Part shown: positions 1 through 35,185 of the stretch, piece by piece
Layout of the letters: every line of letters begins with the position of its first letter
Position numbering within the stretch: position 1 is the first letter of the stretch
Virus record (IMG/VR): IMGVR_UViG_3300026484_000104
Location: 1 to 35,185 of that record
Direction: 5' to 3' (one strand)
Origin: a virus
Length of the DNA: 35,185 nt
The notes under the pieces: generated by a model
Seen by the model: only the letters and a program-made list of their open reading frames with translations
The model's database searches: none
Told to the model about the DNA's origin: nothing
Made by a program: the position numbers and the translations under genes

Positions 1-924
1 GTTGAAAATTGTTTTATAAGGAGTTTCTAAAGCTGATACATCATAAAAAGCATTTGACCGTTTATAAAATATTTCAGAATTAATATCATATCCAAAATTA
101 ACACCGCCATCAGATACAATACTAACCCATCCAAAATCTACAAACCCACCAATAATATTACCAGATATACCACCACTTTTAGCATTAGGTAATAATGCTA
201 AATTATTAGTATCGAATTTTAAAACAGTATTTACAGCTATTGATTGATCATCCACCCCACCAAATATATAAAGAATGTCATTATATATTGTAATGAAGTG
301 ATTAAATCTAGGTGATATTATTATAGAAACTTCACCACCTGTTATTTCGGAAAAAGTATTCTCAACAATATCATAAGCCCATAAACTACCTGATATAACA
401 TCATTAATTAATCCACCATAAATATAAATAAAAGATCCACCCTCACTAACAGACATACAAGCACTTGATCTAACTAAAGTACCTAATAACATTGACCCAT
501 TGTCAGTGTATGTTCCATTTGTAACATCAAATACTGAATATAAATCAAGTGCTACATTATCTGCTCCATATCCTCCAAATATATAAACAAAATCACCAAC
601 ACCATCATTGTAAACAACCATGTGAGTTCCATGATGATGAGTTAATGTGTAGTTTGTATCTTCAGTAAATGTATCTACAGATGGTGTATATCTATACATA
701 GTACCATCAATTAATACTAAATAATCATCAGATGAAATAGCTACAGCACTTACACTATCTGCTGCTACTGGCATAGGTGATTTATAAGTCCATTCACCAA
801 TCAGAGTAGGTTTTATAATAGATGTTTGATCCACTTCCATGTATTTAGTATTATCGTATTCACCCCACTCAGCTATTGCATAACCACCCGAACCACCACC
901 ACTAAAATCTGTTAATAAACTCAT
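1..924 (-). CDS. Kelch-like beta-propeller tail protein, partial
   Basis: The reading frame opens with ATG at 924 and stays open to the left edge, giving 308 codons without a stop, so the C-terminus is missing. After a Gly-rich start (about residues 8-14) it contains repeated kelch-type strands: FVYIFGGYGADN, FIYIYGGLINDV and ILYIFGGVDDQS, spaced about 45-50 residues apart. Each hydrophobic-Gly-Gly strand is followed by a short variable loop. Kelch repeats fold into beta propellers that bind partners through their loops. The gene follows the tail genes and its ATG overlaps the upstream stop as ATGA, so translation is probably coupled. I infer a distal tail or receptor-binding protein. The kelch pattern is seen directly; the adsorption role is inference. 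Confidence 0.7.
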   Translation of the reverse strand, partial: MSLLTDFSGGGSGGYAIAEWGEYDNTKYMEVDQTSIIKPTLIGEWTYKSPMPVAADSVSAVAISSDDYLVLIDGTMYRYTPSVDTFTEDTNYTLTHHHGTHMVVYNDGVGDFVYIFGGYGADNVALDLYSVFDVTNGTYTDNGSMLLGTLVRSSACMSVSEGGSFIYIYGGLINDVISGSLWAYDIVENTFSEITGGEVSIIISPRFNHFITIYNDILYIFGGVDDQSIAVNTVLKFDTNNLALLPNAKSGGISGNIIGGFVDFGWVSIVSDGGVNFGYDINSEIFYKRSNAFYDVSALETPYKTIFN

Positions 925-1472
925 ACTAATCTCCAATCACCATTTATATGAACAAGTTCGATACTTGCATTTTTAACGTCTAAAACTAAATCTTCAGCTA
1001 AACCCATAATAGTGTTTATACCATCATATAGTAAAGTTAAATTGTTCACATCAAATATACCTTTATAATCAATAATTTTAAATCTATCATAATTATCAGC
1101 TGATGGTAAATTAGCTTCAGTAATATTTGTACTATCTATATAATACTCTGTATATATGTTTAAAGTTGGAACACCCTCTGAAATATACATAGTTGTGTAA
1201 CTCCAATATGGATTAGTTGGAGGTACTTCTACTGGTATTAGTTTTTCCTCCCATACAGCATTATCTAATGTGTTATCAGTACAAAAATACTCTTTACCTG
1301 TCGTTTTGTCTATCCATATAGACTTATCAACCTCAAAACCTTTAGATATATCATCAGTAGAAGTTGGTGATGTTATGGAAATAACTTGCATTTTATCTAA
1401 ATACAATAAGTTTGCATCACCCTCCTCATAAGTTAATGGTAATCCTTTTGGTATTCTATATATTAAAGCCAT
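921..1472 (-). CDS. Tail fibre/tail-tip associated protein
   Basis: This encodes 183 residues. The N-terminus MALIYRIPKGLPLTYEEGD resembles the short opening (ALIYRTPKGSPLTxxELD) found at the start of many phage tail and fibre proteins. The middle carries a phrase like tail attachment modules (KSIWIDKTTGKEYFCTDNT, about residues 51-69), and the rest is beta-rich without a recognised catalytic motif. It lies between a small tail protein and the kelch-like protein, overlapping the latter by 4 nt (ATGA). Role is inferred from position and N-terminal resemblance; exact function unknown. Confidence 0.5.
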   Translation of the reverse strand: MALIYRIPKGLPLTYEEGDANLLYLDKMQVISITSPTSTDDISKGFEVDKSIWIDKTTGKEYFCTDNTLDNAVWEEKLIPVEVPPTNPYWSYTTMYISEGVPTLNIYTEYYIDSTNITEANLPSADNYDRFKIIDYKGIFDVNNLTLLYDGINTIMGLAEDLVLDVKNASIELVHINGDWRLV

Positions 1473-1473
1473 C

Positions 1474-1857
1474 TTAAACCCTCGCTAAGTATATTTTACA
1501 CTTGTAATAATCAACTAAATTAGCATCAAACAATCTCTCAAACTCTAAAGCACCATTTGATAATTCGTGTTTAAATCTAACATTTATAATAGTATTATCT
1601 GAAAGTGTTATAGTTGTTGAGGTGTTTGTTGAATTAGCTAAAGATATTATAGCATCTTTGACACTTATTTTTTGCCAACCATCACCTCTACTATTAAGAG
1701 TTACACTTTTCCCACTATTATCTCTAACTGTATTCCAAACTATCGTACCACCTGTTATTGTAGTTTCAGTAGATGAGAAAAATGTGTCTGATTTATTAAA
1801 ATCCTCCCACCATAATGGGTAGGTTAATTCAATATTACCAATATGAGTTATTTTCAT
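1474..1857 (-). CDS. Small tail protein downstream of tape measure
   Basis: This 127-residue protein follows the tape measure gene in the late operon. The N-terminus (IELTYPLWWEDF) and the following phrase with GKSVTLNSRGDGWQKIS resemble a family of short phage tail proteins with the pattern 'W-x-D-E-F ... G-r-x-I-T-L'. No signal peptide or membrane segment is visible. It ends 1 nt before the start of the next tail gene, consistent with coupled expression. A tail-tip or tail-completion role is inferred from position; no enzyme motif is seen. Confidence 0.45.
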   Translation of the reverse strand: MKITHIGNIELTYPLWWEDFNKSDTFFSSTETTITGGTIVWNTVRDNSGKSVTLNSRGDGWQKISVKDAIISLANSTNTSTTITLSDNTIINVRFKHELSNGALEFERLFDANLVDYYKCKIYLARV

Positions 1858-1882
1858 TTTAAATTCCTAATATCATATTATA

Positions 1883-4800
1883 TCACAAGTTTTCACGTGT
1901 ATATCTTTCTAGGGCATTTATAATATCTTCATCAGCTACCATAGGGAAAGTCCCACCACCTAAATTTAAGTTTAAATCAACTTTCCTACGAGAACTTTGA
2001 GAAGTTACTTTAGATGTAGTTTGTGTTGTATCTCCGATTAAACCACCATCTTTAAAGCGAGGTAACATACCTTGATTTATTTGATGTAATCTATCTAATC
2101 CTAAACTTCTAACTGCTTCTTTTCTAATAATAAACTCACCAGCTTCAAGTAGGGCTTTAACCTTATCACCTCCACCGTAACCTTGCAATTTACCACTCTT
2201 AGTAGTATGTCCTATACCATTATCAAGGTGTCCACCATCTTGAAAACGAGGTAGTTTTGGTGTTGGTGCTATTATCCCACCAAGTTTATGTCGTTGTGTA
2301 GTTTCCACATAATCAAGGTATATAGTTTTTCTAATAGGCTTAGATATTGCAGCATTTAAAGTTTTATCTTTAGCTAGGGCTTGTGTTATATCTAAATCAG
2401 CTTTAGCATCTAAGGGAGTACTCTCTACACTATGTTTAAAAGTTTTAAACTTACTATCAGCCTCTGTAGTATCTACACCTAAATCTACATCTACAGGAGT
2501 ACCCTCTACACTATGTTTAAAAGTTTTAAACTTACGCTCACTCTTTTTAGTATCAGCATCAACATCTACCACGGCTTTGTTATCGGCTTTTTTAGTATCT
2601 TCATCTACTTGTTTAGATAAATCAGAAGTTTCATAATCTATTTTAAGTTTTCTTTGCTTAGAAGTGAGGTTTGTAATATCATTATCTAAATCTGCAACCT
2701 TAGCATTAACAGCATCAAAAGATATATCTAATTTTACACCTGTTAGTTCTGATACCATTTCATTTAAGAGTTTTAACATATCTTTTTGCAACTCTATTTG
2801 CACTTTTTGATAAGATAAATCTTGTTTACGAGCTTCTAATTTATCATTTATAGCATCTATCTCTTGTTGTTCGGCTATTTTAGATAGTTCTAATCTACCT
2901 TTTAAAGATGCTTTATAATCTTTGTCAAATTCAGCAGCTGTTTGTTTCTTAGTTAAATATACCTTTTCATCGACTTTTATTTCATTTCCAGCACTAACAC
3001 TTATTAAACTATCATAACTATCTAAATATCTCTTAGCTTCTTCATAATTACCTTTATCTAATGCTTTTTTATAATTAGAAAGCATTTTATCAGCTCTTGC
3101 TTGTTCGTTTTTATAAGCTTTATAATCATTGACTGTTTTCTGATTTACATTAAATGATTTATCCTCATAAGATTGTTCTAGTTTTACACGATCATCTGAA
3201 TATTTTTTATGAATATCTAACTTTTGTTGTTCTAATTTTTCAATATCTTTTACATATTTTTTCTCTTTAGCTAACATCGTACCTAATGTTTTCTCTTGTG
3301 CATTTTTACGAGAAGTTAAAGTTTTTATAGAAGCCTCTACAACTTTTTTATTAGCTTTTGTAAGTTCCATTGTTGATGAGGCTAATCTATCAGCTTCTCT
3401 TTTAGCTTTTTTAGCAGCTTCTGCTTCTTCTAGTAGTTGATTTGTAAGTTCATTTCCACGTTTAGTTAAAATCTCTTTAGATTTATTAATTAACATCAAC
3501 TTTGTATTTAATTCTGCTATTGCATTTTTATAACTTTGAATTTGTTGTTCATCATCAGAACTAACCCAACCACTACTTAAATTATCTATAAGTTTGTTAT
3601 AGTCTTGTATTTGACGTTTAATATCATCAAAACCACTATTTAAATAATTTATATAAGCTTTTAAAGCTTCTGGTGTTGTAATATTTTCAGCACTATTCAT
3701 AACATCTTCTAAAGCTGTTCCGAACTCTTTAGTTAATGTTTTAAAATTATCTGTAGCATTAGTTGTAGCTTCAACCTCAGATCGATATTGTTCTAGTGCT
3801 ACTGTAACAACACCTATTGTAACAGCTAACCCAGCTAAAACAGGGTTTGCAGCTATAAGACTACTTGTAAAACCAAACATTCCTGTTTTAGCTTTAACTA
3901 ACTTGCTTATAAGTAATCCTACAGCTACTGCAACACCACCACTTACTCCAGTCAATTCTCTAAATTGAGCTAAACCTTGTGTTACAAAACCAGTTACAGA
4001 TATGAAAACTTTTCCAAGTTCCCCTAATAGTGTTATTAGATTTGCTATATCATCACCAAACTTTGATATTTCAGCTTCATCAAGCTCTGATATGAACTTT
4101 GTAGCATCATCTATGATATGTCTAAGTGCTGGACTTAAACTTGTACCTATCTTAATAGCTAAACCCTCTAAGGCTGCCTTTAACTGTTTATAACTACCAA
4201 TTAAATTATCTTGCATAGCTCTAGCATTTTCACTAGCACTATTGAATGAATTTTTAAGCTTTTTAACTTTCTCATCCATTTTATCTAAACCATTCATTAA
4301 GACAATTAAAGATGCTTTACCCTCTTCACCAGCAATTTCACCAAGTTTTACATTTCTAGCTTCTTCACTAAGACCTTTTAATTTATCATTTAATTCTGTT
4401 AGTTGTTGTTTGAATGGTTTAATATTACCTGTAGTGTCATACATTGAAACACCAAGCTCTTTTAAATACTTAGCTGCTTCTTTATTTCCAGCAAAACGTG
4501 ACATAACAATTTTTAACTGTGTACCAGCTTCTGAACCAACACGACCAGCATCAGCCATAACTTCTAAAGCAGCTGTTGTGTCATATAAAGATACACCAAA
4601 AGCATTAGCTACTGATCCAACTTTTTCATAAGCATTACCAAGCTGTTCTACACTTTGTGCACTATCAGTAGCTGCTACTGACATCGTGTCTGTAATATTA
4701 CCAACATCTTTAGCACTTTTACCAAAAGCGTTCATAGTTCTTACAGTAATTAAAGCTGAAGTGTTTAAATCTAACATACCTATGATACCTAGATTTAGAA

Positions 4801-5239
4801 CACCCTCAATAGATGCTAATTGTTCTTGTGCTGATAAACCAGCCATAGCAAGAGCGTTCATACCATCAGCTACTTGTGAGGCTGAATAAACAGTACTTTC
4901 ACCCAACTGTTCAGCTTTACTTCTAAGAGCTTCTAACTCATCTTTAGTAGCCCCAGATATAACCCCAAGACGTGTTATAGATGCTTCAAATTCAGCAAAA
5001 GTTGTTATAACACTTGTAAGACCTTGAAATGTACCATAAATAGCTGCGAGTTTTGCAACATGAACTGTAAGTTGTGCAAAAGATCGTGTCATTTGATTTA
5101 CAGATTTTGAAGTTTTTGAAAATTGTTTATCGGCTTTTTTTAAATTGCTTATTTCACGATTAAGACGTTTTATGTCAGCTTCGGCTTTTCTAGTTTGAGC
5201 CTGTATATCGATTACAATCTTTTGTTCTTTATTACCCAT
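1883..5239 (-). CDS. Tail tape measure protein (TP901 family core)
   Basis: At 1118 residues this is the largest gene and follows the G/GT chaperone pair, as tape measures do. It starts with a coiled coil (about residues 10-60). The TP901-type core spans about 85-270, with phrases such as GVISGATKDELEALRSKA and VADGMNALAMAGLSAQEQL. Hydrophobic helices lie at about 430-490, long charged coiled coils at about 590-890, and a Gly-rich C-terminus contains GEFIIRKEAV, typical of these proteins. The start is ATG preceded by GGAGGATTAATAGT. It sets tail length and occupies the tube lumen; at about 1.5 angstrom per residue the tail would be around 165 nm, so a siphophage-type tail. A 27-residue repeat near residues 895-950 is described separately. 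Confidence 0.93.
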   Translation of the reverse strand: MGNKEQKIVIDIQAQTRKAEADIKRLNREISNLKKADKQFSKTSKSVNQMTRSFAQLTVHVAKLAAIYGTFQGLTSVITTFAEFEASITRLGVISGATKDELEALRSKAEQLGESTVYSASQVADGMNALAMAGLSAQEQLASIEGVLNLGIIGMLDLNTSALITVRTMNAFGKSAKDVGNITDTMSVAATDSAQSVEQLGNAYEKVGSVANAFGVSLYDTTAALEVMADAGRVGSEAGTQLKIVMSRFAGNKEAAKYLKELGVSMYDTTGNIKPFKQQLTELNDKLKGLSEEARNVKLGEIAGEEGKASLIVLMNGLDKMDEKVKKLKNSFNSASENARAMQDNLIGSYKQLKAALEGLAIKIGTSLSPALRHIIDDATKFISELDEAEISKFGDDIANLITLLGELGKVFISVTGFVTQGLAQFRELTGVSGGVAVAVGLLISKLVKAKTGMFGFTSSLIAANPVLAGLAVTIGVVTVALEQYRSEVEATTNATDNFKTLTKEFGTALEDVMNSAENITTPEALKAYINYLNSGFDDIKRQIQDYNKLIDNLSSGWVSSDDEQQIQSYKNAIAELNTKLMLINKSKEILTKRGNELTNQLLEEAEAAKKAKREADRLASSTMELTKANKKVVEASIKTLTSRKNAQEKTLGTMLAKEKKYVKDIEKLEQQKLDIHKKYSDDRVKLEQSYEDKSFNVNQKTVNDYKAYKNEQARADKMLSNYKKALDKGNYEEAKRYLDSYDSLISVSAGNEIKVDEKVYLTKKQTAAEFDKDYKASLKGRLELSKIAEQQEIDAINDKLEARKQDLSYQKVQIELQKDMLKLLNEMVSELTGVKLDISFDAVNAKVADLDNDITNLTSKQRKLKIDYETSDLSKQVDEDTKKADNKAVVDVDADTKKSERKFKTFKHSVEGTPVDVDLGVDTTEADSKFKTFKHSVESTPLDAKADLDITQALAKDKTLNAAISKPIRKTIYLDYVETTQRHKLGGIIAPTPKLPRFQDGGHLDNGIGHTTKSGKLQGYGGGDKVKALLEAGEFIIRKEAVRSLGLDRLHQINQGMLPRFKDGGLIGDTTQTTSKVTSQSSRRKVDLNLNLGGGTFPMVADEDIINALERYTRENL
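2415..2534 (-). repeat. 81-bp period repeat inside tape measure gene
   Basis: Two nearly identical 39-nt stretches, 2415-2453 and 2496-2534, lie 81 bp apart in frame and encode the block FKTFKHSVExTPxD twice. The period is 27 residues. It reads as a recent duplication of a tape-measure segment. Confidence 0.8.
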
Positions 5240-5243
5240 ACTA

Positions 5244-5510
5244 TTAATCCTCCATAAACTGTTTCATTTGTGCTTCATGATCAACTGTTACAGTTTTCTT
5301 TGAAGTTTTATCATTAGCTGAAGTGTTCATAAATTTTTCATAGTCTGATGGATCTAATTTAGAAACTCTATGTGCTAATGAATTATATCTAATTATATCT
5401 TCAATACTATCACTAATCTCCTCTAAAGATATATAAAAGAAGTTTATTCTATATTTTAATAGATTTGTGTGCCCATTTCTAAGCAACCTAGCTCCCAGAT
5501 ATTTTAAACT
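5244..5510 (-). CDS. Tail chaperone T extension, reached by -1 frameshift
   Basis: This frame has no convincing start: the first usable codon is a TTG at 5486 with no clear ribosome site. It is open continuously from an A9 run in the preceding chaperone gene. A -1 slip at 5510-5518 would read AGT TTA AAA TAT CTG GGA and run without a stop into ...LLRNGHTNLLKYRINFFY... to the stop at 5244. The product would be a G-T fusion of about 185 residues, as in lambda gpGT and many other tailed phages, where the fusion loads the tape measure during tail assembly. Position (between major tail protein and tape measure), frame relation and slippery run all agree. Confidence 0.8.
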   Translation of the reverse strand, partial: SLKYLGARLLRNGHTNLLKYRINFFYISLEEISDSIEDIIRYNSLAHRVSKLDPSDYEKFMNTSANDKTSKKTVTVDHEAQMKQFMED

Positions 5511-5800
5511 TTTTTTTTATCATCATCACTCTCAACATCTGATAAATCTTTTAAAGTTCCATCTTCATTATATAAGTGAGGGTATGTTAATTGCATAATA
5601 GCGCTGTATATAGCTTCGATCTTATGTGAACGTAGCTTTAATACATCTTCAATGCTTAAATCTGTACCATCTACTATGACATTCTCTTTACTATCATCAA
5701 TTGTACCATCTCTAACGCTAAGTATAAAACCATAGGTAAGATCCATACACAATATTGATGTACTATCTTCAAATTTTATCATTTTAGTTGTTGGAAACAT
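5504..5800 (-). CDS. Tail assembly chaperone (gpG-like)
   Basis: I start this protein at the ATG at 5800 (MFPTTKMIKFED, 98 residues) because AAAGGG sits just upstream; an in-frame GTG at 5836 would give 12 more residues but lies inside a hairpin. The protein is acidic, ends in DDDKKKV, and is placed between the major tail protein and the tape measure like lambda gpG. Its last codons form an A9 run before GTT TAA, the expected slippery site for making the longer G-T form. It is a chaperone needed for tail assembly and is not expected in the virion. Identification rests on position and frameshift; sequence similarity is weak by eye. Confidence 0.75.
   Translation of the reverse strand: MFPTTKMIKFEDSTSILCMDLTYGFILSVRDGTIDDSKENVIVDGTDLSIEDVLKLRSHKIEAIYSAIMQLTYPHLYNEDGTLKDLSDVESDDDKKKV
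5510..5518 (-). promoter_or_regulatory. A9 slippery site for -1 frameshift
   Basis: On the minus strand the codons are GAT AAA AAA AAA GTT TAA. This gives A_AAA_AAA/A_AAA_AAG type heptamers directly before the zero-frame stop. The -1 frame continues open into 5244-5486 with no intervening stop; I checked each codon. Confidence 0.8.
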
Positions 5801-5827
5801 AAAAAACCCTTTAAATAAATTTAAGAA

Positions 5828-5849
5828 ACCCCTCACAAAAGTGAGAAGT
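5828..5849 (-). terminator. Hairpin after major tail protein gene
   Basis: On the minus strand ACTTCTCAC and GTGAGGGGT flank a TTTT loop (9-bp stem with two G-U pairs), followed by TTTCTTAAATTTATTT. It lies just after the major tail protein stop. A weak terminator or mRNA-stabilising hairpin would let the tube protein be made in excess of the chaperones downstream. Confidence 0.5.
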
Positions 5850-5860
5850 CTATAAAATTA

Positions 5861-6634
5861 CTAAGATAACTCAGAAGTTTCTATTTTGAACAGTTTTGAA
5901 ACACCTGTAGCATTGATTAAATCAGATACAAGCATTGAACCCTCAAAAGAAATCTTAGCAAACTCTGTAGCAGATTTAAGTGCAAAATCACCAGAAGCTA
6001 ATAATGATACTTTGTGGAAAGTATATGTATAATTTAAACCAGATGCTGAACGACCTACGAAACGTAGAACACCCTCTAATTTACTTTCCATAAATGCTTC
6101 AACACGAATATCATTATAAGCTGCATTATCGTAAGTAACGTGTAAAATATCATCAGCTAATATTGAACCAGTAGATAGTGCTGTTATCATACCATTTGTA
6201 AGGTCTAGTGTGAAATCAACACCCTCTACATAAGTAATTGTATCCCCATCATCAGATACTGTAACATTTGATACTTGTTTAACACCAATATAAGTGTTCA
6301 CATCTAAATTTGAAATAGTTACAGGTACTGTGACGCCTGTACTAGCACTTACTGAAGTAACATAGCGAGTTCCGAGAAAAGCTTTTGTTAGCATTTCTGG
6401 TGAAATTTCAATACTATCTACAGTAATTTTACCAGTAATTTTACTTAGTAAGTTCATATCTTCAAATGTAACATCACCCTCTGTGTTATCATGTGTGATA
6501 GTTTCTACAGTTGATGAAAATGAAACATTCTCAGTTTGTCCAAAAGGTGCTTCAACACCTAAAACACCATTTTCAATTGGAGTGAAAAATAACTCACCAC
6601 CACCTGTGTTGTAATACTTTGTTTTTGCGCTCAT
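5861..6634 (-). CDS. Major tail (tube) protein
   Basis: This encodes 257 residues with ATG preceded by AGGAGCTTAAT. Composition and phrases fit a tail tube subunit: an N-terminus describing a target value (YYNTGGGELFFTPIENG), an acidic stretch (HDNTEGDVTFED), then beta-rich repeats and a C-terminal segment (KISFEGSMLVSD) like the end of tube-protein folds. About residues 100-160 look like an inserted Ig-like or spacer region rich in Thr/Val/Asp. It sits directly upstream of the chaperone genes and is followed by a hairpin, the usual place for the most abundant tail protein. Assignment combines position with fold-like features. Confidence 0.8.
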   Translation of the reverse strand: MSAKTKYYNTGGGELFFTPIENGVLGVEAPFGQTENVSFSSTVETITHDNTEGDVTFEDMNLLSKITGKITVDSIEISPEMLTKAFLGTRYVTSVSASTGVTVPVTISNLDVNTYIGVKQVSNVTVSDDGDTITYVEGVDFTLDLTNGMITALSTGSILADDILHVTYDNAAYNDIRVEAFMESKLEGVLRFVGRSASGLNYTYTFHKVSLLASGDFALKSATEFAKISFEGSMLVSDLINATGVSKLFKIETSELS

Positions 6635-6635
6635 A

Positions 6636-6947
6636 TTAAGCTCCTAATTTTGCATAAATAACAGCATCAAAAAATAAATAGTCAATTTCTAAATCACCTT
6701 GTAGGTTTGTTTCCGACCCTGCAAATTCAAAAATTCTATCATTTTCAACACTATTACTTATTAATTCATTAAGTACATTCTCATTATTTATTGAAGTGAC
6801 TAATGCAAATTTTACAGTTCTTGATATAGAATTTAAATGAGCTGTTCGCCCAACTACAATAACTCTAGCTGAAACTTCACCAGCTTCTTTAGCAACTGTA
6901 GTTAATGTATCAATAATTTCAAGTTCTGTTACAGTTTCTTTAGTCAT
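6636..6947 (-). CDS. Probable tail terminator/completion protein
   Basis: This 103-residue protein lies between the gpFII-like joining protein and the major tail protein, where lambda carries its tail terminator U. It begins MTKETVTELEIIDTLTTVA, and its alternating hydrophobic strands (ARVIVVGR, VKFALVTSI, LEIDYLFFDAVIYAKL) suggest a small alpha/beta subunit. ATG is preceded by AAGGTTTAAAAAA. No motif is recognised. Assignment is by gene order only; it might instead be another neck protein. Confidence 0.4.
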   Translation of the reverse strand: MTKETVTELEIIDTLTTVAKEAGEVSARVIVVGRTAHLNSISRTVKFALVTSINNENVLNELISNSVENDRIFEFAGSETNLQGDLEIDYLFFDAVIYAKLGA

Positions 6948-6952
6948 TTTTT

Positions 6953-7234
6953 TTAAACCTTACTTAAAAATAAATTTACACCATGTTTAAACTCATCTAT
7001 TGTGAAATCAACAACACCATAGTTAATATTGTCTATTTCTAATAAGTCATTTATGGCTATATTTGGAACATCTGTGTAGGCTACCCAACAAAGGTCATAC
7101 TGTGTATCCATTTTATCTAAGCTTTCTTTGAAAAATTGTACTTTTATTTGGTTAGACTTATAGATAGCCGTATGTGTCATATCCGATAAAAAAATATTTT
7201 CAACATCCAATAACATTTGCTCATCTAAAGTCAT
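6953..7234 (-). CDS. Head-tail joining protein (gpFII-like)
   Basis: This 93-residue protein has the layout of lambda FII-type joining proteins: an N-terminal helix, a strand on loading or attack (QIKVQFFKE), then a phrase 'VAYTDVPNIAINDLLEIDNINYGVVDF' matched to the FII pattern 'vrtdev..l..gD.l.i....y.V.d', ending in a short strand LFLSKV. Its place, after the capsid/decoration genes and before the tail proteins, fits a neck component. No enzyme motif. Resemblance is of pattern rather than strict identity. Confidence 0.5.
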   Translation of the reverse strand: MTLDEQMLLDVENIFLSDMTHTAIYKSNQIKVQFFKESLDKMDTQYDLCWVAYTDVPNIAINDLLEIDNINYGVVDFTIDEFKHGVNLFLSKV

Positions 7235-7242
7235 AACACAAC

Positions 7243-7590
7243 CTAACCTATTTTAACATCTACAATGTGGTCTTCACCATTAAATACTGGAATACTCCAA
7301 GCTATACCGGCTCTAGGATATTTAGTACCTGTACCATCACCTTCACTATCACTAGCTGTAGTTACTTCTTCATCCGTAGAATTGTAATATAATTCTGAAC
7401 CAACATTTACAGTATCTGAACCATTACATAAAATTTGATAAACACCAACTGTATCCACTGAAATTTTTTCACCTGTGTTACCAGAAGTTTGAGCAATACC
7501 AATAGAGTTTTCAAACTCAACTATATCCCCAACTTCAGTATCAAATGTAGCCGCCATAATTAAAACGAAACCATCAAAAACTTTTCTCAT
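7243..7590 (-). CDS. DUF2190-like capsid-associated protein
   Basis: This encodes 115 residues, starting at ATG 7590 with AGGATAAG upstream; an internal ATG at residue 12 (MAATFDTEVGD) lacks a site. The core fits the DUF2190 pattern: a start about loss of identity (VGDIVEFENSIGIAQTSG), then 'GEKISVDTVGVYQI', 'VNVGSELYYNSTDEEVTT' and a closing 'RAGIAWS'. Members are small virion proteins, often encoded next to the capsid gene and called decoration or cement proteins. Here it directly follows the capsid gene, separated by a hairpin. Role as a head decoration protein is inferred. Confidence 0.65.
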   Translation of the reverse strand: MRKVFDGFVLIMAATFDTEVGDIVEFENSIGIAQTSGNTGEKISVDTVGVYQILCNGSDTVNVGSELYYNSTDEEVTTASDSEGDGTGTKYPRAGIAWSIPVFNGEDHIVDVKIG

Positions 7591-7613
7591 AATCTTATCC
7601 TATTTTTTAAATA

Positions 7614-7637
7614 GTGTAAAGCTGTTAAGCTCTACAC
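7614..7637 (-). terminator. Hairpin overlapping capsid gene stop
   Basis: A 10-bp stem (with one G-U pair) and 4-nt loop: GTGTAGAGCT and AGCTTTACAC on the minus strand. It begins at the TAG stop of the capsid gene and is followed by TATTTAAAAAATAGG. It may be a weak terminator or a processing/stability hairpin. Confidence 0.45.
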
Positions 7638-9662
7638 ATTACCTCTATAAAGACCTTTATAATCTTCAACCATAACACCAATATCAAATACACCCTCAAA
7701 AGTTGTACGAGATAATGTACTATCATTCATTTTAACTACCGGACTTCTACCCGTACCAGCTAAATAACCCATCTTAACAGTACGTGTATCAGCCATTAAG
7801 AACCAAGTTGTATCAGAAGTAAGTTCAGCATCTACAATAAGCTCTAAAGAGTTTTGATGTACGTTAATTTCACCTGTGTTTGCATCAGGAGAGATTTTGT
7901 TAGTAGCTCCTAAAATTTCACGAGCAGTTTCTTCAAGTGCTGGTGGTACAATTAAGTATTTAGGGCGAATATTTAATGGTGTTTCACCATCATTACTTTT
8001 ATGTTTTGCCATAGCAAGACGTCCAGCAGAAATTGCTTCAGGTGATAGAGCAGCTGTAGAACTATTATTACGAGCTGCAATGAATACACCAGAACCATCA
8101 GCCATTTTGTAAGAGGAATAATCATTCTTACCTTGTAAGATGTCATAAGCGATACCATTAGCTGTAGCTAAAGCCATTCTACCAAAAGTAGCTAAAAGGT
8201 TTGTAAAAGCACCTAAATCATCATTGATAATCATTTCACGTGTAAGTACAAATTTGTTACCGAAGCTTTCAATTTTCCAAGTTTCAGCTTTTTCTGTAGC
8301 TGAAAGTTCTTTTAAATCACCATTTTCAAGTGTTTTATCTAAACGTCCACCACCAACAGTAGATGTAACATCAGTCATAACTCTAAAGTCAGGAACATCA
8401 ACTTCTTTAATCCAAGCTTTAAATGTTGCAGTTTGTGCTTCAAATTCAGAAGTTAATACTCTTGAACCAACTGATTGTAAAAGTAAAGGAAAATCGCCAG
8501 ATACTAAAGCTCTTTCAGCAAGTACAGTAGGGCTTAAATAACCAACACCACGTTCACCATTAGCTGCTGTTAAATCTCCAGCAATATCAATAAGTTTAGC
8601 ATGACGATAATTTTCAGCGTTTACATGAGGTGTTTCTATTTTTGCACCAACTCTAAGAGCTAAACCATCAATCATAGCATTAATCATAGCTGATCTAGTG
8701 TTTGTATCTGAATTACCTTGAGACATAGGTGGAGTGTTTTCTACACTTGCATCTAAAATTAAAGCTCTAAGTTTATCAGGAGATATTGTGTTGTTATCAC
8801 GATAAAGTTTTTCAGCAACTTCACCATGTTTTGCAACAATAGTGTAACACTCTTTATCACGTTTCATATCTTCAAGCTCAGCTTCAAGTTTTTTAGAACG
8901 TTCTCTCTCAGCATCTACTTCAGCTTGTCGAGAAGCTTGTAGTTTACTCATTTCAGCAGATTCCTCCGCTGTACGTTTTGCCATAGCTTCAAGTGCTAAT
9001 AGGCGTTGTTTCATTTCTTCATTCATTTCAGAACTCCCATTTTCATCATCCGAGCGCTTCTTAGCACCGCTATCAAAACCAATTCCAACAGCCGATACTT
9101 CAAAAATCTCAAAGTCGGTAACGGTTACTCTATCCCGTTCATTCTCAGCACCTTGTTCCACTTTATAATCACGAATTTCGTAACCCACTGAAACATCTGT
9201 TAAAATACCCTCTGCATATTTACTATAAATACGTTGTGATTGTTCATCACTACCAAAGGTTACCTCACCAACTAACATACCATTTTCAACTCTCACATTT
9301 GAGATTTTACCTACAGCACTATCTACACTACGTTCGTGATCTTTAAAAAAAGTATTTAAATGTTCTACTGATGCTCCATTTACATCTAATAGTTCATCGT
9401 AATACTCTCCAGAACCCCAATCGAAGCGTTTACCTGCATTATCATCACTGATGAATACAAAAGATAGAGTGTTGCTATTATCTTCAACACGGTTAACAGC
9501 TACTGTAATACCACGAGATTGCGTAGTATGTTTAAGAGCTTCACGTTTCATTGTTAAGTTATCTTTTAAAGCATCTAGTTTATCAAACTCTAACTGTTCT
9601 TCAACAGTTCTATTTGCCATTTTTAAAAGCTTGTCATAACGTTTTTGTAAATGTTTAGGCAT
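7632..9662 (-). CDS. Prohead protease-major capsid protein fusion
   Basis: I start this at ATG 9662 (MPKHLQKRYD, 676 residues) because a near-perfect AAAGGAGGT lies just before it, overlapping the portal gene end; a longer frame to 9707 lacks this. Residues about 50-170 match HK97-type prohead protease: FFKDHE (His109) and DVSVGYEIRD (Ser158) supply the catalytic pair. A charged coiled coil at about 225-290 resembles a scaffold region. From about 340 onward it is a capsid protein (RALVSGDFPLLLQSVG, DFRVMTDVT, REMIINDDLGAFTNLL, FLMADTRTVKMGYL) of the Mu gpT/HK97-like kind. One gene thus supplies protease, scaffold and shell, presumably released by self-cleavage. Fusions of this type are known in other phages. 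Confidence 0.9.
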   Translation of the reverse strand: MPKHLQKRYDKLLKMANRTVEEQLEFDKLDALKDNLTMKREALKHTTQSRGITVAVNRVEDNSNTLSFVFISDDNAGKRFDWGSGEYYDELLDVNGASVEHLNTFFKDHERSVDSAVGKISNVRVENGMLVGEVTFGSDEQSQRIYSKYAEGILTDVSVGYEIRDYKVEQGAENERDRVTVTDFEIFEVSAVGIGFDSGAKKRSDDENGSSEMNEEMKQRLLALEAMAKRTAEESAEMSKLQASRQAEVDAERERSKKLEAELEDMKRDKECYTIVAKHGEVAEKLYRDNNTISPDKLRALILDASVENTPPMSQGNSDTNTRSAMINAMIDGLALRVGAKIETPHVNAENYRHAKLIDIAGDLTAANGERGVGYLSPTVLAERALVSGDFPLLLQSVGSRVLTSEFEAQTATFKAWIKEVDVPDFRVMTDVTSTVGGGRLDKTLENGDLKELSATEKAETWKIESFGNKFVLTREMIINDDLGAFTNLLATFGRMALATANGIAYDILQGKNDYSSYKMADGSGVFIAARNNSSTAALSPEAISAGRLAMAKHKSNDGETPLNIRPKYLIVPPALEETAREILGATNKISPDANTGEINVHQNSLELIVDAELTSDTTWFLMADTRTVKMGYLAGTGRSPVVKMNDSTLSRTTFEGVFDIGVMVEDYKGLYRGNV

Positions 9663-11085
9663 TTTTACTACCTCCTTTGTTGTTATCAGATGCAGCACTT
9701 TCAGCACCTGTTATATTCTCATCAAAATTAGGTTTACCATCTGATGTTACATCATTACTAGAGTTTTCATCCTCCAATAATGTGTAATCAGGAACACCAT
9801 ACTGTTTTTTTAACTCTATTTCACGAGCTTTAACACGTAATATATTTTCATAGTCTTCACCAGAAGAATTTGCCACATCGGTTTCAGTAGTCATGTTTAG
9901 TTTAATTTTCTTTTCAAGAGCTGTAACTTCTTTAAGAGGATCAACCAAATCTCTTTTAGGCATAATCCATTTAGGCATTACCCATTTTTCAGGTGATTTA
10001 TCATACCCAGAAGCTTTTATATTACCTGCATAAATCTCAACTTCTAACCAAGTTTTAAAAATATCATTAAGTATGTAATCAACTAAATGTGTTTGTTCAA
10101 AATCAAAACGTTTGAAATCTTGTAATAGAGATGCTCTTGATGATGCAAAATTTACTTTAGAATAATCTCTAAAAGCTAACTCATAAGATACTTTACGAGC
10201 TGTAGCTATTAAACGAATTGTATTTTCACTAAATTGAACATAATCTGTAGCGACACTATCTGGGTCTAGTTTTGTAATATCTTCACCACGTTCCATATAT
10301 AAAACACTAACACCATTTATTGTTTGTATTTTATTTTGAATATCACCACCAAAGTTATTTGTATTTCCACTTTGTTTAACGGCATAAGCAATATTAGCTC
10401 TAGCTCTAGCACCTTGTATAGAAGCTGTTTGAAAAGCTGAAAAGTTTTTAATATCTAAAATAGCCTGTTTATATTCACTAATACCTCTATATTGTGTTGG
10501 GCGTTCAGCAAAGTGATAATTTATAATATGTTCAGAACTTATAATAAAAGGTTTGTTATTTTTATCTATAAAGTGATATTTAATAGGTTTACCAGCTTCA
10601 TCAATTTCCACACCACCATCTTGACGACCACGATCCATACTATCAGCTTCTATTAACTGTAGTTGTAAACCATCTTTTGTTATGCGTTTATAAATGAATA
10701 TTTCGCCATCAACCATACGAGATTTTAATAACATTCTTTGTAGAGTGCTGAATGTAAATCTACTTGAAGCATCACATAACTTAGGATCATTTGACCATCG
10801 TTTAAAACGACTTTCTACATCAGTATCAAACTTGTTCTTGCCAGTTATAGATTGCAATGTAATTCCTGTACCGATTACATTATTAATTATAGCATTATCA
10901 ATATTATCCATTATAGCATTGTTAGCTGACAACCATCTAGCTCTAGCTCTTAGTCTATCTCTATCAGGTGATGCTGTAGTTTCAAAATCACTAACACCAT
11001 TCCAAAAGTCTTTATTAGCAGCAGTTATTTTACCACCCTCATAAAAACCTCTAAATTTATATTTTACATAGTTTAAAATACTCAT
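9655..11085 (-). CDS. Portal protein (lambda gpB-type)
   Basis: This encodes 476 residues and is the ring at the head vertex through which DNA enters and leaves. It shows the lambda-type portal layout: an N-terminal RLRARARWLSANNAIMDNID and IINNVIGTGITLQS segment, then DGEIFIYK, LQLIEADSMD, HIINYHFAERPTQYRG and ASSRASLLQDFKRF. The C-terminal third is charged and Asp/Ser-rich. Its ATG shares one base with the upstream gpW-like stop (TAATG), and its end overlaps the capsid gene by 8 nt, so translation is coupled across the three genes. Confidence 0.93.
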   Translation of the reverse strand: MSILNYVKYKFRGFYEGGKITAANKDFWNGVSDFETTASPDRDRLRARARWLSANNAIMDNIDNAIINNVIGTGITLQSITGKNKFDTDVESRFKRWSNDPKLCDASSRFTFSTLQRMLLKSRMVDGEIFIYKRITKDGLQLQLIEADSMDRGRQDGGVEIDEAGKPIKYHFIDKNNKPFIISSEHIINYHFAERPTQYRGISEYKQAILDIKNFSAFQTASIQGARARANIAYAVKQSGNTNNFGGDIQNKIQTINGVSVLYMERGEDITKLDPDSVATDYVQFSENTIRLIATARKVSYELAFRDYSKVNFASSRASLLQDFKRFDFEQTHLVDYILNDIFKTWLEVEIYAGNIKASGYDKSPEKWVMPKWIMPKRDLVDPLKEVTALEKKIKLNMTTETDVANSSGEDYENILRVKAREIELKKQYGVPDYTLLEDENSSNDVTSDGKPNFDENITGAESAASDNNKGGSKNA

Positions 11086-11321
11086 TAACTATCACCAAAT
11101 TCAATCAAGGCTGATCCACGAGTAAGTGTTTGACCAGCTACAACATCACCCTCAGTTGTTAGTTTTTGTGATAGATAATCTTCACGTTTATGTAACCACT
11201 CTAAATCAGCTTTAGTTACACTTCTACCATTAATATCATAACTTTGACTTAATAATACAGCACTTATTGCAGTTTGCACTTCTTGAAGTTGTGTACCCCA
11301 TGTTTTTAGTGTTACAGCCAT
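11085..11321 (-). CDS. gpW-like head-tail connector
   Basis: This 78-residue protein sits between large terminase and portal, exactly where lambda has gpW. It has a helical N-terminus (LQEVQTAISAVLLSQSY), a central 'ING RSVTKADLEWLHKREDYLSQKL' matching the gpW pattern of a short hairpin followed by a helix, and a tail ending in FGDS. ATG is preceded by GGAGCATTTATC. gpW proteins plug the portal after packaging to accept the tail. Confidence 0.7.
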   Translation of the reverse strand: MAVTLKTWGTQLQEVQTAISAVLLSQSYDINGRSVTKADLEWLHKREDYLSQKLTTEGDVVAGQTLTRGSALIEFGDS

Positions 11322-11371
11322 GATAAATGCTCCATTATCTGTTTAATTATGTGAAAGTATAACATAAATTA

Positions 11372-13201
11372 TTAAAATTCATCAAGATAGTTAGAAGTTG
11401 TTGTGATATTTACTGTTTTTTGCTGTTGATTTGTAGTTATATTATCACTATGTCCGATATAAATTATAGGTCTAGGTAGATGGTTTACATTAATTTCTAA
11501 TATATGTAAAGCTGCTAAAGCATATATTCTACAATCTAAAGCTTCATTTCTCAACCTAACTTTAACATATTCATTTTTTTCATTTCTTTTTTCAGCAGTT
11601 AGCATTTTAAAATACTTATCATTGTAAACAGGTTTATTTGGAAAATGACAATAATTTGCACCCTCTGTAGTTATCTCTAAGTTAGCAAAAAAATCATCTT
11701 TTAGATTATTTACACCAATACTGAATAATGTTAATTCGTTTGGTATCATATTTTGATATGTTTTATTTGTTATAGGGGCATTACGATTACTTGAACCTTT
11801 AATAGCGAATATATTTTGTGAAGTACGTTGTTTACAATACTCATACATAGCTTTAGTTCTATGACCACCTGTATCTAAACACTTACCTATTATTTTCATT
11901 TTTGTACCATCACATCTAGTGAAAGTTGTTTCTAAATAATTATCTAATTGTGTTAAAGTTTCTGGAAATTGAGGATCACCTGCTATGACTTTATAGTCTA
12001 TACTTTTTGTTTCACCATTCCTACAGTGACCTAAAACCTCTATTTCAAATCTATCATCTTGTGTATCTATACCAGCGGTTAATACATATACATCATTAGG
12101 TACTTCACAACCATAGTCTTCCACTCTATCATGAGCATTTGGAATATCAACACCATCTAAATCTTGTTCCCACACTTTAGCATTACGAGTATTTTGCCAA
12201 ACTTGCATAAGTCTAGCATCACCTGTTAGCATTAGTTTGTGAGCTTTTATAAACTCTATAGCTATTTCATTCCATCCTAACCATCCAAGAGGGCTATAAA
12301 AAGATGATAATCTATAACCCTTATGTATGTGTTCAGGATTACGAGCTATCCAAACACCATTTAACATCATCTTAGTTTTTTGATATTCTTCTATTAGTGA
12401 TCCACAATGCGGGCAACCACATTTAACATCACCTTTTAAATTACCTTTAGTATCCGTTTCATAGTGCATATATTCCCATTGAAAAGGTAAAAATTTACCA
12501 CAACTAGGACATGGCATTTCATATTCTCTTTGATCACTATCTTCAAACTCTTGTGCTATGTTTGATACACCAGCTATAGTCGGTGTTGAGTTGATGTAAA
12601 TCTTCTTATTGGAAAAAGCATCAGCTCTAGCTTTACCAAGCTCCATAACATCACCCTCACCAAACGTACCGAAACCATCACAATCATCTAAAATAACAAC
12701 ACGTGCTGAAAAAGATCTAAACGATGAGGTACTATTTGACCAGCCGAAAGTTAAGTTACCACCAGCTACAGCTTTTGAAAAAATTTCTCCAATATCATCT
12801 TTACTTTTACCACCAACTATCTTATTAGCTAGATGTGGAATAGCTCTTAAAGATGGTGTAATACGTCGTTTACTTGTACCTTTAGCTAATGTTTCAGTAG
12901 GTAAGATATATAAAATAGGACATGGATAAAAATCTAAATAACACATAGCTATATTATCAGCGATAGACGAAAACCCTAATTGAGTTCCTTTTATAACCTT
13001 TACTTGTTGAGTGGGGCTTGTGGGGGACATTTCATCCATAATCTCTCTTAGATAAGGTGTTCTATCTGTTCTCCACTTACCAGCTTCAGCACTAGCTTCA
13101 CTTGTTAATATTCTATAGGTATCTGACCATTCACTAACTGTAAATCTAGGATCAGGTTTGAAACCATTTTGAACACCTTTTATAAGTGGATTAATTGACA
13201 T
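11372..13201 (-). CDS. Terminase large subunit (gpA-like)
   Basis: I start at ATG 13201 (MSINPLIKG, 609 residues); the frame runs 18 codons further but without a ribosome site. It is the packaging ATPase-nuclease. Residues about 71-78 (KGTQLGFS) are the deviant Walker A of gpA-type terminases, about 168-175 (VVILDDCD) Walker B. A zinc ribbon (CPSCGKFLPFQW and CGCPHCG) follows, as in the family. The nuclease half begins TAGIDTQDDRFEIEV, with GKCLDTGGHRTKAM and NEALDCRIYAL as further acidic motifs. It overlaps the preceding small gene by 11 nt. The gpA type normally cuts at a cos site, which bears on the repeats upstream of the small subunit. Confidence 0.95.
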   Translation of the reverse strand: MSINPLIKGVQNGFKPDPRFTVSEWSDTYRILTSEASAEAGKWRTDRTPYLREIMDEMSPTSPTQQVKVIKGTQLGFSSIADNIAMCYLDFYPCPILYILPTETLAKGTSKRRITPSLRAIPHLANKIVGGKSKDDIGEIFSKAVAGGNLTFGWSNSTSSFRSFSARVVILDDCDGFGTFGEGDVMELGKARADAFSNKKIYINSTPTIAGVSNIAQEFEDSDQREYEMPCPSCGKFLPFQWEYMHYETDTKGNLKGDVKCGCPHCGSLIEEYQKTKMMLNGVWIARNPEHIHKGYRLSSFYSPLGWLGWNEIAIEFIKAHKLMLTGDARLMQVWQNTRNAKVWEQDLDGVDIPNAHDRVEDYGCEVPNDVYVLTAGIDTQDDRFEIEVLGHCRNGETKSIDYKVIAGDPQFPETLTQLDNYLETTFTRCDGTKMKIIGKCLDTGGHRTKAMYEYCKQRTSQNIFAIKGSSNRNAPITNKTYQNMIPNELTLFSIGVNNLKDDFFANLEITTEGANYCHFPNKPVYNDKYFKMLTAEKRNEKNEYVKVRLRNEALDCRIYALAALHILEINVNHLPRPIIYIGHSDNITTNQQQKTVNITTTSNYLDEF

Positions 13202-13406
13202 AACATACAACCTTATCTTTAAACACCAAAGATTTAATTTTTGCTTTTGCTTCATCTATAGATTTATAGTAAGTTGTTTGGAAAAACCTACCCTTATACT
13301 TTATACCTAAATCAACCCATCTTGTAGTTTTAAGAAAACCGAGAAGTGATGTCGTATGTTCTGTTTGTATTTTAAAACCTTGTGAGGTTTCTAATATTCT
13401 ATACAT
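13191..13406 (-). CDS. Small conserved-looking protein between terminase subunits
   Basis: Starting at ATG 13406 (GAGGAAG upstream, inside the small terminase gene) this gives 71 residues: MYRILETSQGFKIQTEHTTS..., with several aromatic and basic positions (WVDLGIKYKGRFFQTTYY) and a C-terminal KSLVFKDKVVCYV. It overlaps small terminase by 8 nt and large terminase by 11 nt. I do not recognise a family. Placement implies a packaging-related or accessory role, but nothing in the sequence proves it. Confidence 0.65.
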   Translation of the reverse strand: MYRILETSQGFKIQTEHTTSLLGFLKTTRWVDLGIKYKGRFFQTTYYKSIDEAKAKIKSLVFKDKVVCYVN

Positions 13407-14034
13407 TAAAAGCTTCCTCACTAAAACCATCTAAAAGTATTTTAAATTCTTTATACAATAACTCTTTAATCATGTGTGGATCATCTATAGAGGCTAATTC
13501 ATTTGACAATCTCTCAGGCACTGTTAGTAGTTTATCTCTAATGGTTCTAGCTACTTCAAAAGCTTTACTTTCAACGTCATCTCTTGATATTAATAATCCA
13601 GCATCAGTCTCATATCTTAGTTTTTCTCTTTTACCTATATAAATAGTCTTATAAATATTTGCATCTGTTAATGTAGGTTCTACACCTAACTCAGCTACTA
13701 CAGCAGCTCCGTACTCTTGTTGTGATTGACCTTTTTTAGGCTCAGGAGCATTGTCTAATTTGTCTATAAAATCTTCATTAAGTGTTTTACCTGTTTTTAA
13801 ATTACTACCATACATAGGTTTTGAGTTTTTAGGAGGTCTTGAACCCAATGCTTGTTTAATTAAAGCCTCTTTAACTTCTGTATATTTAAAAAATTTACCC
13901 ATCTTACCATCAACATGATGAAATGGTATTTTACCTTTCTCAACGTGTTCGTGAAAAGTAGAAAGTTTTGTTGTTACTATTTGTTTTTTTGTAAGTTTAG
14001 TATGAACCTCTTTAGCTGTATATAGTTTAGCCAA
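13399..14034 (-). CDS. Terminase small subunit (Nu1-like)
   Basis: This encodes 211 residues starting at a TTG (14034) with GAGGAGTTTATA upstream; no ATG is available near. The N-terminal 60 residues (LYTAKEVHTKLTKKQIVTT, STFHEHVEKGKIPFHHVDGKMGKFF) form a winged-helix-like DNA-binding domain as in lambda Nu1, followed by Lys-rich linker and helical C-terminus (ESKAFEVARTIRDKLLTVPERLS). It is first in the late operon and would recognise packaging DNA and recruit the large subunit. The TTG start may limit its amount relative to the large subunit. Confidence 0.85.
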   Translation of the reverse strand: MAKLYTAKEVHTKLTKKQIVTTKLSTFHEHVEKGKIPFHHVDGKMGKFFKYTEVKEALIKQALGSRPPKNSKPMYGSNLKTGKTLNEDFIDKLDNAPEPKKGQSQQEYGAAVVAELGVEPTLTDANIYKTIYIGKREKLRYETDAGLLISRDDVESKAFEVARTIRDKLLTVPERLSNELASIDDPHMIKELLYKEFKILLDGFSEEAFNV

Positions 14035-14076
14035 TATAAACTCCTCATTACTATTATGGTTATTTTTTATACAGCA

Positions 14077-14112
14077 ATTATAACATAAAAAGGTTTAACC
14101 ATAGAGTTTAAC
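14077..14112 (-). promoter_or_regulatory. Late promoter with two GTTWAAC operators
   Basis: Read on the minus strand, TATAAT (14077-14082) lies about 45 nt before the small terminase start. GGTTAAACC (14092-14100) lies in the -10/-35 spacer and a second GTTAAAC (14106-14112) just upstream of -35; the -35 itself (TCTATG) is poor. This is the only strong promoter I see before the late operon. The operators suggest repression early in infection. Confidence 0.6.
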
Positions 14113-14137
14113 TTTTTTTAAAAATTATATGAGAAAC

Positions 14138-14271
14138 GGGACTCGTCCCCACGTGGAGTTATTCACGTCTAGGAGTACCTTTTAAGCCCTATAAATAGGG
14201 GGTTAAACTTTTTAGACGTGAATAACTATGTGAATAACTATGTTAAAAGTAAACAAGATGTGAATAACTAT
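14138..14271. repeat. GC palindromes and 12-bp repeats (cos or origin candidate)
   Basis: Within very AT-rich DNA, GGGACTCGTCCC (14138-14149) directly abuts the palindrome CCACGTGG (14149-14156). A 14-bp perfect inverted repeat follows: AGTTATTCACGTCT at 14157-14170 and its complement at 14214-14227, enclosing CCCTATAAATAGGG (14187-14200). Three direct copies of GTGAATAACTAT begin at 14218, 14230 and 14260. The place next to small terminase and the gpA-type large subunit make this the best candidate for cosN with cosB-like sites, though the repeats lie outside the GC palindromes rather than between them and the gene as in lambda. An origin is the alternative. Confidence 0.45.
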
Positions 14272-14420
14272 TATTATGAAGATGATTAAAAAATAAGCAA
14301 GTAAGTAGTATAAAAAACAATATAAAATAAAGATAAACGATTAAATAACAATGATTAACATATGATATAGTCAAACTGATTAAAAGTTATACAGTAAAAA
14401 ATACAATTCTTTTTTTATAT

Positions 14421-14732
14421 TTTATGAGCTGTAGTTTTAAGTGTTCATATTTTTATGAGCTGTATATTTTATGAGCTGTATATTTTATATGATAAGAGAG
14501 TGTTGAAGCTGTATATTTTATATGATAAGAGAGTGTTGAAGCTGTTGAAGCTGTTGAAGCTGTTGAAGCTGTTGAAGCTGTTGAAGCTGTTGAGAGTGTT
14601 GAAGCTGTTGAAGCTGTTGAGAGTGTTGAGAGTGTTGAGAGTGTTGAGAGTGTTGAGAGTGTTGAGAGTGTTGAGAGTGTTGAGAGTGTTGAGAGTGTTG
14701 AAGCTGTTGAGAGTGTTGTAACACTCTCATGA
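14421..14732. repeat. Hierarchical tandem array with two 9-bp unit types
   Basis: Three copies of TTTATGAGCTGTA (14421-14433, 14452-14464, 14468-14480) lead into a 33-bp unit present twice (from 14474 and 14507). Then come 20 uninterrupted 9-bp units (14535-14714). Units are of two kinds only, A = GTTGAAGCT and B = GTTGAGAGT, in the order AAAAAA B AA BBBBBBBBB A B. The array ends in a hairpin (14709-14728). Frames across it read simple LLK/RVL or STA/STL repeats with no ribosome site, so I treat it as non-coding. Confidence 0.9.
14709..14728. other. Hairpin closing the tandem array
   Basis: GAGAGTGTT (14709-14717), loop GT, AACACTCTC (14720-14728): a perfect 9-bp inverted repeat using the last B unit. 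No U-run follows on the plus strand, so it is not a classic terminator. Confidence 0.7.
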
Positions 14733-14786
14733 ATATATATAAACATAAATATATATTAATATAAAAAAAGAAAAATAATCATACAT
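14727..14786 (-). CDS. Possible 19-residue hydrophobic peptide
   Basis: ATG 14786 is preceded by AAGAGGTGGTGAAA, a strong ribosome site, right after the stop of the 54-residue gene. The peptide MYDYFSFFILIYIYVYIYS is almost wholly hydrophobic and would be a membrane peptide. The site is better than chance but the sequence is AT-rich, so it may not be real. Confidence 0.3.
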   Translation of the reverse strand: MYDYFSFFILIYIYVYIYS

Positions 14787-14798
14787 TTTCACCACCTC

Positions 14799-14963
14799 TT
14801 AATCGTATCTATAAATATCTTTTGGTGATGTGTCACTTAAAGATTTTATAATTGTATTTAATTTGTAATTACTTAGTAAATAAGTTATTATTTCTTTTAA
14901 TCCAAATTCGCCTAAAATTCGTTTAGTTTGGCTGTATCTATTTTTATCGGATCTTCTTTTCAT
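14799..14963 (-). CDS. Small basic protein, 54 residues
   Basis: The frame MKRRSDKNRYSQTKRILGE... ends KDIYRYD. ATG overlaps the stop of the preceding gene as ATGA and is preceded by AAAAAAGGTAAAAAA, the same leader used by its neighbour. The N-terminus is strongly basic and the middle helical (FGLKEIITYLLSNYKLNTII), compatible with nucleic-acid binding. No family recognised. Confidence 0.6.
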   Translation of the reverse strand: MKRRSDKNRYSQTKRILGEFGLKEIITYLLSNYKLNTIIKSLSDTSPKDIYRYD

Positions 14964-15211
14964 TTTTTTACCTTTTTTAAAATCATAAGAGATGGGTTAA
15001 TTCTTTTCCAATCTGATGGATTAAATTTTTCAGCTAACTTAAAAGTTCTAATAACCCCATTAGAGACAATATTAACATTATTACATACTGGTAAATCAAT
15101 ATTTTCTTTTGTTAAAATTCTAATCTCTTGAGGGTTATAATTTACAAAAGTGCATCGCCCATGTTGTACAACAATTTTTAAACCTTTTACATCTTTGATA
15201 TAAGTTTTCAT
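14960..15211 (-). CDS. Hypothetical protein, 83 residues
   Basis: Started at ATG 15211 (MKTYIKDVKGLKIVV) because AAAAAAGGTAAAAAA precedes it; ten more codons upstream belong to the previous micro-gene's region. It has alternating strands (LKIVVQHGRCTFVNY, EIRILTKENIDL, VNIVSNGVIRTF) and a basic C-terminus ending KKVKK, whose codons carry the next gene's ribosome site. No family recognised. It lies in the minus-strand early cluster with the clamp-like protein. Confidence 0.6.
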   Translation of the reverse strand: MKTYIKDVKGLKIVVQHGRCTFVNYNPQEIRILTKENIDLPVCNNVNIVSNGVIRTFKLAEKFNPSDWKRINPSLMILKKVKK

Positions 15212-15224
15212 TTTTTTACCTTTT

Positions 15225-15317
15225 TTAAAATATTGTGTCATCTAAGTTGATGATAAATGTTAGCTCAATCATTTGAGCAACTAAAATGATAAGTAATATA
15301 AATGGTATATAAATCAT
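15225..15317 (-). CDS. Small membrane peptide, 30 residues
   Basis: ATG 15317 overlaps the upstream stop as ATGA. The product MIYIPFILLIILVAQMIEL... has one clear membrane span (residues about 3-22). Its stop lies in the leader of the next gene. Coupled overlaps on both sides support expression; function unknown. Confidence 0.45.
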   Translation of the reverse strand: MIYIPFILLIILVAQMIELTFIINLDDTIF

Positions 15318-15385
15318 TTTAATAACTCACAAAAATATATAATTGTTTCCCCGTCATCTAAAACCTCTTTGATTATTTCTAACAT
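15314..15385 (-). CDS. Micro-protein, 23 residues
   Basis: ATG 15385 follows the upstream gene stop by 2 nt, with GAGGTAAAATAAAA as ribosome site inside that gene's end. Sequence MLEIIKEVLDDGETIIYFC is acidic and helical. Its stop overlaps the next ATG (ATGA). Too short to assign. Confidence 0.4.
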   Translation of the reverse strand: MLEIIKEVLDDGETIIYFCELLK

Positions 15386-15387
15386 TT

Positions 15388-16308
15388 TTATTTTACCTCA
15401 ACTGTTATATTAAAACGTCTTGATATTTCATTTTTATATTTTAAAGCAATTTTTAATTTATTATCAATTAATTTGTTTTGCCACCCGAAAACTAAAGTAT
15501 TACTATGATTATAGAAAATATAATCAGATAATAAAATAATAAGATCTTCTGTATTGAGTAAATACTCTTTAATTTTTAATTCTAATTTTAAAGAGTTTAT
15601 CTTTTTTTCTAAAGATTTTTTATCATATATTAACTGTTTTTTATATTTTATTTTAGCAGTTATAGTTTGTTTATGTAAAATATCATCTTTAATGCTTTTC
15701 GGTATTTCATGTTTTATTGGAGGTTTACAGCTAAGTTTAATTAATTTTAATAAGTGATAGTTATCTTCTGTTAAAAATTCACTACCACGGCATGAAGTAC
15801 AGTACCCATCATTTGTATTTTCTTTATATTGTTTTCCACAATATGAACAAATATAAGTATTGTTGCGGGTATTTTGTAATTTTTTATAACCTATGCTAGG
15901 TATTATAAAATTATCAAACTCTAAAAAACGTTTATTATCTAAAGTATTAAACTGATTATTAAATAATGTACTATTATAATCTACATAAGTTTTTTTAACT
16001 TTGTCTTTGTTATCTTCATATAGTTTTTTAAAACCTAAAAGATATTTATATAAAAATTTATCATAAGGTTTTAAATAATTTAAATATAAAATAGCATCAT
16101 CTTCGATAATATCTGTATATGGTTTTAAATTTCCTATAAAACATAATGTTATTAATTTGTCGTTATATTTATTATCGCCATGACGTGTGAAATAATTATT
16201 TAAAGTGTTTATATAATCACTTTTATTTTTTGATAATTTTATCTTAAATAACTTAGTAGCTATAACCTGTAATTGATATTTAGTGTATTTGTTTAACTCT
16301 GTTTTCAT
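15388..16308 (-). CDS. Zn-ribbon protein with SAP-like N-terminus
   Basis: This encodes 306 residues, very Lys/Asn/Tyr-rich. Residues about 7-40 (YTKYQLQVIATKLFKIKLSK) resemble a SAP/HeH helix-extended-helix DNA-binding motif. A four-cysteine zinc ribbon follows at about 153-172 (CSYCGKQY ... CTSC). The C-terminal third is a charged coiled coil (KKQLIYDKKSLEKKINSLKLELK). ATG 16308 is preceded by AAAAAAAAAGGTTAAAAA. It lies downstream of the clamp-like gene. I infer a DNA-binding early protein; no enzyme motif is visible. Confidence 0.6.
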   Translation of the reverse strand: MKTELNKYTKYQLQVIATKLFKIKLSKNKSDYINTLNNYFTRHGDNKYNDKLITLCFIGNLKPYTDIIEDDAILYLNYLKPYDKFLYKYLLGFKKLYEDNKDKVKKTYVDYNSTLFNNQFNTLDNKRFLEFDNFIIPSIGYKKLQNTRNNTYICSYCGKQYKENTNDGYCTSCRGSEFLTEDNYHLLKLIKLSCKPPIKHEIPKSIKDDILHKQTITAKIKYKKQLIYDKKSLEKKINSLKLELKIKEYLLNTEDLIILLSDYIFYNHSNTLVFGWQNKLIDNKLKIALKYKNEISRRFNITVEVK

Positions 16309-16350
16309 TTTTTAACCTTTTTTTTTAATATTGTTTTTTTTAAATGTCTC

Positions 16351-16854
16351 TTACATATTAAGAGGCATTATTACAAAAATTTCACCATCTTCAAATTTTA
16401 AGCATAACGGTAGATTTTTATCTTTAAAGTTATATGAAACTACTTTGGATAAGTTTTTATCTAACTTTTTAAATATTGTAGACATTTTAATATAATCAAA
16501 TAATATACTATGATTATATGTTACAGTATATAAAGCATCTATAAATGACATTGGATTATCAAACATTATATAATCACCAGTAGGGATTATTCTTTTATAA
16601 TTTGGATAACCATCAGCTATATTTTTATTAACTTTAAAACCATTAAAAAGATCTTCAGTATCTATTTTAAACTTTGCTTTGTCATTGACAAGTAACATAT
16701 TTTCATCAACTTTTAAATTGTGAGGTTTTATTAATAACATAGTTGTATCTGTAACAACAATATTAACGTTATCTACTAATATGTGATTAATTTCCAATTT
16801 AGGGCTATTGTTTGGTTGTATAGCTTCAAAAGCTTTTATAGTACGAGTGTTCAT
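16351..16854 (-). CDS. Small beta-sliding-clamp-like protein
   Basis: This encodes 167 residues. Two stretches match bacterial DnaN landmarks: NIADGYPNYKRIIP corresponds to the 'DGxFPDYxRVIP' loop between clamp domains 2 and 3, and the end GEIFVIMPLNM corresponds to the DnaN C-terminus 'yvVMPMRL'. Between them, FDYIKMSTIFKKLDKNLSKVVSYNFKDKNLP has the spacing of the last clamp helix and strands, and upstream INHILVDNVNIVVTDTTMLL resembles 'gvl...l.lvATDgyrLA'. DnaN is about 366 residues, so this is under half size, about two short domains. It sits with replication genes and would act as a processivity factor or host-clamp mimic if the likeness holds. A TATAAT promoter precedes it. Confidence 0.6.
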   Translation of the reverse strand: MNTRTIKAFEAIQPNNSPKLEINHILVDNVNIVVTDTTMLLIKPHNLKVDENMLLVNDKAKFKIDTEDLFNGFKVNKNIADGYPNYKRIIPTGDYIMFDNPMSFIDALYTVTYNHSILFDYIKMSTIFKKLDKNLSKVVSYNFKDKNLPLCLKFEDGEIFVIMPLNM

Positions 16855-16905
16855 GTTTTAACCTTTTTGATGTGATTTGTAACCGTTTACCGATTGACTG
16901 AGAGA

Positions 16906-16934
16906 ATTATATGAAGTTTTGAAAATTAATGCAA
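16906..16934 (-). promoter_or_regulatory. Promoter of clamp-like gene cluster
   Basis: On the minus strand TTGCAT (16929-16934), 17 nt, TATAAT (16906-16911), about 52 nt before the clamp-like ATG. The downstream GTAAACGGTTAC (around 16881-16892) is a near palindrome and could be an operator. It is the only recognised minus-strand promoter here without a GTTWAAC word. Confidence 0.45.
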
Positions 16935-17148
16935 ATAATATTTAAGATTAATTTAAGAGAGTTTTAATAACAGAAACAGTTATTGTTATTTTAGTTTTTA
17001 TGACATTTTGTAATTTTATGACAGTTTGTCATTTTATTTGATTTTTTCCGAAAATTGCAAAAAGCCTTAATAGTATATATAATTGACAAAAAAATTCCCG
17101 CCGATTTTTAAAATATTTTTTTAAACTGTTGTATAGGGTAGGTGATAC
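16935..17148. other. Gene-free tract with TTTTATGACA repeats
   Basis: No credible gene. TTTTATGACA occurs at 16996 and again at 17014, 18 bp apart, and the second copy is part of the palindrome ATGACAGTTTGTCAT (17018-17032). AT-rich sequence follows. It may be an operator region between the gpZ-like and clamp-like genes. Confidence 0.4.
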
Positions 17149-17685
17149 TTACTTTTTAAATAACCTATATAGTAGTTGTTGGTCATATCTACTTCTAAAA
17201 CGTTCTTCATAAGCTTTTAAGTATATCTCCTCAGCACCTACACCTTTCCACATATTAGTTGGTGTGATTGAAGCATGACGTCTTAATCCTCCATTTTTCT
17301 TACGTGAGAACATTTGACCTTTAGCTATAAAAGACCCTTTCATAGTCCTACGTTTACCTTTAAGCTTATATGAAACACCTTTTGTTTTTTTACCTGTTGG
17401 GGTTTTTTTACTCCACTTAGCTCCAAAAGAAGATAATGATATGGGTCGGGATTGTAAAATCATCTTTGTTGATAAATCTGATACTTTAGATTTTTTCTCT
17501 TTAATCGCTTTTTTAGCTCTATCAGCACTCAAACCTTTCCATTCAGATCTCATAGCAGTTGAGCTTAATTTTCTAGCATGAATGTGTGCTCTATTCATTG
17601 CATCATTTGTAGCTCGTCTATTAGCTGTTGAAAACCTTTTTAAAGAAGTCCAAATCGGGTTAATATTTTTTATTGTAATTGTCAT
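17149..17685 (-). CDS. Minor tail protein Z-like protein
   Basis: This encodes 178 residues, very basic. It follows the lambda gpZ pattern: helical N-terminus about bases of an oligomer (NRRATNDAMNRAHIHARKLSS), then 'SRPISLSSFGAKWSKK', 'GVSYKLKGKRRTMKGSFIA', 'GQMFSRKKNG' and a C-terminus YEERFRSRYDQQLLYRLFKK, equivalent to the 'gaFi..lkng...v..R' core and closing basic helix of GpZ. gpZ works at the head-tail junction and normally lies between FII and U/V. Here it is 10 kb away beyond the repeats. ATG has AAGGAATTTTTA upstream. Confidence 0.65.
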   Translation of the reverse strand: MTITIKNINPIWTSLKRFSTANRRATNDAMNRAHIHARKLSSTAMRSEWKGLSADRAKKAIKEKKSKVSDLSTKMILQSRPISLSSFGAKWSKKTPTGKKTKGVSYKLKGKRRTMKGSFIAKGQMFSRKKNGGLRRHASITPTNMWKGVGAEEIYLKAYEERFRSRYDQQLLYRLFKK

Positions 17686-18247
17686 TAAAAATTCCTTAAA
17701 AAGTATTATAACATTTTTTCAAATATGTACTTTTTCGATTTTGAGAGCTTTTCATTTTGAGAGTGACACTATTTTTAGAGAGCATACATTTTGAGAGAGC
17801 TTAAAGGTGTTAAAAATCGTCAATCCTATATGGGTACAAGATACAAACTACACCTAACCTATACCTAACCATACCTTAACTATTAAAGTGTCTAATATCA
17901 TACTCAAATGTAAAAATGGCTTAAAAATTAAAGGTTTAACTAACACTTTTGATGTTAGCAACTATTTGTAAATTAAGACCCCTTATTTTAAGAGGACTTA
18001 AAAAGGTTACGAGGTTACGAGTTACAACTATAATTCAGTTAGTAGCTCTAATATATACTTTTTTACCCCTTTTTTCTATATTTCTATCAGCAACTTAGAA
18101 ATAGTTGTAACCTTGTAACTTTTAATAAAAGTAGTAGTATAAAGAAAGGGTACAACGAGGTTTGAAGAGGTTACGACTTTGGTTACGACTTTGTTAAGCC
18201 CTCTTAAAGTCGTAACCTTTTTAAATAAGACACCTTAATAAGACACT
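17686..18247. repeat. Gene-free iteron tract, candidate replication origin
   Basis: No plausible gene in 560 nt. TTTTGAGAG-like words recur at about 17750-17810. GGTTACGA is in tandem at 18005-18012 and 18013-18020. GTTACAACTAT (18021-18031) is inverted at about 18102-18112. GGTTACGACTTT is in perfect tandem at 18169-18180 and 18181-18192 and inverted at 18206-18217, forming a 12-bp stem followed on the plus strand by TTTTT. AAATTAAGACCCCTTATT occurs at 17970-17987 and 18267-18284, the latter inside the end of the primase gene. Iterons beside a primase-helicase gene suggest an origin. A GTTTAAC word occurs at 17934. Confidence 0.5.
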
Positions 18248-20389
18248 TTAATTATTTAAAGGTGTTAAATTAAGACCCCTTATTGTAAGCCCTTTTATTT
18301 TTTTCAAAACTTTTTCACCTTTTATGTAAGGTTTAACCATATATTTATTATAATTAAAAGGCTTATCACTATTAGAAACATAATCATAAGCACTCTTAAG
18401 TAGACTAACAGACCAATAACGTTTGTTAGTAGCATACTTTAATTCATCTAAAGTTATGTGAAAACTATCTTCATCAACATCTAACATTTCACACAAATTT
18501 TCAAGATTTGAATTATTAATATTGTTAGCTAAAAGCTCAATATCTGATGTAGTTTGTTCAATAATATTTGATTTTGCATTACTCATTTCCATAGGTTTTG
18601 TAGCACTATTAATATCAACTTTTATAGTATTTAAATACTCTCCAAACTCTTTAACTTCACTCAAAGCTTTCTGATAGGATTTATCACCTTTCCACCACTT
18701 CAAACAACTCAATGCTCTCTCAGATACAATCATATTCCATCTTCTATCATCAATATCTATTTCGATAGGGTTTGGTTTATTACTATTCAATATTATGTTT
18801 AAAAAGTTTTCAGTTTGATACTCTTGCATACCTTTCATATTAACCATAAGTATGGGATCACTTACCAAACTTTTTAGTTTACCAGCAACACCATGTCTAC
18901 CATGAAATGTAGATGCTATTTCATTTAAATGTAAAAATTGTTTATTAGCTACATAACTATTGAAGTTAGATTGTAAATCTACATCACCTATGTTTATACT
19001 ACTATTCGTACGACCAAGTAATCTACTTATAATATCAACCATAAGACCTTTCCCACTTCCTGAAGCTCCAAAAAAACCCCAAGCAACACCTGTACGTTTA
19101 CCTGTTTGTATAATATAAGCTAACCAATTTAAAAAAACTTCACGAGCTTTAACATCACTCTCAAATAAATTATCTAATACTTTACTAATAGTTTTCGGAA
19201 CAGCACACTCAGCACACTTCTCAAACTTATTTCCAATATGACTATTATAACTATCATAACCATTATAATAAACCTCACCACTATCTAAAGTTGGGTTGTA
19301 TATCAACTTATAACCTTTTAATGTGTGAAGCTTATCAGACACCTCAGAAGCTTTTAAAAACCCACTCCTACTCATTACAGTTTGTATAAAGTTTGTTTTA
19401 TTATGATAATTTAAACCATCGTTAGCAACCTCAACAAAACTACCCATATTTTCAGCCCAAAATACTTCACCTTTAAAAAGATTTTGAATACCCTCACCAC
19501 TACTAGGACTTTCAACTAACATCTCTCTAAGTGTACTCATGCTTATTTTAAGTTTTTTCTTAATCTGCTTCATAACTCTTTCAAGTTCCAAAGCACCCCC
19601 TTTTTGAGCTGACTTAAGCATCTGCCTAACTTCCTCATCACTAAACCCATGACCAATATCAAGAGAATTATGAACAACCTCAACTTCTTTAGATGTTTCA
19701 AGTTTTTTTTCAATACCTTTATCAAAGCCCCACTTGATACGATCCATCATAAGTCTAACTTCTCTTTTATCTCCACCTAAATATTTATCAACATATTCAA
19801 GTGCTGCTAATACAATCTCATCATAACTAAGACCATTACGGATATCTCTCATAATATAAGATATACACCCATCATGTATTTGCCCACTTTTAATCTCTTC
19901 CCATCTACCCTTAAACTCTCTCTTAACTTTTGCTACTTTCATATCACTTAACAAAAGTTTTCTCAAACTCTTTGGCATCTTCTTATGTATAACTCCAACA
20001 CGTTTATATGAAATCTTATCACTATCACCTTTGTATTGTGAGAATATAACCCCACCATCTGTTCTAACATCTACATGAGGGCTGTAACCAGCCTTGTTTA
20101 CAAACTCAGAACTGTTCTTATGTTTAAAATAATAGTGATAACCACGAGCTGTTTCTACTGTTGGTTTTAAACCATCTAAAACTTTTCTCATATCTTTAGT
20201 AAGTTTTTTGAAGTTTTTTACATCTATATCTACAACTACAAGCCCATCACCAGTCTTGTAACCTTTTGTATTCTCACCATGAAGTCGTTTACCATCCCAT
20301 CGAATACCATAAGGCATCTCTTTTTTACCTGTTTCTTGATTGAATATTATATTTGCATACACTATTCTATCTGGTGTATCTATTTTCAT
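18248..20389 (-). CDS. Primase-polymerase / SF3 helicase
   Basis: This 713-residue protein joins a primase-polymerase domain to a superfamily 3 helicase. Primase: VVVDIDVKNF (Asp54, Asp56), ARGYHYYF (His85), HVDVRTDGGVIF at about 105-116, the catalytic pattern of bifunctional archaeo-eukaryotic-type primases. Helicase: Walker A GASGSGKG (441-448), Walker B FLHLNE (485-490), and motif C ILNSNKPN (533-540) followed by the IDIDDRRWNMI arginine region. A long linker (about 150-400) and a C-terminal winged-helix-like region (RYWSVSLLKSAYDYV) complete it. It would make primers and unwind DNA at the origin. It is transcribed away from the control region and ends at the iteron tract. Confidence 0.92.
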   Translation of the reverse strand: MKIDTPDRIVYANIIFNQETGKKEMPYGIRWDGKRLHGENTKGYKTGDGLVVVDIDVKNFKKLTKDMRKVLDGLKPTVETARGYHYYFKHKNSSEFVNKAGYSPHVDVRTDGGVIFSQYKGDSDKISYKRVGVIHKKMPKSLRKLLLSDMKVAKVKREFKGRWEEIKSGQIHDGCISYIMRDIRNGLSYDEIVLAALEYVDKYLGGDKREVRLMMDRIKWGFDKGIEKKLETSKEVEVVHNSLDIGHGFSDEEVRQMLKSAQKGGALELERVMKQIKKKLKISMSTLREMLVESPSSGEGIQNLFKGEVFWAENMGSFVEVANDGLNYHNKTNFIQTVMSRSGFLKASEVSDKLHTLKGYKLIYNPTLDSGEVYYNGYDSYNSHIGNKFEKCAECAVPKTISKVLDNLFESDVKAREVFLNWLAYIIQTGKRTGVAWGFFGASGSGKGLMVDIISRLLGRTNSSINIGDVDLQSNFNSYVANKQFLHLNEIASTFHGRHGVAGKLKSLVSDPILMVNMKGMQEYQTENFLNIILNSNKPNPIEIDIDDRRWNMIVSERALSCLKWWKGDKSYQKALSEVKEFGEYLNTIKVDINSATKPMEMSNAKSNIIEQTTSDIELLANNINNSNLENLCEMLDVDEDSFHITLDELKYATNKRYWSVSLLKSAYDYVSNSDKPFNYNKYMVKPYIKGEKVLKKIKGLTIRGLNLTPLNN

Positions 20390-20438
20390 TAAAACCTAGA
20401 CCTGTTAATTTATAAGGGTGGGAGAGAGAAGTGTCCAT

Positions 20439-20467
20439 ATTCTAGCTACCATGTTAAACCCTTAATA
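20439..20467 (-). promoter_or_regulatory. Primase promoter with GTTWAAC operator
   Basis: On the minus strand TAGAAT (20439-20444) about 50 nt before the primase ATG, with GGGTTTAAC (20453-20461) in the spacer; the -35 (TATTAA) is weak. The operator position matches that in the late promoter. Confidence 0.45.
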
Positions 20468-20526
20468 AGATACTGAATTGATGCTAAGGTTATGGACGAC
20501 CAAAAACAAAACAGTACCTTATTAAG
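20461..20526. other. 15-bp inverted repeat between RHH and primase genes
   Basis: CTTAATAAGATACTG (20461-20475) and CAGTACCTTATTAAG (20512-20526) are complementary except for one base, separated by 36 nt. Transcripts from the RHH gene would form a long stem here before the primase promoter, so it may terminate or process that RNA. There is no clear U-run. Confidence 0.4.
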
Positions 20527-20542
20527 AGTTTAGATTTTAAAA

Positions 20543-20689
20543 TTATTTGATTATTTTTTTCAAACTCTTTTGTAATACCCTACTTATTGTAGTACCTTTA
20601 CCTTTACAGTGTAATTCTAATTTTCTAAACTCAGTTGGTGTAAGTTTAGTAGCTACAATTCTAGTTCTTAATTCTTTATCATATGTCAT
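20543..20689 (-). CDS. RHH (Arc/CopG-type) transcription regulator
   Basis: This 48-residue protein is too short for usual gene calling. Sequence MTYDKELRTRIVATKLTPTE... has the ribbon-helix-helix layout: a strand RIVATKLT, helix A TEFRKLELHCKGKG, the turn, and helix B TISRVLQKSLKKII. ATG 20689 has AGGAAAAACTATT upstream. It lies between divergent leftward and rightward promoters and each of them contains GTTWAAC words; the word at 20733 lies in its own TTGACT-18-TACAAT promoter. RHH dimers bind short palindromes or tandem sites in the major groove, so autoregulation plus control of the other promoters is the simple reading. The DNA target is inference. Confidence 0.8.
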   Translation of the reverse strand: MTYDKELRTRIVATKLTPTEFRKLELHCKGKGTTISRVLQKSLKKIIK

Positions 20690-20719
20690 AATAGTTTTTC
20701 CTATATATAGTTTTGCGAG

Positions 20720-20749
20720 ATTGTACCTAAAAGTTTAACCAAAAGTCAA
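20720..20749 (-). promoter_or_regulatory. RHH promoter 1, TTGACT-18-TACAAT, operator in spacer
   Basis: On the minus strand -35 TTGACT (20744-20749), spacer 18, -10 TACAAT (20720-20725), 31 nt before the RHH ATG. GGTTAAAC (20733-20740) fills the spacer, as expected for an autorepressed promoter. It is the best consensus promoter in the window. Confidence 0.65.
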
Positions 20750-20756
20750 TATTTAC

Positions 20757-20772
20757 ATTATAAAAGTTTAAC
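20757..20772 (-). promoter_or_regulatory. RHH promoter 2, operator next to TATAAT
   Basis: On the minus strand GTTAAAC (20766-20772), TTT, TATAAT (20757-20762). The same operator-TTT-TATAAT arrangement occurs at 31.05 kb. No good -35 is seen. Confidence 0.45.
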
Positions 20773-20777
20773 TAAAA

Positions 20778-20812
20778 GTTTAACCTTTGTTTAAGCAAAT
20801 ATCATCTATACT
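20778..20812 (+). promoter_or_regulatory. Rightward early promoter with GTTWAAC operator
   Basis: TATACT (20807-20812) lies 31 nt before the ATG of the first rightward gene. GTTTAACC (20778-20785) covers the expected -35 position and a further GTTTAAC is at 20766. This should drive the rightward operon that begins with the SSB cluster. Confidence 0.55.
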
Positions 20813-20843
20813 TCTCTCATCCAAAACAAAAAGGAGTTACCAA

Positions 20844-21341
20844 ATGGGTAAATCACAAATCGAAGCTTTTGCAAAAGCTCAAATGAAATCATTAGTTGCT
20901 AAAGACAATAAAGACCGTCTTAAATTCACAATCGCCGGGTGTAAATCTGGACATCTTTATTCACATGATGGGACAGACTTTGGATTATTTGATGTTGATG
21001 CACCAGATACAGAGTTTATCACACAAGAAGATTTAAATCTTTCAAGACTTACTACTAGCCGTTTACAAAAAATCTCAGCACTTGCTGCAACATTTTTCAA
21101 CACTTATGGAGATAATCAAACATCTGTTGAACAAAGTGATGAAGATAAAAAACCTACTAAACCTAGCGAACAACCAGCTAATGATGTTTCAGAACCTGTT
21201 GATAATGAAGCACTAGCTAAAGCTTGTAAAAAAGCCATTAAAAAAGAAGACTTCCAAAAAGCTCAAAAGCTCATCGACAAAATGACAGATACTGAAGCAT
21301 CTAAAAAACTTGCTAAGAAGCTTAAAAAAGCGAGTAAGTAA
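20844..21341 (+). CDS. First rightward early protein, unknown
   Basis: I start at ATG 20844 (AAGGAG 7 nt upstream), giving 165 residues: MGKSQIEAFAKAQMKSLVAKD... A globular N-terminal half with Gly/His (CKSGHLYSHDGTDFGLFD) is followed by an acidic Pro-rich linker (EQSDEDKKPTKPSEQP) and a Lys-rich helical tail (ALAKACKKAIKKEDFQKAQKL). It is followed by TAATG coupling to the next gene and then SSB. No family recognised; a DNA-replication or host-takeover helper is possible from position only. Confidence 0.6.
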   Translation: MGKSQIEAFAKAQMKSLVAKDNKDRLKFTIAGCKSGHLYSHDGTDFGLFDVDAPDTEFITQEDLNLSRLTTSRLQKISALAATFFNTYGDNQTSVEQSDEDKKPTKPSEQPANDVSEPVDNEALAKACKKAIKKEDFQKAQKLIDKMTDTEASKKLAKKLKKASK

Positions 21342-21535
21342 TGTTATATAAACAAGCACCACGTGTACCTTTAACTAAGGTTCACTCTGAAGATGATGAT
21401 AATATAAGCGATCCAGCTATATTTGAATTAGGTAAAGAGTATCAGCTCGATACCAATACAAGTTTAAAATTAAAAGTTGTAGCGATAACTCAAATCGCTG
21501 GAAAAATTCAATACACATTAGAACAGGAGTTATAA
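21341..21535 (+). CDS. Small early protein, 64 residues
   Basis: ATG overlaps the preceding stop (TAATG). Sequence MLYKQAPRVPLTKVHSEDD... contains an acidic loop, then a small beta-like module (LKLKVVAITQIAGKIQYTLEQEL). Its final codons contain the AGGAG ribosome site for the SSB gene. No family recognised. It is likely made together with SSB. Confidence 0.55.
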   Translation: MLYKQAPRVPLTKVHSEDDDNISDPAIFELGKEYQLDTNTSLKLKVVAITQIAGKIQYTLEQEL

Positions 21536-21536
21536 A

Positions 21537-22127
21537 ATGGCAGATTTTGAAAAAGTAGTAACACCAAAAGGTGAACTAAGATATGTAAATGTTACAGGTG
21601 ATGGTAAACTTGATTTTGATGGAAAATTCAGAGAATATACAGCAACTTTAGTGTTAGGTAAAAAAGAAGCTAAAAAGTTTGAAAAAGAACTATTAAAAAT
21701 CTTTGAAGATGGTAAACCTACAAAATGGGATAAACCACCAGCTAACAAGTTTATGAGAAAAACTGAAGATGGTGATTTTACATTTTCATTCAAAACACGG
21801 GCAATTAAAGCTGATGGTAATCCTCAAAAAATTACTATTAAAAACCCTAAAAATGTTGAAACACCTTTACCAGATGGTGTTGGTATTGGTAATGGCTCAA
21901 TAGGTCGTATTTCAGGTTCAGTTAGTGTTTATACTAATGGTAAAGGTAAATCACAAAAAGCTGGTATCAGTCTGTGGTTAAATGGTATTCAACTTCTTAA
22001 GTTTGTTAAATACGTACCTAATGATGGTTTTGATGAAGAAGATGGAGACTTTGATAGTTTTGATAATTCAGAGTTTGCTGAAAGTTCTGATGATAAACCT
22101 AAGAAAAAGAAAAAGAAGAAAAAGTAA
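21537..22127 (+). CDS. Single-stranded DNA-binding protein (T7 gp2.5-like)
   Basis: This 196-residue protein matches gp2.5/DUF2815-type phage SSBs: VVTPKGELRYVNV at the start, EYTATLVLGKKEA, GDFTFSFKTRAI, GVGIGNGSIGRISGSVSVY and GISLWLNGIQLLKFVKY. An acidic segment (DEEDGDFDSFDNSEFAESSDD) corresponds to the usual acidic C-terminal tail. Here it is followed by KPKKKKKKKK, so the protein does not end in an acidic tail with a final aromatic. AGGAGTTATAAA precedes ATG. It would coat single strands and interact with polymerase and helicase; the basic end is unusual. Confidence 0.85.
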   Translation: MADFEKVVTPKGELRYVNVTGDGKLDFDGKFREYTATLVLGKKEAKKFEKELLKIFEDGKPTKWDKPPANKFMRKTEDGDFTFSFKTRAIKADGNPQKITIKNPKNVETPLPDGVGIGNGSIGRISGSVSVYTNGKGKSQKAGISLWLNGIQLLKFVKYVPNDGFDEEDGDFDSFDNSEFAESSDDKPKKKKKKKK

Positions 22128-22397
22128 CCCTTTTGGGTTGCTACATATGGTTGTGGGGGTTTTTAGTAACCTTTTTGACCCTAGTATAAGGGGAGTGATG
22201 ATCCTACTTAGTAGTGCAAATCTACACACAACCACAAACTACCTTACTCAGATGGGGGAGACGTTCTCCCATCACTTCAAAACTTACTTAAGAACTCAGG
22301 TAGAGTTTTTAATTTAGTATTGAAACAATACAATAGCCGTTGTGAGCTATGTAAGATATTGTTATGTCAATCACACATTATAAAAAAAGGTTCATCA
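22128..22397 (+). other. Structured 270-nt leader before DNA polymerase
   Basis: No credible gene. It is more GC-rich than its surroundings and full of hairpins: AACCC-TTTT-GGGTT just after the SSB stop, GGTTGCTA/TAGTAACC (about 22136-22182), and GATGGG.GAGA/TTCTCCCATC (about 22250-22273). None is followed by a U-run. It may be a regulatory leader, a processing region or a small RNA. Confidence 0.4.
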
Positions 22398-24422
22398 ATG
22401 ATTTTAGATATAGAAGTATATAAAAATTATACACTGTTTGCATTTAGAAGTGATAAAGGTAAACTTAAAACGTTTGAAAGTTTTGATAAGTTTTCTAAAA
22501 AAGATATTAAGAAGATAACAAAAATCTTACTTAACAATACAATAATAACATTCAATGGTAATGGATACGACATACCTTTGGTAAATTATGCACTTTTAAA
22601 AAATGCTTCAACTTATCAAATGTATTTAGCATCTAAAGCTATAATTATAGATAAGATTAATAAGTTTGCACTATTTAAAAAAATGGGTATAGCTTATAAT
22701 GAACAGCTTGAAATTGATCATATAGATATTATGAATGTGGCAAAAGGTCAAGCACCTCTAAAACTTTATGGCACACGTATGCACTCTAACAAACTATGGG
22801 AATTACCTTATGACCCAAATAAAGAACTAACTAAAAAAGAGTGTAAAAATCTTAAGTCTTATTGTGAAAATGATTTACTCGTAACCGAAGATTTATATAA
22901 AATTTTACATAATGATTTAGAACTGCGTGAGAAAATGTCAAAACAGTATGGTTTAGATTTAAGATCACTCAATGGTGCTAACATAGCCCAAAATGTAATA
23001 CTAAAAGAGATTGGATATGACGGTCCACGACCAGACGCACCATCTCATATATGGTATAAAGCTCCAAAATATATAAAGTTTAAAACAAAAGAGTTCAAAG
23101 AACTTTATAAATATTTACATGAACATAAATTTTTACTAAGTGATGCTAAGAAAGTAGAATTACCCGCTAAATTAAAGTGTTGGGAGTTTTCACACAAATA
23201 TCATATTCAGTTAGGTATTGGTGGTCTACATTTAAGTCCTAAGAGTACATCGTTTTATAGTGATGAGAAAAATGTTTTACTTGATATAGATGTTACATCA
23301 TTTTACCCTACTATGATTATTGAAAATAAATTCCTCATTAAACATCTTGGTGATGAGTTCTTAAAAGTTTACAAGGGTTTTTATGACACACGTACAAAAG
23401 ATTTAAAACCTAAATTAAAAACACTTGAAAAAGGTTCTACAGAATATAATGATGCTTTGAGTATGAGTAACGGTTATAAACTAATTCTGAACTCATTTTT
23501 TGGTAAAACTTCAGAGAGATATTCAAAGTTGTATGACCCATCTGTAATGCTGCATACAACTTTAACAGGACAGCTCATACTACTTATGTATATTGAAACT
23601 CTTGAACTAGCTGGTTATGAAGTTATATATGGTAATACTGACGGTATAACAATTAAAGTACCTAGAAAAAAAGTTGAAAAAGTTGAAAAAATTATCGCAA
23701 AACTTGATAAAACTTGTAAAGTAACTATGGAGTTTGAAACATTTAAGAGTATGCACTTAAGAGATGTTAATAGTTTCGTAAACATAACTGAAAGTGGATA
23801 TGTTAAATCTAAAGGAGCTTATGCCAAACCTCTAATAGGTTTTGATGGTGTGATTGATACAAATGCTTTAGATAAAAATATAGATGCTCCTATAGTCTAT
23901 GAAGCTGTTAGAAACTACTTACATACTGGAGCTAATATTGAAAAAACTATAAAAGAGTGCGAAGATGTTAGACAATTTTTAGTAGGACGTACAGTACGTG
24001 GTGGAGCTATGTACGGAGGTAGTGATAAATTTTGCCCTCTAACTTGTGAGGATTGTGATTATAATAATGAAATAACACGTGAGTATCAGTTTGAAATGCT
24101 TAAAAAATACCCAGAACAGTTCCCACCAGATTGGAAAGATAAACTTAACAGTAAAAGAGGACTTACTAAAAAGATTATAAAAGAGCGTGAACAACTCGAA
24201 GCTCAATATGTAAAAGATAAAGGAACTTATTTAGGTAAAGTTGTTAGATATTACTATAGTATTAATGGTTCAAGTATCCACTATAAATCAAACGGTAACA
24301 AAGTACCTAAAAGTGATGGAGCAAAACCTATGTTAGATTTAACAGAAACTATACCAGATGATATAGATTATGTTAAATATATAAAACTAGCTTATACAGC
24401 TTTAGAAGATTTAGGAGTTTAA
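22398..24422 (+). CDS. Family B-type DNA polymerase with 3'-5' exonuclease
   Basis: I start at ATG 22398 (AAAAGG upstream), 674 residues; the frame extends 26 codons earlier from a TTG without a ribosome site. Exonuclease: Exo I MILDIEVYKN (Asp4, Glu6), Exo II TFNGNGYDIP (51-60), Exo III YCENDLLVT (155-163). Polymerase: motif A DVTSFYPT (298-305), motif B NGYKLILNSFFGKTS (358-372), motif C IYGNTDG (410-416). In motif C the usual YGDTDS reads YGNTDG, keeping only the second Asp (415). A Cys-rich stretch (FCPLTCEDC) lies in the C-terminal half. It is the phage replicase; a protein-primed type is not indicated, as the genome also carries primase and helicase. Confidence 0.92.
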   Translation: MILDIEVYKNYTLFAFRSDKGKLKTFESFDKFSKKDIKKITKILLNNTIITFNGNGYDIPLVNYALLKNASTYQMYLASKAIIIDKINKFALFKKMGIAYNEQLEIDHIDIMNVAKGQAPLKLYGTRMHSNKLWELPYDPNKELTKKECKNLKSYCENDLLVTEDLYKILHNDLELREKMSKQYGLDLRSLNGANIAQNVILKEIGYDGPRPDAPSHIWYKAPKYIKFKTKEFKELYKYLHEHKFLLSDAKKVELPAKLKCWEFSHKYHIQLGIGGLHLSPKSTSFYSDEKNVLLDIDVTSFYPTMIIENKFLIKHLGDEFLKVYKGFYDTRTKDLKPKLKTLEKGSTEYNDALSMSNGYKLILNSFFGKTSERYSKLYDPSVMLHTTLTGQLILLMYIETLELAGYEVIYGNTDGITIKVPRKKVEKVEKIIAKLDKTCKVTMEFETFKSMHLRDVNSFVNITESGYVKSKGAYAKPLIGFDGVIDTNALDKNIDAPIVYEAVRNYLHTGANIEKTIKECEDVRQFLVGRTVRGGAMYGGSDKFCPLTCEDCDYNNEITREYQFEMLKKYPEQFPPDWKDKLNSKRGLTKKIIKEREQLEAQYVKDKGTYLGKVVRYYYSINGSSIHYKSNGNKVPKSDGAKPMLDLTETIPDDIDYVKYIKLAYTALEDLGV

Positions 24423-24423
24423 G

Positions 24424-24516
24424 ATGAAAAAATACATCGTATTTGATGGTTATGTAAAATCACAAAATGATGGTGAGTTTCATTATATAAGTTTTAAAAA
24501 GAAACTAGGAGTTTAA
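24424..24516 (+). CDS. Micro-protein, 30 residues
   Basis: ATG 24424 follows the polymerase stop with TAGGAGTTTAAG as ribosome site. Sequence MKKYIVFDGYVKSQNDGEFH... looks like the start of a small folded module (strand, DG loop, strand). The same ribosome-site string TAGGAGTTTAAGATG occurs again before the next micro-gene, suggesting duplication. Function unknown. Confidence 0.5.
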   Translation: MKKYIVFDGYVKSQNDGEFHYISFKKKLGV

Positions 24517-24517
24517 G

Positions 24518-24655
24518 ATGGAAAAAGAAGATGTAAGTTTTATCATAATAATTATAGCACTAGGTGTAACGACATTCTTATTAGCTAAACAAAACATCAT
24601 TATTATCAATAATCAACAACTAATATTAGAAGATTTAAGTATTATAAAAGGTTAA
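24518..24655 (+). CDS. Small membrane protein, 45 residues
   Basis: ATG 24518 follows TAGGAGTTTAAG. MEKEDVSFIIIIIALGVTTF has an acidic N-terminus and one membrane helix (about 8-23), then a polar tail. Its stop codon falls inside the GGTTAAAC operator of the next promoter. Unknown function. Confidence 0.5.
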   Translation: MEKEDVSFIIIIIALGVTTFLLAKQNIIIINNQQLILEDLSIIKG

Positions 24656-24699
24656 ACTTTATATACTTAGATATCTTAAAAGAAAAGGTTAATTTAAAA
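24646..24699 (+). promoter_or_regulatory. Promoter/leader cassette, copy 1 of 54-bp repeat
   Basis: AAAGGTTAAACTTT (24647-24660) then TATACT (24662-24667) and a leader ending in AAAAGGTTAATTTAAAA before ATG 24700. The 54 bp are identical to 26913-26966. A similar but diverged arrangement is at 31046-31093. Confidence 0.7.
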
Positions 24700-24843
24700 A
24701 TGATTAGAGATTTAACAGTAATTGCATCAGGAATTTTGGTAGGGATGGCAATAGGTTTATTAATCTTTGTAACTTTTATGAGTACACCCCATAATACAGC
24801 TATAGTATATGGCGATGATTGTGAGTATTATTATGAATACTAG
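24700..24843 (+). CDS. Small membrane protein, 47 residues
   Basis: ATG 24700 follows the repeated promoter cassette. MIRDLTVIASGILVGMAIGL has a Gly-containing membrane helix (about 7-27) and a polar end DDCEYYYEY. The end overlaps the exonuclease start by 11 nt. Unknown function; an early membrane-acting peptide is possible. Confidence 0.5.
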   Translation: MIRDLTVIASGILVGMAIGLLIFVTFMSTPHNTAIVYGDDCEYYYEY

Positions 24844-25612
24844 AGATATTGTTATAGATGCTGATCATATACTTTATTTAGTTGCATTTTCAAAAGATTA
24901 TAATGATGGTTTTGATGAAGTTGATGGTGATAGTGATGCAGATTTTGTAGGGTTTGGTGATGAAACAATTGAGATAGACTTAACACCGTATAAAAAACAT
25001 TTTAAAGCTATTATAGAAGATTATATAACAACTGCTGAAGTTGAAAGTATAGCTTATAATTGGACTATTGGAAAAATACGAGTTATTCTAAGTGATCATA
25101 AAAACTTTAGATATGATATTTACCCAGAGTATAAAGCTAAACGTGAGACTAAAAACCCACTATTAAGTTCTTTGAAAAAATGGGCTATGAAAAAATATCA
25201 TTTTGAAAAAAACACAGAAGCTGATGAGGTTGTTTCATACTATGTTAAAAAAGGTGGTTTAGGTTTTACAACTGATAAAGATTTATTCAAAGGTGTTGCT
25301 GGTAGATGGTTTAACTCTCACTATAAACATAGATATTGGGTAAAAACTTCTAAAGAAGATGCTCATAAGTTTATGTTAATGCAAGTGTTAGCTGGTGATC
25401 CTGTTGATGAAATCCCAGCCCTACCTAGAGTAGGTTTACTAACTGCTAAAAAACTTTTAGATAAGTTTGGATGGGATTGGAAAGGTGTTGTAAAAGCTTA
25501 TGAAAGTAAAGGGTTTGATGAAGATTATGCGATATTAACTAGAAACTTAGTTGATATGAATATTTGGCATCCTAAAAAAGGTATAACATTGTTTACAGGA
25601 GATTTAAAATGA
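24833..25612 (+). CDS. 5'-3' exonuclease (flap endonuclease family)
   Basis: Started at ATG 24833 (MNTRDIVIDADHILYL, 259 residues); an in-frame ATG 8 codons earlier would only add a hydrophobic stub. Metal-binding acidic motifs of the FEN family are present: VIDADHILY (Asp8, Asp10), FRYDIYPEYKAKRE, EADEVVSYYV, and TTDKDLFKG. GDPVDEIPALPRVGLLTAKKLL is the H2TH DNA-binding helix motif. An acidic insertion (DEVDGDSDADFVGFGDE) precedes these. It likely removes RNA primers or degrades host DNA, as T7 gp6 does. It is in the replication block after PolB. Confidence 0.88.
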   Translation: MNTRDIVIDADHILYLVAFSKDYNDGFDEVDGDSDADFVGFGDETIEIDLTPYKKHFKAIIEDYITTAEVESIAYNWTIGKIRVILSDHKNFRYDIYPEYKAKRETKNPLLSSLKKWAMKKYHFEKNTEADEVVSYYVKKGGLGFTTDKDLFKGVAGRWFNSHYKHRYWVKTSKEDAHKFMLMQVLAGDPVDEIPALPRVGLLTAKKLLDKFGWDWKGVVKAYESKGFDEDYAILTRNLVDMNIWHPKKGITLFTGDLK

Positions 25613-25851
25613 CATATCAAAAAGATTTAAACATAACCATCACAGGTTTCTCAAAAGAATGTTTCTTTAACAAAAAGAAAAAGTGTGGTGATAAGCAATT
25701 ATATTTAGAATTAAATAAAAACTTTGAAAGAAATTTCTACACATCTCAATTAGTTATTCTAAAATTAGGTGATGAAGAAATACGAGTAAGTATGTACGAT
25801 ATGAAAGAAGCTATAAAACTTCTACAAGATGTTCATAATGCTGGTAAATAG
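25609..25851 (+). CDS. Hypothetical protein, 80 residues
   Basis: ATG overlaps the exonuclease stop (ATGA). Two Cys (CFFNKKKKCGD) sit in a basic loop; a strand-rich core (LYLELNKNFERNFYTSQLVILKLGDEEIRVS) and a C-terminal helix follow. No family recognised. Confidence 0.6.
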   Translation: MTYQKDLNITITGFSKECFFNKKKKCGDKQLYLELNKNFERNFYTSQLVILKLGDEEIRVSMYDMKEAIKLLQDVHNAGK

Positions 25852-25919
25852 TAAGTAATGAAAACATATAAAAACACTCCAACAACTTCAATAATAAAAC
25901 TAAACAATAATATAAAAAG

Positions 25920-25957
25920 AAGACATAAACCGTCTTGCTTTTTATTAATTTTAATAA
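25920..25957 (+). terminator. Possible terminator
   Basis: AAGAC (25920-25924), 7-nt loop, GTCTT (25932-25936), then GCTTTTTATT. The U-run is reasonable but the stem is only 5 bp. It lies in the 128-nt gap before the next gene. Confidence 0.35.
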
Positions 25958-25979
25958 AAAAAATAAGGACTTTTATAAA

Positions 25980-26456
25980 ATGAGTAATAGATTGGTAAAC
26001 ACAACACATATTCAAAAATATGTAACAGATCGTAGAGAACTTGCTACACTTATTCAATTAATATATCGTACAAGTTCTAAAGTTGTTAGTAAAGCTGCGG
26101 TACTACGTAGAAGTAATGGAAAAACAGGTGGTGTCTATTTTTGTACTGAGAGAGAGCTTAGACACTTTTTAATAGATGATAAAGTTTTTGCAGCAATTGA
26201 TAATTACTCTAAACATAGACGTGGTAATAATGTAGATACAGATTACACACGATATATTGACATTTTAAACAATGTATTAAAAGATATTAAAGATTTCGGT
26301 AACAATATACCAGATACATCAGATGAGTGGTTTAAATATGCTGAAAATATTGATCATAAAGTACATATAGGTAAGCGTGATCCAAAAGCTATCTTACGAA
26401 AAAAAGAAAGACAAACAGCTTTTATAAAGAAGTTTAAAAGAGTTATGAAATGGTAA
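25980..26456 (+). CDS. Basic hypothetical protein, 158 residues
   Basis: ATG 25980 has TAAGGACTTTTATAAA upstream. Sequence MSNRLVNTTHIQKYVTDRRE... is rich in Lys/Arg, with VVSKAAVLRRSNGKTGGVYFCT and a basic C-terminus (AILRKKERQTAFIKKFKRVMKW). Basic charge suggests nucleic-acid contact but I see no known motif. Its stop overlaps the next gene's start. Confidence 0.6.
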   Translation: MSNRLVNTTHIQKYVTDRRELATLIQLIYRTSSKVVSKAAVLRRSNGKTGGVYFCTERELRHFLIDDKVFAAIDNYSKHRRGNNVDTDYTRYIDILNNVLKDIKDFGNNIPDTSDEWFKYAENIDHKVHIGKRDPKAILRKKERQTAFIKKFKRVMKW

Positions 26457-26905
26457 TGAGAGTTTCGGCTTTTTGCAAATACTATAATATATCAAATACT
26501 CAAATACCAGAACTAAAAAAGGAACACCCAGAAGCTTTTAGCTGGGAGAATAATTCTTGCATAACTTATATCGAAACAGATTATTTTTTAAAGCTTAAAA
26601 ACTTTAAAAAGTCTGTTAAGATGTTTAATCAAGATATGTTCATGGTGTTAAATGAATATTGGAACACCTCACGTATTGCTAAAGCTATTGCAATTTATGA
26701 TGGTAATGTTACAACCAGCTCTATAAATGAATACTTAAGAGTTGCAATGTTTTGTTTAGATAGTGATAGTCTTATGAATTATAAATTAACTAAACTTGAA
26801 CAGATAACATACGACTTTTTCACAGAAATGAAAGAGTTTATAGAAAATGATATATTACATAAATGTGTAGATTTGAATGAAATATTAGATAAAAGGATTG
26901 ATTAA
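26456..26905 (+). CDS. Hypothetical protein, possibly DNA-binding
   Basis: I take ATG 26456 (149 residues, TAATG overlap with the preceding stop); an ATG 6 nt earlier is equally possible. MRVSAFCKYYNISNTQI resembles the opening of a helix-turn-helix that reads an order of residues, with a later helical pair (TSRIAKAIAIYDGNVTTSSINEYL). No family recognised. It precedes the methyltransferase, separated by the repeated promoter. Confidence 0.5.
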   Translation: MRVSAFCKYYNISNTQIPELKKEHPEAFSWENNSCITYIETDYFLKLKNFKKSVKMFNQDMFMVLNEYWNTSRIAKAIAIYDGNVTTSSINEYLRVAMFCLDSDSLMNYKLTKLEQITYDFFTEMKEFIENDILHKCVDLNEILDKRID

Positions 26906-26912
26906 GCATTAC

Positions 26913-26966
26913 AAAAGGTTAAACTTTATATACTTAGATATCTTAAAAGAAAAGGTTAATTTAAAA
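26913..26966 (+). promoter_or_regulatory. Promoter/leader cassette, copy 2 of 54-bp repeat
   Basis: Identical to 24646-24699: operator AAAGGTTAAACTTT (26914-26927), TATACT (26929-26934) and the AAAAGG leader, ending at the methyltransferase ATG. The gene therefore has its own operator-controlled promoter. Confidence 0.7.
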
Positions 26967-28930
26967 TGAATATATTAAGTCTGTTTGATGGTATGAGTGG
27001 TGCAAGGTTAGCGCTTGACGATGCTAACATAAAAGTAAAAAACTATTATGCTAGTGAGATTGATAAATATGCTATTACAGTTTCAAAAGCTAATTACCCA
27101 GATATAAAGCATATCGGTAGTGTTACAGAACTCACTAAAAAACAGTTAAAAAAAATGAAAATTGATTTACTTGTTGGAGGATCACCTTGTTTCGTAGCTG
27201 GAACTAAAATAATAACATCAGATGGTTATAAAAACATAGAAGATATTACAATTAATGATAAGGTGTTCACTCATACAAAATCATTTAAAAAAGTATTAAA
27301 TATAGGTGGAGATTTAAAAGAAACTTTAATTATTAAAGCTCAAGGTATTAAACCTACTGAAACAACTAAAAATCATCCATTTTACATTAGAGAGATGTAT
27401 AGAGTTTGGAATAAAGAAAAAAGAATATATGAACGAGTTTTCAAAGAACCTATATGGAAAAATGCTGAAAATATAACTAAAGGTGATTTTTTAGGAATAC
27501 CTATAAATAATGAAAAAGATAATGTCTTAAACTTAACCGAAGAGGAGTGTTATATATTGGGTAGATATGTAGCCGACGGTCACACTAGAAAAGATTTAAA
27601 AACTACAGATAACAGACCTAAAGATAGACATTGGCAACTAATATTAAGTATAGGTTCACATAAATTAAATGATTTAGATTTTATAAAAAATAATCATTTT
27701 AGTTGTTATAAACATACAACAAATGTTCATAGAGCTGTATTTTCAAACAAAAGATTAGTAGAAATAGCAGAGAAGTATTGTGGAGTAGGGGCTATTAATA
27801 AAAAGATACCTCAAATTTTTATAAATCTACCAGTAAAATTATTAAAAAAAGTATTAAAAGGTTATATTGATGGTGATGGTAGTTTTAGAAATAATACAGT
27901 TAGAGCAACCTCAATAAGTGAAGAATTAATTATGTCACTCTCTCAAGTAGTAGCAAAAGTTTATAAAACTAATAGTAGCTATACATATACAGAAAGATCA
28001 AAAAAATGTATTATAGAAAATAGAGTAGTTAATCAAAATGATACATATAGTATTGAATTTAGATTAAATATGAAAAAACAAAGTAGAGCTGTTGTTATTG
28101 ATGATATCATATGGCTACCTTTTAAAAGTGCTACTTATACTAATGAAAAAAAACAAGTATTTAATATTGAAGTTGAAATGGATAACAGTTATACTGCAAA
28201 TAATACAATAGTTCATAATTGTCAAGGTTTTTCACTAGCTGGTAAACGTAAAGGTAGTAGTACAAGTTGTGGAATTACTATAACAACTCTTAAACAATAC
28301 AAAAAACTTAAAAAAGATGGTTTTGAGTTTGATGGACAGTCTTATTTATTTTGGGAGTATGTTAGAGTTTTAAAAATACTTAAAAAGTATAATCCAAAAT
28401 TAAAGTTCTTATTGGAAAATGTTAAAATGTCTAAACATTGGGAAGATATTATATCAAACACTCTAAATATTCAACCACTATTCATAGAGAGTGGTGATTT
28501 CACAGGTTCAATGCGAAAACGGCTTTATTGGTTTAATTTCAAAAAACCTAAAAACTTACCATCTAAAAATATCACAATAGGTTCATATTTTAATATTGAT
28601 GATAAAGATGTGTACTTAGAAGATATTACAGATAGATATAACTCAAAAATACCCGGTACAATGTCATATAAAAAAACAATAGCTAATACTAAAACACTTG
28701 ATGATAAAGCTAGATGTTTAAGTGCTGGTGGTCAAAATATAAGTAATAGTAGTTGTACTAATATAAAAATTGGTGATAGATTTTATAAAATGAAGTCAAA
28801 CTTATGTGAACTCTTGATGGGTGTTCCTGAAGTTTTTACAAATCATGTATCGGAAACTCAACGACATAAGATGATTGGAAATGGTTTTAATATACAAACA
28901 GTTTCAATTATCTTCAAAGGACTTAAGTAA
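26966..28930 (+). CDS. DNA cytosine C5 methyltransferase with intein
   Basis: A 654-residue precursor. Outside the intein, 310 residues form a DNMT of the kind related to DNMT3-type phage enzymes: motif I LSLFDGMSGARLAL (4-17), GGSP (71-74), CQGFSLAG (419-426), motif VI LLENV (482-486), motif VIII MRKRLYWF (516-523) and motif X RHKMIGNGFNIQTV near the end. The 344-residue intein (75-418) lies exactly between SP and the catalytic Cys of the PCQ motif, so that Cys is also the +1 splicing nucleophile. The enzyme cannot be active before splicing. It probably methylates phage DNA against host restriction. A promoter with operator precedes it; TAATG couples it to the next gene. Confidence 0.93.
   Translation: MNILSLFDGMSGARLALDDANIKVKNYYASEIDKYAITVSKANYPDIKHIGSVTELTKKQLKKMKIDLLVGGSPCFVAGTKIITSDGYKNIEDITINDKVFTHTKSFKKVLNIGGDLKETLIIKAQGIKPTETTKNHPFYIREMYRVWNKEKRIYERVFKEPIWKNAENITKGDFLGIPINNEKDNVLNLTEEECYILGRYVADGHTRKDLKTTDNRPKDRHWQLILSIGSHKLNDLDFIKNNHFSCYKHTTNVHRAVFSNKRLVEIAEKYCGVGAINKKIPQIFINLPVKLLKKVLKGYIDGDGSFRNNTVRATSISEELIMSLSQVVAKVYKTNSSYTYTERSKKCIIENRVVNQNDTYSIEFRLNMKKQSRAVVIDDIIWLPFKSATYTNEKKQVFNIEVEMDNSYTANNTIVHNCQGFSLAGKRKGSSTSCGITITTLKQYKKLKKDGFEFDGQSYLFWEYVRVLKILKKYNPKLKFLLENVKMSKHWEDIISNTLNIQPLFIESGDFTGSMRKRLYWFNFKKPKNLPSKNITIGSYFNIDDKDVYLEDITDRYNSKIPGTMSYKKTIANTKTLDDKARCLSAGGQNISNSSCTNIKIGDRFYKMKSNLCELLMGVPEVFTNHVSETQRHKMIGNGFNIQTVSIIFKGLK
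27188..28219 (+). mobile_element. Intein with LAGLIDADG homing endonuclease
   Basis: The insertion is 1032 nt, 344 residues in frame. Block A: CFVAGTKIITSDGYKNIEDI with Cys1. Block B: TETTKNHPF (His137). DOD motifs: LGRYVADG (198-205) and LKGYIDGDG (297-305), giving the LAGLIDADG endonuclease domain. Block F/G: VFNIEVEMDNSYTANNT and IVHN followed by Cys(+1). All splicing residues needed (Cys1, block B His, penultimate His, terminal Asn, Cys+1) are present. The endonuclease acidic residues in both DOD motifs are kept, so it may still be able to home into intein-free copies. Confidence 0.93.
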
Positions 28931-29124
28931 TGAAACCAACTAAATACTTATATGGTGATAATAAACCATTACCTGTTCCTAAAAATATTATTGATAGTCG
29001 TATAACAATTCTAAATAGCGAATTAGCTTCAATATTATTGCAAGAATGGTTAATTAGAGATGGTAAACGAGCTAACGATATTATAAAAGCTATTAAGTTT
29101 TGGGAGAGCATAAATGAAAGATAA
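28930..29124 (+). CDS. Hypothetical protein, 64 residues
   Basis: ATG shares the preceding stop (TAATG). MKPTKYLYGDNKPLPVPKN is Pro-rich, then a helical C-terminus (LASILLQEWLIRDGKRANDIIKAIKFWES). No family recognised. Likely co-expressed with the methyltransferase. Confidence 0.55.
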   Translation: MKPTKYLYGDNKPLPVPKNIIDSRITILNSELASILLQEWLIRDGKRANDIIKAIKFWESINER

Positions 29125-29209
29125 TACATTATTTAATATTACTGTAACAAGCTCATGTAATATTGAAAAATCTTTAGTTATACTAGAAAAGAAACCTACA
29201 AGCTTATGA
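29114..29209 (+). CDS. Micro-protein, 31 residues
   Basis: ATG 29114 overlaps the end of the previous gene (GGGAG upstream) and its own stop overlaps the next ATG (ATGA). MKDNTLFNITVTSSCNIEKS is short and has no recognised motif. Overlap on both sides is the support. Confidence 0.4.
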   Translation: MKDNTLFNITVTSSCNIEKSLVILEKKPTSL

Positions 29210-29463
29210 AAACTGAATACAAAGAGCTTAGAAAAAAGCTTAAAAATGAGTTTAAAAAACCTAGTGGTAATGATTATAAAATTACACATAGTGTTGGAGA
29301 GTGGCTAAAGCAATGTGGTTTAAAACCAACCTCAACACATCTAACAATAATCTGTAAAATATTTGGATCATTACCATACCCTTATCAAGAGTTGGATAGG
29401 AAATTTATAATAGACTATTTAAAAAATAATAAATACAAGGTTTATCGTGAAAAATACTTATAA
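29206..29463 (+). CDS. Hypothetical protein, 85 residues
   Basis: ATG overlaps the micro-gene stop. MKTEYKELRKKLKNEFKKP is a basic helix; then SVGEWLKQCGLKPTSTHLTIICKIFG looks like a helix-turn-helix; the C-terminus overlaps the helicase start. It may be an accessory protein of the helicase, by position only. Confidence 0.55.
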   Translation: MKTEYKELRKKLKNEFKKPSGNDYKITHSVGEWLKQCGLKPTSTHLTIICKIFGSLPYPYQELDRKFIIDYLKNNKYKVYREKYL

Positions 29464-30622
29464 AAACCCACTTAAAAAAGCTCAAAGAAAAGCATCTAAA
29501 AAGCTTCAAAAGAAACTTAGAACTTATGGGATAGGTTTGTTATGGGGTCAAATACGTTCTGGTAAGACAAGGAGTTTTTTAGATGCTTCAAGAGGATATA
29601 GAACACTCGTAGTTACTAAAAAAGATAGTATTGATGGTATTCAATCAGAAGCTAAAGCTATAGGTGTGGAGGTTGATGTAATAAACTATCACTCTATTGA
29701 TAAAAAGAACAAAGATGACTATCAATTGTTAATATTGGATGAATGTCATCTCTATATCTCACAAGCAACTCCAAAGTTTAGCAGCATTTGGAAAAAAGTA
29801 AAAGAGTTTACAAAAAATAAGTTTATAATTTATGCTAGTGGTACACCGACACCAGAGGGTTATGGTGGGTTATATTCTATGTTAGCTCTTAGCACATGGT
29901 CACCATTTCCATATAAACGCTTCACTTTATGGTTTGAGGACTACGGGATACCATCTACAACTTATACAGGAACTAGACAAGTTCCCTGCTACAAAAAAAC
30001 ACAAGAGAAAAAGATTATAAAAGCAATTAAACACCTTGTTGTAAAACTAACAAGAGATAATACAGGTCATAAACATGAAGCTAAAGAAGTTATACATAAT
30101 ATAGACATGACTAAGGAGCAGAATAAGCTATCAAATAAGCTAAAAGATGACTTAGTTATACCAAAGTATGATATTCTAGCTGATACACCTATTAAACTAC
30201 TTATAAAGCTACATCAAATAAGTGGTGGTATTGCTGTAAATGGTGAAGAAGAGTTACACTACCTCAAAAAAGTACCACCGAAAGTAGAATATATCTTAAA
30301 AAACTTCAACACGGAAACTACAATAATCCTCTCACATTATGTTCACGAGCAAAAATACTTAGAGACACTATTCCCTCATACAGGTAGTACAACTAAAATG
30401 AGTACAGGTGTAGATTTAAGTCATTTTAAAACTATGATTGTATATTCTATGGCATTTAGTTCAGCTACTCACGAGCAGGTTAAAGGTAGATTGATGAACG
30501 TTAATCGTAAAGAACCTATAAATGTTCATTATTTACTCAGTGGTATAGATAGCTACATTTATAAAGCTGTAAGTAATAAAACAAATTTCACATCAAGGTG
30601 GTATAACAAAAATGGCAAGTAA
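29447..30622 (+). CDS. SF2 helicase/translocase (DECH box, SNF2-like)
   Basis: This encodes 391 residues from a GTG (29447; AAGG upstream). Motifs: I WGQIRSGKTRS (about 34-44), Ia TLVVTKKDSI, II LLILDECHLY (DECH), III YASGTPTPEG, and in the second RecA domain IILSHY, STGVDLSHFKTMIVYS and THEQVKGRLMN (motif VI). It is compact, typical of phage SNF2-like helicases that usually accompany a VRR-NUC gene, as here. It would act in replication or recombination. Its end overlaps the next gene by 11 nt. Confidence 0.9.
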   Translation: MKNTYKNPLKKAQRKASKKLQKKLRTYGIGLLWGQIRSGKTRSFLDASRGYRTLVVTKKDSIDGIQSEAKAIGVEVDVINYHSIDKKNKDDYQLLILDECHLYISQATPKFSSIWKKVKEFTKNKFIIYASGTPTPEGYGGLYSMLALSTWSPFPYKRFTLWFEDYGIPSTTYTGTRQVPCYKKTQEKKIIKAIKHLVVKLTRDNTGHKHEAKEVIHNIDMTKEQNKLSNKLKDDLVIPKYDILADTPIKLLIKLHQISGGIAVNGEEELHYLKKVPPKVEYILKNFNTETTIILSHYVHEQKYLETLFPHTGSTTKMSTGVDLSHFKTMIVYSMAFSSATHEQVKGRLMNVNRKEPINVHYLLSGIDSYIYKAVSNKTNFTSRWYNKNGK

Positions 30623-30782
30623 TAGAATGACACATAAACCGTTACAACTAACTAATGAGCTGTATGAAAAGCTTAGAAGATTAGCTAAATTTCGTGGAAA
30701 AACTATACCAGAACTTTTAAAAGAGTTTTTAGAGGACGTAGATGAACTTGAACAAGATGAGATAGGTTTCTATGAAACTTGA
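30612..30782 (+). CDS. Second RHH-type small protein
   Basis: 56 residues, MASNRMTHKPLQLTNELYEK... with the ribbon-helix-helix pattern: strand HKPLQLT, helix NELYEKLRRLAKFRG, turn and helix TIPELLKEFLEDV, then an acidic tail. ATG 30612 is inside the helicase gene end (AAGGTGG upstream), and its end overlaps the VRR-NUC gene by 11 nt. It could regulate DNA, or partner the nuclease. Distinct in sequence from the 20.6 kb RHH protein. Confidence 0.7.
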   Translation: MASNRMTHKPLQLTNELYEKLRRLAKFRGKTIPELLKEFLEDVDELEQDEIGFYET

Positions 30783-31065
30783 AAGTGCAATACAAACAGA
30801 GATTATAAAATGGTTAAAAACTCTTAAAAAATCTTTTGTATATAAACATGAACCATCACCGAGTGGAATACCAGATATTCATTGCATTTACAAAAGTCAT
30901 AGCTTTTGGTTTGAGGTAAAAAGAACAAAAAATCATAAACCAACACAACTTCAAATATATAATCACAACAAACTTAGAAAAGCTGGTGCAAGTGTTACTG
31001 TTGTTTGGAGTTTAAAACAAGTTAAAGGTATTATTAAGGAGTTTGAAAGGTTAAACCTTTTATAA
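30772..31065 (+). CDS. VRR-NUC nuclease
   Basis: 97 residues. The VRR-NUC signature is clear: E (about 4) in an N-terminal helix MKLESAIQTEIIKWLKTL, then PSGIPDIHCIYKS (Asp), FWFEVKRTKN (Glu, Lys) and QLQIYNHNKLRKAGASVTVVWS. Stand-alone VRR-NUC proteins in phages are Holliday-junction or flap nucleases, usually next to a SNF2-like helicase, as here. Its last codons hold the operator palindrome of the next promoter. Confidence 0.9.
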   Translation: MKLESAIQTEIIKWLKTLKKSFVYKHEPSPSGIPDIHCIYKSHSFWFEVKRTKNHKPTQLQIYNHNKLRKAGASVTVVWSLKQVKGIIKEFERLNLL

Positions 31066-31066
31066 T
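31046..31066 (+). promoter_or_regulatory. Promoter with perfect 15-bp operator palindrome
   Basis: AAAGGTTAAACCTTT (31046-31060, perfect with central A) then TATAAT (31061-31066). It overlaps the end of the VRR-NUC gene. Downstream the leader ends AAAAAGGTTTATT-ATG, like the 54-bp cassette. Confidence 0.6.
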
Positions 31067-31093
31067 TTACACATCTTAATAAAAAGGTTTATT

Positions 31094-31180
31094 ATGAATT
31101 ACAAAAGTTTTGAGTTGTATAAGGCTCATAAAATATTAAGTCTACGTATTAAATTATGTGGATTGATAATAGGAGATTAA
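31094..31180 (+). CDS. Micro-protein, 28 residues
   Basis: ATG 31094 with AAAAAGG upstream, first after the promoter. MNYKSFELYKAHKILSLRIK is followed by a hydrophobic end LCGLIIGD. The AGGAG of the next gene lies in its last codons. Function unknown. Confidence 0.45.
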   Translation: MNYKSFELYKAHKILSLRIKLCGLIIGD

Positions 31181-31182
31181 AA

Positions 31183-31470
31183 GTGCTTAGAATTTGTAGA
31201 TATGTTCCAACACTTGAATATATGCTAGTTGATGATGAAACACCGATGATACTGTGTAAAACATCTGATAAAAAAGAATGTGAACGTATCAAGTTCATGT
31301 TAGAGGAAAGTAGAAAGGATAGAGTGATGAAGCACGATATTAAAAATTTAAAAGAGAAGTTTAGTGATTTTAGATTACGTTTAAAGTATGGTGAGTTTGA
31401 TAACATCTTATTACCAATATCTTTTAGTATTGTTATAATATCAATGATAATTCTAGTAAGAGGTGTTTAA
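31183..31470 (+). CDS. Membrane-anchored small protein
   Basis: I start at GTG 31183 (AGGAGATTAAAA upstream), 95 residues. VLRICRYVPTLEYMLVDDET opens a soluble part with Cys/Lys (CKTSDKKECER), a coiled-coil segment, and a C-terminal membrane helix ILLPISFSIVIISMIILVRG. The topology looks like a tail-anchored inner-membrane protein. No family recognised. Confidence 0.6.
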   Translation: MLRICRYVPTLEYMLVDDETPMILCKTSDKKECERIKFMLEESRKDRVMKHDIKNLKEKFSDFRLRLKYGEFDNILLPISFSIVIISMIILVRGV

Positions 31471-31471
31471 A

Positions 31472-31789
31472 ATGCTTACTATAAAATTTACAGAAAAAAA
31501 AACACCATCTGGTATTCAATTAGAGGCTGTTGCTGAATTAAAAGCTATTGCAACACTTCCTAATTATACTTCAAATAGTATTGATCATAGAAAAATGACT
31601 GAGCAGTATTTAACAAGTAGAATTACAGATGAGTTTTTAAGAGCTAGAGGTGAGTATAAAGTTGTTGAAGCCATTAGAAATCTAAGTGTTTTAGATACAG
31701 AAACTAGACAAATAGCAGTAAGAGTGCTGGAAAATCTCCTACATGAACTTAGAAACCCTGTTATAGAGAAGATAGGATCTAAACAATGA
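31472..31789 (+). CDS. Hypothetical protein, 105 residues
   Basis: ATG 31472 has AAGAGGTGTTTAAA upstream; an earlier in-frame GTG would be inside that site. MLTIKFTEKKTPSGIQLEAV begins a strand-turn, then helical LTSRITDEFLRARGEYKVV and a C-terminus VRVLENLLHELRNPVI. No motif recognised. ATGA couples it to the next gene. Confidence 0.6.
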   Translation: MLTIKFTEKKTPSGIQLEAVAELKAIATLPNYTSNSIDHRKMTEQYLTSRITDEFLRARGEYKVVEAIRNLSVLDTETRQIAVRVLENLLHELRNPVIEKIGSKQ

Positions 31790-32226
31790 CTAAAACTGAA
31801 AAAGCAAAATCTATTATAGTTGGTAGTTTTATATTATATCTTATAAACTCCCTACTTGACGAAACAGAGCAAAACAATGCTACAACTATTCGTTTATTTC
31901 AATTGTTACGTAGTAAAACATCACAAGCTCAAAACAAAGCTTATATTGAACTCTCCAACAAAGCTTGGAGTATGACTATTAAAGATTTTAGTGGAAAAGA
32001 TTATAGAATTGCTATATTTGATGCAGTTGAGAGTTTAGCTTTCGCTGAACAAGATGTATGTACTAAAATGTATGGAAGTAATTTTTTACCATACAGTACA
32101 AGTTTTTGCTATAAGCAAACATCAGATGAAACCTCTAAAGATGTTCTTAAAGAGAGTAGAGAGGTTACTAAAACTCTTATTAAAAATATTCAAAAAGTCG
32201 TATTCGATAACAAAGGAAAATTATGA
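31786..32226 (+). CDS. Hypothetical protein, 146 residues
   Basis: ATG overlaps the previous stop. Helical throughout (KSIIVGSFILYLINSLLDE, TIRLFQLLRSKTSQAQNKAY), with an aromatic/Cys-containing end SFCYKQTSDETS and basic C-terminus. No family recognised. It lies before DUF3310. Confidence 0.6.
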   Translation: MTKTEKAKSIIVGSFILYLINSLLDETEQNNATTIRLFQLLRSKTSQAQNKAYIELSNKAWSMTIKDFSGKDYRIAIFDAVESLAFAEQDVCTKMYGSNFLPYSTSFCYKQTSDETSKDVLKESREVTKTLIKNIQKVVFDNKGKL

Positions 32227-32453
32227 TATATGAACCATTAGATGAAAATGCTTTAAATATACAAGTAGGTGGTGAGCATTATAAAAACTCTACAATACAA
32301 CCTATTGAGTATATATTTAAAAATGATTTAGGTTTTTGTGAGGGTAATGTTATAAAGTATGTAACAAGATATAAAAATAAAAATGGTGTAGAAGATTTGA
32401 AAAAAGCAAAACACTATTTAGAACTACTTATAGAGGAGTTAGAAAATGTTTAA
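32223..32453 (+). CDS. DUF3310 protein
   Basis: 76 residues. The family signature is explicit: VGGEHYKNSTIQPIEYI, then FCEGNVIKYVTRYKNKNG and a C-terminus DLKKAKHYLELLIEEL. DUF3310 proteins are common in phages, sometimes called nucleotide-kinase-like or SaV, with no firm activity. ATG overlaps the preceding stop and it overlaps the next gene by 8 nt. Nearby ThyX-like gene suggests a nucleotide-metabolism context. Confidence 0.85.
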   Translation: MIYEPLDENALNIQVGGEHYKNSTIQPIEYIFKNDLGFCEGNVIKYVTRYKNKNGVEDLKKAKHYLELLIEELENV

Positions 32454-32697
32454 AGTATTTGAAAGAGTTAAAGTTGAAGCTCGTAAACAAATAAGAGATG
32501 ATGTAGATGTTTCATATAATGCTAAATTATGTGTTCAAACATTAATCCTACTTGAAAGTAGTGGATATGATGTTGAAACAGTATTACATGAGGTTTTGAT
32601 GTCTATTGAAACAAATGGATCATATATACCAGATTATGAGGGTAAGTGTAGAGTGAAACCTAACAAAACTCCTAAACTTTTTAAAGAGGATTATTAA
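32446..32697 (+). CDS. Hypothetical protein, 83 residues
   Basis: ATG overlaps the DUF3310 gene. MFKVFERVKVEARKQIRDD, helical with ALIL-type core (KLCVQTLILLESSGYDVETVLHEVLM), then a basic Pro-rich end (CRVKPNKTPKLFKEDY). No family recognised. Confidence 0.55.
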   Translation: MFKVFERVKVEARKQIRDDVDVSYNAKLCVQTLILLESSGYDVETVLHEVLMSIETNGSYIPDYEGKCRVKPNKTPKLFKEDY

Positions 32698-32698
32698 G

Positions 32699-32833
32699 AT
32701 GCAGTTTAAAATAAGTAAAGATGGTAAAGAGTGGGTGTTACATAATGATAACACTTTAACAACTACTAAGTATGGTAGTTTATTCAAATTAGCAAAAGCT
32801 TTGATGAAGTATGCAAAAGGGCAGGGGTTATAA
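32699..32833 (+). CDS. Micro-protein, 44 residues
   Basis: ATG 32699 follows AAAGAGGATTATTAAG. MQFKISKDGKEWVLHNDNT is a small strand-rich unit ending in a basic helix (LFKLAKALMKYAKG). Its end carries the GGGG ribosome site of the next gene. Unknown. Confidence 0.5.
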   Translation: MQFKISKDGKEWVLHNDNTLTTTKYGSLFKLAKALMKYAKGQGL

Positions 32834-32834
32834 A

Positions 32835-33569
32835 ATGAAAGTAGAAGAAATTATATCAAACAGAACCACATTAGAAGATTTAGAGTTATATATTTCTGAT
32901 TTAGCTGGAGTTGTTCGTGATAAAGAACCAAAAAATGCTAAAAAGCTTTTTGAACGTTTATTAACAGAAAGTGTTGGTTATAAAGCAAGTCGTGTACTAG
33001 AATTTTTACCATGTGTCATATATATGGCTATATTGACTCACCATAGTCAATATTTTGGTTTTATGAAAGGTCGTAAATATTACACAAATGCAAGAGAGCT
33101 TTTAAATTGGGGATGGAGTTTGGAACAAGTTTTAAAAGTTGTAGATTTTAAACACTATAAAGCTTTTAAAATTGAAGCTCCATATTTCATATATGGTCAA
33201 ATCTCCACCCATACACAACTCACTACTGTATCTCACTCACAACGATATGCTGAGTGTGATAGAGGGTATTGGAAACCAAATGAAGTAGATACTATTTCTC
33301 AATTTGAATGGAACGAAAACATACTTAACTGGAGTTCTATTGAACTTAAAAATGTTATGAAAAATCATCAAATAACTCGTAAAGAGGTTTTTGATAGAGG
33401 TCACGATATGTTACAAAATAGAGTATTTGTTATCGGAGGTTATACAAATAACTCAAATGCTTGGGAACACTTTATAAAACAACGTACTGATAAACATACA
33501 CAGCTCGAAACACGTGACTTAGTAGAGAATGGTCTTAAACCATTCTTTAAAGATTGTGAGTGGGTTTAA
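32835..33569 (+). CDS. ThyX-like flavin-dependent synthase, altered signature
   Basis: 244 residues from ATG 32835 (AGGGGTTATAAA upstream). The ThyX fold is indicated by two conserved blocks: at 115-138 'APYFIYGQIS...SQRY', aligning over 24 positions with the ThyX core 'aPifvarQwvRHRtasvNeqSqRY', and at 209-230 'AWEHFIKQRTDKHTQLE', the usual 'F..lR....aQ.EiR' end. In ThyX the RHR triplet binds FAD; here it reads THT (125-127) and the N/E pair reads V/S. So the enzyme may have lost, or changed, its chemistry. ThyX makes dTMP from dUMP with CH2-THF and NADPH. Possible roles: thymidylate supply or a modified pyrimidine. Confidence 0.7.
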   Translation: MKVEEIISNRTTLEDLELYISDLAGVVRDKEPKNAKKLFERLLTESVGYKASRVLEFLPCVIYMAILTHHSQYFGFMKGRKYYTNARELLNWGWSLEQVLKVVDFKHYKAFKIEAPYFIYGQISTHTQLTTVSHSQRYAECDRGYWKPNEVDTISQFEWNENILNWSSIELKNVMKNHQITRKEVFDRGHDMLQNRVFVIGGYTNNSNAWEHFIKQRTDKHTQLETRDLVENGLKPFFKDCEWV

Positions 33570-33583
33570 TACACCCACATCAC
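33556..33583. terminator. Hairpin over convergent stop codons
   Basis: GTGAGTGGGT, loop TTAATAC, ACCCAC-A-TCAC: ten pairs with one bulge. It covers the TAA of the ThyX-like gene (plus) and the TAA of the endolysin gene (minus), which share TTAA. As RNA it would form from both directions; no U-run is seen. Confidence 0.45.
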
Positions 33584-33931
33584 TTGTTTAGCTTTACCTT
33601 TATCCACATCACCATGAACAAAATCTCCAGCAACTCCTATACGATTAAAACCAGCACTTAACATACCAAATACAATAGCGAAACGTTCTGTTGAATTATT
33701 ACATCTAATATCAACAGCCTCACACTCTTTAACATCTGTTGTTATATGTGAACTTGTTTCACTACCACCCTCATTTATATTTCGTTTAGGACATCTACAA
33801 GCACTATTGATTATAAAAGGTATTCCAGCTAACCCTCTGGCTTTATCAGTTTTATCTAATAGCTCTTTAGATGGTCTGTTCATCCCACAACCACATTTAC
33901 ACTTAAACTCATCAAATTCAAAATAATTCAT
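33566..33931 (-). CDS. Endolysin, peptidase M15 (L,D/D,D-peptidase type)
   Basis: 121 residues from ATG 33931 (GGAGAAATTACG upstream). Motifs of the M15_3 group: FIINSACRCPKRN, ETSSHI (His), EAVDIRC (Asp), RFAIVFGMLSAGFNRIGV and DFVHGDVDKGKA (His-x-Asp), ending VMWVY. These are zinc-binding residues of VanY/M15 peptidases, which cut peptidoglycan cross-bridges. N-terminus FDEFKCKCGCGMN is the usual opening of phage M15 endolysins. It lies with a holin, so its lysis role is well supported. Confidence 0.92.
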   Translation of the reverse strand: MNYFEFDEFKCKCGCGMNRPSKELLDKTDKARGLAGIPFIINSACRCPKRNINEGGSETSSHITTDVKECEAVDIRCNNSTERFAIVFGMLSAGFNRIGVAGDFVHGDVDKGKAKQVMWVY

Positions 33932-33999
33932 CGTAATTTCTCCAAACACTCATCACATATCATACCATTTTTACACGGTTTTCCACATTCTCTACACAT
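33928..33999 (-). CDS. Cys-rich micro-protein, 23 residues
   Basis: ATG 33999 follows AAAGGTGTTTAAAA (end of holin gene) and its stop overlaps the endolysin ATG (ATGA). MCRECGKPCKNGMICDEC carries CxxC at both ends, a zinc-ribbon-like minimal unit. Overlaps with both neighbours support translation, perhaps as a coupling leader for the endolysin. Confidence 0.55.
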   Translation of the reverse strand: MCRECGKPCKNGMICDECLEKLR

Positions 34000-34001
34000 T
34001 T

Positions 34002-34367
34002 TTAAACACCTTTATTTACATTTTTATAGTTTACACCAAACGAAGCTGTTACTATAACACCCCATGATGTAGTAATTGGTAAGAATAATGATGTCATTTC
34101 AGTTAAGGCTATTCTACCTCCATCAACATCTCCAACACCAAAAGATACTAAAAATACTAAAATTGTAGCTGCAATTAGATAAAAACCATAAGCAACTGAA
34201 GCAAAGATAGATAAATCTCTACGCATCTTGCCATTAGGATCTAAGGTTTTAACCATTATTGCTCTAGCTTCAGCACTTTCTTTATCTGTTTCTATCCACT
34301 CTTTAGCTATATCACCTATTGTAGATGAAACACCACCTGTAAAAATACTTGCTATAGAACTCCACAT
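34002..34367 (-). CDS. Holin, 3TM type
   Basis: 121 residues: MWSSIASIFTGGVSSTIGDI, a soluble/amphipathic segment with KEWIETDKESAEARAIMVKTL, then FASVAYGFYLIAATILVFLVSFG and a second span LPITTSWGVIVTASFGVNY. This matches the 3TMs holin / gene-transfer-agent holin layout (PF11351-like). TAATG couples it with the upstream gene; the endolysin lies downstream. It makes inner-membrane holes for the endolysin. Confidence 0.85.
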   Translation of the reverse strand: MWSSIASIFTGGVSSTIGDIAKEWIETDKESAEARAIMVKTLDPNGKMRRDLSIFASVAYGFYLIAATILVFLVSFGVGDVDGGRIALTEMTSLFLPITTSWGVIVTASFGVNYKNVNKGV

Positions 34368-34906
34368 TATTTATCCTTATTATGTATAAAAACTTTTTCC
34401 ATAAGTAAGCCTGTGTCGTGGCTGTTACTTTTTACTATTTCTGCTAGTACCGTGTTCGTATTCATGTTTTGAATAAACACACCACTAAAACTTACAGCGC
34501 CTAAAATTAAAATACCAACACCCCATCTTATTGTAGCTGGAGTAGGGTAATTACTTTGATTTGCTGCAACATTTTTAATAGCTGTTTGCTGCTCACTTGT
34601 GATTTTAACTATAGATGCTAAATCTTTTGTAATAGCTTCTATATCTTTTGTGAGTAATCTAACACTATTACAACCATCTGTACTGTTTTGAATTTTATAC
34701 AAGTTGGTTATATCATCATGAACACGTTTAAAAGTTTCAGCCACATCTCTATCCATGTTTTCAAGTTTATTACTAAACACTACTTGCTTTGTTAAGAATT
34801 TAGTAATCTCCTCTAATCGTTTATTTGTTTCAGTTTGAGTTACCATTAGATGATCTAAAGTTGTATCATGTTTTGCTAACAAATTTCTAATATCATCCTC
34901 AGACAT
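34367..34906 (-). CDS. Coiled-coil membrane protein in lysis cassette
   Basis: Started at ATG 34906 (TGATG overlap with the gene before, GGAGTTAATTG upstream), 179 residues. A long coiled coil (about residues 5-110: DDIRNLLAKHDTTLDHLMV, KEDIEAITKD-like heptads) precedes one membrane span (RWGVGILILGAVSFSGVFI) and a short C-terminal tail. Such proteins occur next to holins and may be antiholin- or spanin-like, or tail-associated. The exact function cannot be read from the sequence. Confidence 0.6.
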   Translation of the reverse strand: MSEDDIRNLLAKHDTTLDHLMVTQTETNKRLEEITKFLTKQVVFSNKLENMDRDVAETFKRVHDDITNLYKIQNSTDGCNSVRLLTKDIEAITKDLASIVKITSEQQTAIKNVAANQSNYPTPATIRWGVGILILGAVSFSGVFIQNMNTNTVLAEIVKSNSHDTGLLMEKVFIHNKDK

Positions 34907-35184
34907 CAATTAACTCCGTATTTAATCTTATGATAAAATCTAACTGCTTTAACAGCTAAAGCTCGACGTGTAGTCCATTTATCAGCTCTAAACATACCCT
35001 CAAACATATTATCAGCCAACTCATATTTACCTAGGTCAGTTAGATAATCGTGCATAGCAACCATAGGTAAATTACTTGGTAAGTATCTAGGTATGATAAG
35101 AGTGGCGAATAATGGAACATCAGCACCATTAGTCTCATAACCTACTGGTATTGTTATACCCCCAAATGTATAAGGTTCGAGCAC
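34906..35184 (-). CDS. DUF1353-like protein, 5' end uncertain
   Basis: 92 residues to the right edge; a GTG is possible at 35184, but the real start may lie outside. The DUF1353 pattern is clear: GYETNGADVPLFATLIIPR, LPMVAMHDYL (His-Asp) and ADNMFEGMF, followed by basic WTTRRALAVKAVRFYHKIKYG. DUF1353 proteins are small phage proteins often near tail/lysis genes; function is unknown. Confidence 0.8.
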   Translation of the reverse strand: MLEPYTFGGITIPVGYETNGADVPLFATLIIPRYLPSNLPMVAMHDYLTDLGKYELADNMFEGMFRADKWTTRRALAVKAVRFYHKIKYGVN

Positions 35185-35185
35185 T

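Follow-up and report, generated by a model that had tools for sequence, protein, structure and literature searches.

A C5-cytosine DNA methyltransferase gene in an IMG/VR virus record is very probably interrupted by a canonical class 1 homing intein, which has an apparently intact two-motif LAGLIDADG endonuclease, is predicted to splice, and lies at a widely used insertion site. The insertion is a well-populated and selfish-looking one and not a new device. The stretch of DNA that was analysed (the window; 35,185 bases) includes genes for a terminase, a portal, head and tail proteins, a primase, a B-family polymerase and helicases. The nearest relative of its terminase large subunit (11372-13255, minus strand) is that of Sulfurimonas phage SNW-1, with 54% identity, hinting that this virus has a host near that group. 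The genes examined around the methyltransferase include no recognisable restriction enzyme.

The precursor gene and its predicted splicing

The precursor gene (26966..28930, plus strand, like all of its parts described here) encodes 654 aa in an uninterrupted frame from Met to stop. The N-extein (residues 1-74; 26966..27187) runs from motif I (FDGMSG, SAM-binding) to the Pro of the PC of motif IV, and is followed by an intein of 344 aa (residues 75-418; 27188..28219) that consists of a Hint splicing domain and a LAGLIDADG endonuclease domain. Within the intein, block A (CFVAGTKI; 27188..27211) begins with Cys75, the first nucleophile (Cys1), block B (TETTKNHPF; 27356..27382) contains the invariant T134 and H137, and blocks F and G (VFNIEVEMDNSYTANNTIVHN; 28157..28219) end in His417-Asn418. 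Both LAGLIDADG motifs, LGRYVADG (27557..27580; catalytic Asp204) and LKGYIDGDG (27854..27880; catalytic Asp304), keep the acidic residue. Cys419 (28220..28222) opens the C-extein (residues 419-654; 28220..28927), which holds CQGFSLAG (the rest of motif IV), ENV (VI), RKR (VIII) and GN (X). The translated junctions read LLVGGSP(74)/C75-FVAGTKI and IVHN418/C419-QGFSLAG, and the computed masses are 35.2 kDa for the joined exteins (310 aa) and 39.9 kDa for the intein. The sequence features of a class 1 intein are found in the window: Cys at position 1, the TxxH of block B, the His-Asn end, and a +1 Cys.

Profile and fold searches gave the same division of the protein. Pfam places DNA_methylase (PF00145; E 3.7e-23, above cut-off) on the precursor in two stretches, with Intein_splicing (3.2e-8) and Hint_2 (4.9e-6), both just below their curated cut-offs, between them, and with LAGLIDADG_3 (PF14528; 2.6e-5, above cut-off) in the insert. 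In a PDB fold search, the predicted structure of the insert matches endonuclease-bearing VMA inteins (best 7qsu, E 3.2e-16), and the outer parts of the precursor match the catalytic domains of DNMT3A and DNMT3B. The preliminary description of this DNA had placed an intein exactly at the catalytic Cys of a C5-methyltransferase and had seen in Cys419 both the +1 splicing nucleophile and the catalytic residue of the enzyme; all of the residues that it quoted are present in one frame, Pfam and the fold search agree with the placement, and the junction translation confirms the identification of Cys419. A nuclease domain in the central part of a methyltransferase could also be taken for the endonuclease of a fused restriction-modification enzyme, with no intein involved. 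We consider this hardly credible and rejected it, since Hint splicing blocks flank the nuclease on both sides and P1-like plasmids include alleles in which this site is precisely empty (described below); the insertion moreover splits a catalytic motif.

Under the preferred reading of a splicing homing intein, Cys75 would form a thioester with Pro74, the N-extein would then pass to Cys419, Asn418 would cyclise with the help of His417, and an S-to-N shift would yield an ordinary 310-aa methyltransferase with GGSPCQGFS as its motif IV. The predicted target of the endonuclease is the motif IV codons of an empty allele, where the gene is most conserved, and repair of the cut allele would copy the intein in. 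What a homing intein requires is a +1 residue that is Cys, Ser or Thr and a target sequence that its hosts are hardly free to alter; since PC(Q) supplies both, the coincidence of the +1 residue with the catalytic Cys is to be expected. Phage inteins at active centres are a general theme (PMC5050341). Because the catalytic loop is parted by 344 residues, it is reasonable to suppose from the anatomy of the precursor that it would be inactive before splicing. The structure model has high confidence in the intein core (most block means >90) and scores <50 at the splice-junction loops (72-75 and 421-429), so that it is silent on the geometry of the active site in the precursor.

Across the joined exteins, C5-methyltransferase motifs I, PC(Q/N), ENV, VIII and X are all found, and ENV is nearly invariant in the aligned family. 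The host motifs listed in the preliminary description (I, IV, VI, VIII and X) are present, with the qualification that motif VIII is without its classical Gln (SMRKR versus QxRxR). DNMT3-type enzymes such as DNMT3A likewise do without this Gln. With the intein still in place, the gene scores 77.9 against the NCBIfam dcm model, below the cut-off of 100.65. Among solved structures, the window methyltransferase (26966-27187 plus 28220-28927) is closer in sequence and fold searches to DNMT3A/3B than to HhaI; the DNMT3A/3B catalytic domains are its nearest solved relatives by N-extein sequence and by fold, and unlike the window gene they are eukaryotic and have no intein. Intein-free homologues, which the preliminary description had wanted found, do exist, both as relatives of approximately the spliced length (e.g., in Bacteroides phage BT638P1, matched over 921 bases) and as empty P1-like alleles.

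Occupancy of the Pro/Cys site and the -1 proline

A scan of IMG/VR with a degenerate back-translated pattern of the C-terminal junction, V-H-N-C-Q-x-x-S-x-A-G (VHN/CQxxSxAG), matched 113 contigs, and in 112 of these the translation is an intein tail that runs into motif IV of a C5-methyltransferase; L108 was rejected as a chance match to the junction pattern. With a stricter pattern, bacterial genomes gave 16 loci, including Metarhizobium, Peptoniphilus, Escherichia, Paenibacillus, Pseudoscardovia and cyanobacteria, with both junctions readable in 14. Overall, both junctions were readable in 113 sequences including the window, representing 93 distinct inteins, all of them between Pro and Cys; the 17 sequences left out of this set were L108, 15 loci with too little upstream frame, and L089, which is damaged. 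The frame of L089 passes directly from methyltransferase motif I to mid-intein sequence, an internal deletion having removed the last part of the N-extein together with the first part of the intein.

In intein numbering, V342, H343, N344, C+1 and Q+2 are invariant by construction, because the scan demanded V-H-N/C-Q. C1, I17, T60 and H63, however, lie outside the search pattern and yet never vary (93 of 93 distinct inteins), which excludes chance as the source of the matches. At the acidic positions of the endonuclease, Asp occurs in 91% (D130) and 95% (D230). When the whole precursor was compared with phage records by tblastn, alignments crossed the insert in P1 and RCS47 Dmt, in Lactobacillus phage Nyseid (GFP/CSPAGT...IVHN/CQDISVAG) and in Mannheimia phage 587AP2 (GGTP/CFTAGH...VVHN/CQ). 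As single queries against IMG/VR, the window intein found few relatives and the C-extein none, because back-translated patterns of single sequences are too specific; the C-extein query likewise turned up in IMG/VR no empty counterpart nearly identical to the window gene.

Judged by these translated junctions, the Pro/Cys junction of motif IV in phage and prophage C5-methyltransferases is a widely used intein site, and the window intein is a further case at a site that published genomes already show to be occupied. The idea that this placement was undescribed or rare is thus contradicted by the viral contigs and bacterial loci, by P1 Dmt, and by approximately 126 P1-like plasmid records, which amount to the many database insertions that the preliminary description had itself named as a refutation. 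In open-access full text, the scope of our literature search, no paper on this C5-methyltransferase insertion site was found; subscription journals and intein databases lay outside that scope.

The residue at position -1 is Pro across the intein group (113 readable N-terminal junctions), which makes for an unusual N-terminal splice junction, a point not raised in the preliminary description. As the first marking rule itself contained Pro-Cys, the junctions were marked anew without using the -1 residue: 111 of the 113 gave the same single junction with Pro at -1, one gave two candidates including it, and one gave none. In several model inteins, proline at -1 hinders the first splicing step. That all of the family has it suggests that inteins at the Pro/Cys site are probably adapted to it, and it is the most interesting experimental handle of this intein group. 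Our open-access search of the literature on -1 Pro inteins found nothing directly usable.

This same proline bears on the question of whether the window intein splices at all. If its Hint domain were degenerate, the outcome would be no splicing, cleavage only, or a dead methyltransferase; the -1 Pro, the missing Gln of motif VIII and the visible loss of the N-terminal junction and intein start in the relative L089 would all fit such decay. We find it highly improbable, since the window keeps every catalytic splicing residue, its reading frame and C-extein motifs are intact, and the missing Gln is shared with the nearest solved relatives of the enzyme.

Mobility and the question of regulated splicing

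The P1 Dmt gene (L001; OP279344.1, 2480-5521) likewise has an intein in its C5-methyltransferase half, inserted at motif IV with the junctions GGTP/CFTAGH...VVHN/CQAFSIAG. The P1 record labels the gene just "Dmt", plasmid records assign it to the Dam-family methyltransferases, and the intein is unannotated in both. About 126 plasmid records cover P1 Dmt to at least 80% and represent occupied alleles. A 301-base query across the empty site found 497 records, 363 of which are covered at least 80% by one match, so that empty P1-like dmt alleles are commoner than occupied ones. Occupied and empty proteins differ by a precise block of 341 residues, with most of the remainder nearly identical (e.g., pSZL38.1). 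Two intein-free alleles, L143 (pATCC10729_02, 301-2562) and L142 (301-2316), carry an exchanged segment C-terminally within the C5-methyltransferase half, and L143 is 82 aa longer; the segment may be a target-recognition region that was swapped or added. With empty and occupied alleles side by side, P1-like phage-plasmids offer a tractable laboratory system for homing and for the effect of the intein on fitness.

Phylogeny also separates the inteins from their hosts. In a comparison of 60 members, neither alignment accepts the tree of the other part (AU p 9e-58 for the extein tree on the intein alignment and 2e-32 for the reverse), a conflict that we take as strong but qualitative only, given the short extein segment and the 5000 replicates of the AU test. 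Pairs of members can be up to 29 points more identical in the intein than in the extein (L042 and L098, 57% vs. 28%), and pairwise extein identities are as low as ~23%. Three mini-inteins at the site (L011, L102 and L141; 135, 141 and 171 aa) have lost the endonuclease and kept the splicing residues, the pattern to be expected where selection maintains splicing but not the endonuclease. The conflict between the intein and host trees is as expected of a selfish homing element, and from these relatives (the empty and occupied P1 alleles and the tree conflict) we infer homing by the window intein.

These observations can be set against the idea, put forward in the preliminary description, that the intein acts as a timer for DNA modification. 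As a regulated switch, splicing would be delayed or conditional and methylation would be confined to a given stage or to given conditions; the precursor must be without a proper catalytic loop, the -1 Pro could slow the first splicing step, and some other inteins are known to splice conditionally. If the shared Cys and the -1 Pro did make splicing slow or conditional and so delay phage DNA methylation, then a post-translational switch would have been used repeatedly across phages, but we think this very unlikely. A timer would be expected to stay with its host gene. Instead, near-identical P1 Dmt exists with and without the intein, the empty form being the commoner, and the element moves between hosts, as the conflicting trees indicate; occupancy is patchy, and retention of the kind that a needed regulator calls for was not what we found in the P1-like plasmids and in the trees, a comparison that lies outside the window's own phage lineage. 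The host enzymes are also so diverse, as their extein identities tell, that no common regulatory context is evident. The timer is therefore disfavoured, with little probability left to it, and the proposal for the window finds no support here.

Comparison with known inteins

Taken alone, the window intein means little, as it adds a single homing intein to an already well-occupied site. However, ~90 diverse inteins at one site, with Pro at -1 and a catalytic Cys at +1, make natural material for studies of proline-tolerant splicing. The inteins nearest to that of the window are L023, L031 and L056 (47-54% identity over the intein), and Nyseid, 587AP2, Propionibacterium phage B22 and ~90 contigs from IMG/VR or genomes share with it the insertion site and the catalytic residues. 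The P1 Dmt intein has the identical insertion point and the same Hint and LAGLIDADG architecture in 341 aa, but it is only ~30% identical to the window intein, and its host protein, unlike that of the window, also has a C-terminal Dam-type domain. LAGLIDADG inteins at conserved sites are known from actinophage DNA methylases as well: DNMT-1/2 are N4/N6-type methylases (PMC5050341), whereas the window enzyme is of the C5 type, and a further actinophage methylase family likewise carries such inteins (PMC9957025). The solved VMA inteins (such as TliVMA and PI-SceI), which are the best fold matches, have the Hint and LAGLIDADG architecture in common with the window intein, but they occupy another host protein and another site, and their sequences are 11-18% identical to it.
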